Shown piece by piece: positions 1 through 64,000 of a stretch of DNA of 64,000 nt. The DNA lies in NCBI GenBank assembly GCA_903923905.1, contig CAIXZH010000092.1:1-64000 (forward strand), written 5' to 3'. This DNA comes from an uncultured Bacteroidia bacterium (GTDB taxonomy: Bacteria > Bacteroidota > Bacteroidia > Bacteroidales > Prolixibacteraceae). The notes beneath the pieces are model-generated. The model searched no databases. It was not told the origin of the DNA and saw nothing but the letters and a program-made list of their open reading frames with translations. The position numbers were made by a program, and so were the translations under genes. The first letter of the stretch is position 1; every line of letters begins with the position of its first letter.

Positions 1-74
1 CCCGTTAAAGATTGACCGCTCATCAGCTGCTGAAGAGCTTTGTCTCGCATCGACTTAAATTCTTCTGATTCCAT
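1..74 (-). CDS. Transposase N-terminus, IS256-type (partial, cut by window edge)
   Basis: An ATG on the minus strand at 74 opens a frame that stays open to the window edge (24 complete codons). It reads MESEEFKSMRDKALQQLM and then a GQSLTG-like segment. The run of charged residues followed by KAL-QL-SG-SLTG resembles the N-terminus of IS256-family (mutator-type DDE) transposases, where the motif precedes a GKDGAFAPLLK block; that block would lie outside the window. Only the start is visible, so the family call rests on a short stretch. A candidate element end lies just upstream (about 121-142), which supports a mobile element. It could instead be another small charged protein. Confidence 0.5.
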   Translation of the reverse strand, partial: MESEEFKSMRDKALQQLMSGQSLT

Positions 75-120
75 AACTCTTGTTGTCTAAAGTTCAATAA
101 TAATAAAATTTTGCTTTAGA

Positions 121-142
121 CAGAGTTCATTTTACAGTCTCG
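121..142 (-). repeat. Candidate outer end (terminal inverted repeat) of the IS element
   Basis: Read on the minus strand, GAGACTGTAAAATGAACTCT starts at 142, about 47 bases before the transposase start. IS256-family ends are about 20-30 bp and usually sit this close to the gene. The matching right end is outside the window, so the repeat is not proven. If 142 is the true end, bases 143-150 (GGCTAAAA) would be one copy of the 8-bp target duplication. Confidence 0.35.
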
Positions 143-206
143 GCTAAAAAAGTATCAAACTGATTTGTAAAGATTTCAATTTTGTTTTAGTCTCTCCTCA
201 AATTAT

Positions 207-2801
207 TTATACATATTTTTGTATTAATGCAAATAAGTTGTATTTGTCAAGTGGCTTCACCAGATAATCATTACATCCGGCTTCTAATGCCTTTTCACGA
301 TCGCCGGATAGTCCAAAGGCCGTTTGAGCAATAATGATGATATTCTTGTTAAATTGTCTTATTTGTCTTGTTGCTTCATATCCATCCATTTCAGGCATTT
401 GAATATCCATCAGGATTATATCAATGTCCGGATTCTTTACTACGGTTTCAACAGCCTCAATTCCAGTTCGTACATTGAGTAATTCCCTGCTATTTTTTTT
501 CAATAATTGGCAAATCAGCATTTCAGAGGTGTAATCATCTTCGGCTATTAATATCTTCAATTTTAAATCTGGACTATCAAAAGAATAAGGATTGGGTAAA
601 TTTTGCTGTGCGACTTTATTACCCTCCGGAGTAATATAGGGAAGTGTGAAATAGAATATTGAACCTTGACCTGGCTCACTCTCTACCCAGATTTTCCCAC
701 CTAACATTTCAACATATTTTTTAGTGATGGCTAATCCTAATCCTGCTCCCTGATAGGCTCTCTTATTGCCTGAATCTGCCTGGATAAATCGCTCGAATAT
801 AGCTTCCTGCCTGTCAAGTGGAATTCCTATTCCCTGGTCTTTAACAAAAAACTCCAGTTCACCTTTTTCACCCATAGGATGGAAAATATATCCAAATTCA
901 ATTGTCCCGGAATCACTGTATTTTATCGCATTTTTTACCAGATTGGTGAGTATTGCAAAGATTTTTTCCCGGTCTGTTTTGATTACTGATTCTTTTGACA
1001 ATAACCCATTGTTAAGGAAAAGTTGCATCCTTTTTTGTTCAATCTCTGGTTTAAAAAAAGTATAAATATATTCGATCTGTTCATTGATATTGGACTCCGA
1101 AATATTTACGGTCATCTGACCCGATTCAATTTTTGAAATATCAACAATATCATTGATGATACTGAGCATTCGCTTTCCACTTAGTTCAATAAGACTGATA
1201 TACTCCTCCTGTTCTTCACATGATAACATTGGTTCTTTCAATAAATCAGCAAATCCAAGAATTCCATTCATTGGAGTACGGATTTCATGACTCATATTAG
1301 CCAGGAAGGCTGATTTCAGACGGTCATTTTCCTCCGCCTTTTCTTTGGCCTTCTTTAATTCAATTTCAGTATGTTTTATTTCGGTGATGTCACGTCCGAT
1401 TCCCAATAGACCAATTATCTGATGATTTGCTCCTTTCAAAGGTATTTTGGAGGTGAGCAACCATCGTTTTTCCTGGTTCTCATCAAATAAAAATTCTTCG
1501 CGATTTAATACGGGTAAGCCTGACAATAAAACCGTTTGGTCATCAACAAAAAAATTTTCAGCTAACTCGTTGGGAAAAAGATCAAAATCATCTTTGCCAA
1601 TAATTTCAGATTCACTTCTTACTCCTGTGAATCGCATTTCGGTTGAATTAACAAGTGTTTTGCGGCAATTCAGGTCTTTAATGTAAATCGAATCAGGAAT
1701 ATTATCAATCACTGTACGGAGCAGAAGCTGTTCATTCTTTATTGCCATTTCGGCCTCTTTACGCTCCGTAATATCCTGTATTGTCCCTATTAATGAGATA
1801 ACCTTACCCTCATCATTCGTATTTACTTTACCATAACCATGTACCCATCGTACCACATTCTCGTTTATCCGGTTGATCCGGTATTCCTTATCGAATTTCG
1901 TATGATTTTCAATCACCTCTTTCACCAAATAGTTGTTCATCATCTCTTTGTCATCGGGATGGACAAGATCCAGCCAACCCTTCACACTTCGGTCATAATT
2001 ATCATCGATGCCGAATATGAAATCAAGCGTTTCGGATGATTTCCAATACCCTGAAATAAAATCAGTCTTATACGAACCAATAAGGCCAGCTTTTTGAGAT
2101 TCTTTAAGAAAAAATTCACTTTCTTCTGCCTTCTCTTTAGCCTTAATAAGTTCTAATTCTGCTTTCTTACGTTCGGTTATATCGCGGATTATTGACAAGG
2201 AATATTTTTCATTCTTAACCAGATATTGTCCTACTTTAATTTCAAAGGGAAACGCCTCCCCATCTTTACGCACTCCAATACTTTCATAAAAATCCGGGAC
2301 ATATTCACCCTTAGCTCTTTTTTGTATATTTTGTTCAATTTGCTTTTGTTGTGATGGATGAGTATGTTCCAGAAAATATTTTCCAATGACTTCATTGTTG
2401 TCAGTAACTCCATACAAATTCAGAAAGGCGTTATTCACCATAACTGTATAACCCTCTTTTGAGACACTTAGTGCATCCAGTGAATTGTCAAATATTGCTC
2501 TTAAATTTACCTCATTTTCTTCAGCTTTTTCTTTGGCAATAATTAAATCATCTATAGTTTGTCTGAGCCTGATGGTGTTATTTCTGAATGGAATAAACAC
2601 CAATAAATAGAGAAGGGGAAAAGTCAGGAGAAGAATCAGGAAAGAATCTAAAATTTCTGAGGACCGCGGCTCTAATTGAAACTCACTGATAAAGTAATCC
2701 GACAAAAGGTTAATAATACTGATCCCCAGCATTAAAATTAATAAGGTTCGCACACCCAAATGTTTTTCCTTATTCCAATTAATTTTCGCTAATCTGTTCA
2801 T
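207..2801 (-). CDS. Hybrid sensor histidine kinase, three PAS domains plus receiver
   Basis: Membrane sensor kinase of 864 residues. Two hydrophobic segments (about 17-38 and 50-72) anchor the N-terminus, with little periplasmic sequence between them. A coiled-coil linker rich in KAEE leads into three PAS/PAC modules (about 95-215, 230-350, 355-480), each ending in a DITE-type PAC motif. The HisKA domain carries the H-box NMSHEIRTPMNG with phospho-accepting His505, followed by an ATPase domain with N-box NLVKNAIKYS, G1 DQGIGIP and G2 GAGLGLAI. A C-terminal receiver (about 744-864) has the acceptor Asp799 in LMDIQMPEMDG and a conserved Lys in LVKPLD. There is no output domain, so phosphate probably passes to a separate phosphotransfer or regulator protein. 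The signal is unknown; PAS-only sensing suggests redox or small ligands. It stands alone, next to the IS edge. Confidence 0.95.
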   Translation of the reverse strand: MNRLAKINWNKEKHLGVRTLLILMLGISIINLLSDYFISEFQLEPRSSEILDSFLILLLTFPLLYLLVFIPFRNNTIRLRQTIDDLIIAKEKAEENEVNLRAIFDNSLDALSVSKEGYTVMVNNAFLNLYGVTDNNEVIGKYFLEHTHPSQQKQIEQNIQKRAKGEYVPDFYESIGVRKDGEAFPFEIKVGQYLVKNEKYSLSIIRDITERKKAELELIKAKEKAEESEFFLKESQKAGLIGSYKTDFISGYWKSSETLDFIFGIDDNYDRSVKGWLDLVHPDDKEMMNNYLVKEVIENHTKFDKEYRINRINENVVRWVHGYGKVNTNDEGKVISLIGTIQDITERKEAEMAIKNEQLLLRTVIDNIPDSIYIKDLNCRKTLVNSTEMRFTGVRSESEIIGKDDFDLFPNELAENFFVDDQTVLLSGLPVLNREEFLFDENQEKRWLLTSKIPLKGANHQIIGLLGIGRDITEIKHTEIELKKAKEKAEENDRLKSAFLANMSHEIRTPMNGILGFADLLKEPMLSCEEQEEYISLIELSGKRMLSIINDIVDISKIESGQMTVNISESNINEQIEYIYTFFKPEIEQKRMQLFLNNGLLSKESVIKTDREKIFAILTNLVKNAIKYSDSGTIEFGYIFHPMGEKGELEFFVKDQGIGIPLDRQEAIFERFIQADSGNKRAYQGAGLGLAITKKYVEMLGGKIWVESEPGQGSIFYFTLPYITPEGNKVAQQNLPNPYSFDSPDLKLKILIAEDDYTSEMLICQLLKKNSRELLNVRTGIEAVETVVKNPDIDIILMDIQMPEMDGYEATRQIRQFNKNIIIIAQTAFGLSGDREKALEAGCNDYLVKPLDKYNLFALIQKYV

Positions 2802-2956
2802 CTGTCAAATCTTATCCTGAATATCCAATTATTTAACCAAATTGCCTGAGGCAACTCTCATGCAGACAATGCAATCAGTCTGTTTAAACAGCTTATTTTT
2901 AATCTGGCGACACATCTGATTACAGCTATTTAGGCCTTTGGCAAAACATGGATGTT

Positions 2957-2964
2957 CAAAAATA
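2957..2964 (-). promoter_or_regulatory. Candidate -7 box of the histidine kinase gene
   Basis: On the minus strand the sequence reads TATTTTTG, matching the Bacteroidota -7 consensus TAnnTTTG. It gives a leader of about 150 bases before the kinase start at 2801. No clear -33 TTTG box is visible, so support is modest. Confidence 0.3.
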
Positions 2965-3049
2965 ATAATATAATCCCTTACAGGTCAAAAAAGATAAACT
3001 TAAATTAATGTTGCACAACATAAGTCTGGATAAATTAATAGTGTTGCTC

Positions 3050-3086
3050 GGGTCGGGCGAATGGGTCTGGCGAATTTTATTCGCCA
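3050..3086. repeat. Tandem 13-mer plus hairpin (REP-like element)
   Basis: Two adjacent 13-base units, GGGTCGGGCGAAT (3050-3062) and GGGTCTGGCGAAT (3063-3075), differ at one base. The second unit also forms a perfect 8-bp stem, TGGCGAAT / ATTCGCCA (3068-3075 with 3079-3086), around a three-base loop. It is GC-rich inside an AT-rich 403-bp gap (2802-3204) between divergent genes. No T-run follows, so it is not an obvious terminator. It may be an interspersed palindromic repeat or a regulator site. The rest of the gap holds only the two promoter matches. Confidence 0.6.
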
Positions 3087-3155
3087 AAACATTTCAAATA
3101 AATTATTTTAGATCAGAAGTTCATTAATTCTTAGACGACTTTCGAATGTTTGACT

Positions 3156-3163
3156 AATTTTGA
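3156..3163 (+). promoter_or_regulatory. Candidate -7 box of the acyl-CoA ligase gene
   Basis: TAATTTTG matches the TAnnTTTG consensus and lies 42 bases before the ATG at 3205, giving a short leader of about 35 bases. A -33 element is not obvious. Confidence 0.4.
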
Positions 3164-3204
3164 GTGTTTTACTTTTTTTCTGAAATCAGAATTATTTAGA
3201 ATAT

Positions 3205-4845
3205 ATGGAGCGTGACAAACTGAACAGCATCTATACTCAATGTTTCCGCAAGAATTGGTCGTTACCCGCTTTCACTGATTTTCAGGGATCAACAACGACC
3301 TATGGTGAAGCGGCACAAAAGATCCGACAGATTCATCACTTTTTCCGGGAAAACGGTTTCCGGAAAGGGGATAAAATTGCTATTCTTGGACGTAATTCAT
3401 CCAATTGGGCGATCTCATTCCTGGCAATTTCAGGTTACGGAGGGGTGATCGTTCCCGTGCTACCAGACTTCAATCCGGATGATATCCTGCATATCCTCAA
3501 CCATTCCGAATCGATTTTCCTCTTTGCTGCCGATAATCTTTTCGACAAACTGAACGCTAAAAAGATTCCGGGAATTAATGGGGTGGTGAGTCTAACCGAC
3601 TTTTCACCAATTTCGTTTAATGCTTCTGAAGCAAAAGAACTTTGGGAGAAGTGTTTTACGGTTGAAAATGCAGGGGTCTCTAAGCCCGAAAATTTTGAAT
3701 TGACCGGAAATGAAGGTGATGAGCTGAGTATCATTTCGTATACCAGCGGCACCTCAGGATTTACCAAGGGGGTGATGATTCCTGCCCGAAGTTTACTGTC
3801 GAATATTATCTATGCACAGGATCACATGCCTTTACAGGCCGGGGAGCGGATTGTTTCATTCCTCCCCATGGCCCATGTCTTCGGGTTGCTCTTCGAGTTT
3901 CTGTTCCCGGTATCGGTTGGGTGCCATGTTAGTTTCCTCTCCAAGGCTCCCACTCCGCAGCTGATCATCAAGGCCTTTCAGGAGGTAAAACCAAGACTGA
4001 TCCTTTCGGTGCCACTGGTTATTGAAAAGATATATAAGAAACGGATTCTTCCGGCGCTGGAAAAACCGGTCGTGAAATTCATGCTTAAGATCCCGGGGAT
4101 CCGGCTGATTTTGCACAAAAAAGTCAGGGCTACGCTCATTGAAACTTTTGGAGGTAATTTTCACGAAATCGTGATTGGGGGGGCGCCCCTGAATCATGAA
4201 GTTGAGACCTTCTTCAGGAAAATTAAATTTCCATTTACAATTGGATATGGAATGACCGAATGCGGACCGCTAATTTCTTACGAACCCTGGAACAGTTTCC
4301 GACCCTCTTCGGCAGGAAGACTCGTGGACCGGATGGAGGTATGCATCGATTCGAAAGATCCTTATAGGGAGGTTGGTGAAATACTCGTGAAGGGGCCTAA
4401 CGTTATGCTTGGCTATTATAAAAATGAGAAAGCTACAGCAGATGCCATTGACAGCGAAGGGTGGCTTCATACGGGTGATCTGGGAATAACCGACCGCGAA
4501 GATTTTATCTATATCCGTGGACGATGCAAGAATATGTTGCTTGGACCTTCGGGACAGAATATCTATCCTGAAGAGTTGGAGGCCAAACTTGGCAACTATC
4601 CCTATGTTCTTGAATGCGTGATTACTGAACGCGCGGGCAAATTGATCGCTTTCGTTTTCCCCGACCCGGAGTTGATTGAAGCTGAAATGACCGATCAGGA
4701 GTGGTTAAAAGAGATCATGACAGAGAATTGCAAGCAGGTCAACAAGGAACTCCCCAAATTCGCCCAGCTCAATTCGATTATTTTGGTCGATAAGGAATTT
4801 GAAAAAACGCCCAAGCGCAATATCAAACGGTATCTGTATACCTGA
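3205..4845 (+). CDS. AMP-forming acyl-CoA synthetase / ligase (FadD-like)
   Basis: Member of the ANL adenylate-forming superfamily, 546 residues. It activates a carboxylic acid with ATP to an acyl-adenylate and then probably to the CoA thioester. Visible motifs are the phosphate loop YTSGTSGFTKGV (about residue 177), the A5-type YGMTECGPLIS, the hinge region GWLHTGDLG, and RCKNMLLGPSGQNIYPEELE near the C-terminus, which places the catalytic domain. The hydrophobic, basic insert around residues 270-310 is typical of long-chain fatty acyl ligases of this type, so a medium or long-chain fatty acid is the likeliest substrate. There is no signal peptide, so the protein is cytoplasmic. It converges on the MFS gene with only about 43 bases between stops. 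An acetate-type substrate linked to the neighbouring citrate lyase is possible but less likely on motif grounds. Confidence 0.9.
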   Translation: MERDKLNSIYTQCFRKNWSLPAFTDFQGSTTTYGEAAQKIRQIHHFFRENGFRKGDKIAILGRNSSNWAISFLAISGYGGVIVPVLPDFNPDDILHILNHSESIFLFAADNLFDKLNAKKIPGINGVVSLTDFSPISFNASEAKELWEKCFTVENAGVSKPENFELTGNEGDELSIISYTSGTSGFTKGVMIPARSLLSNIIYAQDHMPLQAGERIVSFLPMAHVFGLLFEFLFPVSVGCHVSFLSKAPTPQLIIKAFQEVKPRLILSVPLVIEKIYKKRILPALEKPVVKFMLKIPGIRLILHKKVRATLIETFGGNFHEIVIGGAPLNHEVETFFRKIKFPFTIGYGMTECGPLISYEPWNSFRPSSAGRLVDRMEVCIDSKDPYREVGEILVKGPNVMLGYYKNEKATADAIDSEGWLHTGDLGITDREDFIYIRGRCKNMLLGPSGQNIYPEELEAKLGNYPYVLECVITERAGKLIAFVFPDPELIEAEMTDQEWLKEIMTENCKQVNKELPKFAQLNSIILVDKEFEKTPKRNIKRYLYT

Positions 4846-4888
4846 AGAATGGCAATAATTTACCATATATGTACTGATTAATAAGATA

Positions 4889-6130
4889 TTAATCCAAAAT
4901 CTTATTGGCAGTTTTAGGATGTAACATGGATAATTGTAACACCAGCGCAGCAACTACAAAAACAGCCAGGAGCGCCATATCCCGGCTTAAATTTCCTTCA
5001 TCTGCAGATTTGCCTAATATGGTGGTAATCAGCGCGCCCGTCGATACACTCCCCATATTCATAAATCCGTATCCGGAGGCCCGATAGCGGGGAGAGACAA
5101 ATTGACAAAGAATCGGCATGGCAGTTACATCGAACATGCCAAAACCAAAGCCAAAGATCAGTGTGCCAAGCCAGATAGTTAAAAAGCTGGTTCCAAATCC
5201 AAATAGCATCACGGAAGGTATGGTTAAAATCAATCCTATGGCGCCCGTGTAAATCGGACCGCGCAGGTTGTACTTAATCCATTTGTCAGATAAAACTGCA
5301 CCTGCCATGACTCCGATCAACCCGGACATTGCGATTGTGATTGTTGACATGGGACCTGCCTTGGCCATATTGATATGAAGATTTTCAGAAAACAGTGTGG
5401 GAAGCCAGTTTTTTGTTGCCCATCCTGCTAACCTTGGCACAGAAAAGTAGAACAGGATAACCCAAAAGGAGAGGTTTTTCAATAATACACCCAATGCTTT
5501 GTAAGCTTCTGAAAATCCTTTCCAAATAGTACGGGAACGATCAGGGTCAAGAATGTATCCTTTTTTTTCTTTCAACAGAAGAATGAGTACAACACTGTAT
5601 ATTAATCCAATTAAACCGAATGCGTGGAAGGTTGTTTGCCAGGAATAATTGACGGAAATGGTAGCTCCGAAACCTCCGAGGGCCTGACCAATATAAATTC
5701 CTGTCAAGTGAATTCCCACAGCCAGGGATCGGTTTTTCCCCTGGTGGTAATCGGCAATAAGGGAAAGTCCAGCCGGAAAATAAAATGCTTCACTCACCCC
5801 CATGAGACCGCGCAAAAAATAAAGTTGATCAAAAGTTTTAGCAAATCCCATTAATAAAGTTACCCCTGACCATACAAAAAGACTTCCAACGATCACCCAT
5901 TTGCGGCTGAGTCGGTCGGCTATAATACCTGATACAGGACTCATCAAGGCATATATCCAAAGAAAAACAGCCATTAACCGCCCAAAATTGGCTGCAGTTT
6001 CCAGTTCCGCAATATCAACCATCATCGATGGTTTCATGGTTGATAGCATTTGCCGATCGAGGTAATTCAGTAGCGCCACAAACCAAAGAAGGCCAACCAC
6101 GACCCAAGGATAAATTTTTTTATATTGCAT
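4889..6130 (-). CDS. MFS transporter, anion:cation symporter type
   Basis: Twelve-helix major facilitator protein of 413 residues with no signal peptide. The N-terminus has the LLNYLDRQ pattern common in the ACS subfamily (organic anion, hexuronate and dicarboxylate carriers), followed by the loop 2-3 motif GIIADRLSRKWVIVGS. It lies 8 bases after citF in the same orientation, so it is probably co-transcribed with the citrate lyase genes. From this position I infer uptake of citrate or a related organic acid. The family alone does not prove the substrate, since ACS members also carry sugar acids. It ends at 4889, tail to tail with the acyl-CoA ligase gene. Confidence 0.85.
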   Translation of the reverse strand: MQYKKIYPWVVVGLLWFVALLNYLDRQMLSTMKPSMMVDIAELETAANFGRLMAVFLWIYALMSPVSGIIADRLSRKWVIVGSLFVWSGVTLLMGFAKTFDQLYFLRGLMGVSEAFYFPAGLSLIADYHQGKNRSLAVGIHLTGIYIGQALGGFGATISVNYSWQTTFHAFGLIGLIYSVVLILLLKEKKGYILDPDRSRTIWKGFSEAYKALGVLLKNLSFWVILFYFSVPRLAGWATKNWLPTLFSENLHINMAKAGPMSTITIAMSGLIGVMAGAVLSDKWIKYNLRGPIYTGAIGLILTIPSVMLFGFGTSFLTIWLGTLIFGFGFGMFDVTAMPILCQFVSPRYRASGYGFMNMGSVSTGALITTILGKSADEGNLSRDMALLAVFVVAALVLQLSMLHPKTANKILD

Positions 6131-6138
6131 ATTTAATC

Positions 6139-7707
6139 TTATTCAGAGGGTTTCACCTGCCAAATCGTGTCAAGGATTGTTCCATCAACCCACTTGACTA
6201 CAGCCACAGGTACATTAGTGAAAATCGGAGAGGCAGGTTTTCCGCAAAATTTTTCAGCCATTTCTTTCAGTTCATGAATTGAAACGATCGGCAAACCGGA
6301 ATTTTTCGTTTTTTCGATTAAGTCTTTTCGCAACGGGTTGATTGCAATTCCTCTTTCGGTGATCACGACATCAATCAGCTCTCCGGGACCACAAACAGTA
6401 GTCACTTCATCCTTAATTACCGGTATCCGGTCTCTGAATAAAGGTACAGTTAGTATGACTGTTTTGGAGAAGAGACAATTCTGCCACCCTCCTATCCCGT
6501 GTAAAAGATGACCATCGGAATGTGTAACGACATTTGCATTAAAGTTTACATCAATCTCAGTGGCTCCAAGTATTACGACATCGACTAACTGGGCAAAATT
6601 CCCCTTACTGTGATAGTTATAACTGGTAAACGGACTAGACCACACGTGATTTTGGTTCTCTCTCATTGATCGCACACCTTCAAGATCAAAAGTCTGTCCA
6701 TCTATAATATAATCGATAAGGCCCTCTTCCAGCATAGACACAAGATACTTATTGCTACCCCCGCGGGCAAATCGTGCTTTGATACCTTGCCTGATCATTA
6801 TCTCTTTGAAATAGACAGACACAGCCAGCGAAATTCCACCGGCTCCGCTTTGAAATGAAAAGCCATCTTTTATAATACGGGCTTCTTCACAAAACCGGGC
6901 TGTAAGTTCAGCAAGGTATAGCCTATCCGGGCTTTTCGTTATTTCAGTGGTACCTGAAATAATTTTCTCCGGAATCCCTATTTTGTCCACTTTAACTACA
7001 AAATCAACATAATTTCCCTGTATCTGCCAGGGAACACACGGGAAAGGAACTAGATTATCGGTTATGACAATTACTTTATCAGCATACTGTGAATCAACAA
7101 GTGCAAAACCCAAGGAACCGCAGGATGCAGGCCCATCAATACCATTGGCATTTCCAAAAAAATCAGCTGTAGGAGAGGCTATGATGGCAATATCAATATG
7201 AACCTCTCCATCCTGAACACTTTGATATCTACCTCCATGAGAGCGAAGGACCCCAAGGCCTTTCATCCTGCCTTCTGAAGTAAACCGCCCAAGTGAGCCA
7301 TTCATACTTCCCTCGATATGATGAATTGTTCCGTCTTCCAAGTATTTAATCAAATAGGAATTGCACTCGAATGAGGCTGAAGGAAACCAGATTAAATCTT
7401 TGAAACCCATCTCTGCAGCAATATCAAAAATCTGATTAGCAATGAGATCTCCATTCCTGAAATGATGATGAGTCGATATAGTCATGCCATTATTCAATCC
7501 GGCATTTACCAGTGATTCCTTTAATGAGCCAACAAGTTTGTTTCCATCTGTTGGGAAACTTGCGCAGGATGCCACAGTTGCGCCATAATTTTGCCCCTTA
7601 GGAATATATTTTCCTACGCCACGAAAGGGAATTGCGGGTTTACCATTGACCTCGCTTGGTACTCTTTTACCCATCGAATTGGTCACCAACTTATCGATTT
7701 TTTTCAT
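6139..7707 (-). CDS. citF: Citrate lyase alpha subunit (citrate:acetyl-ACP transferase)
   Basis: CitF of 522 residues, close to the roughly 510 of enterobacterial CitF. The family transfers the acyl carrier protein from acetyl-ACP to citrate, giving citryl-ACP and acetate. The start MKKIDKLVTNSMGKRVP, the segment STHHHFRNGD, the glycine-rich NGIDGPASCGSLG and the C-terminal VVITERGIAINP are all recognisable CitF features. It lies 33 bases downstream of the CitD-CitE fusion and 8 bases upstream of the MFS carrier, so the three form one operon. The enzyme works in the cytoplasm as part of the citrate lyase complex. The ligase CitC and the prosthetic-group genes citX and citG are not in the window, so they must be elsewhere or the complex is activated differently. 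Confidence 0.93.
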   Translation of the reverse strand: MKKIDKLVTNSMGKRVPSEVNGKPAIPFRGVGKYIPKGQNYGATVASCASFPTDGNKLVGSLKESLVNAGLNNGMTISTHHHFRNGDLIANQIFDIAAEMGFKDLIWFPSASFECNSYLIKYLEDGTIHHIEGSMNGSLGRFTSEGRMKGLGVLRSHGGRYQSVQDGEVHIDIAIIASPTADFFGNANGIDGPASCGSLGFALVDSQYADKVIVITDNLVPFPCVPWQIQGNYVDFVVKVDKIGIPEKIISGTTEITKSPDRLYLAELTARFCEEARIIKDGFSFQSGAGGISLAVSVYFKEIMIRQGIKARFARGGSNKYLVSMLEEGLIDYIIDGQTFDLEGVRSMRENQNHVWSSPFTSYNYHSKGNFAQLVDVVILGATEIDVNFNANVVTHSDGHLLHGIGGWQNCLFSKTVILTVPLFRDRIPVIKDEVTTVCGPGELIDVVITERGIAINPLRKDLIEKTKNSGLPIVSIHELKEMAEKFCGKPASPIFTNVPVAVVKWVDGTILDTIWQVKPSE

Positions 7708-7740
7708 TTTCTGGTCTCTTTAACGCTTTGGTTTCGATGT

Positions 7741-8958
7741 TTACTGAAAGACTCTCCAGTTCTCATCCAGCATTCCTGACTTAACAGCCAGATCAATTGT
7801 CCGTTGGGCTCTCTTAACAACAGGAGCATCAATCATTTTATTTCCAAGTGATACCACTCCATATCCGTTCATTGTAGCCTCTATAAATGCATTCACAACT
7901 AGCTTTGCATTCTTAATTTCCATTTCATTCGGAGCGAAATTATCCTGGATCACTTTAATCTGAAGTGGGTGTATGCAACCCATACCATCAAATCCGAGTG
8001 CTTTTGAACGCAAGACATTTTCCTTAAGCCCTGCCATATCAACAATATCCGAAAATACAGAATCGATAGCCTGAATGCCAGCCGCTTTACATGCATTGAC
8101 AACCTGACAGCGGGCAAAAAAGGATTCAGTACCCTCCATTGTTCTTTGAGTGCCAATATCTGCTGCATAATCCTCCAGTCCAATAGCCATTGCTACAACA
8201 TTTTCGGCAGCCTGAGCAATTTCCAGAGCTTTCAATACACCCATTGCACTTTCGATAATAGGCATTAACCATATTGGATTGGCTAACCCAAACCGTTTTT
8301 GAATAGCATTAATTTTGTCATTGACCAGGTGAACATGAGTTGAACTCTCGCATTTGGGGATCAGAATAAGGTTGACATTATGGGGAATGATAAAGTCGAG
8401 ATCGTCGAGACCCCCTGGCATCTGATTAATTCTCACCATTCGCTCTGCTCCCATAAAATTAAGGGCGTGTAAGGCGTTTCGGACAAGGAAACGCGCTTCA
8501 TATTTTTTATTGATCCCAACGGCATCTTCCAAATCAAGAATAATACCATCTGGAGTATGAATTCCAGCATTTAGCATTAAGCCAGGGGTATTACCGGGAA
8601 GGTATAATCTGGTTATGCGTTGCCTATCCCGGACAGTCTGAAATTGATTTTCCACTATTGTTTCAGGAAGAAATTCCTTATCTGATTCGATTAATTGCCT
8701 TATAGCGGCTTCGATACGACCAGCCATCACGAAGGGAAGTGCACCTTTGTCCTCCACATTCATGATTGCATTTTCTATGCCGAAAAAGTGAAGTACTTCT
8801 TTACAAAGTGACAAGATGGTTTTGCCATAAAGCGCTTTAACTTTGCTGATCAGATCGATTTTAATACCGCCTGAACCGGTCAATTCAAGCGATAAGAAAC
8901 AATCGGAGCGATCTTTTTCACCTTTATTTCCAGCTGAAGCAATTGATTTATTCACCAT
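7741..8958 (-). CDS. citE: Citrate lyase ACP-beta subunit fusion (CitD-CitE)
   Basis: A 405-residue protein, about 110 longer than a normal CitE. Residues about 1-90 match CitD, the gamma/acyl carrier subunit: GIKIDLISKVKALYGKTI and then NVEDKGALPFVMAGRIEAA, which carries the hallmark DKGAL. Residues about 110-405 are CitE of the HpcH/HpaI aldolase fold (RLYLPGNTPGLML, GIILDLEDAVG, CIHPLQIKVI), which cleaves citryl-ACP to oxaloacetate and acetyl-ACP. Normally the two are separate genes. The serine that carries the phosphoribosyl-dephospho-CoA arm in CitD (usually ESSD or ESGD) aligns without gaps to Arg17, with Ser18-Asp19 next to it, so the attachment site is uncertain. I chose the ATG at 8958; a TTG two codons upstream (8964) is also in frame. 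It is the first gene of the citrate operon. Confidence 0.87.
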   Translation of the reverse strand: MVNKSIASAGNKGEKDRSDCFLSLELTGSGGIKIDLISKVKALYGKTILSLCKEVLHFFGIENAIMNVEDKGALPFVMAGRIEAAIRQLIESDKEFLPETIVENQFQTVRDRQRITRLYLPGNTPGLMLNAGIHTPDGIILDLEDAVGINKKYEARFLVRNALHALNFMGAERMVRINQMPGGLDDLDFIIPHNVNLILIPKCESSTHVHLVNDKINAIQKRFGLANPIWLMPIIESAMGVLKALEIAQAAENVVAMAIGLEDYAADIGTQRTMEGTESFFARCQVVNACKAAGIQAIDSVFSDIVDMAGLKENVLRSKALGFDGMGCIHPLQIKVIQDNFAPNEMEIKNAKLVVNAFIEATMNGYGVVSLGNKMIDAPVVKRAQRTIDLAVKSGMLDENWRVFQ

Positions 8959-8981
8959 TCTCAAGGATTTAATTTTCTCAT

Positions 8982-8989
8982 CAAATATA
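8982..8989 (-). promoter_or_regulatory. Candidate -7 box of the citrate lyase operon
   Basis: Minus-strand TATATTTG fits TAnnTTTG exactly and lies 24 bases before the ATG at 8958, giving a very short leader. A CTTG at about 9009-9012 (minus strand) sits about 19 bases further upstream and could serve as the -33 element. Confidence 0.5.
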
Positions 8990-9032
8990 GCTTAAACTCT
9001 AAAAGTCTTCAAGCTAAAAGAAATTCAGAAAA

Positions 9033-9067
9033 AGGAAGTTAACTGACAGCATATCAGCTAACTTCCT
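9033..9067 (-). terminator. Intrinsic terminator at the end of the ribose/ADP-ribose operon
   Basis: A 9-bp stem AGGAAGTTA / TAACTTCCT encloses a second pairing CTGA / TCAG, with one A-C mismatch between them, and a 7-base loop. On the minus strand it is followed by TTTTTCTG. It begins 34 bases after the stop of the last operon gene (9101) and separates that operon from the citrate lyase promoter. Confidence 0.8.
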
Positions 9068-9100
9068 CAATTCAAATAGTATTCTATAAAGAGCCGAATG

Positions 9101-10165
9101 TTAGTTTGCGTAGGTATATTTCCAGGTTTCGGTCGAACTATCAGCGGAAAGGAACTTATCAGCCTGAGTCACCCTGTTACTAGCGTCAAACGTGTAAGTA
9201 TAAGTTGACCTGTTCTTTACAATCGGAGTCACCCGAGGATCCCAATATTCAAAATAGTCAACCAGTTTTGCACTTGGTTTGCCAAATAGATTTCCCAATG
9301 CCTTCCATTCAGTGCCAGTTACATCATTAACTGCCTGAGGAAGACCATTAACATTATCTCCGATAGTGTAGTTGAATGCTTTTATCTTTTTAGCAGTAGT
9401 TCCATCATCGGCAAATGTGGTTAATTGGGAAACGCTTTCTGCTACATAATCAAGCTGATATTTCATATGGTCAGCTGAACTCCAGTATTCATGACCGTTA
9501 GTAAGTAATCCACCTGCGTTATAGTCATACGAAGAATAATCACCGCCATCCATCCAATCGTCTTTAATTATGCGGCCTGCAGAATCCAAGTTGTATAAAC
9601 CATAGGTTGAACCATCAGAAGCCTTGGTAATAGTTAATTTTCCGGATACTGAATAATCAAAATTAAGTGTCTTATCCAGACTACCTTCCCACATATCATC
9701 AATCTTGGTTACTTTGCCGGATGCATCATAGGTTATATCCCATTCTTCCGTACCGCCAGCCCATGCTGCATAAAATGAGATTGATTTAATCTGAGAACCG
9801 GTTGTAAATGTTTTGTCCTCGCCGTATCCTGTTCCATTGCCATTAGTTGCATATGCTCTTAAGTGATAAGCTGTTGCACCGGTTAAGCCAGTGATTGAGC
9901 TGGTAAACGCACCTATTCCTGTTCCGTCTGAAGTTTTGGAATCAGCAATGGTTGGATTGGCATTTTTGCTCCAGCATACACCCCTGGCAGTCACCGGTGA
10001 GGTACCTTCCAAAGTTATATTTCCACCAGAGGTTGCATTAATGCCGCTGACAGTAACTGCATCTGTAGTAACTGAGGGAGCACTGGTGCTATTATTCTTC
10101 TTGCATGCGAAAAACAACATAGCTACAAGGGCTACAATTGTCAAAAAATAAATCTTTTTTTTCAT
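9101..10165 (-). CDS. Lipoprotein with FN3-like domain and YD-type C-terminal region
   Basis: A 354-residue predicted lipoprotein of unknown function. The signal peptide ends in LFFAC with Cys21 as the lipidation site, followed by KKN. Residues about 35-125 have the Bacteroidota surface-protein pattern RGVCWSKNANPTI ... TGLTGATAYHLRAYATN, which resembles a fibronectin type III-like fold. Residues about 130-354 show repeated short units of the form Y-D-asparagine/serine-G-[KR]-[IV]-T (ITYDASGKVTKI, YNLDSAGRIIKDD, YTFDASNRVTQAD), which resemble YD/RHS-like beta repeats. There are no catalytic motifs. As the last gene before the terminator, 90 bases after the permease gene, it may be the extra surface glycan-binding or capture protein often found in Sus-like operons. 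That role is inferred from position only. Confidence 0.7.
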   Translation of the reverse strand: MKKKIYFLTIVALVAMLFFACKKNNSTSAPSVTTDAVTVSGINATSGGNITLEGTSPVTARGVCWSKNANPTIADSKTSDGTGIGAFTSSITGLTGATAYHLRAYATNGNGTGYGEDKTFTTGSQIKSISFYAAWAGGTEEWDITYDASGKVTKIDDMWEGSLDKTLNFDYSVSGKLTITKASDGSTYGLYNLDSAGRIIKDDWMDGGDYSSYDYNAGGLLTNGHEYWSSADHMKYQLDYVAESVSQLTTFADDGTTAKKIKAFNYTIGDNVNGLPQAVNDVTGTEWKALGNLFGKPSAKLVDYFEYWDPRVTPIVKNRSTYTYTFDASNRVTQADKFLSADSSTETWKYTYAN

Positions 10166-10255
10166 GATACTGTAAATTTAAAGTTAAAGAATAAAGGGTT
10201 AATAAAAATATTAGTTAATGAATAATTGTTTATTAGAATATTGATTTAAAGGACT

Positions 10256-11257
10256 TTAATTATTTCCGGCCACAATTATCATGACCAATCCTACAGCAAA
10301 GAGTATAAACATGAGAGACAATAATGCATTCACACTTTTTGGAGCACCTTTAAACTCTTTCCATATAAATACCCCCCAAAGCGCGGCTATTAGAGTGGCA
10401 CCCTGTCCCAGACCGTAAGAGATGGCGAATCCGGCTTTTCCTGCTGCGAGAATGCTGAGAGACATGCCGATACACCAGATCATACCACCTAAAATTCCTG
10501 TAAAGTGTTCTTTCATTCCACCTTTAAAATATTGATCGTAAGAAATGGGTGAACCCTCGAATGGCTTTTTCATCAAAATGGTATTAAACAGGAAATTACT
10601 GATCAAAATTCCGATCGAAAAAACAAATAATGCAGAATAGGGAGTTAAAAGACCAACCTCAGGGTTTTCCATACTTTTTGCCATTGAAGCGGCAACGAAA
10701 CGATAAAACATGGCCATTAAAACACCGCCAACAATCGAGATAATAATTCCTTTTGCTGGTACTTTTTGGGCCTGAACCGCTTTTCTTCCGTAAGCCAATG
10801 CATCAATAACAATAGCCAGACCCACCAAAGCAACACCGCCAAATAACCAAACAGGGTTTCCTTGTGGCATTCCAATATAATTGATAATCACGCCCAAAAC
10901 CAGAGCAATTCCAATACCCACCGGGAAAGCGACCGACATTCCTGCAATTGAAATAGCCGCAACTATCAGGATATTGGCCAGATTAAAAATGATACCACCT
11001 GCCAGTGCACTGAGAATACTTCCCGATTCGGCTTGCCTGAGGTTTTCAACAAATCCCATTCCCTGAGTCCCGCTACTCCCTAAAGTAAATCCCAGGATGA
11101 GCGAAAAAAGCAGGATTCCCAATACATAATCCCAATAGAAGAGTTCAAAACGCCAGCTTTTAGCAGCGATTTTCTGTGTGTTTGCCCATGATCCCCAGCA
11201 AAGCATGGTGATGAAACAAAGAACAACTGCGAGTGTGTAACTTCCTACAATAAACAT
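10256..11257 (-). CDS. GRP/RhaT-like sugar permease (probable ribose uptake)
   Basis: Integral membrane protein of 333 residues with about ten helices, of the glucose/ribose porter (GRP) branch of the drug/metabolite transporter superfamily. It starts with the helix MFIVGSYTLAVVLCFITMLCWGSWANTQ without a cleavable signal. The C-terminal half carries GGMIWCIGMSLSILAAGKAG and GLGQGATLIAALWGVFIWKEF, typical of this branch. It lies in the inner membrane and should import a free sugar made in the periplasm. A shared operon with ribokinase makes ribose the best guess. It sits 32 bases downstream of esterase 1. An L-rhamnose-type substrate is the main alternative. Confidence 0.82.
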   Translation of the reverse strand: MFIVGSYTLAVVLCFITMLCWGSWANTQKIAAKSWRFELFYWDYVLGILLFSLILGFTLGSSGTQGMGFVENLRQAESGSILSALAGGIIFNLANILIVAAISIAGMSVAFPVGIGIALVLGVIINYIGMPQGNPVWLFGGVALVGLAIVIDALAYGRKAVQAQKVPAKGIIISIVGGVLMAMFYRFVAASMAKSMENPEVGLLTPYSALFVFSIGILISNFLFNTILMKKPFEGSPISYDQYFKGGMKEHFTGILGGMIWCIGMSLSILAAGKAGFAISYGLGQGATLIAALWGVFIWKEFKGAPKSVNALLSLMFILFAVGLVMIIVAGNN

Positions 11258-11289
11258 TTTTTAAAGTTTTAGTTAATATTAATTAAGAG

Positions 11290-12849
11290 TTACTGATGAA
11301 ATTTATTTGATATAAATACATTAATTTCGGGCAAGCCGGTCAAAAACCATTCAAAGCCCCCAATACCTTCACGTACGCGGTATTCATGCCGTATATCTTT
11401 GTCATGCAGTAAGATATGTGCATTTCCGTTGCCTCTATAAAAATTTCCCTTATCGGGTGCATCAATAAATATTGCGGTATGTTCAAGTGTTTTAGGCTTT
11501 AATTCTGAAATCAGGTTTGAAATGGAGTCATTGGCAAGAAACCCATCGGAAAGGATGCACGAACTGAACTGCTCGGTGTTCATTATTGTAGCAAAGGTTT
11601 GTATTGCCTCATCCTGAAATCCGGCCAATGCACGGAAACGAAATCCTTTGCGGATTCTTAATTTGTCTTCAAATACAGGAAGATTCGTTTTAAACTGACC
11701 TAAATCCTTTGCGGATATAAATACCACTAACATAGGGCATACTTCGTCACGCTGGATCTTCTGGTTTACCAATCCGGCAATCGCAAATTGCTGCGATTCT
11801 GAGAAATTTCCGGCCAGGTAAATAACTGGATACAACCGGCAAGTAGTTTCATATTCGGCAGGCACGAATGCATTAACAGATTCATTGCCTACAGTCAGTT
11901 TTAACATTTGTTTGAAGGGCAACCTGCTAACCGCAGAATTTAACTGAATATCTCCCCGATATGGTTTTGATTCGAATACGTCGCTGAGGAAATTAAGGCC
12001 GTTTGGCAGACATGAACGCCAGAAAGCAAATTCGTGGCCACCATTCGTAATCCTGAATTCATGCGAAAACTTCTTGTCTCTTAGTAGTATATGTAATTCT
12101 TCATTACTTCGGCAAAGTGTTTGTTCATCATCACCATTGGCAATGAAAATTTTTAATCCGCTTAGTTTCGATAAATCTTCTTGAGAAAAAATCTGAAAGG
12201 GATTGTTGTGCCTGTAATAGTCCGTGATTCTGTCGTTTCCAATTTTTCCTATGCCGCCAAAAATACGTCCCCATTGCTGATTCCAGCCCGTAGAATCTTC
12301 TTTCATATATTGTTGGTCGGTTCGGATGGAAATACTTAAAGGGACACAAGAGCCGAACACCTCAGGATTTTTCATAGGGAGAATTAATGTTCCGAATCCG
12401 CCCATAGAATAACCCATGGTTGCACGGTGCTGACGATCGGCAATGGTGTGGTATTTGTTGTCGATAAATGGAATCAATTCCTGGATAAACATATCCTGAT
12501 ACCTGAATGCACCAGAAAAATCATTTACGTAATAACTACGGAATCCTTGCGGCATCACATAAATCATCGGAACAATCGCTTTTTCCTGAACAGCTTTGTC
12601 TGCAATCTGGCTAATTTGACCATATTCAAGCCATGAAGTTTCATCATCTCCCAATCCGTGAAGCAGATAAACAACAGGATAGCTATGATTAACCGTAAAG
12701 TAGTCTTGCGGCAGGCAAATTGAATATTTCACTTCCTGTCCCAAAATTTTACTGAAAAAGCTCAGGCTCTCTACGATCCGGACATCCTGAGCAAACAATG
12801 TGTTCAGTAAAATCAGAGATAAAAAATAAGTAGTCAACAGCCTTTTCAT
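11290..12849 (-). CDS. Periplasmic esterase fused to a degenerate esterase domain (esterase 1)
   Basis: A 519-residue exported protein with an N-terminal signal peptide ending near LFAQ (residue 21). Residues about 25-290 are an esterase D/feruloyl esterase-type alpha/beta hydrolase (PF00756) with a complete set of motifs: oxyanion-region YLLHGLGDDE, nucleophile elbow GYSMGG with Ser148, acid candidates Asp240/241 in NGDDE, and His272 in NGGHEF. Residues about 300-519 repeat the same fold (FVPAEYETTCRLYPVIYLAG; HILLHDKDIRHEYRVRE), but the elbow reads LAGFQDEA with Gln412 in the Ser position, and the His is replaced by glycine in EGIGGFEW. The second half is therefore a pseudo-enzyme, perhaps for binding. 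The protein is 1 base from esterase 2 and probably arose from it, or vice versa, by duplication. It would remove acyl groups from the operon's substrate. Confidence 0.85.
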   Translation of the reverse strand: MKRLLTTYFLSLILLNTLFAQDVRIVESLSFFSKILGQEVKYSICLPQDYFTVNHSYPVVYLLHGLGDDETSWLEYGQISQIADKAVQEKAIVPMIYVMPQGFRSYYVNDFSGAFRYQDMFIQELIPFIDNKYHTIADRQHRATMGYSMGGFGTLILPMKNPEVFGSCVPLSISIRTDQQYMKEDSTGWNQQWGRIFGGIGKIGNDRITDYYRHNNPFQIFSQEDLSKLSGLKIFIANGDDEQTLCRSNEELHILLRDKKFSHEFRITNGGHEFAFWRSCLPNGLNFLSDVFESKPYRGDIQLNSAVSRLPFKQMLKLTVGNESVNAFVPAEYETTCRLYPVIYLAGNFSESQQFAIAGLVNQKIQRDEVCPMLVVFISAKDLGQFKTNLPVFEDKLRIRKGFRFRALAGFQDEAIQTFATIMNTEQFSSCILSDGFLANDSISNLISELKPKTLEHTAIFIDAPDKGNFYRGNGNAHILLHDKDIRHEYRVREGIGGFEWFLTGLPEINVFISNKFHQ

Positions 12850-12850
12850 A

Positions 12851-14470
12851 TTATTGATTTTTCAATTTTAAGGACAAATAAAACAGTGACTGATTCAATC
12901 CGTTAATGGTTGATTGAAGCGAAGTAGTGCCTTGTCTGACACGATATTCGAACGCATTTCCTTTATTCCTGATATCAACGAATAGGTCGTAATTACTCTC
13001 GTAAAAGTCTGACTTATCGGTTACATCGACATAATAATAAACTCCGGGAATAGCCTGAGTATTGGCCGGAAGTTTGGCGTTATACAGGAAAACGCCATTG
13101 AAAATCGTTTGAACTCCGGAAATCAGGTCGCAAACATTGGCGCCACCTTGCTCATTTCCCATGAAAACCTTCCCCTTATTATCCGCAACCAGCCTATAAT
13201 TGGTATTAATCTGGTTTATGATTTGTGTAAGAACATCGCTTGTAATCTCAGAGGAACCTTCCGGAATCTCAACGATTACTGAATTTGGAATATTTCCGGC
13301 TACCATGCTGTTATTCAGGAATGATAATACGCTGGTGGCATTTTCGGTACGTGAGGCACCGGCAAAATCGTGCAGCCAAAAAATTACCGGATACGAATTG
13401 CTGGCCAAATTGTAATCGATCGGTTTGAAAATTCCTAACTGAATGTCGCTTCCATTAAGGTTTTCCAAAGTATACTGACTTGATGGAATCAGATTTCCAA
13501 TGTTTACAGGATCCGGATTTTCAGGATAGGTTTTCCCTGCAAAACCATAGCTAATAAATTTAAGTGCTTCAGGAAGTGCTGGATGCCAGTATTCCCAGTT
13601 GTGTCCTCCGTTGCGTACACGGTATTCGTGCGGAATCTTGCGGTCACGCATTAGGTTGTGCAAAGATCCGTTGGTAATGTAAAGTGATTCTTCATCGTCA
13701 CCACAATCCATTAAAATCTTCAGACCCGAATATTTCGATAGGTCATTCTGATCGAAGAAATGGAAGGGGCTGTACAGTTTAAAATAGTCGGTCAGCCGTG
13801 CTTGCCCGGTCATTCCAAAACCTCCAAAAATAGAACCCCACTGACTGTTGAAATTACTTTGAGTTTCGGCCAAGTATTGTTCGTCGGTACGGAATGACAT
13901 ACTCAATGGAACACTGATACTGAAAACTTCAGGATGCATCGACGGTAGGATCAAAGCCCCGTAACCGCCCATTGAATAGCCCATTACTGCACGAGATTGT
14001 GGATTCTTCTTGGTCCTGTAAAGCCGATCAATTTCGGGCACAAGTTCACTGGCAAAGAAATTCATGTATGGATAACTACCGTTGTACCGATTTACGTAGT
14101 ACGAGTTAAACCCCTGAGGCATAACAAATATCATCGGTCCGTTTGCCGACACATCTTTGTCGGCATAATACTGAATCAGTCCATCACCAACCCAGGCCGA
14201 TTGATTGTCACCAAATCCATGAAGCAAGTAAACCACAGGAAAAGAATCATTCGAGCTCGCATAGTTATCCGGAAGCAAAACTTCGTAACCAACTGAATTA
14301 TTGAGTATTTTACTGGTTATAGATTCATTCTTGAGGAGACGGACAAAGGGTTTTTCCGGTTCTTTTGGAATATCAGGGGTTTTAGTGCAATCCATCATAC
14401 CCCAAACGAGGATTCCAACTGAAATAATGAGCATTCGTAAGCATCTGGAAATGAGTATAGGGTATCGCAT
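12851..14470 (-). CDS. Esterase fused to a degenerate esterase domain (esterase 2)
   Basis: Paralogue of the next gene, 539 residues, with the same two-domain plan. The N-terminal helix ends in WGMMDC-TK; Cys28 may be lipidated although Asp at -1 is unusual. The first domain (about 45-310) has YLLHGFGDNQ, GYSMGG with Ser166, Asp258/259 in CGDDEE and His290 in NGGHNW, so it should be active. The second (about 330-539) has YPVIFWLHDFAG in the right place, but the elbow reads MGNEQGG with Glu440 instead of Ser, and no His is found near the C-terminal VRQGTTS. It overlaps nothing: 14 bases separate it from the ADP-ribosylglycohydrolase gene upstream. Role inferred: periplasmic or membrane-bound deacylation. 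The acyl group and substrate cannot be told from the sequence. Confidence 0.85.
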   Translation of the reverse strand: MRYPILISRCLRMLIISVGILVWGMMDCTKTPDIPKEPEKPFVRLLKNESITSKILNNSVGYEVLLPDNYASSNDSFPVVYLLHGFGDNQSAWVGDGLIQYYADKDVSANGPMIFVMPQGFNSYYVNRYNGSYPYMNFFASELVPEIDRLYRTKKNPQSRAVMGYSMGGYGALILPSMHPEVFSISVPLSMSFRTDEQYLAETQSNFNSQWGSIFGGFGMTGQARLTDYFKLYSPFHFFDQNDLSKYSGLKILMDCGDDEESLYITNGSLHNLMRDRKIPHEYRVRNGGHNWEYWHPALPEALKFISYGFAGKTYPENPDPVNIGNLIPSSQYTLENLNGSDIQLGIFKPIDYNLASNSYPVIFWLHDFAGASRTENATSVLSFLNNSMVAGNIPNSVIVEIPEGSSEITSDVLTQIINQINTNYRLVADNKGKVFMGNEQGGANVCDLISGVQTIFNGVFLYNAKLPANTQAIPGVYYYVDVTDKSDFYESNYDLFVDIRNKGNAFEYRVRQGTTSLQSTINGLNQSLFYLSLKLKNQ

Positions 14471-14484
14471 CAGCTTATGGTTTA

Positions 14485-16056
14485 TTAATATGGATTAATA
14501 AGTTTGGCGGGAGCATCGGCATAAACTACATACGATTTCATCGTTATCCTGAAATCAGGATTCTGGTTCACCCATTTTATTTCGAGTTTATGATCCCCGT
14601 TTTTCAACATATACTTATGGTAGATATCATACTTTCGCACGATATAATCGTATGGCATACGATCCTGTTCAACTTTTGCACCATCGATATAAACATCCAG
14701 CAGGGCTACAAAATCACTTTTAGCAACACCACACTGACTTTTTACATTTCCCAAAACCACAATACCATTTCCTGTAAAATCAATTTTTATGGTTTCATCC
14801 AGAAAATCTTTCCGAACCAGAAGTTCATAGGTGGGAAACATTCCTCCGAATGATTGTTCAAACTTTACAGTTTCGGGTTTTTGAACTTGGATGGTGATTT
14901 GATCATTTGTCAGTTCTCCCCCGTTTTGTATAATCCGCTGAACTGCATGCTTATTGCTTAGTTTGTATATCTGGTTTAACGTTAAATCACTATAGGGGAA
15001 TTTTAAATCCTGAACCTTCTCAATGGCTGGTTTCCAAAATGCAGGGATTTTTTCATAACCGAGAATTGCGCCCAAAATACCAGCACTAACTGCCGGATTA
15101 CTATCTGAATCCTGACCGCTTCGGGTAGTGACATCCATTGTTTTAAAGAAATCCTTCGCCCCGTATAAAAGTCCCATAACCACGTAAGCCGCATTAACAC
15201 TGGCATCAATATTGATTGCATTATAAGCCCCTTCCGGACAACCAACTTCTGAGGTATGCTTCTTTTCAAATTCAAACCAACATTGCTTCCAGTCGTTCGG
15301 ATATTGATTATGCCAGCTGATAACATCACTTATCGCATGGTAAAACTTACTTTTTTCAGGAATGGATGTTAAAGCCTGGGCAATAATAAAATCGATATCA
15401 TCGGATATGAACGCCATCGAGTACATTGCAGCCACAAAAACGCCACCATACCAACCATCCCCTGAATTGGTGATATGACCCACACGATCGCAAATTTCGG
15501 AGGCTGAGTTGATCATTCCGGGCGACATCATTCCTATAAAGTCAGATTCTATCATAAAATCGATATCATTTGCGTGAGGGTTATTCATCCAGTTTCCTGA
15601 TGCCGGAGGCATCATCCCATTCAGAATATTGTAGCGGGCTGCCTGATTGGCATGCCAGAGTTTAAAATCGTGGTGGGCAAAAGAGAGTGCGAAAGAGTCA
15701 GCCGGTGCTTTGAATCCACATTTTTCAAGTACCTCAACAAATGTCAGGTCCATATAAACATCATCATACAAACCCGGATCTGAAGAGAATAAATCTTTAA
15801 TATAATCGTCATACCAGACTATCTTCTGATAATCATGAATCATTGTTCCCTTAAACTGGAATTCTGTAGGACCCCCATAAGTACAGCCAATAGTTTGACC
15901 TGCCCAGCCACCTTTAATTTTGTCCTGCAATGCACTTAATGTCAGGGTCGCTTTCCCTGGAAGAGCTGATACCGGTTTTACTACTCTGCCATATAAGGAG
16001 GAAACACAACCACAAAGGGCCAGAAGTGAAAGGATAAAATATGTTCTTTTTTTCAT
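14485..16056 (-). CDS. ADP-ribosylglycohydrolase-family protein 1 (exported)
   Basis: A 523-residue exported protein with a likely lipoprotein signal (LCGC, Cys17). Residues about 42-370 form the all-helical ADP-ribosylglycohydrolase fold (PF03747): KIKGGWAGQTIGCTYGGPTEF, then the metal-site motif DDVYMDL at 98-104, and GQDSDSNPA at 314-322, which supplies the second aspartate pair. Canonical family members have DDT near the first site, so this subgroup is divergent and may act on a nucleoside or other ribosyl N-glycoside rather than on ADP-ribosylated protein. Residues about 390-523 are a beta-rich C-terminal domain (DFTGNGIVVLGN; DVYIDG) that looks like a carbohydrate-binding or lid domain. 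It is a tandem duplicate of the gene 8 bases upstream. Confidence 0.88.
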   Translation of the reverse strand: MKKRTYFILSLLALCGCVSSLYGRVVKPVSALPGKATLTLSALQDKIKGGWAGQTIGCTYGGPTEFQFKGTMIHDYQKIVWYDDYIKDLFSSDPGLYDDVYMDLTFVEVLEKCGFKAPADSFALSFAHHDFKLWHANQAARYNILNGMMPPASGNWMNNPHANDIDFMIESDFIGMMSPGMINSASEICDRVGHITNSGDGWYGGVFVAAMYSMAFISDDIDFIIAQALTSIPEKSKFYHAISDVISWHNQYPNDWKQCWFEFEKKHTSEVGCPEGAYNAINIDASVNAAYVVMGLLYGAKDFFKTMDVTTRSGQDSDSNPAVSAGILGAILGYEKIPAFWKPAIEKVQDLKFPYSDLTLNQIYKLSNKHAVQRIIQNGGELTNDQITIQVQKPETVKFEQSFGGMFPTYELLVRKDFLDETIKIDFTGNGIVVLGNVKSQCGVAKSDFVALLDVYIDGAKVEQDRMPYDYIVRKYDIYHKYMLKNGDHKLEIKWVNQNPDFRITMKSYVVYADAPAKLINPY

Positions 16057-16064
16057 AAAGAGAG

Positions 16065-17672
16065 CTATTGCGGTAAATTACTTTGTGGTTGATTCTCAGA
16101 ATAAATAATGATATCATTAATTCTAATTTCATACTTACTATTGGGATTCAGCCATTTAAGCCTGACATTATGCTTTCCCTCACTGAGTTGGTATTTCCAA
16201 GCCGGCTCGAGTCTTCGGGAAGTGTTTTTCATGGGCATTTTGACCAATTCATTCGGTTTGCCATCAATATACACTTCCAGTTCAGCTACATATGTGTCAT
16301 TAGGCTCAGCCAGACCAAATACCTCAGATCCTACTCTTTTCGAGACACGATCGATATAATCTTTATCGATTTTCGAATTCTTCACAAGATTCCCGTAAAA
16401 AACGTAACCGTTTCCAAAAAAGTCGTATGAAAGCTCATCGGTGAATGAACGGTCAAATCTGTCACGGAATATTGGAAAGGTTTTTTCAAAATTCTGCTCA
16501 TATGCCACCGGAACAGGCGCTGCAAAAGGAATCATTACCTTGTCGCTATCAACGGTTCCTCCGGCTAGTTTAATCATTGCCAATGCATGCTTAAAACTTA
16601 AATCATATGCATTATTGAGAGATACAGTGGTTCCCTCGAAATTTAAAGGTTCAATTTCCTTCAGAGGTTTGAGCCAGAATAACGGGATACCGGAATACCC
16701 AAGCATGACACCCAGAATACCTCCCACTGAAGCAGGGTTGGAATCGGCATCCTGACCGCACCGGGCTGTAATATCCAAAGATTTTGTAAAGTCACCCTTA
16801 CCATATAAAAGTCCGATGGCATCATAGGCCGAATTTATTTTTGCATCAATATTGAAGGATAAGAAAACCCCTTTAGGACAGCCAACATCATTATTCCATT
16901 TCTTTTCAAGTTCAAACCATGTGGCCTGCCAGTCGTCTGGATACTGTTTGTGCCATTTAATAACATCAGCAATACAATCATGGAATTTTGTATCTGCCGG
17001 AATAGTTTGTACAGCCTGTTCTACAATTTCGCTGACATCATCCGAAACAAACGCCAGAGAGTACATCGCAGAGATAAAGACCCCTCCATACCAGCCATCA
17101 CCACTGTTCATAATATGGCCCACACGATTGGCTACCTCAGTGGCAGAATTCACCATGCCGGGAGTCATCATTCCGATAAAATCAGATTCAATCTGAAAAT
17201 CGATATCATCGGCATGTGGATTATTTTTCCAATTCCCGGACTTTGGAGGCATGATTCCATTCAGAATGTTGTATCTCGAAGCCTGGTTTGCATGTGCAAG
17301 ATGGTATGCAGTTCCGGCCCAGTGATGGGCTATGGTATCCATAGAAACATTTAGTCCGAATTTTTCGAAAACGTCCACAAAATTCAAATCGGTATAAATA
17401 TCGTCGAACAGACCGGGTTTCTTGTCAAACCAGTATTTTACATATCCCTCACGCCAAGGAATATTCTGATAATCAGTGATTAACGATCCCTGGTATTTGA
17501 ATTCAACAGGAGCGCCATAAACAACACCAATGGTCTGTCCTGCCCATCCCCCTTTGATTTTATCCTGAAGCCGGATTTTGGTCAGAACATTTTGTTTCCC
17601 TGAAGCAGAAAAACTCAGCAGGCAAATTCCAATTACCAGATATCCAAAAATATTTTTTATCGAATATTGCAT
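16065..17672 (-). CDS. ADP-ribosylglycohydrolase-family protein 2 (exported)
   Basis: A 535-residue protein with a cleavable signal peptide (residues about 1-25, ending in SASG). It closely parallels the downstream copy: RLQDKIKGGWAGQTIGVVYGAPVEF, metal motif DDIYTDL at 90-96, and ARCGQDADSNPAS, in which one acidic step differs from copy 1 (DADSN instead of DSDSN). Blocks such as ANQASRYNILNGIMPPKSGNW are shared almost unchanged, so the pair arose by recent duplication. The C-terminal beta domain (about 400-535) contains YDFFGNGYVFYGN and EVYIDGKP, again as in copy 1. Predicted to work in the periplasm, releasing ribose or a ribosyl compound. Exact substrate unknown. Confidence 0.88.
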   Translation of the reverse strand: MQYSIKNIFGYLVIGICLLSFSASGKQNVLTKIRLQDKIKGGWAGQTIGVVYGAPVEFKYQGSLITDYQNIPWREGYVKYWFDKKPGLFDDIYTDLNFVDVFEKFGLNVSMDTIAHHWAGTAYHLAHANQASRYNILNGIMPPKSGNWKNNPHADDIDFQIESDFIGMMTPGMVNSATEVANRVGHIMNSGDGWYGGVFISAMYSLAFVSDDVSEIVEQAVQTIPADTKFHDCIADVIKWHKQYPDDWQATWFELEKKWNNDVGCPKGVFLSFNIDAKINSAYDAIGLLYGKGDFTKSLDITARCGQDADSNPASVGGILGVMLGYSGIPLFWLKPLKEIEPLNFEGTTVSLNNAYDLSFKHALAMIKLAGGTVDSDKVMIPFAAPVPVAYEQNFEKTFPIFRDRFDRSFTDELSYDFFGNGYVFYGNLVKNSKIDKDYIDRVSKRVGSEVFGLAEPNDTYVAELEVYIDGKPNELVKMPMKNTSRRLEPAWKYQLSEGKHNVRLKWLNPNSKYEIRINDIIIYSENQPQSNLPQ

Positions 17673-17725
17673 TTTCTACTTAAATTTAAACTTGAAAAAC
17701 AATAAAAAACCAGCCTTTTAATTCA

Positions 17726-19714
17726 TTAATGATAAACGCACAATTCAGTGACCGAAGAAAATCCGGAAACCTGTTTGGTATATTTATGCCAGTGATCCTG
17801 GATTTTTGTATCGCCTATAATCCGGATAGCTTTAGTTTCGACAGATGGAAAACTGATCATATATTCCACAAAATGTGGCTGAAAGAAGACAATGTCGTTT
17901 TCTGGCAGTGAAGGCGAAATATTAATTTTCTCAATCGGAATCCATTTTCCCGTTTCGCTTTGGTATTGAACATTGAGCGAAGTAAACCATCCCCCGAATT
18001 CCTCAAGACATCCGGTATGCAGCGCTATACTACTGATCTTTTGCCGAGTTTTCCATCCATAGCCGTAGTAGTCAACCTTAGGAATATTCGATTTGGCGGC
18101 CAGACTATAAAATACGGAGCCGACACCGTTGGTTTTCCCGTCATTCAGAATCTTGATATTTCTGGCGTACATCGGTTTTCCGAAAGTAATCCAGCAGGAA
18201 TCAAGTACTGCCAGGTTTAGGTCGCGGACATTTGCCAGAATAGTGTCTGCTTTCATCGCAATATTTTCGCCACGAACCAGTAAATTAAAATTGTGGGTAA
18301 TCTGTTCTTTGCCGTTACTAAGTTGAAGTGTAATCTTTGAATATCCGGGCACTGAAGGAATTCCATAGAGTTTTCCATTGCTAAAGGTCAGACCTTCAGG
18401 AAGATTTCCTGAAATCAGACTCCAGATATAGATTTTGTTTGCCTGAGTGAAAAAATCGTAATCGACCGGTTTACCTGTTTCCATCACCGGTAGCGGTCCG
18501 ATGCAAAATTCGAGAGGCGGATTAAACACCGCTTCAGAATTGATGGTCAGCACTTGGTTACCAGGATTCCCCGATAGTTTTCCTCCTTTTAAAACCACTA
18601 GGTCAATTGTTGATTTCAACGTCTGGTCAATCATTTCTGAAATTTTGCCATCAGGCATATCATATCGGGTTACATTAACATATTTGTCATTGAAAGGCTT
18701 TTCCCAACCTTTAACCGGCAGATATAGATTGGCAGGCAAAGACTTAAATCCGTTGATGACGCCAAGCAACCCAGCGATAGTTGCAGCCTGATTATCACAA
18801 TCAAAACCGATAGCACATGCAAAGTCAAGTGTATGCTGGAAATTTCCTTCGCCATACAACATGGCCAGAACAGCGCAGGCACCGTTAAGATTTGCATTCC
18901 AGATAGTTTTGGTCATCTCAGGCTCGTTGAGGTAATATTTCTTTGCCATCTCTTTTCGGGCGGCTTTCCAATCCTTTGGATATTTGGCATACAGATTTAT
19001 CATCTCCATGGCAGTACCAAAAAAGCGACCCTTTGAAGGCAGAGCTTTCATGCCAATTTCAATCAGTTTGCGAATATCTTTTTCGAAATAGGCCGCCGAG
19101 TACATGGCACCGTAAAAGATTGTTGGTTCAACGCCCCAATCATCGCTGGTGATGCGTGCAGCCCAATCGGATTTGGAAGCCGCATAGTTCCCCATGCCCG
19201 GTGCAGTCACTCCCCATATTTCGTTGATCAGTTGAGGGTCAATCTGGTACCAATGCGGATTTAATTCTTTGCTCCCGGTAAACGGCGGCGTATACCCGAA
19301 ATGCATCAGGCCAAGAGCAGCCCGGTTGGCCAGCCAAATGCGGTCGCGGATATGATACATCCATGCATTGCAAAGCTGCACATAGGTTGGCTCAGGACCA
19401 AATTTCTGCATTTCAAGCAGGTACATATATTCCACATCGGTATCGTCATCTGAAAAAGCTCCATCACATTTTTGAAGTTTATCGAGACTTTTGCTGTAAC
19501 CATAAGGCCATTTCTCAGGGCCGGGTTCAGCAATATATTTGCATTCGTGAGGTAAACCATACATGTTGCCAATCAACTGTCCAATCCATTCGCCAGCGAT
19601 TTTATCATGCAATTCGCTGATTTGTATTTTGTAAGGCTTATTGCCATCCGAAATGAATGGAAGTATTGAAATTACAAAAACTAAAGACCATGTAATGGAA
19701 AATTTTCTCATCAT
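17726..19714 (-). CDS. ADP-ribosylglycohydrolase-family protein 3 with Ig-like and discoidin-like domains
   Basis: The longest of the three, 662 residues, with signal peptide (about 1-22). The catalytic domain (about 35-370) starts with ELHDKIAGEWIGQLIGNMYG and has SDDDTDVEY at 88-96, closer to the canonical metal site than in the other two copies, and GFDCDNQAATIAG near 295. A putative Ig domain of the He_PIG type follows (about 410-485; WSLISGNLPEGLTFSNGKLYGIP). The C-terminal region (about 490-662) looks like a discoidin/F5-8C-type beta sandwich (YARNIKILNDGKTNGVGS; KAIRIIGD). These extra domains suggest carbohydrate or surface binding. Its ATG overlaps the susD stop in a TAATG arrangement, so its translation is probably coupled to susD. 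Confidence 0.87.
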   Translation of the reverse strand: MMRKFSITWSLVFVISILPFISDGNKPYKIQISELHDKIAGEWIGQLIGNMYGLPHECKYIAEPGPEKWPYGYSKSLDKLQKCDGAFSDDDTDVEYMYLLEMQKFGPEPTYVQLCNAWMYHIRDRIWLANRAALGLMHFGYTPPFTGSKELNPHWYQIDPQLINEIWGVTAPGMGNYAASKSDWAARITSDDWGVEPTIFYGAMYSAAYFEKDIRKLIEIGMKALPSKGRFFGTAMEMINLYAKYPKDWKAARKEMAKKYYLNEPEMTKTIWNANLNGACAVLAMLYGEGNFQHTLDFACAIGFDCDNQAATIAGLLGVINGFKSLPANLYLPVKGWEKPFNDKYVNVTRYDMPDGKISEMIDQTLKSTIDLVVLKGGKLSGNPGNQVLTINSEAVFNPPLEFCIGPLPVMETGKPVDYDFFTQANKIYIWSLISGNLPEGLTFSNGKLYGIPSVPGYSKITLQLSNGKEQITHNFNLLVRGENIAMKADTILANVRDLNLAVLDSCWITFGKPMYARNIKILNDGKTNGVGSVFYSLAAKSNIPKVDYYGYGWKTRQKISSIALHTGCLEEFGGWFTSLNVQYQSETGKWIPIEKINISPSLPENDIVFFQPHFVEYMISFPSVETKAIRIIGDTKIQDHWHKYTKQVSGFSSVTELCVYH

Positions 19715-21228
19715 TATTGCATCGGAGGATTTTGAACCAGGTTCGTATTAGCACTCATAACTGTCGTTGGGATTGGGAATAACTTTGCCCCCGGGCCTGA
19801 AACTGGTTTATTCCACCAGGCATTTCCCCAAACTCCAAAACGAATCATATCCTGACGACGATGGCCTTCCCATGCAAATTCCCGGCCAAGTTCATCCAGA
19901 AACCCTGTTGCAGTTAAATCGGAAATGGTCAACGGAGCTAAACCTGCTCTGGTTCTGATTTTTTGCAAATCAGGGTCGTTCAGCATCTCACCGGCACGAT
20001 TAAGTCGCCATAAAGCCTCGAGCTTAGTGTAAAGGACATCAGCATAGCGAAAAAGGACAAAATCGTTTTCCATATCGGTAACATAGTATTCCAGTCCATC
20101 CTGGTATTCATATTTGCAACAACGTGCACCTTCCCATTTTTTACGCGCCATATAATTCGCAACTGTTGAGGTATAAATGAATGGGACGCCATCGATTATG
20201 ATATCATTACCGTTTTTATCCTTTTGCTGCCCAAAAAGGAAGGAGTTCTTCCGAAGGTCATTATCAGCAAATTTATCCAGAAAACCTGGTTCCAAAATAA
20301 ACTCATCCCACATACCACCTTTGAAATTAAACGTAGCGCGACTGGCATCATTAAGTGTCAGTGTGTACCAATAAAAATGGTCTTTGGTCAAAACAGATTG
20401 CATGGGTACAACAAAAATATTTTCTGCAGAACCTTCATTGTGAACCAAGAAATTGGCAAAGAAATTGTCTTCAAGATGATAACTGTTCAATGCAATTACT
20501 TTATTACAGGCATCAACAGCCTTCTGGTTTTCGTCTGCGCCAATCCATTCCTGTGCATTCAGATACATTTTTGCCAGTAAAGTATAGGCCATAGCCTGTG
20601 TAACACGTCCATAATATTGAGTGGTTGGGGTAGCCTGAAGTTTATCGATGTTTGCGAGAATTTCACTCTCAATGGCAGCAAAAACAAACTTTCTGTCTTT
20701 TTGAAGTGGCAAACTTTTATCTGTATAATCTAAAGTAAACGGAATATTTCCCCAATTGTCCATAGCCCAATAATAGTAGAAAGCGCGAAGGATTTTAATC
20801 TCTGCAACCACCTGTTCTTTTGCAGGAAAAGTAATAGGGGACTGTTCTGTTTCATAAATCACTTCATTACAACCGCTTATACCTTCAAATACATTGGCCC
20901 AGGCTAAAGTGAGAATCTTATTTGTTGGGTTTACCTGATGTTTCTGAATATCATTCCACCGGCCATTGTCCCAGACCATACCATCGTCTCGTGCTGGTGC
21001 AACCATTTCATCTGCAGCTAGTTCGTCCAGCGACCACAAACTGAATTCCTCAGTATACTTTTGTAATTTGGCATAAGAACGCCCGGCATTCATTAACACA
21101 TCTTCTTCGGTATGAAAAAAATTGTCAAGTGGTATATCCGAATAAACTGTTTCGTTAAGCTTGGTGCAAGAGCCTAGTGTTAAAACTGTAGCCAGAAATA
21201 GTATACTATATATATTTTTATTTTTCAT
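19714..21228 (-). CDS. SusD/RagB-family outer-membrane lipoprotein
   Basis: A 504-residue surface lipoprotein with the lipobox LTLGSC (Cys about 21), followed by the SusD-type start KLNETVYSDIPLDNFFHTEEDVL. Helical TPR-like segments (YYYWAMDNWGNIPFTL; AMAYTLLAKMYLNAQEW) and the C-terminal block LDELGREFAWEGHRRQDMIRFG are diagnostic of the RagB/SusD family. It binds the substrate at the cell surface as the lid of the SusC channel. The start is the ATG at 21228; a TTG three codons upstream is in frame but unlikely. Twenty bases separate it from susC, and its stop overlaps the next start. Confidence 0.95.
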   Translation of the reverse strand: MKNKNIYSILFLATVLTLGSCTKLNETVYSDIPLDNFFHTEEDVLMNAGRSYAKLQKYTEEFSLWSLDELAADEMVAPARDDGMVWDNGRWNDIQKHQVNPTNKILTLAWANVFEGISGCNEVIYETEQSPITFPAKEQVVAEIKILRAFYYYWAMDNWGNIPFTLDYTDKSLPLQKDRKFVFAAIESEILANIDKLQATPTTQYYGRVTQAMAYTLLAKMYLNAQEWIGADENQKAVDACNKVIALNSYHLEDNFFANFLVHNEGSAENIFVVPMQSVLTKDHFYWYTLTLNDASRATFNFKGGMWDEFILEPGFLDKFADNDLRKNSFLFGQQKDKNGNDIIIDGVPFIYTSTVANYMARKKWEGARCCKYEYQDGLEYYVTDMENDFVLFRYADVLYTKLEALWRLNRAGEMLNDPDLQKIRTRAGLAPLTISDLTATGFLDELGREFAWEGHRRQDMIRFGVWGNAWWNKPVSGPGAKLFPIPTTVMSANTNLVQNPPMQ

Positions 21229-21248
21229 GATTGACAACGTGTTAACAA

Positions 21249-24212
21249 TTAAAATGAAACATTAACGCCAAAAGATATCACTGTAGTCCTTGGGTAATAG
21301 CTAAGATTTTCGATTCCGGGGGAAAGTCCACCCAGATTAACTTCAGGATCTAAACCCTTGTATCTGGTGAGGCAGAAAACATTCTGAGCTGTGGCTGAGA
21401 CCCGTATTTTCGAAACATATTTGGTAAAATGTTTAAAGTTGTAGCCCAATGAGATGTTATCCAATTTCAGGAAGCTGGCATCCTCAACATATTTCGACGA
21501 GTATTGCCCATTACCAATAAATTCAGGATGTTGAAGCTGTGTATATACAATGTTCTGTCCAATACTTTGCCAGTTCTCATAATACAGGCGGTACATATTC
21601 AGCGCTTTACCACCAATCTGTGAGCGTAATGAAAAATTAAGATCCCAGTTGATATATGAGAAGGTATTGCTCCAACCCACTATAAACTTTGGTGTTGCGT
21701 TTCCAATTGGTTCCCATTTGTCAGGACTGACTTGTCCCACCGGGTTTTGGTTTTTAAACTTATCATGTCCCGTGGCATCAACACCCAGCCATACCGGACC
21801 ATAAAATGTTCCGATGGGTTGTCCTTCAGATAGTTTCTGGCAATTTAGTGGAAACGAACCACCCAGCCAGCCAATATCAATAGATTTATTGGTAAATTCA
21901 GCATTCGAAAACTTCACTAATTTATTTACATTCTTACTGAATGTGGCGGTTGTATTCCAGGTAAACTGAGTTTTTTTAACAGCAATTGCGTTCATTGTAA
22001 GCTCTACACCCTGATTGCTGATTGTACCTACATTGGTGAAAAACTGGTCAGTAAGATATGGAGGCGCAGATACAGTAAAGGTATAGAGCAAATCGCTGCT
22101 CGAGCGATAATAGTAATCAAGTGCACCGGTTATCCGCCCTTTCAGGATTCCAAAGTCAAGTCCGGTATTAAATTCCTGTTTCTTTTCCCAACGAAGATTT
22201 GGATTTGGGTTAGTTTTAGGTCCATAGGTGTTAATCCATTGACCATTATATAAAATGCTGGAATTCAGTTTCCTTTGCATTAAGACCAATGACTGATAAT
22301 CGGCAAAATCCTGATTACCTGTAACCCCATATCCGACGCGAAGCTTAAGATCACTAACCCAATTTACATTTTTCATGAATTCTTCCCTGTTAATACGCCA
22401 GCCAATACTAGCAGCGGGAAACCAACCCCATTTATTGTTTTTCCCGAAACGCGAAGAGCCTTCCCTACGAATTGAAACAGAGGCCAGAAAACGTTCGTCA
22501 AAATTGTACATGACCCGTCCAAAAAATGAGATCAATTGACTTTGATATTTATCGGAACCCATTCCAGCTGTTCCTATTGCGAGCGCGGAACCAGCGCCCA
22601 TATTATTTACACCATAGTAATCAAAATCGAATCCTGAATTGGTCATATAAGAATCGTTATATACCGTTTTCTGATAGGAATAACCACCAAGTGCCTGAAT
22701 GGTATGCTTACCGATATTGGTGGAATAGTTAAGAATATTCTCGTAAAGTAGATCTGATTGTTTTCCGTTTTCGATATTAGCAACTCCACTAGCTCCAATT
22801 TGGCTAGGATAATATCGGGTCATGTAATCATTGCTTTCCCAATCAGAAAGCGAGTAGGATAAAAAGTTAGACCATTTCAAGGTTGGAGAAAGTTTCAAAG
22901 TCGCACGGACATTCCCCACTGCATCGTTAGTCTTTCCCTCCTGAGTCCTTTCATTTATCATCGCAACCGGATTATAAAAATCCGCTCCCGGTAAATAAGT
23001 GTAACCTCCATATGTAGTATTTGACGGGTCATAAACCGGGCTGGTGGGATTCCTTATAAATGCCTGGTGGAAAATATCGTAGTTTGCCGGATTGTATTTC
23101 CGTTGTCCGTATGAAAGGTTGTAATCAAGTGTAAGCAGGTTATCCAGAGCCTGTTGAACAATATTGGTCTTTACTAATACATTACCAGACTGATTATTCA
23201 GCAGCAGTCCTTGGGCCTGATTCACAAAAATGGTTGTCCGATGCGAAAAAGATTCGTTTCCGCCTGAAATGGCCAGATTGTGCTGTTGGCTGAAAGGATT
23301 TGGTCGTGTGATTTCTTTAAACCAGTTCACATTACCGGTATAAATATTTGATACTTTGTCAGGTGCATATGTATTTATAGCTGATTTAAATTCATCGGCG
23401 GTCAGATTCCTCACACCGCGTGGATCAACCTGGGCAGAAAACTTACCAGAATATTCCACCTGACTATGTCCTGATTTAGCCCGTTTGGTGGTAATAATAA
23501 CCACACCATTCGACCCACGCGTTCCATATATAGCCGCAGCAGATCCATCTTTCAGCACATCTATTGATTCTACCTCTTCCGGACTAATGTCTCTCAAGTC
23601 TGCACCCGCAACACCATCAATGATAATAAGCGGTCCTTGTCCGGAAGTAAGCGTATTTGTTCCGCGTAAGATGATTGTATAACCTGCCATCGGATCGGCA
23701 CCATCCGGGTTTACAATTGTTAGTCCAGCCACTTTCCCTTGGAGTAACCCCATTGGGTCATTGAAAACGCCTTTATTAAAATCCTTCGATTTTACTGTTG
23801 CTATTGAGCCTGTTACCTCTTTCTTTGTAGTGCTTCCATAACCGATAACAACCACTTCGTCGAGCGAAGCAATGGTAGACTTAAGGTAAACCTGAACCGT
23901 TTGATTTTTTGAAACGACAAGCTCAGAAGGTTCATATCCTATGAATGAAAATACTAATCGTGTGCCTTTGGAAACTGCTAAATTGAATTTCCCTTCAGAA
24001 TCAGTCACTGTTCCTTGCGATGTCCCCTTTGTAATAATATTCACACCCGGAAGCGATTCATTTGTTGATGCATCTTTTATAATGCCACTAATCTGAACTT
24101 TTGCATTTGATTGTGCATACAAGTCAGGTAAAAAAAACACGAAAAAAAGAATGAGAAACACAAATAGGATACTTTTTATTTTCAAAAATACACAAGTAAA
24201 TTCCTGTTTCAT
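21249..24212 (-). CDS. SusC-family TonB-dependent outer-membrane transporter
   Basis: A 987-residue outer-membrane receptor. After the signal peptide (about 1-33, ending LYAQ) comes a carboxypeptidase-regulatory-like domain (VQISGIIKDASTNESLPGVN; FSFIGYEPSEL), then the TonB box region DEVVVIGYG, the plug domain with SIDVLKDGSAAAIYGTRG and GVVIITTKRAK, and a 22-strand barrel ending in an aromatic beta-signal (TVISFGVNVSF). There is no STN domain, so no anti-sigma signalling is expected. It imports an oligomeric or decorated substrate that SusD captures. Position between ribokinase and susD places its substrate among ribose-containing molecules. Confidence 0.96.
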   Translation of the reverse strand: MKQEFTCVFLKIKSILFVFLILFFVFFLPDLYAQSNAKVQISGIIKDASTNESLPGVNIITKGTSQGTVTDSEGKFNLAVSKGTRLVFSFIGYEPSELVVSKNQTVQVYLKSTIASLDEVVVIGYGSTTKKEVTGSIATVKSKDFNKGVFNDPMGLLQGKVAGLTIVNPDGADPMAGYTIILRGTNTLTSGQGPLIIIDGVAGADLRDISPEEVESIDVLKDGSAAAIYGTRGSNGVVIITTKRAKSGHSQVEYSGKFSAQVDPRGVRNLTADEFKSAINTYAPDKVSNIYTGNVNWFKEITRPNPFSQQHNLAISGGNESFSHRTTIFVNQAQGLLLNNQSGNVLVKTNIVQQALDNLLTLDYNLSYGQRKYNPANYDIFHQAFIRNPTSPVYDPSNTTYGGYTYLPGADFYNPVAMINERTQEGKTNDAVGNVRATLKLSPTLKWSNFLSYSLSDWESNDYMTRYYPSQIGASGVANIENGKQSDLLYENILNYSTNIGKHTIQALGGYSYQKTVYNDSYMTNSGFDFDYYGVNNMGAGSALAIGTAGMGSDKYQSQLISFFGRVMYNFDERFLASVSIRREGSSRFGKNNKWGWFPAASIGWRINREEFMKNVNWVSDLKLRVGYGVTGNQDFADYQSLVLMQRKLNSSILYNGQWINTYGPKTNPNPNLRWEKKQEFNTGLDFGILKGRITGALDYYYRSSSDLLYTFTVSAPPYLTDQFFTNVGTISNQGVELTMNAIAVKKTQFTWNTTATFSKNVNKLVKFSNAEFTNKSIDIGWLGGSFPLNCQKLSEGQPIGTFYGPVWLGVDATGHDKFKNQNPVGQVSPDKWEPIGNATPKFIVGWSNTFSYINWDLNFSLRSQIGGKALNMYRLYYENWQSIGQNIVYTQLQHPEFIGNGQYSSKYVEDASFLKLDNISLGYNFKHFTKYVSKIRVSATAQNVFCLTRYKGLDPEVNLGGLSPGIENLSYYPRTTVISFGVNVSF

Positions 24213-24230
24213 AATCGTTAGTTTTGTTAA

Positions 24231-25145
24231 TTATTCAATTAAAGATAGTTCGGAATAATAAGGTAGTGAGCTTTGAGCTCCCATGCGCGTAACTGTGATA
24301 GCCGAGGCTTTTACAGCCAGTTTAACAGCATCAAGCAATGATTTGCCATTTGCCAGACCTACGCAAAGTGCACCGCAAAATGTATCACCTGCAGCAGTGG
24401 TATCAATTGCTTCGACCACATAGGCGGGAACCACATGATATATATTCTTTTCCAAGATGACAGCTCCCTGAGAACCAAGTGTAATTACCACATTGTTAAC
24501 ACCTTTCTTTGCAATAATATCTGCTGCTCGTTTGGCGGATTTTGCATCGCTCACTTTAATACCGGATAAAATTTCGGCTTCATTTTTGTTGGGTACAATT
24601 ATATCAATATGCTGCAGCAGCGAAAGAGATAATGCCTGTGCCGGCGCTGGATTCAGAATTACTTTTTTGCCTTTTGACGCACCTAATTCAGCCACATATT
24701 CCACTGTTTCAATTGGTATTTCAAGCTGCATGAGGATAATATCAGCAGATTCGATCGCTTTCAAAGCCTTGTCAATATCAACAGGCTTCAGGTGAGAGTT
24801 TGCTCCGGAAGCAACTACAATACAGTTTTCTCCCATTGCATCTACGGTAATCAGTGCAACTCCGGAGGGAAGTTTTGAATCTGAAAAAATAAACTCCGTA
24901 TTGATATTCTCGGAAGTATAGAGAACAACGGATTGTTTTCCAAATAAATCATTCCCTGTTTTGGATATTAAAGTAACATCTCCCCCCAACCGAGCTGCCG
25001 CCACTGCCTGATTAGCTCCTTTACCTCCTGAATTCATAAGAAAGGTCCCCCCCAGGATGGTCTCACCTGGTACTGGAAGCCGTTCGGCTTTTATTACCAT
25101 GTCGGTATTGCAGCTTCCTACCACAATAATTTTTTTTGATTGCAT
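24231..25145 (-). CDS. rbsK: Ribokinase
   Basis: PfkB-family sugar kinase of 304 residues, the usual length for ribokinase. The N-terminus has KIIVVGSCNTDMVIKAERLPVPGET and the first signature GGKGANQAVAAARLGG. The second signature DTTAAGDTFCGALC near residue 250 holds the catalytic Asp in AAGD and the anion-hole glycines. It phosphorylates ribose to ribose 5-phosphate in the cytoplasm. As the first gene of the operon, 18 bases before susC, it fixes the pathway's end product as ribose or a close pentose. Deoxyribose or another furanose is a minor alternative. Confidence 0.93.
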   Translation of the reverse strand: MQSKKIIVVGSCNTDMVIKAERLPVPGETILGGTFLMNSGGKGANQAVAAARLGGDVTLISKTGNDLFGKQSVVLYTSENINTEFIFSDSKLPSGVALITVDAMGENCIVVASGANSHLKPVDIDKALKAIESADIILMQLEIPIETVEYVAELGASKGKKVILNPAPAQALSLSLLQHIDIIVPNKNEAEILSGIKVSDAKSAKRAADIIAKKGVNNVVITLGSQGAVILEKNIYHVVPAYVVEAIDTTAAGDTFCGALCVGLANGKSLLDAVKLAVKASAITVTRMGAQSSLPYYSELSLIE

Positions 25146-25221
25146 GATTTTTACATTTTTTTGTAAAGTTATGCAGTAGGAAATAACTTAAAAATCAAAA
25201 ATGTATTCAAATTAGTAATTA

Positions 25222-25229
25222 CAAAAATA
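25222..25229 (-). promoter_or_regulatory. Candidate -7 box of the ribokinase-SusC/D operon
   Basis: Minus-strand TATTTTTG matches TAnnTTTG, giving a leader of about 70 bases before the ATG at 25145. A perfect 8-bp palindrome GTAATTAC (25215-25222) touches it. No -33 box is clear, consistent with a promoter that needs an activator. Confidence 0.4.
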
Positions 25230-25282
25230 TTGATTAAATAATTGTAATTTATCATAGTATTAATATTCAACTATATAGCAAT

Positions 25283-25300
25283 TTATATTCCGTAATATAA
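25283..25300. promoter_or_regulatory. Palindrome in the divergent control region (possible operator)
   Basis: TTATATT / AATATAA arms of 7 bp flank a CCGT centre. It sits about 60 bases upstream of the operon's candidate promoter, within the 314-bp gap 25146-25459. The gap is very AT-rich and also holds several GTAATT copies (25215, 25244, 25313, 25346). A regulator-binding role is inferred from position; AT-rich palindromes arise by chance fairly often. Confidence 0.35.
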
Positions 25301-25419
25301 CGTTTAAAAACAGTAATTTCAAAGTAGGTAAATTTGATATTAATTTGTAATTGGTTTATATAAGAATAAATACATTCAAATCCTCAGGAATCCTCTGAAA
25401 ATTATTCCTTAAACAAATT

Positions 25420-25427
25420 TACCTTTG
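25420..25427 (+). promoter_or_regulatory. Candidate -7 box of the helical-repeat protein gene
   Basis: TACCTTTG, followed by CAT, matches TAnnTTTG and lies 33 bases before the ATG at 25460, implying a leader of about 26 bases. A -33 box is not clear. Confidence 0.5.
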
Positions 25428-25459
25428 CATATGAGTGTCTTAAAATCTTAAACTGAGAT

Positions 25460-26992
25460 ATGTCTAAACTTCAATCCCTGATTTCCCTGACACATTCAAT
25501 GTCTTTGGCTGAGAAAAAGGCATTCCGGATTCGCTCCCAACGAAATAAAGTCAGATCAGATTATATTATTTTGTACGATATTATTGAGAAATACAAAGAA
25601 CTCTCAACAACATTGTTGGTAGCAAAATTTCTGAAAGAAAGGCCTGGAGCCACGATCGATACTACCGTAAAATACCTGTATGAATTATTGCTAGATTCGA
25701 TGCTTGATTTAAGGAAAGAGCAGGATAGTTTTTATCTCCTCTTTAATAAAATTCTGAAAGCCAGAATTTTATATGAAAAATCATTATTTGATGAGTGTTT
25801 CGAATTGCTGGAGGATATAATAAAACAGGCTGAAAAATATGAGAATTATTTCGCTTTGTTACTCGTCTTACGATTAGAGATGGATTATTTGCTAGCTCTG
25901 AATTTTCCAAATCTCAATGAAAAAACCTTATTGCAAAAACAGTTTAAGCTGAATGAAGCACTCAAATATGTCAGAAAAATTAACGAACAATCGTCACTTT
26001 ATGAAAATCTCAGGCATCGGATTGTCTATAAGGGCCATGCCCGTTCACAAAAGCAAAAAGACGAATTAAATGATCTGGTATACAGTGAGATTAGCATAGT
26101 TGCATCGCTAAATCTGGATAATTTTGAGATCAGCAAACTTCATCAACTGTTTCAATCAAACTACCTGATCAGTGTCGGAGATTACAGATCGGCTCTGAAT
26201 TCATATATTGAATTGAATACTCTTTTTGAATCGAATAAACACCTTTGGAGTACTCCCCCTGTATATTACCTTCAGACTCTAGAGGGGGTGCTGGAGAGCC
26301 TCAGAAGCATCCATAATTATGAGGGAATGACTTATTTTATTAAACAATTAATGACCATTGAGTGTCAATCTGCTGATTTCCGGATTAATCTTACCTGCAT
26401 AACCTTTTTATATGAATTGTTCCCATTTCTCGATCAGGGTGATTTTGCTTCATCTTTTTCTCTGATGAATAAATATAAGGATTCATTGTACGCCAAAATG
26501 GATCTGTTAAACAGGGCTCGTCAGGCTGAACTTTGTCTTTATACTACTTTAATTTATTTTGGCAATCTTGAATTTGATAAAGCGCATAAGTTCTTGAACC
26601 AGATTATTCTGAGAGGAAAAAATTACTACGACCTCCCCTTGTATCGTACGATTCGTCTGGTGAACCTGATGATTTTGCACAAAATGGACGATTTTGATCT
26701 TATATTATCAGAAATACGGACGATGAAACGTAATTTAATGGATACCTCCAAAGAATATAAGCTTGAGCAGTTCTTATTCCGTTTTTTATGTAAGCAGCTG
26801 CCAACTACTGAACATAAAAGACAAAAACTTCTTGACAAGACTATGATTGAAATCAATGAAATACGCCTTGCAGGGTATGAGAAACAAGTGTTAAGAATAT
26901 TCGATTTTACGGCATGGGTCGAATCACAATTACGAAAAATACCCTTGTCAGATGTCCTTAGTATGCGGAAAAATACCTATGATAACGGTTAG
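25460..26992 (+). CDS. Helical-repeat (TPR-like) protein of unknown function
   Basis: A 510-residue protein, almost wholly helical, with no signal peptide or membrane segment. The N-terminal pattern LQSLISLTHSMSLAEKKAFRIRSQR (two parts) resembles a family of long TPR-like cytoplasmic proteins that I recall from many Bacteroidota and that has no assigned function. Repeated helical pairs such as SLFDECFELLEDIIKQAEKY and DKAHKFLNQIILRGKNYY fit tetratricopeptide-like packing. No DNA-binding helix-turn-helix is obvious, although the basic N-terminus could contact nucleic acid. It is transcribed divergently from the ribose operon, the place where a local regulator is often found, and no other regulator gene is nearby. 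A regulatory role is only an inference. It converges on an RND gene with 13 bases between stops. Confidence 0.75.
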   Translation: MSKLQSLISLTHSMSLAEKKAFRIRSQRNKVRSDYIILYDIIEKYKELSTTLLVAKFLKERPGATIDTTVKYLYELLLDSMLDLRKEQDSFYLLFNKILKARILYEKSLFDECFELLEDIIKQAEKYENYFALLLVLRLEMDYLLALNFPNLNEKTLLQKQFKLNEALKYVRKINEQSSLYENLRHRIVYKGHARSQKQKDELNDLVYSEISIVASLNLDNFEISKLHQLFQSNYLISVGDYRSALNSYIELNTLFESNKHLWSTPPVYYLQTLEGVLESLRSIHNYEGMTYFIKQLMTIECQSADFRINLTCITFLYELFPFLDQGDFASSFSLMNKYKDSLYAKMDLLNRARQAELCLYTTLIYFGNLEFDKAHKFLNQIILRGKNYYDLPLYRTIRLVNLMILHKMDDFDLILSEIRTMKRNLMDTSKEYKLEQFLFRFLCKQLPTTEHKRQKLLDKTMIEINEIRLAGYEKQVLRIFDFTAWVESQLRKIPLSDVLSMRKNTYDNG

Positions 26993-27005
26993 CTTATCGT
27001 TAACC

Positions 27006-30000
27006 TTATTCGGCCTTAGGCTTCTTTGCACGAAGCCCAGCCAGTTTTTTCTTGCCATAGGTAAGACGGATGATCAGGATAAACAAAACAGGGATGATGA
27101 AAACGCCTAACGAGGTGGCAGCGAGCATTCCGCCAAGCACCGACCAGCCGATGGTCTGCCGTCCAACGGCACCTGCCCCGGTAGCGAGAACAAGGGGAGA
27201 TACTCCAAAGATGAAGGCAAAGGAAGTCATCAGGATAGGGCGCAGCCTCAGACGAACCGCTTCGATGGTAGCCGCAACAATCTCAATCCCCTGGTCAACA
27301 CGTTCCTTGGCAAATTCTACAATAAGAATAGAGTTTTTGGCCGCAAGACCGATCAGAGTGATCAGTCCAATTTGGGCATAGACATTATTTGACAGGTTAG
27401 GGAGGAGTGTTAAGGCCAAAATGGCCCCAAACGCTGCCAGGGGAACACCAAGAAGTATCGTAAATGGGACTGTCCAGCTTTCATAAAGCGCGGAAAGAAA
27501 CAGAAATACAAATAACAAGGATAAGATAAAGATATAGGTTGAAGTGTTGCCTGCCTTCACCTCCTCACGGCTCAAACCGGAGAATTCATAGCCATATCCT
27601 TTGGGCAGCACCTGTTCGGCAGTTTCCTGCAAAGCCTTGAGTGCCTGGCCAGAGCTATAGCCTGTTTTGGCATTACCAACAAATTCAGCCATGCGGTAAA
27701 GGTTATAATGGGTTAGCATTGAGGCATTTTCACTGACTTTATAACTCATTACAGCGCTCAGGGGCAACATGTTCCCCTGGTAATTACGGACATAATATTT
27801 ATCCATCGCCACAATATCATTTCGAAACAGCGTATCAGCCTGGACGATTACGTGAAATTCCCGGTTGTAAATCGTGAAGTCATTGATATAGGAGCTGCCG
27901 AGATAGGTTTGGATCGTATTAAAGACTTCAGCAATACTGACCCCCATTTTTTTACATTTCTCACGGTCAACAGTGAGCTGATACCCGGGTGTCCGGGCAT
28001 TGAAGAAGGTGATGGCGCGGGCGATTTCATGACGCTTGTTTATCGCAGCCATAAATGTGTTTACATTCTTTTCAAAGGTTTTTATATCATCATTACTTTC
28101 GCGTTGCTGGAGTTCAAAGGTAAAACCGCCTGTTGCACCAAGTCCGGGTATTGCAGGAGGAGGAATTACCACGATGTTTGCCTCCTTGATGGCTGCAAAT
28201 TTGGACTGCATCTGGGCCATTATTCCGTTGAGCTGATCTTCCTTACTGGTACGTTCATCCCACGTTTTTAGCATACAAAATACTGTTCCTCCGTTACTCT
28301 TGGATGCACCGGTTACCACGTTTAAACCCGCAATCGCAGAATAATGTTTGACCCCTTTAATCTGGCTCAGGATATCCATTAATTTATGCATCACCTCCAC
28401 AGTGCGGTAGGTGGAGGATGCCTCTGGCAGTTCAAACGTGATATAGACGCGCCCTTCGTCCTCCAAGGGGATGAATCCTGTTGGTTTTTTAACCAGCATA
28501 ATATAGGTTCCAAACATGATCGCAACCAGCAGGATAACAATATACCGGGAATGTTTAATGGCTGTTCTGACGTTTTTGGTGTAACCCTCTGTTCGCCGGG
28601 AAAACCATTCGTTAAAACGAAAAAAAAAGTAATTAAGACCTTTGGAAGATTTTGTGATATGGTGAGGTTTCAGGAACAGCGAACATAAGGCAGGGGTTAG
28701 TGATAGGGCCACAAAGGCAGAGATAAGTACCGAGATAGCAATTGTAATGGCAAACTGCTGATACAACCTACCTACAATTCCGGGCAGAAATCCCGCGGGG
28801 ACAAATACCGCTGCCAAAACAAGGGCTATGGCAACAACCGGACCTGAAATATCTGCCATAGCTTTGCGGGCAGCTTCCCGGGGCGTAAGGTGCTGCTCCT
28901 CCATATATCGCCTCACCGCCTCGACCACAATGATCGCATCATCTACAACTATACCGATCGCCAGCACAAAACCGAAAAGGGTCAGCTTGTTAATCGTAAA
29001 TCCCAACGGGATAAAGAAGATGAAAGTTCCGATGATTGATACAGGGATTGCCAGTACGGGAATAATTGTGGAGCGCCAGTCCTGAAGGAAAATAAATACG
29101 ACCAGAACAACCAGAGCCAAAGCTTCGAGCAGTGTTTTAACTACTTCGCTGATCGACACTTTGACCACCGAAACCGATTCGAAAGGAACTAAATAAGCCA
29201 CATCACTCGGAAAGGATTGGCTCAACTTGTCCATGACCTTGTAGATACCATTTGCAACATCAATGGCATTGCTCCCGGGAGTCTGATAGACGATCAGGTA
29301 AGACGAGGGACGCTTGTCAACAAATGCCCTTCCTGAATAGTTGAATTTACCCAGTTCCACCCTTCCCACATCTTTCAGATAAACGATGGAACCTTTTGCC
29401 GGATTAGAACGGACAACAATCCTGCTGAAATCATCTACACTGCTTAGTCTTCCATTAACCACTGCAGAGTACTCAAATGGCTGTCCGGCAGGTTGCGGTG
29501 AAGTTCCTATTGAGCCGGCAGCCACCTGGACATTCTGCTCCTGGATCGCACTTAAAACGTCGGAAGCAGACAATCCAAGACTAGCCATTTTATCAGGCCG
29601 AAGCCAGACCCGCATGCTGAATTCATCGGTCCGGGTATAGATATCGCCGACGCCCTTCACCCTCAAAAGTGCATCCCTGACAAATATATTCGTATAATTA
29701 TCAAGAAATTGAATATTGTGCGTCCCTTTCGGAGAATAGATAGCCACATTCAGGAGTCCGCTCGGATTTCGCCTCCGGACCGTGATTCCTAATCTCTTTA
29801 CTTCGTCCGGCAGAATTGGGGTTGCAATATTAACACGGTTCTGGACTTCAGTGGTTGCGTTATCAACATTAGTTCCAATATCAAAATAGACATTCAATGA
29901 TGAACGGCCATCATTAGTGCTGTTACTCTGGATAAAATCCATATTTGGAGCGCCGTTTACCTGGATCTCGATTGGCGTAGTTACGGTTTGCTCCACCGTT

Positions 30001-30167
30001 GTAGCGTCAGCCCCTGTAAATTGGCTTAGGACCTGTACAACCGGAGGAGTAATATCGGGATACTGGCTGACTGGCAGGTTAATTATAGACAATGTTCCAA
30101 CGATGACCAGGACCAATGAAATGACAATGGCTGTGATGGGGCGTCTGATGAAGGTATCAGCTATCAT
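27006..30167 (-). CDS. RND efflux pump inner-membrane transporter, HAE1/AcrB type (system A)
   Basis: A 1053-residue proton-driven exporter with the AcrB plan: TM1 MIADTFIRRPITAIVISLVL, two large periplasmic loops (about 30-335 and 555-865) and twelve helices. TM4 keeps the proton-relay pair in GIVVDDAIIVVEAV, and later the signature GVPLAAFGAILAL and AAKNSILIVEFAKE are present. It pumps hydrophobic or amphipathic compounds from the periplasm or inner leaflet through the adaptor and outer-membrane channel encoded just upstream. It is the last gene of a three-gene minus-strand operon. Substrates cannot be predicted. Confidence 0.95.
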   Translation of the reverse strand: MIADTFIRRPITAIVISLVLVIVGTLSIINLPVSQYPDITPPVVQVLSQFTGADATTVEQTVTTPIEIQVNGAPNMDFIQSNSTNDGRSSLNVYFDIGTNVDNATTEVQNRVNIATPILPDEVKRLGITVRRRNPSGLLNVAIYSPKGTHNIQFLDNYTNIFVRDALLRVKGVGDIYTRTDEFSMRVWLRPDKMASLGLSASDVLSAIQEQNVQVAAGSIGTSPQPAGQPFEYSAVVNGRLSSVDDFSRIVVRSNPAKGSIVYLKDVGRVELGKFNYSGRAFVDKRPSSYLIVYQTPGSNAIDVANGIYKVMDKLSQSFPSDVAYLVPFESVSVVKVSISEVVKTLLEALALVVLVVFIFLQDWRSTIIPVLAIPVSIIGTFIFFIPLGFTINKLTLFGFVLAIGIVVDDAIIVVEAVRRYMEEQHLTPREAARKAMADISGPVVAIALVLAAVFVPAGFLPGIVGRLYQQFAITIAISVLISAFVALSLTPALCSLFLKPHHITKSSKGLNYFFFRFNEWFSRRTEGYTKNVRTAIKHSRYIVILLVAIMFGTYIMLVKKPTGFIPLEDEGRVYITFELPEASSTYRTVEVMHKLMDILSQIKGVKHYSAIAGLNVVTGASKSNGGTVFCMLKTWDERTSKEDQLNGIMAQMQSKFAAIKEANIVVIPPPAIPGLGATGGFTFELQQRESNDDIKTFEKNVNTFMAAINKRHEIARAITFFNARTPGYQLTVDREKCKKMGVSIAEVFNTIQTYLGSSYINDFTIYNREFHVIVQADTLFRNDIVAMDKYYVRNYQGNMLPLSAVMSYKVSENASMLTHYNLYRMAEFVGNAKTGYSSGQALKALQETAEQVLPKGYGYEFSGLSREEVKAGNTSTYIFILSLLFVFLFLSALYESWTVPFTILLGVPLAAFGAILALTLLPNLSNNVYAQIGLITLIGLAAKNSILIVEFAKERVDQGIEIVAATIEAVRLRLRPILMTSFAFIFGVSPLVLATGAGAVGRQTIGWSVLGGMLAATSLGVFIIPVLFILIIRLTYGKKKLAGLRAKKPKAE

Positions 30168-30200
30168 ACAATGAGATTCAATTTTGTTTCGGTTCCAAAG

Positions 30201-31325
30201 TTATTTAAGCCGGGACTTTTGTGATGGTTCGGTGGTAACCAATGAACCATCATGTAATTTTTGTATGCCATCAACAACGATACTTTCGCCACCCTCAAGC
30301 CCCTTTAAAACAATCACATTTGAAAGCACACGGGGACCAAGGGTGATCTTAACCTGACTTACTTTTTTGTCTTTCACGACAAAAAGAAAATATTCCCCGA
30401 GTTGCTCCAGAACCGCCTTAAATGGGATAAGCAATTGCTGACCCGAATTATCATTTAAAACCAGAACCTTGCAGCTCATTCCAGGTTTAAGCATTTTTTC
30501 GGAGTTTGCCACGGTTATCCTCACCCTGATTGATCCGGTTTGCGGATCCACTGCCCTATCGATGACACTAATTTTTCCGGAATAAGGATATATGGCATTA
30601 TTAGGAAGGGTAATCCGGAAAGTCGAATCATTATTTGAGATCAAGGAGTTGTCGAAATGTTGAAAACGGCCGAGCTCATTCTCGGCAATTTCAAAATCAA
30701 CTCCAATAGGATTATCGGAAGATATAACATTCAGCAATGTCTGCCCCGGAGTTACCAGAGATCCCAGTTTTACATTCGAAAATCCAATTGTACCATTAAA
30801 CGGTGCCTTGATTAAAGAATATTCAAAATCCATCCCGGCTTTTGTAAGCTCTGAATTTGCAGCATTTACCTGCTGTTTTGCGTTTTTAAGATCCGTCATC
30901 GCATGGTCAAGCAGCTGTTCTGCAATGGCATCCTGTTTCGCAAGATCGGTGTAACGGTTGGCATCGCGCTGAACCTTATCGAGGTTATCTTCGGCAATCT
31001 TCACATTTGACTGAGCCTCTTCGAAAGCTGCCTGGTATTTACGCCTATCGATCTCGTACAATTTTTCACCGGAATGAACCTCTTTTCCCTCCATAAAATA
31101 AATTCCTGTGATGACTCCGTTAACCTGTCCCCGAAGCTCCACTTCTTTTAAGGCAACTATATTTGCAGGATACGAATTGTAAAATACAGCTCTTTCCAGA
31201 TGGACATTAGTAACCGATACAGGGATAGCATAGTCTTCCGTCTTTTTATTTTCAGCATTTCCACCGCAGGAAACGAGCCCTGTAATCAGCGCAAAATATG
31301 TTATGGTACAAGATATTTTGGACAT
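30201..31325 (-). CDS. RND periplasmic adaptor (membrane fusion protein), system A
   Basis: A 374-residue lipoprotein (LVSCGG, Cys20) of the HlyD/AcrA class. The lipoyl half-motifs VELRGQVNGVITGIYFMEGKEV and APFNGTIGFSNVKLGSLVTPG flank a helical hairpin (about 100-165, rich in A, K, Q and N), followed by beta-barrel and membrane-proximal domains (PNNAIYPYSGKISVIDRAVD; VLKGLEGGESIVVDGIQKL). It joins the pump at 27006-30167 to the outer-membrane channel. Gaps of 33 and 55 bases to its neighbours support one operon. Confidence 0.93.
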   Translation of the reverse strand: MSKISCTITYFALITGLVSCGGNAENKKTEDYAIPVSVTNVHLERAVFYNSYPANIVALKEVELRGQVNGVITGIYFMEGKEVHSGEKLYEIDRRKYQAAFEEAQSNVKIAEDNLDKVQRDANRYTDLAKQDAIAEQLLDHAMTDLKNAKQQVNAANSELTKAGMDFEYSLIKAPFNGTIGFSNVKLGSLVTPGQTLLNVISSDNPIGVDFEIAENELGRFQHFDNSLISNNDSTFRITLPNNAIYPYSGKISVIDRAVDPQTGSIRVRITVANSEKMLKPGMSCKVLVLNDNSGQQLLIPFKAVLEQLGEYFLFVVKDKKVSQVKITLGPRVLSNVIVLKGLEGGESIVVDGIQKLHDGSLVTTEPSQKSRLK

Positions 31326-31380
31326 ATTTTATGTATTTGAAAGTCAACAACCAATAAAGAATAATATTTTCAATAGGGTA

Positions 31381-32751
31381 CTAATCGATTTTTATAATCC
31401 CCAACGCCTTTTCCAGGTCAACTTTACTGGAAAGAACCCGGAAAAGAATATTTAAATAATTAAGCTCGGCAGTACGCAAATCCGTTTCAGAAACGATTAC
31501 TTCAAGATAGGCCTTAATCCCTTTGGTATATTGAAGCTTTACCGTATTGAAAATATTCCGGGCAAGAGAAATATTGTTTTTTGCAATTTTCAATTCATTA
31601 AGATTGCTTGTATACCCTGAAAGAGCCTGGGTATATTCAGTATTGATCAAACTTTTCAGGAAATCTATCCCAAGTTCGAGTCGATGGAACTGAAGCTTAG
31701 CCTTGTTCAGATTCTCTATCCGGTTCATTCCCTGGAACAGGGGAAGGGTCAATTTTAAACCAAACAGCGAAGTAGGATTGTTTTTATTAAACAAAGCTGA
31801 AAACTGGTCATTTGAATATGCCGAACTATTTTCGTAAAAAGCAGAAAAAGTGGGAAGAAATGACCAGTTATAATAACTGATTTGAGAATTCTGCAATTTA
31901 AGTTTTGTCTGTAAAAGCTGATATTCAATGCGTTTGCTATAATCCAAAAAGCTTGTTGTGTCAATCAAAATTTCGTTTTCATATTTGGAAGAGTCGAATG
32001 AAACTGTAAGTTGTTTTCCAGGGACTACCCCCAGAAATTGCTTTAATACAGCGTACTTGGCTTTTAGTGATTCTTCGGTGGATCTTTTTTGAGCCTGCAT
32101 ATTGCTCAGGGATATTTCGGTACGCTGGTAATCAATTTTGTCTGTCAGACCATTCTTATAAAGGCTATACGCGTCCTTATAATTGCGCTGCAAACGAAGG
32201 ATGTCTTCTGACAAGACATTTAGCTGCTCCTCTGTCAGTAACACATCGAAAAAAGCCTTAGTGACATCAACATAGATATTAATCTTCGAAATTACCGTGT
32301 TTTCTGAAGCCTGATTATGTTGTTCCCTGGAGGTTCGGGCAGCATAAAGCAAGTTATTGCTATACAACGTCTGACTGGCAGAAAAAACTCCTCCCGAAGT
32401 GTTGTTTGCATTAGCGGGGAACGGGATGGCCGAAGCGGATGGGTTAAGCAGATTCGGATAGGAGGCCTGTGGGACCTGAAAGTAATGTTGCATATTGGCA
32501 TCAAATTCCAGTTGAGGATACCATCCCGATAAAGCAATTCGTATATCTCTGCGTGTAATTTCTTCATCAAGCAACGATTGCTTAATCAGGGAGTGATTTG
32601 TTAAAGCATAGGTTCTGCATTGTGACAAAGTAAGGCTAGATGGCAGAGTATCATGACCCATTTGTGCAAATAAAAAACCGGAAACACCAAGAAAAAGGGA
32701 TAATAAAAGACCCATTCTGATTTTATTAAAGAAGTGTTCGTTTGCAAGCAT
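31381..32751 (-). CDS. TolC-family outer-membrane efflux channel, system A
   Basis: A 456-residue protein with signal peptide (about 1-30, FLFAQ) and the two-fold repeated OEP architecture: LTLSQCRTYALTNHSLIKQS at the start, repeated long helices with IYVDVTKAFFDVLLTEEQLNVL, and a second half with FGLKLTLPLFQGMNRIENL. It forms the trimeric outer-membrane duct of RND system A. It is the promoter-proximal gene; the adaptor and pump follow. The order channel-adaptor-pump is the reverse of system B. Confidence 0.92.
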   Translation of the reverse strand: MLANEHFFNKIRMGLLLSLFLGVSGFLFAQMGHDTLPSSLTLSQCRTYALTNHSLIKQSLLDEEITRRDIRIALSGWYPQLEFDANMQHYFQVPQASYPNLLNPSASAIPFPANANNTSGGVFSASQTLYSNNLLYAARTSREQHNQASENTVISKINIYVDVTKAFFDVLLTEEQLNVLSEDILRLQRNYKDAYSLYKNGLTDKIDYQRTEISLSNMQAQKRSTEESLKAKYAVLKQFLGVVPGKQLTVSFDSSKYENEILIDTTSFLDYSKRIEYQLLQTKLKLQNSQISYYNWSFLPTFSAFYENSSAYSNDQFSALFNKNNPTSLFGLKLTLPLFQGMNRIENLNKAKLQFHRLELGIDFLKSLINTEYTQALSGYTSNLNELKIAKNNISLARNIFNTVKLQYTKGIKAYLEVIVSETDLRTAELNYLNILFRVLSSKVDLEKALGIIKID

Positions 32752-32794
32752 GATAGAAATAAATTGCTCTACCTAAATCTGGTTTAATAAGCCG

Positions 32795-32802
32795 CAAATA
32801 TA
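32795..32802 (-). promoter_or_regulatory. Candidate -7 box of RND system A
   Basis: Minus-strand TATATTTG matches TAnnTTTG and gives a leader of about 38 bases before the ATG at 32751. The 10-mer AATCTGGTTT occurs on both sides (32776-32785 and 32822-32831), a possible repressor-site pair. Confidence 0.5.
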
Positions 32803-32864
32803 ACCTTATATCAGCAGATAGAATCTGGTTTGACTATTAAATGTAGTTGAAAAAATTATCGATT

Positions 32865-32889
32865 TTTTTATAAGAAAACCTTATAAAAA
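32865..32889. promoter_or_regulatory. 10-bp palindrome over the RND system B promoter (possible operator)
   Basis: Perfect arms TTTTTATAAG and CTTATAAAAA with a 5-base centre AAAAC. It ends 7 bases before the -7 box at 32897 and therefore covers the expected -33 to -15 stretch, the usual place for a repressor of efflux genes. No regulator gene is adjacent. Confidence 0.5.
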
Positions 32890-32896
32890 TTTGAAT

Positions 32897-32904
32897 TACA
32901 TTTG
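32897..32904 (+). promoter_or_regulatory. Candidate -7 box of RND system B
   Basis: TACATTTG, followed by CC, fits TAnnTTTG. It lies 86 bases before the ATG at 32991. Confidence 0.5.
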
Positions 32905-32990
32905 CCGTAATTTAAAAAAAATCGGGAATATATTTAAATAGTCCGGACTCGCACTTGTGATTCCAATTATATTGAATTTATCAATAGCGT

Positions 32991-34031
32991 ATGAAGATTT
33001 TAAATTTCATTCAGACATTCATTTTTTTGCCTTTACTCATTTCCTGTACACTGAACAATAAAGAGCTAAGACTACAGGAGAAGCCCCCGGTTTTTGTCGA
33101 TGTGATAATTGCCGGAAATGAAGATTTTGCAAGCAATATTGAGGTCAATGGAACAGTTCTCTCCAATGAACTGGTAGACCTGCATCCTGAAGTGAGTGGA
33201 CGTCTTATTTATTTGAATGTACCTGACGGGGGAATAGTATCTCAAGGAACCATATTGGCTCAGATTAATGACGCTGATTTGCAGGCTCAGAGAGAACAGT
33301 ATAAATCCCAGCTTGATTTGGCCATCAAAACTGAAAAGCGTCTAAGTGAATTACTTAGGGTGAATGGTGTAAATCAGGCAGATTATGATGTAGCAGTAAA
33401 TCAGGTGAGTACCTTGGAGGCCAATCTTAAGTATGTGGATGCTCAACTGGATAAGACTGTAATCAAAGCCCCTTTTTCGGGTCAGCTGGGTTTACGGCTG
33501 GTTAGTCCCGGAGCCTATGTTACTCCACAGACTATCCTTGGAACCTTAGGGCAAACGGACAAAGTGAAGATTGATTTTTCAGTTCCGGAATCCTATTCCT
33601 CATTAATCAGAAAAGGGAATAAAGTAAAGGTTCAAACGAACGATTCGAAGGATAGTCTGACCGCAACAATTACAGCAATAGATCCTCAGATCAATTCTGT
33701 TACCAGAAATATCAAAGCCAGAGCCTTTTTGGATAGCGGGAATATTCTTCCTGGGGCCTTTGTAAAAGTGTTGCTCGACAAAAAAAGAAAGGCTATGATC
33801 GTGCCTACAAATTCGATTATTCCTGAAGCATATCTGAGTCAGGTTGTTGTGGTTAAAAATGGCAAGGCAGTTTTTAAAACAGTGGAAACCAATCTTCGAA
33901 ATGCAACTGTTATTGAAATAATGAAAGGTTTAGAACCGGGAGACAGCATTGTTATAAGCGGAATGCTCTATGTTCGTCCCAATGCCAAAGTTAAGATTAA
34001 ACGGGTAAGGACCCTAAAAGAGCTCATTTAA
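32991..34031 (+). CDS. RND periplasmic adaptor (membrane fusion protein), system B
   Basis: A 346-residue lipoprotein (LLISC, Cys19) of the AcrA/MexA class. Lipoyl halves appear as LHPEVSGRLIYLNVPDGGIV and KAPFSGQLGLRLVSPGAYV around a short helical hairpin (about 100-145), followed by the beta-barrel segment VKIDFSVPESYSSLIRKGNKV and the membrane-proximal GLEPGDSIVISGMLYVRPNAKV. First gene of system B, with 34 bases to the pump gene. Only distantly like the system A adaptor, so the two pumps are not a recent duplication. Confidence 0.93.
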   Translation: MKILNFIQTFIFLPLLISCTLNNKELRLQEKPPVFVDVIIAGNEDFASNIEVNGTVLSNELVDLHPEVSGRLIYLNVPDGGIVSQGTILAQINDADLQAQREQYKSQLDLAIKTEKRLSELLRVNGVNQADYDVAVNQVSTLEANLKYVDAQLDKTVIKAPFSGQLGLRLVSPGAYVTPQTILGTLGQTDKVKIDFSVPESYSSLIRKGNKVKVQTNDSKDSLTATITAIDPQINSVTRNIKARAFLDSGNILPGAFVKVLLDKKRKAMIVPTNSIIPEAYLSQVVVVKNGKAVFKTVETNLRNATVIEIMKGLEPGDSIVISGMLYVRPNAKVKIKRVRTLKELI

Positions 34032-34065
34032 ATCAACCCGTTTTAAACCTCATTGAACTGATACC

Positions 34066-37000
34066 GTGAATATTTCAGAATTATCACTAAAAAGACCTGT
34101 ACTTGCCACTGTAATGAGCCTGGGACTAATCCTGTTTGGGGTTATCGGATTCAAATTTTTGGGAATCAGGGATTATCCGGCAATTGATCCTCCTGTAATT
34201 ACAGTAAGCACCTCTTATGCCGGAGCAAATTCGGATATTATAGAGAGCCAGATTACCGAACCCCTTGAGAAATCGATTAATGGCATTCCGGGCATCCGGA
34301 CAATCACCTCATCGAGTGTGATAGGTAGCAGCTATATTACGGTTGAATTTACATTAAGTACCAATCTTGAAGCTGCAGCCAACGATGTTCGCGACAAAGT
34401 TAGCCAGGCTGTACGCAATCTTCCACAAGATATTGATGCTCCTCCGGTGGTCACAAAGGCGGACGCAAACAGTGATTTTATTATCCTGGTAGCTCTTCAA
34501 AGCAAGAGTAAGGGATTATTGGAACTCAGTGACTATGCCGAAAATGTTTTGCAGAATAAGTTTCAGACAATACCTGAAGTAAGCGGGGTAAATATCATAG
34601 GACAGAAAAGACCTGCAATGCGCTTGTGGATTGACCCCGACAAACTGAATGCTTACAATATCAATTTCAATGATGTCGAAACGGTCCTGAATAAGGAGAA
34701 TGTAGAAGTTCCTTCGGGAAAAATTTATGGAGATAATACCGAATTAACTATTCGTGCATTAGGGAGGCTTACCACCGAAAAGGATTTCAGGGATCTGATC
34801 ATCCGTGAAGATAATACCGGGATTGTTAGGTTGGGTGACTTGGCAAAAGTTGAGATAGGACCTGAGAATTACGAGACAAGCTGGAAATTAAACGGGGTCT
34901 ATGCCGTTGGACTTGCAATAACACCTCAGCCGGGTGCCAATTACATTAATATTTCGGATGAATTTAACCGGCGCCTTGATGAAATTAAAAAATCGCAAAA
35001 AGGGGATATTCAATTTATAACGACGATAGATAATACGATCAATGTCCGCAAATCGTTAACTGAGGTAAAAGAGACCTTGCTAATTGCCTTTCTATTGGTT
35101 ATTCTGGTCATCTTTGCATTCTTCAGAAATTGGCTGATCGCCATCAGACCACTTATTGATATTCCGATCTCGCTGGTTGCCACATTCTTTGTAATGTATC
35201 TGGCCGGATTTTCAATCAATATCCTATCATTGCTGGGAATTATTCTGGCCACCGGTCTGGTGGTGGACGATGGCATCGTTGTTACAGAAAACATTTTCAG
35301 AAAATTTGAGAATGGGATGCATATCCGAAAAGCGGCTCTTGAAGGGAGTATTGAGATCTTCTTTGCAGTAATCTCAACTTCCCTCACCCTGGCTATCGTC
35401 TTTTTACCTGTGTTGTTTTTACAGGGTTTTGTAGGAAGTCTTTTCCGGGAATTTGCTGTCGTTGTTGCTGCTGCCGTGTTAATCTCTGCATTTGTCTCAC
35501 TGACAATCACCCCGGTGCTGAATGTCTTTCTAAACAGACCTCAGGCCCAACATGGCTGGTTATACAGAAAAACAGAGCCATTTTTCACCGGGATGGAAAA
35601 TGGTTATAAAAGAGCGCTTCAACAATTTGTAAAACGAAGAGGAATCGCCTGGATTATTGTAATAGCCTGCCTGTTTATCATCTTTGTTATCGGAAGAAAC
35701 CTTCAAAGCGAATTAGCGCCTCTTGAAGACAAAGGGATGATCCGTTTTCAGTTGAATGCAGTGGAGGGTACAAGTTACAAATTCATGATGGAATCAGGCA
35801 CAGAATTTTCAAATTTTTTGATCGACTCATTTCCTGAACGGTCTTTCTCGTTTCTCTCGGTCCCCGGCTTCGGAGGTAGCGGCGGGATGAATGCAGCAAG
35901 TGGCCGTCTTGCCTTGGTTCCAACTTCAGAGCGAAAAAGATCACAAAGTGAAATTGTTAAGGATTTAACAAAAAGAGTCCCGCAGTTTAACAATCTGCGT
36001 ATTTTCCCGGTAGAAGAGCAGACCATTGCCGTTGGATTGAGTTCAAGAGGTGCATTGCCCGTTCAATTTGTTATCCAAAATCTTGATTTTGAGAAATTAA
36101 AAACAGTTATCCCTAAATTTCTGGATGCAACCCGAAATGATAAGACTTTCCAAAATGTGGATGTAAATTTAAAATTCAACAAGCCGGAAGTCGATATCCT
36201 GATTAACCGGATTAAAGCAAGAAATTTAGGGCTTACTGTAACCGATATTTCTGCTGTCCTCGAAAGTGCTTTTAGCGGACGCAGGCTTGCCTATTTCATT
36301 ATGAACGGCCGTCAGTACCAGGTAATCAGTCAGGTAGGTCTGCCGGAAAGACAGGCACCTACCGATATTACCAAATTGTATGTGCGTAATAATCTCGGAG
36401 ATAATATCGCCTTATCTGAGGTATTGGACATGTCACCTTATGCCAATCCTCCATCATTATACCATTTTAACCGGTACAAATCGGCTACATTCTCCGCCTC
36501 TCTGGGTGAAGGAAAGACCATTGGCGATGGAGTAATAGCCATGCAAAAAATCAGTGAAAAACTGCTGGATGAGAGTTTCCAGACATCATTAAGTGGTCCT
36601 TCGCGCGACTACGCCGAGAGCTCTTCGAACGTAGGGTTTGCTTTTATCCTCGCCCTCCTGTTGATTTATCTGGTCCTTGCAGCACAGTTTGAAAGTTTCA
36701 AGGATCCGTTCATTATTATGATTACCGTACCCTTAGCGATTGCCGGTGCCATTTTAAGTCTATGGATATTCAGGCAAACCCTAAATATCTTTTCAGAAAT
36801 CGGGATGATAACTCTTATCGGACTGGTAACAAAAAACGGGATTCTAATTGTCGAATTTGCCAATAAGAAGCGGGCGGTGGGATTATCGAAATACGAGGCC
36901 GTTGTGGAGGCTGCAACACAACGTTTACGCCCCATCCTGATGACCAGTCTGGCCACCTCTCTTGGAGCTTTACCAATTGCCCTCAGCCTTGGGGATGCCG

Positions 37001-37146
37001 CTTCGAGCCGTGTTCCACTGGGCGTTGTCATAGTTGGTGGAATCCTGTTCTCCCTTATCCTTACTTTATTCGTAATTCCTGCTATTTACACGTTTGTTTC
37101 AGGACGGCATAAGAGCCAGGAAGAAATTGATAATCAGTTTAAATAA
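34066..37146 (+). CDS. RND efflux pump inner-membrane transporter, system B (GTG start)
   Basis: A 1026-residue AcrB-type exporter starting with GTG; the family pattern M-ISELS-KRPVLATVM begins exactly there, so the GTG is the likely true start. TM4 carries GLVVDDGIVVTENI with both acidic relay residues. The second half has VPLAIAGAILSLWI and GLVTKNGILIVEFANKK. The porter domains begin with YPAIDPPVITVSTSYAGA. It extrudes compounds with the adaptor upstream and the channel 6 bases downstream. The use of GTG may tune the amount of pump relative to adaptor and channel. Confidence 0.95.
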   Translation: MNISELSLKRPVLATVMSLGLILFGVIGFKFLGIRDYPAIDPPVITVSTSYAGANSDIIESQITEPLEKSINGIPGIRTITSSSVIGSSYITVEFTLSTNLEAAANDVRDKVSQAVRNLPQDIDAPPVVTKADANSDFIILVALQSKSKGLLELSDYAENVLQNKFQTIPEVSGVNIIGQKRPAMRLWIDPDKLNAYNINFNDVETVLNKENVEVPSGKIYGDNTELTIRALGRLTTEKDFRDLIIREDNTGIVRLGDLAKVEIGPENYETSWKLNGVYAVGLAITPQPGANYINISDEFNRRLDEIKKSQKGDIQFITTIDNTINVRKSLTEVKETLLIAFLLVILVIFAFFRNWLIAIRPLIDIPISLVATFFVMYLAGFSINILSLLGIILATGLVVDDGIVVTENIFRKFENGMHIRKAALEGSIEIFFAVISTSLTLAIVFLPVLFLQGFVGSLFREFAVVVAAAVLISAFVSLTITPVLNVFLNRPQAQHGWLYRKTEPFFTGMENGYKRALQQFVKRRGIAWIIVIACLFIIFVIGRNLQSELAPLEDKGMIRFQLNAVEGTSYKFMMESGTEFSNFLIDSFPERSFSFLSVPGFGGSGGMNAASGRLALVPTSERKRSQSEIVKDLTKRVPQFNNLRIFPVEEQTIAVGLSSRGALPVQFVIQNLDFEKLKTVIPKFLDATRNDKTFQNVDVNLKFNKPEVDILINRIKARNLGLTVTDISAVLESAFSGRRLAYFIMNGRQYQVISQVGLPERQAPTDITKLYVRNNLGDNIALSEVLDMSPYANPPSLYHFNRYKSATFSASLGEGKTIGDGVIAMQKISEKLLDESFQTSLSGPSRDYAESSSNVGFAFILALLLIYLVLAAQFESFKDPFIIMITVPLAIAGAILSLWIFRQTLNIFSEIGMITLIGLVTKNGILIVEFANKKRAVGLSKYEAVVEAATQRLRPILMTSLATSLGALPIALSLGDAASSRVPLGVVIVGGILFSLILTLFVIPAIYTFVSGRHKSQEEIDNQFK

Positions 37147-37152
37147 CCCAAA

Positions 37153-38448
37153 ATGAAACTGTTCTGTTCGTTCATGATCCTGATTTTGCCATTTATTGCT
37201 GCTGGTCAGACCTCCATCACCCTGAAGAGTGCCATCGATACGACCCTGAAAAATAATTTTGATATTCAGATTGCTTCCAGCAATGTTAAGATCAATACAA
37301 TCAATAATACAGCCGGTATGGCAGGGGCACTACCTGCTGTCAACGGGAGTTTAACCGATAACGAGTCTGCCACTACCATTCTTCAGAAATTAAACAGTGG
37401 CTCCGAGATTCAGAGTAACAGCGCCACGGGAAATACCCTGACTTCAAGTTTAACAGCCGGGGTATTACTTTTTAACGGATTTAGGGTATATGCTACGCGC
37501 GAACGACTTCGTGACCTTCAAAAACAAAGCGAACTGCAATTAAACCTCCAGATTCAGAACAGTATTGCCGCCGTAATGGCAAAGTACTATGATGTTGTCA
37601 GGCAACAGGGCTATTTGAAGATCATGCAAACCTCATTAGATGTATCGCAGAAGAAACTGGAAATAGTTTCTGACCGGAAGCGGGTAGGTATGGCCAATGA
37701 TGCCGATTATTTGCAGGCTCTGATCGATGTAAATACGATGTCCCAGAACCTCAAAAGTCAGGAACTGGTTGTTGACCAGACAAAGACACAGCTTCTTCTT
37801 CTGATGAGCATTAAGAATTATTACCCTTTTACAGTGAAAGACAGTATTGTGGTGGATAAATCGATCGAACTCAATTCGGTTCTCGGATACCTGAACCGAA
37901 ACCCGCAATATCTCTCCTCAGAACAGCAGGTCAGAATAAATGAACAGGTTGTTAAGGAGGTCTCCACCTTACGTTCTCCTTCCCTGCGCCTTAACACCGG
38001 GCTCAATTACAATCGGAGCCAAAGCACCGCTGGCCTGACCCTTATTAATCAAAATTTAGGTCCTTATGCCGGGGTGACGGTTCAGGTTCCGATATACAAT
38101 GGCAATACTTATAAAATTCAGAAGGAAACAGCTGTGTTTAATGTCGATATTGCAAAATTACAAATGGAAAGTCTGCTGAACAGCCTTATTGCAGGAGCTG
38201 TTACAACCTTTCAGGCATACAGCTCTTCGCTTCAACAATTGGATTCTCAGCTGAATTCGGTACAATTATCGGCTAAACTCATTAATGTTGTACTCCGGCA
38301 ATTCAAGGTAAATCAGGCAACTATCCTGGATGTTAAAGCCGCTCAGGCAAGTTATGAGACTACAGGTTATCAATTGGTCAACCTCAATTATGCAGCCAAA
38401 ATAGCTGAAATAGAATTGAAACGTTTACGCTTTCAATTGGGCAATTGA
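37153..38448 (+). CDS. TolC-family outer-membrane efflux channel, system B
   Basis: A 431-residue outer-membrane channel protein with signal peptide (about 1-18, IAAGQ). The OEP fold is seen from ITLKSAIDTTLKNNFDIQIA, the helical stretch LNLQIQNSIAAVMAKYYDVVRQ, the second repeat with YAGVTVQVPIYNGNTYKI and the last helix NYAAKIAEIELKRLRFQLGN. It completes system B. The gene ends 5 bases from the stop of the convergent regulatory kinase gene, and I see no terminator hairpin between them. Confidence 0.92.
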   Translation: MKLFCSFMILILPFIAAGQTSITLKSAIDTTLKNNFDIQIASSNVKINTINNTAGMAGALPAVNGSLTDNESATTILQKLNSGSEIQSNSATGNTLTSSLTAGVLLFNGFRVYATRERLRDLQKQSELQLNLQIQNSIAAVMAKYYDVVRQQGYLKIMQTSLDVSQKKLEIVSDRKRVGMANDADYLQALIDVNTMSQNLKSQELVVDQTKTQLLLLMSIKNYYPFTVKDSIVVDKSIELNSVLGYLNRNPQYLSSEQQVRINEQVVKEVSTLRSPSLRLNTGLNYNRSQSTAGLTLINQNLGPYAGVTVQVPIYNGNTYKIQKETAVFNVDIAKLQMESLLNSLIAGAVTTFQAYSSSLQQLDSQLNSVQLSAKLINVVLRQFKVNQATILDVKAAQASYETTGYQLVNLNYAAKIAEIELKRLRFQLGN

Positions 38449-38453
38449 TCGGT

Positions 38454-39311
38454 TTATTCAGTTTCCTGTTTCCACTTATCCTGATTAAAGCGACTGGTTA
38501 GGATGGTCAGTATCTCATTTGCCGACGATTCGATGGGTTTATTGGTGATCTGAATTTCGGTGAATCCCCCTTTTTCAAAAATCCGTCGCGCATATTCAAG
38601 CTCCTCTCCCACTTTTCGCTTGTTGATGTAATCGGTTGTCTCTTCCATATGAAGCGTTCTGACCCGGTTTGCCCGCTGGGCAATGAGATAGACAGGAGAA
38701 ATGTTCAAACCAAAAACCCTTCCGGGATCTGCCTTGAACAATTCAACAGGAGGATCAATCCCGGGTACAATCGGAACATTGGCAACCTTCCAGCCAAACA
38801 TAGCCAGATAAACACTCAATGGTGTCTTTCCTGTCCTTGAGACACCGGTTAAGATAAGATCTGCATGCGATATTTTTTCAGGATTCTGACCATCATCCAC
38901 TTTGAGTGTAAAATCAATCGCTTCAACACGTCTGAAATACTCAATGTGACTCAGCCGGTACAATCCCGGTTTGCTTATTGGCCTGGTATTTAATAAGCCG
39001 GACAGATAATCTGAAAGATCTCCCACCAGATCAATATGGTTAACCATGTGCTGAGTACACGACTGAATAAGCAATTGCCTGATTTCGGGATCTACCATCG
39101 TGTGCACAATCACCCCATTGGTTCCCTGTGCGGTTTTGATTAATTCATCGATTTTCGACTGGTTCAACACATCAGGCACAATGATAACCGGAACTTTGTT
39201 ATTCGGGAATTGAATCAATACCGATTGAACAACAGCATCACCAGCGAGTCCTTTCCCACCTGAAACAATATAAATAGGAGGAATTTTTTTGTCTGAATTA
39301 TTTTTATTCAT
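38454..39311 (-). CDS. PEP synthase / PPDK regulatory protein (DUF299)
   Basis: A 285-residue cytoplasmic protein of the kinase/pyrophosphorylase family (PF03618). It phosphorylates and dephosphorylates a threonine next to the catalytic histidine of phosphoenolpyruvate synthase or pyruvate, phosphate dikinase, switching the enzyme off and on in response to ADP and phosphate. The P-loop-like GVSRTGKT (156-163) followed by PLSVYLAMFGWKVANVPIVP is the family signature. YIVSGGKGLAGDAV at the start and the conserved RRVEAIDFTLKVDDG also fit. The target enzyme is not in the window. In Bacteroidota, PPDK is the more common partner. Confidence 0.92.
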   Translation of the reverse strand: MNKNNSDKKIPPIYIVSGGKGLAGDAVVQSVLIQFPNNKVPVIIVPDVLNQSKIDELIKTAQGTNGVIVHTMVDPEIRQLLIQSCTQHMVNHIDLVGDLSDYLSGLLNTRPISKPGLYRLSHIEYFRRVEAIDFTLKVDDGQNPEKISHADLILTGVSRTGKTPLSVYLAMFGWKVANVPIVPGIDPPVELFKADPGRVFGLNISPVYLIAQRANRVRTLHMEETTDYINKRKVGEELEYARRIFEKGGFTEIQITNKPIESSANEILTILTSRFNQDKWKQETE

Positions 39312-39402
39312 ACTAAAATACTTGTCTGATCAGTAATTGAGAAAAGTTATATATCGTCTTCAAATCATAGAAGGTTGGAGTGGATTGGCAAAAAAAACGC
39401 AA

Positions 39403-39477
39403 CAAAGTCACTAAGGCTCAAAGCTACACTAAGGCTATTATATTAACTATCTATACTTTGTGAAACTTAGTGTTTTG
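39403..39477. repeat. Imperfect inverted repeat (intergenic element)
   Basis: The left arm CAAAGTCACTAAGGCTCAAAG (39403-39423, given here in two parts as CAAAGTCACTAAGG plus CTCAAAG) pairs imperfectly with CTTTGTGAAACTTAGTG plus TTTTG at 39456-39477. A further CTACACTAAGG follows the left arm. The words CACTAAGG, CAAAG and CTTAGTG resemble short inverted intergenic repeats I recall seeing scattered in unrelated environmental bacterial genomes. It fills much of the 245-bp gap between two minus-strand genes and has no T-run. Confidence 0.5.
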
Positions 39478-39556
39478 GTGCATAAGTGGCTTGTTTAATC
39501 CTGCTTTTTTGAAAGGACTAAATATTTTATTATTAAAATGTATCATATATTAACTT

Positions 39557-40435
39557 TCAGTTACTTAATTTTATTTGAACCAGTTCCAAGAGAGCAGATG
39601 ATATATCCGGATAATCAAACTGAAAACCTTCATTGAGAAGCCGGGCCGGCCTCACATTGACCCCCTTAGTCAATAGTTCTGCAGCCTGTCCGTAAAACAA
39701 TCTTAAAGCAAATTCCGGAACTGTAAAAAAGGCAGGGCGATGCAGATAGCCGGCCAGAATTTTAGTAAATGATTCATTGGTTGTTGGCTCCGGCCCAACC
39801 AGGTTATAAATGCCTGAACTTTGGGAGTTCTCGATCAGGTGAAGGATCGCCCGACAATAATCGCCTATATGTATAAAGGAGAATGATTGCTTGCCTGAGC
39901 CTATTTTTCCACCCAATCCCAATTTAAACAAAGGAACCATCTTTGCAATGGAGCCACCTGTTGTTCCTATTACTATTCCTGTTCTGACAATACAAGTTCT
40001 CAAATTAAGCTGTTTCAGCGGGGCAGTTTCATTTTCCCAGGCTTTGCAAACAGCGGCCAGAAAATCGGTGTTCAATGCCGTTGATAATTCGTCGTGAATA
40101 CCCGATTCCTGATAGATCCCGATTGCAGATGCATTTATAAAAATCTCAGGAAGATGAACCGTCGAATTTTTACATACGGCATCAACCAGTAACCTTGTTG
40201 TATCAACACGACTGGAAAGAATTTGTTGCTTATTTTGCTGATTCCACCTGCATAAAACCGATGAACCTGCAAGATTTAGGATAACATCAGCAGAAATGAT
40301 TAACTTTGCCAGCTGATTATTTGTTGCGGTAAAATCATTACGTGAAATCACAGTAATTTCATGACCATGTTGTAACAAATAGCCAGTCAGTTGTTTTCCA
40401 ATAAATCCTGTACTGCCGGAGATAGCGATTTTCAT
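39557..40435 (-). CDS. SDR-family NAD(P)-dependent epimerase, TIGR01777 type
   Basis: A 292-residue protein of the extended short-chain dehydrogenase/reductase class. The N-terminal Rossmann motif is GSTGFIGKQL (residues 6-15). AGSSVLCRWNQQNKQQILSSR and the C-terminal DUF1731 segment (NVRPARLLNEGFQFDYPDIS) identify the TIGR01777/YfcH group, widespread and of unknown substrate. Cytoplasmic. It is divergent from the PBP1A gene, with 51 bases between the starts. Confidence 0.9.
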   Translation of the reverse strand: MKIAISGSTGFIGKQLTGYLLQHGHEITVISRNDFTATNNQLAKLIISADVILNLAGSSVLCRWNQQNKQQILSSRVDTTRLLVDAVCKNSTVHLPEIFINASAIGIYQESGIHDELSTALNTDFLAAVCKAWENETAPLKQLNLRTCIVRTGIVIGTTGGSIAKMVPLFKLGLGGKIGSGKQSFSFIHIGDYCRAILHLIENSQSSGIYNLVGPEPTTNESFTKILAGYLHRPAFFTVPEFALRLFYGQAAELLTKGVNVRPARLLNEGFQFDYPDISSALLELVQIKLSN

Positions 40436-40486
40436 GTTTTATAGCATTTATTTGGACCTCAAACAGAGATGATTAGATTTTAAAAT

Positions 40487-42934
40487 ATGTCATTAAAAAA
40501 AACTAAAGGATCCGAAACCAGGAAAAAATCGAAAGGATTCTTTACCCGGAGTTCTTCAACTTCTAAACATTCGATTACCAACAGAGTTCTGATCTGGGGT
40601 TTGAAGCTCATGCTCTTTGGATTATTTTTGCTTCTGGTCCTTTTTGCACTGGTTTATGTTGGAACCTTTGGACAATTACCCGATTCAAATACGCTGATTA
40701 AAATCAAAGAACCTGTTGCCTCGGAAGTTTATTCCAAAGATAATAAATTACTTGGGCGATATTACATTGAGGACCGCAGCAATGTCAGTTTCAAAGAGAT
40801 CTCTCCCACCTTGATCAATGCGTTGATTGCCACTGAAGACAACCGATTTTATGAACATCGTGGAATCGATGAATGGGCTTTATTAAGGGTGATTGTCAAA
40901 ACATTTATTTTAACTGATCATAGTTCGGGAGGTGGATCAACCCTCTCCCAACAGATTGTCAAGAATATCTTTGGCCGGAAAAATTACGGTCCGTTGACAT
41001 TACCGGTAAGCAAGATCCGGGAATCTATAATCGCTTATCGTCTTGAGCGGCTTTATACCAAGGAGGAGATTCTTACCTTATACCTAAACACAGTTCCTTT
41101 CGGGGAAAATACCTTTGGCATTGAACTGGCAGCAGAGCGATTTTTCAGTGTGAGGCCCAACAAACTCACGGTAGCCCAGGCAGCCACCCTTGTCGGGATG
41201 TTAAAGGCCAATAATTACTATAACCCGCGAACCAATCCGGAACGCTCCATCCAAAGAAGAAATACGGTTATTTCTCAAATGGCTAAATATAAGTACATTA
41301 CTTCAGAACAAGCCAAAAGATACAGTAGCGAACCTCTGGGGTTAAAATACAATTATCTGGTTTACAATACCGGACCTGCAGCCTATTTCAGGGAATTAAT
41401 CAGACCTCAGCTCGAGGAGTGGTGTGCAGAAAATGCCAGGGCTGATGGCAACCCCTACAATCTCTATACAGATGGGTTAAAGATTGTGACAACCATTGAT
41501 TTTCGGATGCAGCGGTATGCCGAGATGGCGCAACAGGAAAAGATGAAAGAGTTACAGGCTACTTTCGAAAAGCATTGGGACGGGAAAGATCCATGGGGGA
41601 AAAACAGTGCGGTGGTTCTCCGGGCTATGAAAAGGTCGGAGAGATACCACAAGATGAAGGAGGCGGGAAAATCTGCAGTCGAGATCAATCAAACCTTCAA
41701 AGTTCCGGTGAATATGAAGCTCTTTTCATGGGAAGGGGATAAACAGGTAAGAATATCTCCTCTTGACTCCGTGAAATACAGCCTAAAACTACTTCACAGT
41801 GCTTTTATCGCAATCGATCCCAGTTCGGGCGATGTTAAGGTTTGGATCGGTGGGAATGATTTCAGGCATTTCCAATTTGACCATATGATGGCACCACGCC
41901 AGGTAGGATCAACCTTTAAACCGATTCTTTATGCCTCTGCCATTGAACATGGAATTCCACCGGATAAATATTACCCCAACGAAAAGAATACCTATTCTGA
42001 ATACCAGGACTGGTCTCCCGGAAATTCGAATGATGAATATGGCGGATATTATTCGCTGGAAGGGGCACTTTGTAAATCAGTGAATACGGTTTCTGTACAG
42101 GTAATCATGGATTCAGGAATCTCCGAGGCTATTTCCCTTGCCCGTAAAATGGGAATCAAAGCCGATTTACCCGAGGTACCTTCCCTGGCTTTGGGATCAG
42201 CAGATATTCCGCTGCTTCAGCTGGCACAGGCCTATGCTTGCCTCGATAATCTCGGGAGAACAGTGACCCCCAATTACCTGATCCGAATTGAGGATGGTCA
42301 TGGAAATGTTCTCCAGAAATATACCCCTGAGAACCAGGAGCAGGAGGCAATGTCACCCGAAACTGCCAAAATAATTACTCATTTCCTGGAATCAGTTGTC
42401 AATGAAGGGACCGGATCTGAAATCAGATCCCTTTATAAAATTGAAGGACCATTTGCAGGAAAGACAGGGACCACCCAAAATTTTGCAGATGGATGGTTTA
42501 TGGGTTATACCCCCGATCTGGTGACCGGCTGTTGGGTAGGGGGTGAAGAACCTTCCATTCACTTCCGTAATATTGCATTAGGTAGGGGCGGTTATATGGC
42601 TCTTCCGATTACCGGAAAATTCTTCAATAAGCTTTACCATGATCCTTCATTCAGAGATTATAAAAATCATCCTTTCCCTGCGATGGACGAATCAACTCTG
42701 GCCATGCTGGATATTCCCCATTTTAGAGAAACTTACAGAGAGAAAAAAAAATCAAGCATATGGAGCCTTTTTGGCGGAGATTCGAGGAAACAGGATGAAC
42801 ATAAAGCGGAACATGTGGACAGAGCAAAAGAGCCTAAGAATCAATCGGATGTAAAAGCAGAAGCTCCAAAGGAGGAGGAACCCAAACCAAATATCTGGAA
42901 AAAGATAAAAGATGCCTTAAAGAAGAAAGAATGA
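40487..42934 (+). CDS. mrcA: Penicillin-binding protein 1A (bifunctional transglycosylase/transpeptidase)
   Basis: A class A PBP of 815 residues. After a basic cytoplasmic tail comes one membrane anchor (about 32-60), then the GT51 glycosyltransferase domain with EDNRFYEHRGID and GGGSTLSQQIVKN, then the transpeptidase domain with the active-site GSTFKP (Ser near 476), KSVNTV as the SxN motif and GKTGTTQ (near 658). It polymerises and crosslinks peptidoglycan in the periplasm. The C-terminal tail (about 755-815) is lysine- and glutamate-rich and low in complexity. A long insert between the two domains is normal for Bacteroidota PBP1A. It stands alone, before asnB. Confidence 0.95.
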   Translation: MSLKKTKGSETRKKSKGFFTRSSSTSKHSITNRVLIWGLKLMLFGLFLLLVLFALVYVGTFGQLPDSNTLIKIKEPVASEVYSKDNKLLGRYYIEDRSNVSFKEISPTLINALIATEDNRFYEHRGIDEWALLRVIVKTFILTDHSSGGGSTLSQQIVKNIFGRKNYGPLTLPVSKIRESIIAYRLERLYTKEEILTLYLNTVPFGENTFGIELAAERFFSVRPNKLTVAQAATLVGMLKANNYYNPRTNPERSIQRRNTVISQMAKYKYITSEQAKRYSSEPLGLKYNYLVYNTGPAAYFRELIRPQLEEWCAENARADGNPYNLYTDGLKIVTTIDFRMQRYAEMAQQEKMKELQATFEKHWDGKDPWGKNSAVVLRAMKRSERYHKMKEAGKSAVEINQTFKVPVNMKLFSWEGDKQVRISPLDSVKYSLKLLHSAFIAIDPSSGDVKVWIGGNDFRHFQFDHMMAPRQVGSTFKPILYASAIEHGIPPDKYYPNEKNTYSEYQDWSPGNSNDEYGGYYSLEGALCKSVNTVSVQVIMDSGISEAISLARKMGIKADLPEVPSLALGSADIPLLQLAQAYACLDNLGRTVTPNYLIRIEDGHGNVLQKYTPENQEQEAMSPETAKIITHFLESVVNEGTGSEIRSLYKIEGPFAGKTGTTQNFADGWFMGYTPDLVTGCWVGGEEPSIHFRNIALGRGGYMALPITGKFFNKLYHDPSFRDYKNHPFPAMDESTLAMLDIPHFRETYREKKKSSIWSLFGGDSRKQDEHKAEHVDRAKEPKNQSDVKAEAPKEEEPKPNIWKKIKDALKKKE

Positions 42935-42982
42935 TTTTTGTTACCTTTTCGGTTCAAATCTACATTCTATAAAAGATTTTTG

Positions 42983-42990
42983 TATTTTTG
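42983..42990 (+). promoter_or_regulatory. Candidate -7 box of asnB
   Basis: TATTTTTG, followed by GC, matches TAnnTTTG. It gives a leader of about 57 bases before the ATG at 43054. The -33 region is not convincing. Confidence 0.45.
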
Positions 42991-43053
42991 GCGACCAATT
43001 ATTTGTTCTTTTTGTTGCCGTATTAACGAAAAACGATTCTAATCAGAAAATAT

Positions 43054-44721
43054 ATGTGTGGTATAGTCGGAGTATTTGATTTAAAAGTAAAAGCAGAGGA
43101 TTTAAGGGTGCAAGTCCTGAAGATGTCTAAAAGAATCCGCCATCGCGGACCGGATTGGTCGGGAATTTATTGCGGTTCAAAAGCAATTATTGCTCATGAA
43201 AGACTTGCTATTGTCGATCCATCTTCTGGTGGACAGCCCCTTTACAGCAAAGATAAAAAACTGATATTAGGGGTAAACGGTGAAATTTACAACCATCGTG
43301 AATTGCGGAAACCTCTTGAAGATCATTATGAATTCCTTACTGAATCTGATTGTGAAATTATACTCGCGCTATATCGTGAGAAAGGGATCAGTTTTCTGGA
43401 AGAGCTTAACGGAATCTTTGCTTTCGTACTTTATGATGAAGAAAATGATTGTTACCTCGTAGCCCGGGATCATATTGGAATTATTCCATTATATATGGGA
43501 TGGGATACCTTCGGGAATATCTACTTTGCTTCAGAACTAAAAGCCCTGGAAGGAACCTGCAAAAAAATTGAAGAATTCCTGCCTGGGCATTATCTGTACA
43601 GCAAGGAGGGTGTAATGACAAAATGGTATACTCGCGACTGGACTGAATTTGAAACTGTTAAAAATAATAAATCAGATATTGATATATTGAGAAAGGCACT
43701 TGAAGATGCGGTTCACCGCCAACTGATGTCGGATGTACCCTATGGTGTTCTTCTTTCCGGAGGTCTTGACTCATCTGTTATTTCAGCAATTGCCAAAAAA
43801 TATGCCGGGCGCAGAATTGAAGACGATAGTACACACGAAGCCTGGTGGCCTCAGCTCCACTCCTTTGCAGTGGGTCTTGTTGGCTCGCCAGATTTGGCCG
43901 CTGCCCAAAAAGTAGCAGACCATATTGGAACTATCCATCATGAAGTCCATTTTACGGTTCAGGAAGGTTTGGACGCTTTGCGCGATGTAATTTATCATCT
44001 TGAAACATATGATGTTACAACCGTTCGGGCGTCTACTCCGATGTATCTTCTCTCCCGGGTAATCAAATCCATGGGGGTTAAAATGGTATTATCCGGAGAA
44101 GGGGCTGATGAACTCTTTGGCGGCTATTTGTATTTTCATAAAGCACCTAATGCTCAGGCATTTCACGAAGAAACTGTTCGAAAAATCAGTAAATTACACC
44201 TTTATGACTGCTTAAGGGCCAATAAGTCTCTTGCAGCATGGGGTGTCGAAGGTCGTGTTCCTTTCCTCGATAAAGAATTTATGGATGTTGCTATGACCCT
44301 GAATCCTGAGGATAAGATGGCAAAGGATGGAAAAATGGAAAAATGGATTCTTCGTAAAGCCTTTGAAGATTATCTTCCTGAAAGTGTCGTATGGCGCCAG
44401 AAAGAACAATTTTCAGATGGAGTTGGATACAATTGGATTGACTCACTCAAAGCAATGACAGCTGAAAAGATTTCTGACGAACAAATGGCTAATGCGATGT
44501 TCCGTTTTCCGATCAATACCCCAATGTCAAAAGAAGAGTATTTCTACAGGTCAATCTTTACTGAGCATTTCCCTTCCGATGCAGCGGCAAGCTGCGTACC
44601 TTCAGTTCCATCAATTGCCTGCAGTACTCCTGAGGCACTTGCCTGGGACGCTTCGTTCCGCAATAATGCCGATCCATCGGGAAGATCAATGAAAAGTGTT
44701 CATACTGACGCCTATAAATAA
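43054..44721 (+). CDS. asnB: Asparagine synthase (glutamine-hydrolysing)
   Basis: AsnB of 555 residues, the same length as the E. coli enzyme. It makes asparagine from aspartate, glutamine and ATP in the cytoplasm. MCGIVGVFD places Cys2 as the glutaminase nucleophile. RHRGPDWSG, GVNGEIYNH and ESDCEIIL are the class II amidotransferase motifs. The synthetase domain has the pyrophosphate loop LSGGLDSSV near residue 235 and SGEGADELFGGY further on. Single-gene unit: its own promoter match and a strong terminator 24 bases after the stop. Confidence 0.96.
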   Translation: MCGIVGVFDLKVKAEDLRVQVLKMSKRIRHRGPDWSGIYCGSKAIIAHERLAIVDPSSGGQPLYSKDKKLILGVNGEIYNHRELRKPLEDHYEFLTESDCEIILALYREKGISFLEELNGIFAFVLYDEENDCYLVARDHIGIIPLYMGWDTFGNIYFASELKALEGTCKKIEEFLPGHYLYSKEGVMTKWYTRDWTEFETVKNNKSDIDILRKALEDAVHRQLMSDVPYGVLLSGGLDSSVISAIAKKYAGRRIEDDSTHEAWWPQLHSFAVGLVGSPDLAAAQKVADHIGTIHHEVHFTVQEGLDALRDVIYHLETYDVTTVRASTPMYLLSRVIKSMGVKMVLSGEGADELFGGYLYFHKAPNAQAFHEETVRKISKLHLYDCLRANKSLAAWGVEGRVPFLDKEFMDVAMTLNPEDKMAKDGKMEKWILRKAFEDYLPESVVWRQKEQFSDGVGYNWIDSLKAMTAEKISDEQMANAMFRFPINTPMSKEEYFYRSIFTEHFPSDAAASCVPSVPSIACSTPEALAWDASFRNNADPSGRSMKSVHTDAYK

Positions 44722-44744
44722 TATATCTGCTAAAGGTCAAAGAG

Positions 44745-44780
44745 AAGTAAGGGTCAATAATCATTGACCCTTACTTTTTT
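44745..44780 (+). terminator. Intrinsic terminator of asnB
   Basis: Perfect 14-bp stem AAGTAAGGGTCAAT / ATTGACCCTTACTT with a four-base loop, followed directly by TTTT. It lies between the convergent asnB and cdaA stops and may also slow transcription from the other side. Confidence 0.92.
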
Positions 44781-44788
44781 AATACCTG

Positions 44789-45568
44789 CTACTTGTAGTT
44801 CGATTCAAGTATTTTAAGTAGGTCATCTGCCGAAACATTATCCATCAGATCCCCATTACCGGAGATTGAAATATGACCGCTCTCTTCGCTCACGACAATC
44901 ACAAAAGCATCAGTTTGTTCCGAAAGTCCGATGGCCGCCCTGTGCCGCAATCCCAGGACCGGACTAATTTCGAGTTTCTGAGATATTGGTAAAATACACC
45001 GTGCCGATTTTATCCGGTTTAACGATATGATCATTGCACCATCGTGAAGTGGTGAGTTTTTGAAGAATATACTTTTTATAAGTTCCGAAGTGATAGCTGC
45101 ATCAATGTTTTTTCCTGTTTCAACATACTCCTGCAGTTCGCTTTCCCGGGCAAGGACAATAAGTGCTCCGGTATTGTTTTCTGACATCTGCCTACATGCC
45201 TCGACAATCGTATGTAAACTGTCCTTTGAAGCAAATTTAAATTGGTTTGAAAAGAGATTTTCGAGTGAAAATCGACGATTCGTTCGGTAACGGCTTCCCA
45301 GCATCAGTAAAAATCTTCGCACTTCCTGCTGAAATACTATGATAATTGCTATCACCCCAACTCCAAAGAGCTGGCCTAGTATAGACCCCAATAACTCCAT
45401 TTTCAAGGACTTGACTACGAGCCATACTATAAAAATGATAAAGATTCCCATAAAAATACTCAAGGCTACAGTTCCTTTAACCAACCTATAAATTTCATAG
45501 AAAATTATTGCTACGAGAAAAATATCAATCACATCAAGAAACCTGACCTGGATGAATAAATCGATCAT
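44789..45568 (-). CDS. cdaA: Diadenylate cyclase CdaA
   Basis: A 259-residue membrane enzyme that makes cyclic di-AMP from two ATP. Three hydrophobic helices occupy about residues 8-75. The DisA_N (DAC) domain follows, with the catalytic DGA motif in NSPLHDGAMII and the RHR motif in LRHRAAIG. c-di-AMP controls potassium and osmotic balance and wall stress in many bacteria. Its ATG overlaps the folP stop by one base (TAATG on the minus strand), so the two are co-translated; in this phylum folP-cdaA is a common pair. Confidence 0.95.
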   Translation of the reverse strand: MIDLFIQVRFLDVIDIFLVAIIFYEIYRLVKGTVALSIFMGIFIIFIVWLVVKSLKMELLGSILGQLFGVGVIAIIIVFQQEVRRFLLMLGSRYRTNRRFSLENLFSNQFKFASKDSLHTIVEACRQMSENNTGALIVLARESELQEYVETGKNIDAAITSELIKSIFFKNSPLHDGAMIISLNRIKSARCILPISQKLEISPVLGLRHRAAIGLSEQTDAFVIVVSEESGHISISGNGDLMDNVSADDLLKILESNYK

Positions 45569-46443
45569 TAACTACAGTTTTTAGTATTGTCAACCAGTTT
45601 TATAGCTTCAATTGCCTCCTTCACATCATGAACCCTTAAAATATCACAACCTCCCGCCAATGCAAGCGTATTAAGGACAGTTGTTCCATTCAAACTTTGA
45701 TCCGGGGTCAGGTTCAATTCTTTCCATATCATCGCCTTTCGCGACAAACCAACCACTATGGGCAATTCAAAGATGCGAAATGCATCGAGCCTGTTCAATA
45801 ATTCATAATTATGAGTTGCACTCTTCCCGAATCCAAATCCAGGATCTAACAAAATATCGCAAACACCCAATTGTTTTAGTTTTTGTACCTGGGCAGACAA
45901 AAATAAGATCACCTCTTTTACGACATCAGTATAAACAGGATTATTTTGCATGGTATCACTTTTCCCTTTGGTATGCATTAAAACATATGGAAGATTCAAA
46001 CTCGCCACTTTTGCAAACATCTGAAGATCAAAGGTTCCACCAGAAACGTCATTAACTGCAAAGTCACCGATTTCATCATAAACCTGCTGGACAACTTCCG
46101 ACCGGTAAGTATCGATTGAGAGTGAAATATCCGGAAATTCCCTTTTAATAATCGTTACTGCGGGCAGTAAACGACCAATTTCCTCCTCCTGGGAGATCTC
46201 TTCCGCCCCCGGGCGTGTGGACATTCCGCCTATATCGATAAACCGGCCTCCTTCTTCAATGATCTGAGCTGCACGTTTCAAGATTGTGATATCAGTATTG
46301 TAGCGGCCACCATCGTAAAAGGAATCAGGTGTAATATTCAAAATTCCCATAACCACAGGGGAACTTAAATCAATTAAATGCCCGTTCAGATTTAGGGTGC
46401 TTTTTTTCCTGTAAAAACTTTTATCGTTTGGCGTAAACAGCAT
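45568..46443 (-). CDS. folP: Dihydropteroate synthase
   Basis: FolP of 291 residues, which condenses 6-hydroxymethyl-7,8-dihydropterin diphosphate with p-aminobenzoate in folate synthesis. The pterin-site motifs are present: MGILNITPDSFYDGGRY, DIGGMSTRPGAEEIS and DPGFGFGKSATHNYELL. I use the ATG at 46443; the frame is also open to a TTG at 46458, but the shorter form fits the family length. It is the sulfonamide target. The gene is divergent from the DUF1599 gene and overlaps cdaA. Confidence 0.95.
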   Translation of the reverse strand: MLFTPNDKSFYRKKSTLNLNGHLIDLSSPVVMGILNITPDSFYDGGRYNTDITILKRAAQIIEEGGRFIDIGGMSTRPGAEEISQEEEIGRLLPAVTIIKREFPDISLSIDTYRSEVVQQVYDEIGDFAVNDVSGGTFDLQMFAKVASLNLPYVLMHTKGKSDTMQNNPVYTDVVKEVILFLSAQVQKLKQLGVCDILLDPGFGFGKSATHNYELLNRLDAFRIFELPIVVGLSRKAMIWKELNLTPDQSLNGTTVLNTLALAGGCDILRVHDVKEAIEAIKLVDNTKNCS

Positions 46444-46615
46444 TTTCGATTGTTTCAATTTAGAGTGTCAAAGATGTGATAACTGTAAAAATTTATAAAT
46501 CAAATCAATAACACAAAATAACCGACTCTTGTCCAATCGGATGAGATACAAAAATAAGAATAAATGTCACATCCATTCCCTAATTTTTAATACTTTTATG
46601 GTTCAATATTTAATT

Positions 46616-47152
46616 ATGAATAATACAAATCAACAGTTTGATCATGTCATCGGTATTTGCAGGGCAGTTTTTGTGAAAAAAATGAAAGATTATGGAACTG
46701 CCTGGCGAATTCTGAGACCTCAATCGATGACCGATCAGATTTATATCAAAGCTCAAAGAATCAGAAGTATCGAGGAGAAAGGTGTTGCAAAAATAGCAGA
46801 GGATGCACGTGATGAATTTATCGGGATTATTAATTATTGTTCCATGGCCTTGATTCAATTAGAATTAGGACCTTCAGACGATGAACTTCCCCCTGAAATT
46901 ACTGAAAAAAAATACATGGATAACCTGGAAAAGGCTAAAAGCCTGATGATGGAAAAAAATCATGATTATGGTGAGGCATGGCGCCAGATGAGAATCAGTT
47001 CCTATACCGATCTTATTTTAATGAAAATCAAGAGAACAAAACAAATAGAGGATAATCAGGGACTTACAATTGCGTCAGAGGGCATTGATGCCAATTATCT
47101 GGACATGATCAACTATGCGATTTTCGGACTTATAAAACTTGAATTTGAATAA
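46616..47152 (+). CDS. DUF1599 (Nmad1-like) protein with internal duplication
   Basis: A 178-residue cytoplasmic protein made of two copies of the same helical module. Copy 1 has KKMKDYGTAWRILRPQS ... YCSMALIQLE, and copy 2 KNHDYGEAWRQMRISS ... YAIFGLIKLE. The DYG-AWR motif and the acidic DEFIGIINY / DMINY segments identify PF07659, described as a nucleotide-modification-associated domain in phage-related contexts, but this chromosomal form sits in a conserved Bacteroidota housekeeping cluster and its role is unknown. I choose the ATG at 46616 (MNNTNQQFDHV); earlier in-frame starts add a low-similarity, non-conserved leader. Confidence 0.85.
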   Translation: MNNTNQQFDHVIGICRAVFVKKMKDYGTAWRILRPQSMTDQIYIKAQRIRSIEEKGVAKIAEDARDEFIGIINYCSMALIQLELGPSDDELPPEITEKKYMDNLEKAKSLMMEKNHDYGEAWRQMRISSYTDLILMKIKRTKQIEDNQGLTIASEGIDANYLDMINYAIFGLIKLEFE

Positions 47153-47153
47153 G

Positions 47154-48311
47154 ATGAAGCAAAAAGGGCTCGTGCTATCACGGTGGCTAGTTGGAGTTTT
47201 GTTTGTCTTTTCAGGATTTGTAAAAGGGATTGATCCGGCAGGATTCCAATACAAACTGGAAGATTATCTGGAAGCACTCCATTTACAGGTAATGGGATTT
47301 TTTATTGTACCGGGGTCATTTTTACTTCCCTTTGCTGAGTTTGCTATTGGTATAACCCTTTTGACCGGCATACTGATCCGGCTTTCGACAAAACTGGCCT
47401 TTGCCTTTATGCTTTTTTTTACGCCACTAACGTTTTATCTCGCCCTTAAAAATCCAGTCACTGACTGCGGCTGCTTCGGTGATGCCCTGGTTATCAGCAA
47501 TTGGCAAACTTTTAACAAGAATATTGTATTGATTATTCTGGTTGTTATATTACTGATCAACAGGAAAAACCTTCTTTTTATTTCTGCATTTAAATTCCGA
47601 AGGATTATATTCACAATAGCGCTGGTTAGTTATTTCTCGTTAGTATATTGGTCAGATATCCATGAACCTCTGTTGGATTTCAGACCTTACCAGGTTGGAG
47701 TCAATATTACAGAAGGAATGTCAATTCCTGCGGGAGCACCTACTGATGTTTATCAGAACACTTATTATTACCGGAACCGGCATTCAAATGAGTTAAAAAA
47801 ATTTGGAGATCAAAATTATCCCTGGCAGGACACCATTCAATGGAAATTCGAGTCTATGGATCCCCCATTGCTGATTAAAAAAGGGTATCGGCCGTCAATT
47901 CATGATTTTTCAATACAGACCGCTGATCAACAAAACGTTACTGATATTTATCTAAAGGATTCACTCTTTACTTTTGTCGTAATTGCCTATGATTTGGAGA
48001 AATCATCCAGTTCAAAACAGTATGAGCTTAATTTACTGGCAAAGTGGGCTAAACAAAAAGGGTGCCGTTTTATCGGTCTCACGTCGACCTCAGGAGCTGC
48101 ACTCCTTAAATTTCAGCAGGAGAAAGTTCCGGCTTATGAATTTCTCTTTGCTGATCAGACAACTTTAAAAACAATTATCCGTTCCAATCCTGGGTTAATT
48201 CTTCTGCGCAATGGAACCATTCTGGCCAAATGGGCTTATGCTGATTTTCCGAGCCCAGAAAAAGCTGAAATTATTATCGGGTCTGAGGTGAATAAAAAGT
48301 TAAATCATTGA
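47154..48311 (+). CDS. DoxX-like membrane protein fused to a thioredoxin-like domain (BT_3928 type)
   Basis: A 385-residue protein. Residues about 1-150 hold four membrane helices of the DoxX/MauE type (SRWLVGVLFVFSGFVKGIDP) with the conserved cysteine motif TDCGCFGD. A further helix near 155-170 precedes a periplasmic region (about 175-385) folded like thioredoxin/AhpC (LFTFVVIAYDLEKSS ... GLILLRNGTILAKWAY), but without a CxxC active site. The first domain may move electrons from quinone to a thiol partner; the second then binds rather than catalyses. The ATG at 47154 lies one base after the DUF1599 stop. A TTG at 47139 would overlap that gene and is less likely. Confidence 0.82.
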   Translation: MKQKGLVLSRWLVGVLFVFSGFVKGIDPAGFQYKLEDYLEALHLQVMGFFIVPGSFLLPFAEFAIGITLLTGILIRLSTKLAFAFMLFFTPLTFYLALKNPVTDCGCFGDALVISNWQTFNKNIVLIILVVILLINRKNLLFISAFKFRRIIFTIALVSYFSLVYWSDIHEPLLDFRPYQVGVNITEGMSIPAGAPTDVYQNTYYYRNRHSNELKKFGDQNYPWQDTIQWKFESMDPPLLIKKGYRPSIHDFSIQTADQQNVTDIYLKDSLFTFVVIAYDLEKSSSSKQYELNLLAKWAKQKGCRFIGLTSTSGAALLKFQQEKVPAYEFLFADQTTLKTIIRSNPGLILLRNGTILAKWAYADFPSPEKAEIIIGSEVNKKLNH

Positions 48312-48351
48312 TTTGAGTAACGGCTCTGTTTCAGACTATCCCATTAAGTTT

Positions 48352-48359
48352 TATCTTTG
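48352..48359 (+). promoter_or_regulatory. Candidate -7 box of tpiA
   Basis: TATCTTTG, followed by TAAC, matches TAnnTTTG and sits 57 bases before the ATG at 48416. A CTGTTTC about 20 bases upstream may be a weak -33 element. Confidence 0.5.
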
Positions 48360-48415
48360 TAACTTAATTATTCCAATTAAGCTTTTAATTCATAATTTTT
48401 AAAAATAGCAGGGTA

Positions 48416-49174
48416 ATGAGAAAGAAAATTGTAGCCGGAAACTGGAAATGTAACACGACTGTTAAAGAAGGTGTTGAACTGGCAAAAAGTGTAAATGAAT
48501 TGGTCTTAACAAAAGGTGCAAAAGATGTGGTTGTCGTTCTTGGCACACCTTTCACACACCTGACCAGCGTAGCTGATGTTGTTGATGCTACCAGGGTTAA
48601 TATTGCATCACAAAACTGCGCCGCCGTAGCAAAAGGGGCATATACAGGAGAAGTTTCAGCCTCGATGGTTAAATCAGCTGGTGCGACTTATGTGATCATC
48701 GGCCATTCCGAACGCCGCGAATATTACCACGAGACAAGTGAAATACTTAATAAAAAACTGGCCTTAACGCTTGAGCAAGGCTTAACTCCAATTTACTGCT
48801 GTGGCGAAGCTCTGGCGATCCGAGAGGCAGGAACTCAAAATCAATTTGTAAAACAACAACTTGACGAAACGATCTTCCTTTTGCCTGTCGAACAAATACT
48901 TAAAATAGTAATTGCTTACGAACCAATCTGGGCTATCGGTACGGGCGTAACTGCATCAACTCAGCAGGCTCAGGATATGCTTGCCTTTATCAGGGGATTA
49001 ATCTCTTCCAAATATGGGAAAGAAGTTGCTGAAGAAATTTCGATTCTATATGGCGGCTCATGCAGTCCCGGCAATGCCAATGAACTTTTTAGCCAACCTG
49101 ATATTGATGGTGGACTAATCGGAGGTGCTTCTCTGAAATCGGAAGATTTTTTAACTATTATTAATGCCTATTAA
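48416..49174 (+). CDS. tpiA: Triose-phosphate isomerase
   Basis: TpiA of 252 residues, a TIM-barrel enzyme of glycolysis that interconverts dihydroxyacetone phosphate and glyceraldehyde 3-phosphate. The catalytic set is complete: Lys in GNWKCN, His in IIGHSERR, Glu in AYEPIWAIGTG, and the phosphate-binding GGSCSPGNA and GGLIGGASL. Single-gene unit with its own promoter match and a strong terminator. Neighbouring DoxX and DUF1599 genes are the usual company in this phylum. Confidence 0.97.
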   Translation: MRKKIVAGNWKCNTTVKEGVELAKSVNELVLTKGAKDVVVVLGTPFTHLTSVADVVDATRVNIASQNCAAVAKGAYTGEVSASMVKSAGATYVIIGHSERREYYHETSEILNKKLALTLEQGLTPIYCCGEALAIREAGTQNQFVKQQLDETIFLLPVEQILKIVIAYEPIWAIGTGVTASTQQAQDMLAFIRGLISSKYGKEVAEEISILYGGSCSPGNANELFSQPDIDGGLIGGASLKSEDFLTIINAY

Positions 49175-49205
49175 ATCAGTAGCTTACAATATAATATTTG
49201 TATTT

Positions 49206-49244
49206 AAAAGAGTGGATATGGGTAACCATATTCACTCTTTTTTT
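49206..49244 (+). terminator. Intrinsic terminator of tpiA
   Basis: Stem of 16 bp, AAAAGAGTGGATATGG / CCATATTCACTCTTTT with a single G-T pair, loop GTAA, ending in a run of seven T. It lies 31 bases after the tpiA stop. Confidence 0.9.
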
Positions 49245-49316
49245 AATATTTCTGATCAATTATTCCCTGAATTTTGTTAACTTTAAATAAATTAGTAATT
49301 CTAACGGATAATAGTT

Positions 49317-51977
49317 ATGATCTTTCGCTTCAAATCAGCAATCATTGTTACAATACTATTATTTTGCAACTTAGCCTCCTATTCCCATAACCTTAAAGGT
49401 ACAATCAAAAGCAAGGATGGCACTCCGATTCCCTATGCCACCGTTTTTATCAAAGAGGTCTCGTTAGGTACATCCACCAATGAAGAGGGAAAATTTGAAC
49501 TTGATTTGCATCCCGGGATTTATACGGCCAATTTTAGAAGTCTGGGGTATATGCCAAAAGTTGAAACCATTACCCTATCCAAAAAATTGACTGAGATTGA
49601 GGTCGTCCTCGAAGAACAAATCATTCAAATCAATCAGATCGATGTTCATTCAGGTGATGAAGATCCTGCCTATGGCATTATGAGAAAAATAATTAGCTTG
49701 TCCTATGTACATCTCAATCAGGTCAATTCCTATTCTGCAGATGTTTATATCCGGGGAACTGTAAAATTTGAGAATGTGCCCGGATTGATTCGCAACCAGC
49801 TCAAAAAAAAGGATATTGACGTGAAATCAGGAGACATTCTGGTAAACGAAACAGTCAGTCAGATTAACTATCGTGCTCCTGATAAATATGAACAAAAAAT
49901 AGTTTCTGTGAATTCAACATTCCCTAAAGTGGTAGACTTTTCTGTTGATGATTTTCTGGGGGCAAGCCTTTATCAGGATAATATTAATATCCTTTTTTCA
50001 CCGTTGAGTAAAAATGCCTTCACCTATTATAATTTCAGATATGAAGGTTTCCAGCAAGAAGGTAAATATACGGTTAATAAAATAAAAGTAATCCCACGAA
50101 GAAAAAGCAAGCAACTTGTTGAAGGATATATCTATATCATCGAAGATTTATGGTGCCTTACCAGGGCTGATTTAAGTTTTGAAACTCCGTTTGGTGCCGT
50201 TAGCTTCCGCCTGGTTTTTGATGAGGTACTTCCGGGAGTCTGGTTGCCGATCGACCATAATTACACTTTTAAAGGTGGTATGATGGGTCTTAAAGGAAGT
50301 GCCAAAATTCTGGCATCAATCAAATATAACAAACTTAAGGCCAATGAACAGGTACTGGCAATGCTTGGAATTCAACCTTCGAAATCTGATAGCCCGAATC
50401 AAGCATCTTACCAGTCAACCCAAATCACTAAAATACCCAAAATCCAGCCTGGGAATAAAAAGGAATCCAGGATCGGTCATATCCTGGAAAAGGAAAAGCT
50501 TACCAACCGGGATATGTCAAAACTATCCAGGTTGATGGCGCATGAAGACTATTCCCATAAACCAGACTCTTTGAAATCACTGGAAATCAAAGACAAAGTG
50601 AAAGTAACTATTGAAAAGGAGGCAGAAACCCGTGAAGCAGGTTATTGGGCATTGACACGTCCTGTTCCTCTTTCAAATGATGAATTAAAAAGTTTCAAAC
50701 AACATGATTCAATAATCGCGGTTCAAAAAAAGATTGCCCCAGATACCACTTCAGTAATAAATCATAAACGTAACTATGGCTTGTTAAATCCCCTCTTTTT
50801 TGGAGTCCGACGACCAATAATCGATTCAACCTGGACCTTAAAATACGATGGCTTGGTTTCTACTAAACGGATCAGTTTCAATGCAGCTGATGGATGGAAA
50901 ATAGCCCAAAGTATTGATTTAACCAAGATTTATAAACCTGGTAAATCATTGATTCTTACTCCCTTTATTGCCTATGCCATCAACAGGAGTGCTATTCTGG
51001 CCACAGGAACGATCACTTACAGCTACGCTCCTCTCCAACGGGGAACATTGGTAATTTCAGGAGGAAGAAATACGCTTGATTTTAACTCCCCATCTCAAAT
51101 GGTTCATCCTTTTATTAATTCGGTTGCTTCACTCTTTTACAAAGAAAATTATGGACGATTTTACGAAAACCGGTACTTAAATCTGTCCAATGTAATCGAT
51201 ATTGATAATGGACTGGTATTAAAAGCTCTCTTTAAGTGGAATGATATCAGGCAATTACAAAATTCAACAAACTTTTCCTTCTTTTGGAAAGCCAATGATT
51301 ATAAACCGAATCTGCCCTCCAATAAAGAGATGACGAATAAATCAGTTGAAGATCAGATAAATACGGTTGCAGGGCTGAGAATCGAATATACGCCCCGCTA
51401 TTTTTACAGAATCAACAGAGGTGTCAAGGTGATGTCGCAAGCCGACTATCCGACTTTTTATTTAGAATATAAAAAAGGGATTAAGGATCTTTTTACAAGT
51501 GTGTCTGATTTTGATTACCTGAGTGCAGGTCTCCAATACGGCCGGGAATGGAGTCAAACTTCAAGTATTGCAATGGATCTGCATGGTGGATGGTTTCCAA
51601 ATAATAAGAGCCTCCATTTCGCAGATTTTGCGCATGCTCAGACTCAAACAAGCCCGATACTTCTGAGTGAATATCGTCATGCCTTTTTTCTTCCCGGCTA
51701 TTATTCACTGAGTACTTCAGACAAATTTATTGAAGCCCACCTCTCGGTAAGGGCTCCTTATATTGCTCTTAAATATCTGCCTGGCCTTAGCAATACCCTT
51801 TGGCGTGAAATGGTTTGGTTCAGTTTTTATTCCTCACCGGTAACCCGTAACTATGTAGAAGTTGGGTATACCCTTCTTGAAGTATTATTATCAGCAAATA
51901 TAGGAACCCATGTTGGCTTTGATGATGGTAAATTTAGCAATATCGGGATAAACCTTGCTTTTAGAATATCGTATTAA
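49317..51977 (+). CDS. DUF5686 outer-membrane protein with carboxypeptidase-regulatory-like domain
   Basis: An 886-residue outer-membrane protein. The signal peptide (about 1-22) is followed by the beta-sandwich LKGTIKSKDGTPIPYATVFIKE (PF13715-type, about 26-110) and then a long DUF5686 region predicted as beta barrel, with typical alternating strands such as LVISGGRNTLDFNSP and GINLAFRISY at the very end (aromatic terminal residue). The family is widespread in Bacteroidota; its role is unknown, possibly envelope assembly or outer-membrane adaptation. It is followed by prmA after 11 bases, so the two may be co-transcribed. Confidence 0.85.
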   Translation: MIFRFKSAIIVTILLFCNLASYSHNLKGTIKSKDGTPIPYATVFIKEVSLGTSTNEEGKFELDLHPGIYTANFRSLGYMPKVETITLSKKLTEIEVVLEEQIIQINQIDVHSGDEDPAYGIMRKIISLSYVHLNQVNSYSADVYIRGTVKFENVPGLIRNQLKKKDIDVKSGDILVNETVSQINYRAPDKYEQKIVSVNSTFPKVVDFSVDDFLGASLYQDNINILFSPLSKNAFTYYNFRYEGFQQEGKYTVNKIKVIPRRKSKQLVEGYIYIIEDLWCLTRADLSFETPFGAVSFRLVFDEVLPGVWLPIDHNYTFKGGMMGLKGSAKILASIKYNKLKANEQVLAMLGIQPSKSDSPNQASYQSTQITKIPKIQPGNKKESRIGHILEKEKLTNRDMSKLSRLMAHEDYSHKPDSLKSLEIKDKVKVTIEKEAETREAGYWALTRPVPLSNDELKSFKQHDSIIAVQKKIAPDTTSVINHKRNYGLLNPLFFGVRRPIIDSTWTLKYDGLVSTKRISFNAADGWKIAQSIDLTKIYKPGKSLILTPFIAYAINRSAILATGTITYSYAPLQRGTLVISGGRNTLDFNSPSQMVHPFINSVASLFYKENYGRFYENRYLNLSNVIDIDNGLVLKALFKWNDIRQLQNSTNFSFFWKANDYKPNLPSNKEMTNKSVEDQINTVAGLRIEYTPRYFYRINRGVKVMSQADYPTFYLEYKKGIKDLFTSVSDFDYLSAGLQYGREWSQTSSIAMDLHGGWFPNNKSLHFADFAHAQTQTSPILLSEYRHAFFLPGYYSLSTSDKFIEAHLSVRAPYIALKYLPGLSNTLWREMVWFSFYSSPVTRNYVEVGYTLLEVLLSANIGTHVGFDDGKFSNIGINLAFRISY

Positions 51978-51988
51978 TATAAACTGAA

Positions 51989-52828
51989 ATGGAATACCTG
52001 AAAACTAGTTGCATCTTACACCCGGACACCGAGATAAATCGTGAGATTTTGGTTGCAGATTTAGGGAATATTGGTTATGAAAGTTTTACTGAAACACCGG
52101 AATGTCTGGAAGCTTATATCAAAGCTTCCGATTTTTCAGAAGAAGCGCTTTTACATCTCTCGCCCTCTGAATTTCAAAATTTTAAGGTCTCTTTTACCCA
52201 TGAAACCATACCAGACCAAAACTGGAACGAAGTGTGGGAGAAAAATTATTTCCAGCCGTTGGTTATTGCCAACAGGTGCGTAGTCAGGGCTCCATTTCAC
52301 GTCAATTATCCGAATGCAGAATATGAAGTTGTTATTGAACCGAATATGGCCTTTGGAACAGGCAATCATGAAACGACCATTCTGATGATTTCTGAAATTT
52401 TAAATCAAAACCTGTTTGGAAAAACAGTACTTGATATGGGCTGCGGAACAGGAATTCTGAGTATTCTTACTGCAAAAAAGAGGGCAGCAAAGGTTATAGG
52501 AATAGACATCGATCAGTGGGCAATCAACAGTTCAGTTGAAAACGTTGCGATTAATAAGATTTCAAATCTTGAAATTATTCAAGGTGGTGCAGAAGTTATA
52601 CCGGCAATGAAATTTGACTATATCTATGCCAATATCCAACGGAATATACTTTTAAATGATATGCACCTGTATTCTAAGGCTTTGGAGAAAGATGGAGAAT
52701 TAATTGTGAGTGGATTCTACCTGGCTGACCTGGGAGCGATCAAAGCTCGGGCTGATGAACTTGGAATGCGATTTTTACGATTTTCAGAAATTGACAAGTG
52801 GGTTGCAGCAGTATTTACATGGAAATAA
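51989..52828 (+). CDS. prmA: Ribosomal protein L11 methyltransferase
   Basis: PrmA of 279 residues. It trimethylates ribosomal protein L11 using S-adenosylmethionine. The N-terminal substrate-recognition domain (about 1-100) is followed by the class I methyltransferase fold with EPNMAFGTGNHETT and motif I DMGCGTGILSI, acidic VIGIDIDQWA, and DYIYANIQRNI in the NPPF-like position. The stop lies inside the convergent phosphodiesterase gene: the two coding ends overlap by 14 bases. Confidence 0.92.
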   Translation: MEYLKTSCILHPDTEINREILVADLGNIGYESFTETPECLEAYIKASDFSEEALLHLSPSEFQNFKVSFTHETIPDQNWNEVWEKNYFQPLVIANRCVVRAPFHVNYPNAEYEVVIEPNMAFGTGNHETTILMISEILNQNLFGKTVLDMGCGTGILSILTAKKRAAKVIGIDIDQWAINSSVENVAINKISNLEIIQGGAEVIPAMKFDYIYANIQRNILLNDMHLYSKALEKDGELIVSGFYLADLGAIKARADELGMRFLRFSEIDKWVAAVFTWK

Positions 52829-53324
52829 TCCCTTTCCGGCCAAGTTCAATCACTTCCAGATCCTTTATCATTTGCTTATCAATAGTAAAGCGGACTAAAG
52901 TCCTGATCTGATGAAATCCCTGAATTCCGGCGGCACCCGGATTGATATGCAATAATTGATATTTCTGGTCATAAATCACTTTTAGAATATGGGAATGTCC
53001 TGAAATAAACAATTTCGGAGTTGACGAACTGATCTCTCTACGAGCCTCAGTTGTATAATGTCCGGGATATCCGCCAATATGAATGATTAGGACTTCAACC
53101 TCTTCACACTTAAACCTGAGTCTTAACGGATAATCCTGACGCAATTCGGTTCCATCAATATTTCCGGAAACGGCTCTCAACGGTTTTAAAACTGAGAGCT
53201 GTTGAGCTGTTTCAAAATTTCCAATATCGCCTGCATGCCAGATTTCATCACATTCCCCTAAATATGTCAGAATCCGCTCATCCAAATATCCATGCGTATC
53301 TGACAACAAGCCTATTCTTATCAT
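52815..53324 (-). CDS. Metallophosphoesterase, YfcE/MJ0936 family
   Basis: A 169-residue cytoplasmic calcineurin-like phosphodiesterase. The two-metal site is complete: LLSDTHGYLD, HAGDIGN, SGNIDGT and the C-terminal GHSHIL. Members hydrolyse phosphodiesters or cyclic nucleotides in vitro; the natural substrate is unclear. Its 3' end overlaps prmA by 14 bases, tail to tail. It starts 33 bases after the terminator of the OmpA-family gene, so it is probably transcribed separately. Confidence 0.9.
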   Translation of the reverse strand: MIRIGLLSDTHGYLDERILTYLGECDEIWHAGDIGNFETAQQLSVLKPLRAVSGNIDGTELRQDYPLRLRFKCEEVEVLIIHIGGYPGHYTTEARREISSSTPKLFISGHSHILKVIYDQKYQLLHINPGAAGIQGFHQIRTLVRFTIDKQMIKDLEVIELGRKGIISM

Positions 53325-53363
53325 ACCCTAATGATTCAAATCCAAACAATTGCAAATTAAAAA

Positions 53364-53396
53364 AAGAGAGATTATCACTCAATGACAATCTCTCTT
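53364..53396 (-). terminator. Intrinsic terminator of the OmpA-family gene
   Basis: A perfect 10-bp stem AAGAGAGATT / AATCTCTCTT, with an inner TCA/TGA pairing across one mismatch. On the minus strand it is followed by a T-rich tract (TTTTTAATTTGC, overlapping the stem end). It lies 46 bases after the ompA-family stop at 53442. Confidence 0.88.
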
Positions 53397-53441
53397 CTAT
53401 TTTATTTATGGATTCACCCTTAATCAGGTGAACAAAACTAA

Positions 53442-54632
53442 TTATTCAATTATAATCGTTTCTGTTCTGCGGTTAAGTGCATATTCAGCTTTTGTGCAAG
53501 GAACACCGTCTTTACATTTATTTACTGGTTGAGTTTCACCAAATGCCTGAGCATTAATCCTTGAAGTGCTGATTCCCTTGCTCACCAGGTAATCAATAAC
53601 TGATTTACCTCGTTTTTCAGAAAGTTTCATATTGTAGCTGGCAGGACCTCTGCTATCGGTATGCGATTTAAGGCTTACATTTACCGTTGGATTTTCATTC
53701 ATATCCTTGGCCAGACGATCAAGATCAGCTGTTGCTTTAGCATCAAGATTCCATTTGTCAAATGCAAAGTATACTTTGTAAGCATTCCCAATAACCGCAG
53801 GTTTCTCCACCTTAACAACTGGTTTTGGTTCTGGCTTTGGTTCAGGTTTTGGTTCAGGTTTTGGTTGTGGTTTTGGTGGCTCAACTACCGGTGCTGGTTT
53901 TTTCTTTTTCCCTAACATAATGGATATACCAGCATAGGTATAAAGTTTAGCTCCAGAAACAGATGAACTCGAAGGCACTAAATTTTCACCAGCTACTCCA
54001 TTAAGCCTGTCTGTAGGCATCCAGCTCCATTGGGTACCTAAATTAATTCTGACCTTGTCACTCAGTTTAATACCAAGTCCACCACCTACAGGTAATGTAA
54101 ACACTGTCGAACTACCACTATAATTTGCTGCCTGTTTGTTATTTATTGCGGTTGCACCAACCCCTACCTTTGCAAACAAATAAAATCTTCTGTCAAATTT
54201 GTTCTTTGCAAGTAAGTTATTAATGTTCCATACTGAATTCAGATCAAACTCATTGGTTGATGTATTGTAAACAGAAGAAGGGTGGTAGACAGGACCAAAT
54301 CCATGATAAACATTACCCTTAAGCGTATTATTGTTCCAACCAAATTCCAGAGCAATTACATGCGAGAAATTCTTTTTTACGAATGCTCCAAATCCGAAAG
54401 CACCCTGGCTATCCCAGTCAGAATAAGGAGACCAATTGTGCATATTGTACTCAGCCGAGAAATTACTTACTCCGCCATTCACACCAATCTCCCACTTATT
54501 GAATGGTTCTGTATTTGCCTGATCCTGTTTTGTCGGAACCGCTTTTGTTGGAGCCGCCTTTACCTGATCTTGAGCAAAAGTTAAATTGCAGTAGGAAAAT
54601 ATAACTACAATAATGAGAATTAGTTTTTTCAT
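53442..54632 (-). CDS. OmpA-family outer-membrane protein
   Basis: A 396-residue protein: signal peptide (about 1-21, LTFAQ), an eight-stranded barrel-like N-terminal domain (about 45-240; WEIGVNGGVSNFSAEYNM, FAKVGVGATA), a proline-lysine hinge (about 248-278, repeating PKPE), and the OmpA peptidoglycan-binding domain (about 283-396; LKSHTDSRGPASYNMKLSEK, with the conserved Asp-Arg pair). It links outer membrane and peptidoglycan. The cysteine pair in NKCKDGVPCTKAEY is common in Bacteroidota members. Monocistronic, with promoter match and terminator, and likely highly expressed. Confidence 0.93.
   Translation of the reverse strand: MKKLILIIVVIFSYCNLTFAQDQVKAAPTKAVPTKQDQANTEPFNKWEIGVNGGVSNFSAEYNMHNWSPYSDWDSQGAFGFGAFVKKNFSHVIALEFGWNNNTLKGNVYHGFGPVYHPSSVYNTSTNEFDLNSVWNINNLLAKNKFDRRFYLFAKVGVGATAINNKQAANYSGSSTVFTLPVGGGLGIKLSDKVRINLGTQWSWMPTDRLNGVAGENLVPSSSSVSGAKLYTYAGISIMLGKKKKPAPVVEPPKPQPKPEPKPEPKPEPKPVVKVEKPAVIGNAYKVYFAFDKWNLDAKATADLDRLAKDMNENPTVNVSLKSHTDSRGPASYNMKLSEKRGKSVIDYLVSKGISTSRINAQAFGETQPVNKCKDGVPCTKAEYALNRRTETIIIE
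53821..53877 (-). repeat. 12-bp tandem repeat coding for the PKPE hinge
   Basis: About four to five units of GGTTTTGGTTCA (plus strand), which code on the minus strand for repeated PKPE. Such in-frame repeats change copy number by slippage, altering hinge length without breaking the frame. Confidence 0.85.
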
Positions 54633-54705
54633 AATAATTTTATTTTTAATTTTTGACTTAAGAAAGCAATATGTACAATAAACAATTTAATTATCCTTTA
54701 TGTTG

Positions 54706-54713
54706 CAAATATA
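54706..54713 (-). promoter_or_regulatory. Candidate -7 box of the OmpA-family gene
   Basis: Minus-strand TATATTTG, followed by CAACA, matches TAnnTTTG; leader about 68 bases. A TTG near 54735 on the minus strand, about 20 bases upstream, may be the -33 element. Confidence 0.5.
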
Positions 54714-55066
54714 CTTAAAGTATAGAAACATTGTACAATTATATTGACTATTTTTTCACTAATTTTAACAATTAAGAGTTTGCTAGGTAAAAAATAATTA
54801 AAAGTTCTTTAAAAAATTATAAACTTCTAAATATCAAATTATTAAACTGGTAAAAATATTTATATATACCTTATTAATATTCTTTGGGCACCTGCTTAAT
54901 AAATGTTCTGAATTATTAAAACCCAACCAAAACAGTCACAAATTTAACTAATTATCAATAAATCAACGACTTTCATGTTACCCACAAACAATAAAATAAA
55001 TATATTAAAAAATTGTTAAGAATACACTCTGTATTAGTAAGTTATATTATTGATCTAAAAGTACTC

Positions 55067-55074
55067 TAATTTTG
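55067..55074 (+). promoter_or_regulatory. Candidate -7 box of the hemolysin III gene
   Basis: TAATTTTG, followed by TAC, matches TAnnTTTG and gives a leader of about 80 bases to the ATG at 55160. Confidence 0.45.
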
Positions 55075-55159
55075 TACCATAATAGATGATTATTGTTTAT
55101 AATAATCTATTTTTATCAACCGTACTTTGTTAAAAAGTTGCCATATTAAATTATATTCA

Positions 55160-55798
55160 ATGGATCAGGAAAAATTACAAACCTCCGATGAGGAGAGGTT
55201 AAACACAATTACCCATGCCTTAGGTTTTATCCTGGCCCTGTTTGCCTCACTTTTTTTATTAAAAGATAGTCTCAGCGAAGGTTTTCATCTCAGGTTTATG
55301 AGCAATCTGGTTTATTGTGTTGGATTGCTTACGCTTTATCTGGCTTCGACCCTTTACCATTCGGCAAAAAATCAGGAAAGAAAAAGAAAACTAAATATTT
55401 TTGATCATTCAGCGATATACGTGTTAATTGCAGGAACATATACTCCGATAATGTTGCTTACAATAAAAGGATTTGCAGGTATAGCAATTCTCTGTATAGT
55501 TTGGACCTGTGCTATAGTTGGAATAGTTTTAAAACTCTATTTTACAGGACGCTATCCAAAAATTTCAACAGCTACTTATATACTGATGGGGTGGGTCATT
55601 GTAGTTGCAATTAAACCTTTGATAAAAAGTATGGTTCTGCCAGGTCTGATATGGCTTGTGGCAGGTGGAATATTTTACACCATTGGCGCCTTATTCTACC
55701 AGCAGAAATCGATGAAATATAATCATGTCATTTTCCATATTTTCGTAATGCTTGGTAGTTTTTGCCATTATCTGGTTATTTTGAAATACACCTTTTAA
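55160..55798 (+). CDS. Hemolysin III family membrane protein
   Basis: A 212-residue protein with seven membrane helices, of the HlyIII/PAQR class. The conserved zinc-site-like residues are visible: RLNTITHALGF near the start, STLYHS in helix 2, FDHSAIYVLIAGTYTP, and MKYNHVIFHI ... FCHYLVI at the end. In eukaryotes the superfamily includes hydrolases of lipid amides; the bacterial role is not settled. I start at ATG 55160 (MDQEKLQTSDEERLN); the open frame also includes an upstream TTG at 55127 with a non-conserved leader. It converges with the methionine-synthase-activation-like gene after 5 bases. Confidence 0.9.
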   Translation: MDQEKLQTSDEERLNTITHALGFILALFASLFLLKDSLSEGFHLRFMSNLVYCVGLLTLYLASTLYHSAKNQERKRKLNIFDHSAIYVLIAGTYTPIMLLTIKGFAGIAILCIVWTCAIVGIVLKLYFTGRYPKISTATYILMGWVIVVAIKPLIKSMVLPGLIWLVAGGIFYTIGALFYQQKSMKYNHVIFHIFVMLGSFCHYLVILKYTF

Positions 55799-55803
55799 TT
55801 GAA

Positions 55804-56511
55804 TTATTTTAACTTAGCCAGTCTTAACTTCCTATAAGTACAGGTTTTTAGTTCACACAGATCACATTCATATGCCGTTTTTCTGACCTCCTCTCCAAAT
55901 CCGATAATTCCACTGACTGATTTAACAGGTTCCATCAGGCACGATTCGGTAAGTTTAATTCCGCAATAATTATCAGAAAATAGGTCAAATAACAGTTTCT
56001 GCTCACTTAAGCCCCATCCGCAATAGCCCGGACTGTATCGGTTAGCGATTTTTTTGCCCTCTTTTAATAATTCATCTTCTAAACTGGTCTGAATCTTATC
56101 AATTGCTGCATCCACGGTTAGGGAACCAATCACGTCAAGGATATACCCTTCCATCAGATCACCAGCCGACATTAATTCTTTACTTTTTTCTCCAATTCCT
56201 GGCCCGGCAGTACAAATAAATAGAATTCCCCCTTCTGCACTTTTTAGTTGTCTGGCAATTTTTTTTCCAACTCCAAATGTAACCGAATCAATTTCAATGT
56301 ATCCTGTGCGATCAAATAAAAAGTGGTCTGAAACACGTAAGCTTCCCCTAATATCGGCTAAACCAACACTTTGAGAAAGGGCAAATGAAATCATATCCGG
56401 AAAGGGTTCAGGCGATTGTCCTTTTTCATAACCCATAGCCTCCTCTATGAGTTCCATATTGAGACCCAACTCATCAAATGAATAAGTGAAATTCCGGATT
56501 CCTGGATTCAT
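55804..56511 (-). CDS. Stand-alone methionine synthase (MetH) activation-domain protein
   Basis: A 235-residue protein that matches the C-terminal, S-adenosylmethionine-binding reactivation domain of cobalamin-dependent methionine synthase (PF02965), here without the rest of MetH. The SAM-site motif is RYSPGYCGW (158-166), followed by GLSEQKLLF. The C-terminus adds Cys216, Cys219 and Cys224 in YECDLCELKTC, which could bind a metal or an iron-sulfur cluster. It may reactivate a corrinoid protein that has lost its methyl group. It is the last gene of the cluster, 29 bases after the homocysteine methyltransferase gene, and so probably works with it. No corrinoid-binding protein gene is in the window. 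Confidence 0.85.
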   Translation of the reverse strand: MNPGIRNFTYSFDELGLNMELIEEAMGYEKGQSPEPFPDMISFALSQSVGLADIRGSLRVSDHFLFDRTGYIEIDSVTFGVGKKIARQLKSAEGGILFICTAGPGIGEKSKELMSAGDLMEGYILDVIGSLTVDAAIDKIQTSLEDELLKEGKKIANRYSPGYCGWGLSEQKLLFDLFSDNYCGIKLTESCLMEPVKSVSGIIGFGEEVRKTAYECDLCELKTCTYRKLRLAKLK

Positions 56512-56540
56512 AAATATTAAAATTTTAGTACAATAATCAT

Positions 56541-57422
56541 CTATAATTCATTGACTACCTTTGAGATTTGACGAATATGTTCAGGTGTTGTTCCACAGCA
56601 TCCGCCAATAATATTTACTCCAGCATCAATAATTGCCATTACAAATCCTGCAGTTTGTTCAGGTGTTTCCGGAAAGTGAGTCACTCCATCCTTAAATACC
56701 GGCATCCCTGCATTGGCATGTACCAGGATCGGTATGGATAAATTACAAGATCGGATCTCATTTACTATCTGTATCATCCCTTCAATTCCATTTCCACAAT
56801 TTGCTCCGATAATATCAACTCCTTCTGGGACCAGTTCGTTAACCATTTCTGTAGGAGAAACACCCATCATCGAACGGAATTCGCCATCAGGACTCTTTTG
56901 GAAAGTCATCGTACAAATCACCTCACGCGTAGTATTTTCTTTTGCAGCCTTCACTGCCAATCGGGCCTCTTCCAGATCAGTCATAGTTTCCACAATTATC
57001 GCGTCCACTCCCCCCCTTTCAAGTGCAATAACCTGTTCCTTAAACGAATCATAGATCTGTTCGGGAGTTACCTCTCCCATCATCAGGATCTTACCCGTTG
57101 GTCCGACAGAACCGAGCACAAAATTGTTTCCTGCAGCCTTTCGCGAAATAGCAGCAGCAGCTTGATTAAACTCTGAAGCACGGGAAGATAGTCCGTAATG
57201 TGCTAATTTAATACTACTTCCTCCAAAGCTATTGGTTTCGACCATATCTGCACCGGCCTCAGTATAACTTTTGGCAATATCAAACACCTCTTCCGTGTGT
57301 TCAATATTCCATAACTCCGGACATTGACCGGGTTTTAATCCTTTTGAATGGAGAAATGTTCCCCAAGCTCCATCAGAGACCAGAATTTTCCCCTGGTTAA
57401 GTCGATCAGTAATTTTTCCCAT
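56541..57422 (-). CDS. Homocysteine S-methyltransferase domain protein
   Basis: A 293-residue TIM-barrel methyltransferase (PF02574), like the N-terminal module of MetH. The zinc ligands are Cys209 (GANCGNG) and Cys275-Cys276 (GGCCGTTP). DGAWGTFLHSKGLKPGQCPE at the start and ADMVETNSFGGSSIKL are typical. It moves a methyl group from a donor, probably a methyl-corrinoid protein, to homocysteine, giving methionine. In place of the MetH folate and cobalamin modules the cluster supplies a UroD-type methyltransferase (38 bases upstream) and an activation domain (downstream). An S-methylmethionine-type donor is the alternative. Confidence 0.9.
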   Translation of the reverse strand: MGKITDRLNQGKILVSDGAWGTFLHSKGLKPGQCPELWNIEHTEEVFDIAKSYTEAGADMVETNSFGGSSIKLAHYGLSSRASEFNQAAAAISRKAAGNNFVLGSVGPTGKILMMGEVTPEQIYDSFKEQVIALERGGVDAIIVETMTDLEEARLAVKAAKENTTREVICTMTFQKSPDGEFRSMMGVSPTEMVNELVPEGVDIIGANCGNGIEGMIQIVNEIRSCNLSIPILVHANAGMPVFKDGVTHFPETPEQTAGFVMAIIDAGVNIIGGCCGTTPEHIRQISKVVNEL

Positions 57423-57460
57423 ATCGAGGTAAATAATAAGTTTTGAATTGGCAATTTTTA

Positions 57461-58459
57461 TTAAATAGCAGCCTTTCTCATAGCCATCAGATTATCAACC
57501 GGAGTGTTTACGATGATTTCACATCCTGCAGACAATATAAATTTCCTGTATTTTTCATTATCGCACAGCATTTTACATACTGAGAATATCTCATCCGGGT
57601 ATTTATTTAAAACAAATCGGGGGTCTAAGTTTCCGCAGCGAATCACATCTGGTCCCATTATTTCAAATGCCTTTTGAGGATCAACCTGCCAATCGATATC
57701 GAGAATGTCAATTCGGAGATCTTTCATAAGTGGCAGAAGGTGGGAAATATCTCCGCAAATATGCACTTTTACCAGAGCACCATTAGCGTGAATAAAATCA
57801 ATGATTTCGCGATGTCGCTCCTTTACAAAGATCTCATAAGTTTGCGGATCTATCTGAGAACAGATCGCATCACCCATTCCTATGATATCACAACCTGCCT
57901 CAATCTGAGCTTTTGCAAAATCTTTAGCCGTCAAAACACATTTGTCAAGGAGGATATTTGCTGAGTCGGCATCCATCATCATCATAACCATAAACTGCTC
58001 AATACCTGATAGATCACAAGATTCGGCCATTGGCCCTTCAATCCAGCCGAAAACCGGTACCTCACCGTTAACGTGCTTTGACAATAATTCAGCTCCCAGA
58101 ATCCTGTCGTGGGTTCGTTCGCATTTATAAACATCAGGCCTTCCAAGATTTCTGACATCATCGGAATTCTTGATTACAAGGTCCATGCACCGGGGAACCC
58201 CATCGGGGATGAATTCAATCCGGGCTCCGAATGCACTTGTCTCCCGGTAAGGGTCTGAGATCAGCCCTACCATGTCAACATCAAAATTCGCAAGTGCACG
58301 AAGATTCGCCTCGACCAGAAACCGGTAATCAGAAGCAAATCCGGCATAATTTCCGCCGGCATATCTGGCGATAAAGTGCATTAATATAGGCACAAACATC
58401 GTTTTACCGGGCAAAATATCTCCATTACACAGATGATGCAAATATTCCTTTTTGGTCAT
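57461..58459 (-). CDS. MtaA-like zinc methyltransferase, UroD superfamily
   Basis: A 332-residue protein of the uroporphyrinogen decarboxylase fold. It lacks the UroD porphyrin-site signature and has the zinc motif of the MtaA/MtbA/CmuA methyltransferases: His233-x-Cys235 in VKVHICGD and Cys313 in SAGCEIIVNTP. That family moves methyl groups between a corrinoid protein and a thiol or other acceptor. The start MTKKEYLHHLCNGD fits a cytoplasmic protein. It lies between a Gfo/Idh gene and the homocysteine methyltransferase gene in the same orientation, which points to methyl transfer in the same route. The corrinoid partner is not encoded here. Confidence 0.82.
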   Translation of the reverse strand: MTKKEYLHHLCNGDILPGKTMFVPILMHFIARYAGGNYAGFASDYRFLVEANLRALANFDVDMVGLISDPYRETSAFGARIEFIPDGVPRCMDLVIKNSDDVRNLGRPDVYKCERTHDRILGAELLSKHVNGEVPVFGWIEGPMAESCDLSGIEQFMVMMMMDADSANILLDKCVLTAKDFAKAQIEAGCDIIGMGDAICSQIDPQTYEIFVKERHREIIDFIHANGALVKVHICGDISHLLPLMKDLRIDILDIDWQVDPQKAFEIMGPDVIRCGNLDPRFVLNKYPDEIFSVCKMLCDNEKYRKFILSAGCEIIVNTPVDNLMAMRKAAI

Positions 58460-58503
58460 GATTCGGGCTAATTGAAAACGTTTGATTTTGGTACTATTGA
58501 TCG

Positions 58504-59799
58504 TTATTCATATTTAAAACCTGGACAAATTCTGGAATAGCTCCACTGATCCCTCATCTCCCTTTTTCTGAATTTGTCAGCATCCGGGTCATTTTCAAAA
58601 TGTTCATCCTTGCAATTCCAGATTACTTTCCGATTGAGTTTCAAAGCGATGTTCCCACAATGGAGCAAACTATTAGTGCGATGTCCTGCTTCGGCAGTTG
58701 CAGAGGGTTTCCGTCCTGACTTTATGGCCTTGAGAAAATCAATTATCTCGTCATTTGCAATGGGTAAAACAACATTCTTCCCGGTTAAATCCAGTATTTT
58801 ATTATTGCTTGTCTCCAATTTATTATTCCATCCTGCAGATTGAATCCATTCTTCTCCCCCTTCAATCCGGATTAAAGCGTCGCCGCTTTTAACCCTCATG
58901 GTCATACTATTGGGGTATTTGTATTGCAGATCGAACTGATAAGCAGTATTGAAGATCCCATCCCGATAATAAAGGGTATCACCAACAGGATTAACCTCAG
59001 CCGGACCTGAAAACTCATTGCCTGAGGCTAGTTGGGCGGTATCACAATAATGGGCGCCCCAGTCTGTCAACAGACCTCCGCTAAAGGCGTCATACCATCT
59101 GAAATGATAGAAAGTCCGCGAATAAATAAATGGTACTTCCTGAGCAGGCCCCAGCCACAAATCATAATTAAGATCCTTGGGCGGTACAGTTATTTCAAGA
59201 TCACTTTTAGGTAATTGACCCACCGGAAGTGAGATCTCAATATGTTTTATGGCTCCGAGCCGACCATTCAGTGCCACTTCTGCCATTTTATGGTAGGCCC
59301 CTAAATACCGGTCTTCAATTGAAACCTGATAAATAACACCGGTTTTTTTTATTACATCGCAGAGCAATCGTCCTTCAGAAATAGTCAGTGTAGGTTTTTC
59401 GCAGCAGATATGCTTTCCCTTTAAGGCCGCCATGACAGAGATTGGCACATGCCAATGATCGGGTGTTGAAATCTGAACTGCATCGATTGATTTGTTATCC
59501 AGAAGCTCCCTGAAATCCTGATAAGCAATGCAATCTCTTGATTTATAGGTATTATTAACCAGATTTTTGGCACTTTGGGCGCGTGTCAGACTGACGTCAC
59601 AAACTGCAATAACCCGGCACAATTCAGGATATTTAAGATAATGTTTCAAATTCCTCTCAATGCCATGCAAGCCTACCCCTATCATGCCTATAGTAATCAA
59701 ATCATTCGGATTCTTCCCTTTGCATCCGAAATTAAGGGGAAGCAACAAAGCTCCGGCTACTGACATTCCACTATTTATAAGAAAGGTACGTCTTTCCAT
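58504..59799 (-). CDS. Gfo/Idh/MocA oxidoreductase (exported, copy 1)
   Basis: A 431-residue protein. The N-terminus MERRTFLINSG has a twin-arginine pattern followed by a hydrophobic stretch (VAGALLLPLNFGC), so it is likely exported folded, perhaps lipidated at Cys26. The Rossmann domain has ITIGMIGVGLHGIERN, and the motif CCEKPTLTIS holds the catalytic-region EKP. The family oxidises or reduces sugars with a tightly bound NAD. I start at 59799; an open stretch to 59919 overlaps the next gene on the same strand and carries no homologous sequence. It is 8 bases after the UroD-type gene upstream. Confidence 0.88.
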   Translation of the reverse strand: MERRTFLINSGMSVAGALLLPLNFGCKGKNPNDLITIGMIGVGLHGIERNLKHYLKYPELCRVIAVCDVSLTRAQSAKNLVNNTYKSRDCIAYQDFRELLDNKSIDAVQISTPDHWHVPISVMAALKGKHICCEKPTLTISEGRLLCDVIKKTGVIYQVSIEDRYLGAYHKMAEVALNGRLGAIKHIEISLPVGQLPKSDLEITVPPKDLNYDLWLGPAQEVPFIYSRTFYHFRWYDAFSGGLLTDWGAHYCDTAQLASGNEFSGPAEVNPVGDTLYYRDGIFNTAYQFDLQYKYPNSMTMRVKSGDALIRIEGGEEWIQSAGWNNKLETSNNKILDLTGKNVVLPIANDEIIDFLKAIKSGRKPSATAEAGHRTNSLLHCGNIALKLNRKVIWNCKDEHFENDPDADKFRKREMRDQWSYSRICPGFKYE

Positions 59800-59806
59800 A
59801 ATCTGA

Positions 59807-61069
59807 TTAAAATCCGTTAAATTCATGAATAGCTTCCAGCATAGCAGCCAGATTTTCAATTGGTACATTGGCCTGGATATTATGTACCGTGTTAAAAACA
59901 AATCCTCCATCCTGAGCAAATATATCGCAATTCTCGAGTACTTGTTTTTTCACCTCCGCAGGGGTTCCGAAAGAGAGCATTTTTTGGGTATCGACTCCCC
60001 CACCCCAGAAAACCAATTCTTTACCATAGGCATTTTTTAAATGACGGGGATCCATCCCTTTTGCATTGATCTGTACAGGGTTAATGATATCGAATCCCGC
60101 TTCAATAAAAAGTGGCATAAATGATTCCACTGCCCCACACGAATGCTTGAAGCTTTTCCATGCAGTATGCTGATGCATCCAGTCATTAATTCGTTTATAA
60201 TAGGGCAGATACATTTCTGAAAACTGATCCGGAGAACAGAAGGTAGATTCCTGTGTTCCAAAATCGGTGCCACAAATAAAAACTGCATCTATCTGATTAC
60301 CTATTCTTTCGTAAATTCTCTTAAAATTTTCAATCGCAAGTTCCGTTTGTTTCTCAAAGACCGAATGGATATAATCAGGCCGTAACACTGTACTCATATA
60401 CCATTCAGCCACATCGCGAATCCCTTTGGGATTTTTCAGTTGCATGCCAGGAACAAGTGCAATATCACCCAAGGCTGTTCCACCAAGACTGGCAATAATG
60501 CCTTTGCCTGAAGTCGTCAGCTGACATATTGTCCGTTCCCAATAATCCAGACTTGCTCTATCAACAGGAGTGAACTCCTCAAGATTATCTTTTGGATTAA
60601 GCTTATCATCATCAATAGGTTGCTGACGGATTATTGCATCAAAGAAATAGCCACTCTTTGGCATTCTTGCACATGGTGAGACTGTTTCATCCCCTTCCGG
60701 AAAGATCAGCAAACTGCTGTCCTCAGCTTTGATAAAATTAAAATCAACAGGAACAAAGAGTTGCTGACCCCAATTGGATGTGAAAGGTTTCCATTCACAT
60801 TCACTGTTTGCAAATCCAAACATGCTATTTTTGCCATAAGCGCCAATCACATCAATACCCAATGCTTCCCGTAAATCTTCTTCAATCTCTCCCAACATCT
60901 GGAAAGGTTCTATTACTTTCACGGGATGATTATCCAGATGGTAATAATTTCTGAGGTTTTTCACTGTCAGACAATGAATACCCGTAACAGCAGTTCCACC
61001 AAAGTCAACAACCAGTCGTTCAGGCTGATGATGATTCAGCGTTTTTTTCAGGTTCTCTCTGCTATTCAT
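59807..61069 (-). CDS. UroD-superfamily protein with incomplete zinc motif
   Basis: A 420-residue cytoplasmic protein of the uroporphyrinogen decarboxylase superfamily. It has the His309-x-Cys311 pair (FKHSCGAVESF) of the MtaA-like zinc enzymes, but at the C-terminal site, where those have GC, it reads GGFVFNTVHNIQANVP with no cysteine. GQ-based active-site signatures of true UroD are absent. Thus it could be a methyltransferase with another metal ligand (the His in TVHNIQ) or an enzyme of unknown reaction. Related proteins are often found beside Gfo/Idh genes in Bacteroidota and Planctomycetota sugar clusters, as I recall. It sits between the two Gfo/Idh genes. Confidence 0.78.
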   Translation of the reverse strand: MNSRENLKKTLNHHQPERLVVDFGGTAVTGIHCLTVKNLRNYYHLDNHPVKVIEPFQMLGEIEEDLREALGIDVIGAYGKNSMFGFANSECEWKPFTSNWGQQLFVPVDFNFIKAEDSSLLIFPEGDETVSPCARMPKSGYFFDAIIRQQPIDDDKLNPKDNLEEFTPVDRASLDYWERTICQLTTSGKGIIASLGGTALGDIALVPGMQLKNPKGIRDVAEWYMSTVLRPDYIHSVFEKQTELAIENFKRIYERIGNQIDAVFICGTDFGTQESTFCSPDQFSEMYLPYYKRINDWMHQHTAWKSFKHSCGAVESFMPLFIEAGFDIINPVQINAKGMDPRHLKNAYGKELVFWGGGVDTQKMLSFGTPAEVKKQVLENCDIFAQDGGFVFNTVHNIQANVPIENLAAMLEAIHEFNGF

Positions 61070-61126
61070 TGATTTAAATAATTTAATCAGATTGGTTAGA
61101 TAAATTCATCAATGACCAATCTGCAA

Positions 61127-62617
61127 TTATACCATTGCAGGCAAATTCCATCCATTGCGATAGGTATGACGGATATATTCATTCGCACGTTCCAGTGCAT
61201 TAAATTTCATCGATTGTTTATTAAAATGGGGATGGCCGTCGATTACCTTAAACTCATTTGAAGTGATAATTTTCAGTTCCTCATTTGGAGAAATATTGGT
61301 TATCTGCATCTTTTCAGCATCCCATTTCAATGATTTATTTAATCCTTGCAGCCTGATAGCCAGCACACCAAGGAGAACCATCTCGTTGAAAGGGCCGGAA
61401 TAGGCAAAATTTGAAGTTCCTTCGGTCCGGTTTTCGGGTGATTCTTTACACGCCCGTATCCAGTCCTGCTCATGCGGGCCGTCAACATATCCGATTGCTC
61501 CAGGAATATGGCGAAGATAAGGTGATACTATTGGAATCCGGCCGGAAACCAGTCGGGCATTAAAACCGCCGCAACCGCAAATCAAAGTGTCTTTGGAACC
61601 AACAAAAATACAGCCGCCCAGACCGTCAGCCATCAGGTTTTCACCTTCTGGCAAAAGTTCCGATATGTTCGGGTAAAGGCCGCCGTCATACCAGTAAACT
61701 TTAACCGCAGGCATGGCAACTTTTGGCAGATTCTCGCGGGCAGGGAAGCAGAATTCAACTGTTTCAGCCATAGGAGGCGATTCCGTATTAATAGCAGTTG
61801 AACTTCCTCTGACTTTATCGGGATATCCCAACTTAAGCGATTGGTAAACAGGGTCTAAAACATGGCAGGCCATATCACCAAAAGCACCGGTCCCGAAGTC
61901 CCACCAACCCCTCCAATTCCAGGGTGTATAAATTTCATGATAGGGTCGCATCGATGCAGGACCAATAAACAGATCCCAATCCAAAGTCTTAGGTGTTTTC
62001 ATCAGTTGAGCCGGACGCTGAAGTCCCTGTGGCCAGATGGGCCGGTCAGTCCATGCATGAACCTCTTTAATCTCACCGATTTCTCCGTTCCATATCCACT
62101 CGCTGATCTGTCTGACCCCGTCACCGGAATTTCCCTGATTCCCCATTTGTGTGGCTACCTTATGTTTTGCCGCCAACCGGGTCAATAATCGCGATTCATA
62201 AACCGAATGGGTCAGTGGTTTCTGGCAATATACATGTTTTCCAAGCGAAAGAGCTGTTGCTGCAATTATGGCATGTGAATGGTCGGCGGTAGCAACCATC
62301 ACCCCATCGATTGAACTTCCCATTTCATCGAACATTTTGCGCCAATCAGTGTATCGTTTTGCTGCAGGAAACTCCTTAAAACATGTTTCGGCATATTTCA
62401 AATCAACATCACATAATCCAATGATATTTTCCTTCGACATTCCCACGAGGTTAGGATGTCCTTTCCCTCCGATACCCACACCGACGATGTTCATTTTATC
62501 GCTGGGTGCGTAATGCCCCAATCCACTTACTGAAAAGGAAGGGACAATTGAGATTCCGACAGTCGCAACTGCACTGTTTTTCAGGAAATTTCTTCTTGAA
62601 TAAAGGTTATTTTCCAT
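61127..62617 (-). CDS. Gfo/Idh/MocA oxidoreductase (Tat-exported, copy 2)
   Basis: A 496-residue protein with a clear twin-arginine signal, SRRNFLKNSAVATVGISIVP. The nucleotide-binding motif is NIVGVGIGGKGHPN, and VYCQKPLTHSVYESRLLTRL replaces the usual EKP with QKP, a variant seen in many exported Bacteroidota members. The C-terminal substrate domain has WNWRGWWDFGTGAFGDMACH. It probably oxidises a sugar at C3 in the periplasm with bound NAD, since exported members cannot use free cofactor. It is 11 bases from the DUF1080 gene, which would act on a 3-keto product, so they are likely partners. Confidence 0.9.
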   Translation of the reverse strand: MENNLYSRRNFLKNSAVATVGISIVPSFSVSGLGHYAPSDKMNIVGVGIGGKGHPNLVGMSKENIIGLCDVDLKYAETCFKEFPAAKRYTDWRKMFDEMGSSIDGVMVATADHSHAIIAATALSLGKHVYCQKPLTHSVYESRLLTRLAAKHKVATQMGNQGNSGDGVRQISEWIWNGEIGEIKEVHAWTDRPIWPQGLQRPAQLMKTPKTLDWDLFIGPASMRPYHEIYTPWNWRGWWDFGTGAFGDMACHVLDPVYQSLKLGYPDKVRGSSTAINTESPPMAETVEFCFPARENLPKVAMPAVKVYWYDGGLYPNISELLPEGENLMADGLGGCIFVGSKDTLICGCGGFNARLVSGRIPIVSPYLRHIPGAIGYVDGPHEQDWIRACKESPENRTEGTSNFAYSGPFNEMVLLGVLAIRLQGLNKSLKWDAEKMQITNISPNEELKIITSNEFKVIDGHPHFNKQSMKFNALERANEYIRHTYRNGWNLPAMV

Positions 62618-62628
62618 TTAAAAAATTA

Positions 62629-63399
62629 TTATAATTCACTGAATTCCTTTAGTTTAATATTGCGGAACCAAACCTGTGTTCCATGGTTTTGAAGTGAAAT
62701 ATGCCCTTTGTCGAACTTTCCATAATCCGGAAAGTTTGCCCATTTGCCACTCGCCCGTAGTTTTTTCCACTCATCGGTATATTTTTCATATTGGACGACG
62801 ATCACCCCATTAATGATTTGAGTTACATGGTTTCCATCAACAACGAGCAGAAGGTGATTCCATTCGCCTGTTGGATTACTTGGCAGTGATTTAGGCGGAT
62901 ACATCGCATAATTGGCACCGCAGATCTGCCAGTCCTGCAGAGGATCGGGCCATCCAGCCTGATCAATTATCTGAAATTCCGGTCCGGTCTCGTATGGAAA
63001 TTTGTATTTTGGATCTTCATGAATTTGGAAAATGATACCACTGTTGGTTCCTTTCATCATTTTGAAATCAAGACTCAGGGCAAAATTACTATATTCCTTA
63101 TCCGTGACCAGATCCAGATCTTCATGACCACCCTTTGTGGTAGTTGTGAATACCTCGTTTTCAATCACCCAACTGTCAGGAAACACCTTCAAATTGAAAC
63201 CATGCCAGCCTCTGGTATTTTTGCCGTCAAATAAAAGCACCCATCCATTATCTTTCTCCTGGGTAGCCAGTGTATTCGTTGTGGGTGAACGATCAATCTG
63301 ACCGTATAAGATGATTGGGTCCTTATTAGTCGAGGGAGTACAGGCAATCAAAAAAGTGATCATCAGGCAAATTGCCAACACGGTAAATTGATTTTTCAT
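62629..63399 (-). CDS. DUF1080 (3-keto-glycoside hydrolase-like) lipoprotein
   Basis: A 256-residue lipoprotein with lipobox FLIAC (Cys20). The rest is a concanavalin-like beta sandwich of PF06439, seen in GWVLLFDGKNTRGWHGF, NFALSLDFKMMKGTNSGIIF, and WFRNIKLKEF at the end. Members have been shown to cleave 3-keto-disaccharides or 3-keto-glucosides by elimination and hydration. It is the promoter-proximal gene of the cluster, followed by an exported Gfo/Idh that could make the 3-keto substrate. Confidence 0.87.
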   Translation of the reverse strand: MKNQFTVLAICLMITFLIACTPSTNKDPIILYGQIDRSPTTNTLATQEKDNGWVLLFDGKNTRGWHGFNLKVFPDSWVIENEVFTTTTKGGHEDLDLVTDKEYSNFALSLDFKMMKGTNSGIIFQIHEDPKYKFPYETGPEFQIIDQAGWPDPLQDWQICGANYAMYPPKSLPSNPTGEWNHLLLVVDGNHVTQIINGVIVVQYEKYTDEWKKLRASGKWANFPDYGKFDKGHISLQNHGTQVWFRNIKLKEFSEL

Positions 63400-63566
63400 T
63401 TTTTACAGATTTTATGGTGAATAGTTATAATTCAAATTATAAGCTGGCAACTGCAAATTTTATCTGTAAAGCTGATGCCGGGCAAATGAAATATTTTTCC
63501 GACGGCAACGGTAATTTATTATTTAAAATCATTAGATATTTCGGATGCTGTAAATCAAACCGCCAA

Positions 63567-63582
63567 TAATTTCCCGAAATTA
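63567..63582. promoter_or_regulatory. 16-bp palindrome upstream of the DUF1080 cluster
   Basis: Arms TAATTTC / GAAATTA with a two-base centre. It lies in the 406-bp gap 63400-63805. With the longer repeat at 63695-63736 it is a candidate regulator site; the gap has no credible gene. Confidence 0.35.
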
Positions 63583-63674
63583 ATGGAATGTTTCTGTAAT
63601 GACAATACTTAAACTGAGAAAATTGAACAAATTATTTTTTAGCTTAAGTAATTTTCAATTCCCTAAAGTTCAAA

Positions 63675-63682
63675 CAAAGATA
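63675..63682 (-). promoter_or_regulatory. Candidate -7 box of the DUF1080 cluster
   Basis: Minus-strand TATCTTTG, followed by TTTG, fits TAnnTTTG. The leader to the ATG at 63399 would be long, about 270 bases, so a nearer promoter without consensus is possible. Confidence 0.3.
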
Positions 63683-63694
63683 CACAATTTCAAA

Positions 63695-63736
63695 GTTAAC
63701 GGATGACTTTCATGTCCTGAAAAGTCATCCGCTAAC
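63695..63736. promoter_or_regulatory. 16-bp inverted repeat: operator or terminator
   Basis: Arms GTTAACGGATGACTTT and AAAGTCATCCGCTAAC pair at 15 of 16 positions around a 10-base loop. It starts 12 bases upstream of the candidate -7 box (minus strand) and lies 70 bases after the stop of the partial gene at 63806. No T-run follows on either strand, so an operator or RNA structure is as likely as a terminator. Confidence 0.6.
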
Positions 63737-63805
63737 GAACTTTAACCCTTCCAAAATGATTCTGATCCATATGCCCTTCAATTCAGAAATTGACGGGTAT
63801 CTGGA

Positions 63806-64000
63806 CTAATGCAATGAAATCAGGTGTGTGTGCTGGGTACAGTTTGGCCGGAAAAGCTTGCCAAGATCATCTGCAATAGCCTGTGATCGGGGAATATTTA
63901 ACTTAACATTCATCTTTGCCTTCATGTAAATAAATCTGGCAATTTCATAAGCCTCAGAACCAGCAACTTGCTTGGTATCCTTAACCATCTCCAGCAATTC
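63806..64000 (-). CDS. Hypothetical protein, C-terminal part (cut by window edge)
   Basis: The frame is open from the window edge to the stop at 63806; 64 residues are visible, including the Leu encoded at 63995-63997 and the Glu at 63998-64000. It reads ELLEMVKDTKQVAGSEAYE, then an amphipathic helix (IARFIYMKAKMNVKLNIPRS) and QAIADDLGKLFRPN. It is helical, charged and without recognisable motifs. The coding look is good (no internal stop, balanced composition), but family and length are unknown. Confidence 0.5.
   Translation of the reverse strand, partial: ELLEMVKDTKQVAGSEAYEIARFIYMKAKMNVKLNIPRSQAIADDLGKLFRPNCTQHTHLISLH

Follow-up and report, generated by a model that had tools for sequence, protein, structure and literature searches.

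A row of seven genes in a Bacteroidota genome seems, judging from its sequence, to couple the extracellular cutting of sugar compounds with the reuse of methyl groups, probably as methanol, for methionine. We assign a probability of about one half to the reading in which these genes belong to a folate-free split methionine synthase, which would be fed by the methylated corrinoid protein MtaC, mainly from methanol, and is set beside genes of glycoside breakdown. The cluster lies at positions 55804-63399 of the stretch of DNA analysed (64 kb, hereafter the window) and is composed of two modules, module A with the glycoside genes P7-P6-P5-P4 and module B with the methyl-transfer genes P3-P2-P1.

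All seven ORFs are intact and lie on the minus strand, with intergenic gaps of 11, 57, 7, 44, 38 and 29 bases when the ATG at position 59799 is taken as the start of P4. The initial annotation had described such a one-strand cluster with gaps of 8 to 57 bases; the arrangement stands, and the gaps in fact range from 7 to 57 bases. P4 had been listed as a 471-aa ORF, the TTG start of which falls within the upstream gene. The in-frame ATG at 59799 gives a 431-aa protein with an RRTFL leader, and the equivalent start is also used in three close relatives (429-430 aa). The gene families named earlier were confirmed by Pfam matches for all seven proteins, all above the cut-offs. The completeness of the host draft genome is 97.8%.

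In module A, P7 (62629..63399, minus strand) is a 3-keto-disaccharide hydrolase (PF06439/DUF1080, 164 bits, cut-off 26.8) with a lipoprotein leader ending in LIAC, as read by eye. P6 (61127..62617, minus strand; 496 aa) is an exported glycoside 3-dehydrogenase of the BT_2158 family with an RR leader (NCBIfam NF058561, 851 bits, cut-off 750), and by Pfam also a Gfo/Idh protein above the cut-off. P5 (59807..61069, minus strand; 420 aa) has a UroD fold (PF01208, 70 bits), with HemE and MtaA (4ay7) as the closest solved folds to its AlphaFold model (pLDDT 85.6); its residues H309, C311 and H396 are invariant in 12 of 12 aligned sequences. P4 (58504..59799, minus strand) is an exported Gfo/Idh dehydrogenase with an RR leader (PF01408, PF19051), and its closest solved structures are 8tdf, 8tdh and DgpA. 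Neither dehydrogenase matched the NCBIfam BT_2159-type disaccharide 3-dehydrogenase (P4 21.7 and P6 28.4 bits, cut-off 650). Gfo/Idh matches number 46 across the host genome, with PF06439 matched by 16 stretches and URO-D matched 12 times, so that a Gfo/Idh gene adjoining a DUF1080 gene is ordinary. What is out of the ordinary, and partly conserved, is the union of glycoside genes with MetH-type genes.

Module B begins with P3 (57461..58459, minus strand), an MtaA-like UroD-fold methyltransferase (PF01208, 190 bits). Its residues H233, C235 and C313 match the His, Cys and Cys columns of MtaA 4ay7 in an alignment and are invariant in 9 of 9 sequences; the protein itself scores below the NCBIfam MtaA equivalog cut-off (100 of 400). 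P2 (56541..57422, minus strand) is a MetH-type homocysteine S-methyltransferase barrel (PF02574, S-methyl_trans, 241 bits) carrying C209 and C275-C276. Its best solved relative is 1q7m, a 5-methyltetrahydrofolate homocysteine methyltransferase (171 bits), MetH being closest among solved structures; its NCBIfam scores were 259 for the Hcy-MT/MTHFR family, 240 for the betaine-homocysteine family and 189 for metH, all below the cut-offs. P1 (55804..56511, minus strand) is a stand-alone MetH reactivation domain with the motif RYSPGY (PF02965, Met_synt_B12, 35.5 bits, cut-off 25; 32.6 bits against the solved structure 1j6r). The earlier view that P3-P2-P1 transfer methyl groups by way of a corrinoid, with methionine as the end product, was upheld by the closeness of P2 to MetH structures and by the corrinoid gene found inside the operon of relatives, and the transfer of methyl groups to methionine by module B is well supported.

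The corrinoid protein had been expected elsewhere in the genome, and a stand-alone carrier is indeed present on another contig, C47. A PF02310 search of the host genome gave four places, among which a 222-aa protein on C47 is the only stand-alone corrinoid carrier. The second is a 1236-aa frame that also contains PF00809 and is therefore MetH, the third a 726-aa frame that we take to be a mutase, and the fourth, with a score below the cut-off, reads by eye as a MerR-like regulator. The C47 operon, on a different contig from the window cluster, has the order MtaC-MtaB-CobW-RACo-exported Gfo/Idh, the last protein being 31% identical to P4; MtaB is a methanol:corrinoid methyltransferase by family, CobW a GTPase and RACo an activator. 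MtaB (PF12176, 528 bits) keeps E164, C220 and C269 in an alignment to 2i2x, which are presumably the zinc ligands, and RACo matches PF14574 with 201 bits. As MtaB scored 417 against an NCBIfam equivalog cut-off of 720 and MtaC missed both NCBIfam MtaC cut-offs (107 of 450 and 106 of 420), methanol as substrate is not assured. The single corrinoid carrier found belongs to an operon for a methanol methyltransferase, which makes methanol the more likely direct donor. Beyond MetH and a 299-aa frame (window 45628-46350) that we assume to be FolP, no pterin-binding PF00809 was found in the host genome, nor were the acetyl-CoA synthase CdhC or ComA. A full-length MetH is also encoded there, so that module B should not be needed for methionine.

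In the proposed route, P2 would bind homocysteine on zinc and accept the methyl group from a methylated MtaC-type corrinoid protein; this carrier would be C47 MtaC, which MtaB, encoded in the same operon, would charge mainly with methyl from methanol. P3 would be a second zinc methyltransferase acting on the same carrier with a thiol partner, and P1, together with RACo and CobW of C47, would re-reduce oxidised cobalt. The enzymes of module A would act in the periplasm, oxidising glycosides at C3 before cleaving them, and methanol freed outside the cell from methyl glycosides or methylated glycans might be caught inside and passed to methionine. Methanol passes freely across membranes, and methanol released outside could therefore be captured inside the cell. 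The families, key residues, single carrier found in the genome, MtaB-MtaC linkage and recurring operons are established at the sequence level. Methanol is the likely donor. We infer methanol as substrate, homocysteine as acceptor and the direction of flow, and conjecture that module A is the source of methanol release. A wider reading, which we hold to be less likely than not, is that in glycan-degrading Bacteroidota MtaB-MtaC carries methanol, or methyl groups that periplasmic 3-keto chemistry frees from methylated glycosides, straight to homocysteine without folate; methionine synthesis would then depend on methanol and be tied to the degradation of glycosides.

Relatives were informative on both modules. 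A corrinoid gene of the C47 MtaC family lies within the module B operon at six loci (L077, L079, L080, L089, L093, L096), with the order MtaC-P3-UroDTrx-P2-CobW-P1 at L077 and L079; the proposed gene-order search for a nearby B12-binding protein thus found one in relatives, that of the host being on the other contig. An exported Gfo/Idh is found within the operon at L078, L080, L081 and L082 as in the window, and P5 or P4 occurs together with P3 and P2 at eight loci (L078, L080, L081, L082, L083, L086, L093, L096). The claim of a conserved joining of glycoside genes to the methyl-transfer set therefore holds for P5 and P4, which recur before module B, and is not supported for the P6-P7 pair, which is absent from this slot in all four relatives with both flanks visible (L078, L081-L083); L077 is uninformative here because its contig starts inside the operon. 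A single seven-gene pathway, as first written, is not supported: L226 carries module A without module B, and an origin of the methyl group in the glycoside itself is conjectural. Among the 30 MtaB loci, 22 have MtaC no more than two genes away from MtaB (counted by hand), and a P1-type reactivation gene sits inside the operon in two, L203 (MtaC-MtaB-UroDTrx-CobW-P1-RACo) and L208 (MtaC-MtaB-RACo-P1). L193-L195 preserve the MtaB operon, including the Gfo/Idh gene, together with a facing GH78 gene. Thirteen loci hold a P2 match, and a stand-alone corrinoid protein was found in 10 of the 11 P2 genomes searched; in the L078 genome, a possibly incomplete 3.6-Mb assembly, P3 and P2 are present, but the searches for MtaB and for a stand-alone corrinoid protein found nothing.

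MtaB and P3 are found together above background. Of the first 50 genomes carrying a P3 relative, 23 have MtaB, against 10 of 247 genomes of the order with a full-length copy, the two sets overlapping in some genomes. Within the 247 genomes, nine have a P3 orthologue, 10 have MtaB and five have both (Fisher 4e-6, or 5.5e-5 with the host genome left out); by family the values are 0.002 and 0.018, respectively, on the assumption that the highest family label among the hits, 118, is the number of families. MtaB was not found in the other 27 of the 50 genomes, many of them drafts, and P3 thus probably has partners besides MtaB. At most loci P3 has no corrinoid gene nearby; any of P1, P2, MtaC and UroDTrx lies within six genes of it at 18 of 78, many of the loci being cut by contig ends. 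Its 71 adjacent operon mates include GH31 (four), GH127 (three), GH29 (two), GH92 (one) and an apiosidase (one), and AP_endonuc_2 is equally common next to P3 and in controls (2/71 each).

Direct demethylation, which comes near to the proposal of the initial annotation, is an unlikely alternative, in which P5 (or P3) would act inside the cell and move the methyl group of an O-methylated sugar or aglycone to MtaC, for P2 to make methionine, with methanol as a side donor. P5 has a UroD fold with H309-C311 and a His close to the place of the third Cys, a pattern that fits the O-type UroD methyltransferases, in which one or both Cys ligands are substituted according to the available text of PMC10418091. 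It lies within six genes of P3 at 7 of 12 loci with P2 against 3 of 66 without, and both its 61%-identical paralogue in the host genome and its L226 copy sit amid glycan genes. Yet H396 pairs with a HemE His in a weak alignment (E 0.057) and so need not be a zinc ligand, decarboxylases rank no lower than MtaA among the closest solved folds, and at L226 no corrinoid genes adjoin P5 and no stand-alone corrinoid protein was found in the genome.

We consider it quite unlikely that the set serves methyl-sulfur salvage, P3 demethylating a thioether or methylthiol onto MtaC for P2 to form methionine and the glycoside genes being mere neighbours. The His-Cys-Cys site kept in P3 is linked to S or Se substrates in the part of PMC10418091 available, MtaB was not found in the 27 genomes mentioned above, and an arylsulfotransferase gene adjoins P3 at four loci. 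Against this stand the co-occurrence of MtaB with P3 and the 25 families listed for P3 mates after exclusion of the arylsulfotransferase genes, which include glycoside hydrolases, sugar transporters and esterases, with no sulfur-metabolism family. Least probable to us is that chance has placed a methionine unit next to a PUL-like 3-keto unit, the two sharing a promoter while serving separate pathways. The abundance of Gfo/Idh and PF06439 in the genome, the lack of P6-P7 at the slot in four relatives and the separate occurrence of the modules (module A alone at L226, the corrinoid version at L077) would agree with chance, but the eight loci joining P5 or P4 to P3 and P2 argue against it, as does the C47 MtaB operon, which likewise ends in an exported Gfo/Idh kept in three relatives.

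Methanol from plant and algal polymers sustains methylotrophic methanogens in anoxic water. If methanol does feed the split methionine synthase, glycan-degrading Bacteroidota would divert part of it to methionine before methane forms. Annotation would miss such bacteria, because MtaB is at a separate locus and the acceptor genes resemble uroporphyrinogen decarboxylase or parts of methionine synthase. A MetH-type folate-free methionine synthase would also stand alongside the MesA-D families. A MesA-D enzyme, the core synthase of which we take to be related to MetE, was rejected for P2, which belongs to PF02574 and has no MetE family among its matches.

The system resembles the split MetH of Phaeobacter inhibens (PMC5764234) and MtgBCD of Ruegeria pomeroyi (PMC12478193), as far as the available texts describe them, in having separate genes for the PF02574 barrel and the PF02607/PF02310 corrinoid protein. 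There, a RACo-like DUF4445 protein is tied to reactivation, as RACo of C47 would be here, and glycine betaine, a non-folate donor, uses the corrinoid protein of methionine synthesis, as is proposed here for another donor. Present here are the P2 barrel, C47 MtaC (outside the window) and reactivation by P1 and RACo. Unlike in those accounts, no separate PF00809 pterin-binding subunit was found, the donor enzyme would be MtaB, a stand-alone PF02965 reactivation domain is added, and the host is a member of the Bacteroidota with glycoside genes in the operon. With MtaABC of methanogens (2i2x, 4ay7) it shares three conserved ligand positions in MtaB, a corrinoid protein of MtaC size and an MtaA-like enzyme; it differs from that methanol:coenzyme M methyltransferase in that ComA was not found, homocysteine is the probable end acceptor, the MtaA-like gene is at a separate locus and the NCBIfam cut-offs are missed. 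Type 1 mlp gene clusters, in the available text of PMC10418091, similarly combine MtaA-related UroD folds bearing His-Cys-Cys, a corrinoid protein and a Ram/RACE-type activator in non-methanogens, with several Mlps together, and are assigned to the metabolism of methyl-selenium or methyl-sulfur compounds; in the present case MtaB, P2 and P1 would be involved, glycoside genes are joined, and the corrinoid and RACo genes are on C47, none lying within 55804-63399. Finally, P7 and P6 resemble the pair of Bacteroides thetaiotaomicron in which a PF06439 hydrolase, BT2157, described as a 3-ketotrehalose hydrolase in the available part of PMC9007349, adjoins the glycoside 3-dehydrogenase BT_2158 (BT_2158 and BT_2159 being identified from NCBIfam names). 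Unlike in that set, the second dehydrogenase, P4, does not resemble BT_2159, a UroD-fold gene intervenes, and methyl-transfer genes follow.

The seven-gene cluster occupies positions 55804-63399 on the minus strand of contig C92, in a draft genome of 5.41 Mb, and all seven genes are intact. They are transcribed in the order P7, P6, P5, P4, P3, P2, P1. The initial annotation had described a one-strand cluster with gaps of 8-57 bases; the cluster held, and the gaps, computed after the start of P4 had been moved to ATG 59799, are 11, 57, 7, 44, 38 and 29 bases from P7 to P1, hence 7-57. The Bacteroidota promoter motif TAnnTTTG had two matches upstream of P7 and none in the short stretches within the cluster, which is too little to carry meaning. 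Control by a B12 or SAM riboswitch was rejected, as neither was found at the Rfam gathering threshold in the window, in L017 (a neighbourhood on contig C47 of the same genome) or in L079 and L081 from relatives. The only Rfam match in these four stretches was a fluoride riboswitch (L017:15295-15359) upstream of a gene assigned to enolase by eye.

The first four genes, module A, encode a PF06439 3-keto-disaccharide hydrolase with a lipoprotein leader (P7), a BT_2158-family glycoside 3-dehydrogenase (P6; 851 bits in NCBIfam, cut-off 750), a UroD-fold protein of 420 aa (P5) and an exported Gfo/Idh protein (P4), all on the minus strand. Gfo/Idh and PF06439 proteins are common in this genome, with 46 and 16 matches, respectively. 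In P5, H309, C311 and H396 are invariant in 12 of 12 aligned sequences; H396 pairs, in a weak alignment, with a histidine of HemE and so need not be a zinc ligand, which makes a zinc site at H309-C311-H396 no more than possible. The solved folds nearest to its AlphaFold model (pLDDT 85.6) are HemE structures and the methyltransferase MtaA (4ay7), and the structure search with this model did not separate a decarboxylase from a methyltransferase. P5-like UroD-fold genes also occur within glycan-degradation clusters (heparinase-like, DUF2961, PF06439) at L023:5962-7254 in the same genome and L226:8118-9383 in a relative; the surrounding stretches that were read showed no adjacent corrinoid gene.

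The remaining three genes, module B, also lie on the minus strand. P3 is an MtaA-like UroD-fold protein of 332 aa; on alignment to Methanosarcina MtaA (4ay7) the His, Cys and Cys columns coincide, and H233, C235 and C313 are invariant in 9 of 9 aligned sequences. P2 is a homocysteine S-methyltransferase with GANC and GGCCG motifs, and P1 is a MetH activation domain carrying RYSPGY and matching 1j6r.

The corrinoid protein had been expected to be encoded outside the cluster, and a carrier was indeed located there. A PF02310 search of the whole genome gave four places: a stand-alone 222-aa protein on contig C47, which has the two B12 domains and a DLHDIG motif; a full-length MetH; a frame of 726 aa, presumed to be a mutase; and a match below the cut-off in a protein judged MerR-like by eye. 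The stand-alone carrier (MtaC) opens a methanol:corrinoid methyltransferase operon (L017:7207-9427), in which it is followed by the methyltransferase MtaB, a CobW GTPase and the activator RACo, with a Gfo/Idh gene next in order; a divergent AraC regulator flanks the operon and a GH78 rhamnosidase gene faces it. MtaB scored 528 bits in Pfam and retains, in alignment to 2i2x, E164, C220 and C269, presumably the zinc ligands; neither MtaB nor MtaC reached its NCBIfam cut-off.

P3 relatives were sought in one genome per species (84,980 species) and the best 80 of 199 were taken, among which the closest clade is 76-80% identical to P3. Two of its members (L077 and L079) have the order MtaC-P3-UroDTrx-P2-CobW-P1, where UroDTrx denotes a UroD-fold methyltransferase that also carries a thioredoxin-like domain, and a third (L080) has MtaC-P3-P2-P1; P3, MtaC, UroDTrx, P2, CobW and P1 are again present in the more distant L089, L093 and L096. 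In a named species among the P3 relatives, Marinilabilia rubra, P3, MtaC, UroDTrx, CobW, P1 and RACo lie close together, and a search of its genome gave no MtaB. In 22 of 30 MtaB loci MtaC is at most two genes away from MtaB (manual count), and two of the 30 carry P1-type genes: MtaC-MtaB-UroDTrx-CobW-P1-RACo (L203) and MtaC-MtaB-RACo-P1 (L208). P1-type genes therefore accompany MtaB in some loci and P3 with P2 in others and, as judged from gene order, the relatives' operons tie the P3/P2 and MtaB loci together. Relatives of UroDTrx travel with MtaC, CobW and P1; its genes were seen at L058:5624-6988, L077:1730-3370 and L079:11025-12644, the L058 copy showing the thioredoxin-like domain and keeping both Cys, with Phe at the position of MtaA's His.

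Across 247 genomes of the order, a P3 orthologue was found in 9, a full MtaB in 10 and both in 5 (Fisher 4e-6; 5.5e-5 with the window's own genome excluded); by family, assuming 118 families, the values are 0.002 and 0.018. These counts include, out of 22 P3 matches at 1e-20, the 9 with at least 43% identity, leaving out 13 with 23-27% only, and, out of 11 MtaB matches, all except G006, a 103-aa frame with three stops. MtaB was present in 23 of 50 P3 genomes (the first 50 of the best 80 of 199), a set sharing some genomes with the 247. The search for a stand-alone corrinoid protein covered the genomes of 11 of the 13 loci with a P2 match and found one in 10 of these 11; in the L082 genome, as in the window's, the sole one of MtaC size sits in the MtaB operon. 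The exception is the L078 genome, a 3.6 Mb assembly that may be incomplete, which showed no MtaB and no stand-alone corrinoid protein, and no P1 at the locus.

Several methyl donors and end points were weighed. A dependence of P2 on betaine or S-methylmethionine was rejected, since its top solved relative is MetH (1q7m, 171 bits), ahead of BHMT (79) and the homocysteine S-methyltransferase 5dml (38); counter to this reading, its NCBIfam score is higher for the betaine-homocysteine family (240, cut-off 338) than for metH (189), these and the Hcy-MT/MTHFR score (259) all being below the cut-offs. A separate pterin subunit passing the methyl group of methyl-THF to P2 was rejected since no stand-alone pterin-binding methyltransferase was found in the window's genome, and coenzyme M and acetyl-CoA were rejected as end points because neither ComA nor CdhC was found there.

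What the sequences show are the protein families and their residues, one carrier encoded in the window's genome, and operons in which MtaB, MtaC, P1, P2 and P3 parts are mixed. On this basis we infer a route in which the methyl group of methanol would pass through MtaB-MtaC to P2 and yield methionine, with P1 and RACo as putative activators; the partner of P3 may be homocysteine, another thiol or a donor. As a full-length MetH is also encoded, module B would be an extra methionine route. Membranes are crossed by methanol, which, if derived from methyl glycosides or methylated glycans, might conjecturally link the exported module A with the cytoplasmic module B. Instead of methanol release, P5 could demethylate a sugar directly.

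Conservation of the gene order, which the initial annotation had named as a check, was borne out in part. Synteny with the window extends across both flanks of the operon's genomic place in L078, L081, L082 and L083; in L077 it covers the single flank in view. Against P7-P6-P5-P4-P3-P2-P1 in the window, this place holds P5-P4-P3-P2-P1 in L082, P5-P4-AP_endonuc_2-P3-P2-P1 in L081, P5-P3-P2-P1 in L083 and P4-P3-P2 in L078, so that P5 or P4 beside P3-P2 stood and P6 and P7, absent there in 4 of 4 informative relatives, did not. L077, left out of this count because its contig starts at MtaC, inside the operon, has the version with MtaC. P6 orthologues (78-88%) lie elsewhere in relatives, as P7-P6 in L225 and L227 and, without module B, as hydrolase-P6-P5-hydrolase-P4-AP_endonuc_2 in L226; P7-P6-P5-P4 thus seems to be a separate unit, parts of which are linked to module B in the window's lineage. 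The closest solved relative of L081's AP_endonuc_2 protein has E 0.037, and the protein was therefore not named a 3-keto-glycoside eliminase.

For neighbour counts, 78 of the best 80 of 199 P3 loci were used, L140 and L150 being dropped by a score threshold. Of the 12 loci with P2, 7 had P5 at most six genes away from P3, versus 3 of the 66 lacking P2 (p 3e-5). The close clade (L077-L083) shares ancestry; with one of its seven members retained, the figures are 4 of 6 versus 3 of 66 (p 5e-4). The join carries a GH120-like gene in L080 and a melibiase-like gene in L093. The 71 operon mates adjacent to P3, drawn from 54 of the 78 loci after exclusion of genes below 120 aa and of matches to corrinoid genes, P4-P7, arylsulfotransferase and other references, included GH31 (4), GH127 (3), GH29 (2), GH92, an apiosidase and sugar transporters (4), among 25 of 83 families listed. 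Among 25 of 176 families listed for 71 control genes, shorter on average (323 vs 409 aa), no glycoside hydrolase family had at least two members, and single ones may be hidden; AP_endonuc_2 was found in 2 of 71 in both sets. Creatininase (7 members) and peptidase family S58 (4) were among the commonest families beside P3. An arylsulfotransferase (ASST) gene directly adjoins the P3 orthologues of L095, L104, L128 and L135, and a 253-aa gene of a recurring family follows those of L136, L137, L139 and L141.

Published work already covers split MetH (PMC5764234), its sharing with glycine betaine demethylation (PMC12478193), folate-independent core methionine synthases (PMC7857596), MtaA-like clusters outside methanogens (PMC10418091) and, for module A, BT2157 as a 3-ketotrehalose hydrolase (PMC9007349). 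A literature search of titles and abstract openings found no description of MtaB with a MetH-type homocysteine barrel and no folate subunit in glycan-degrading Bacteroidota. A pterin subunit is part of the known folate-type split MetH, whereas here one was sought and not found, and the window system was for this reason not assigned to that type. Going by its predicted components, we regard it as a putative, previously undescribed variant among split methionine synthases, with MtaB and no folate subunit, standing outside the folate type.
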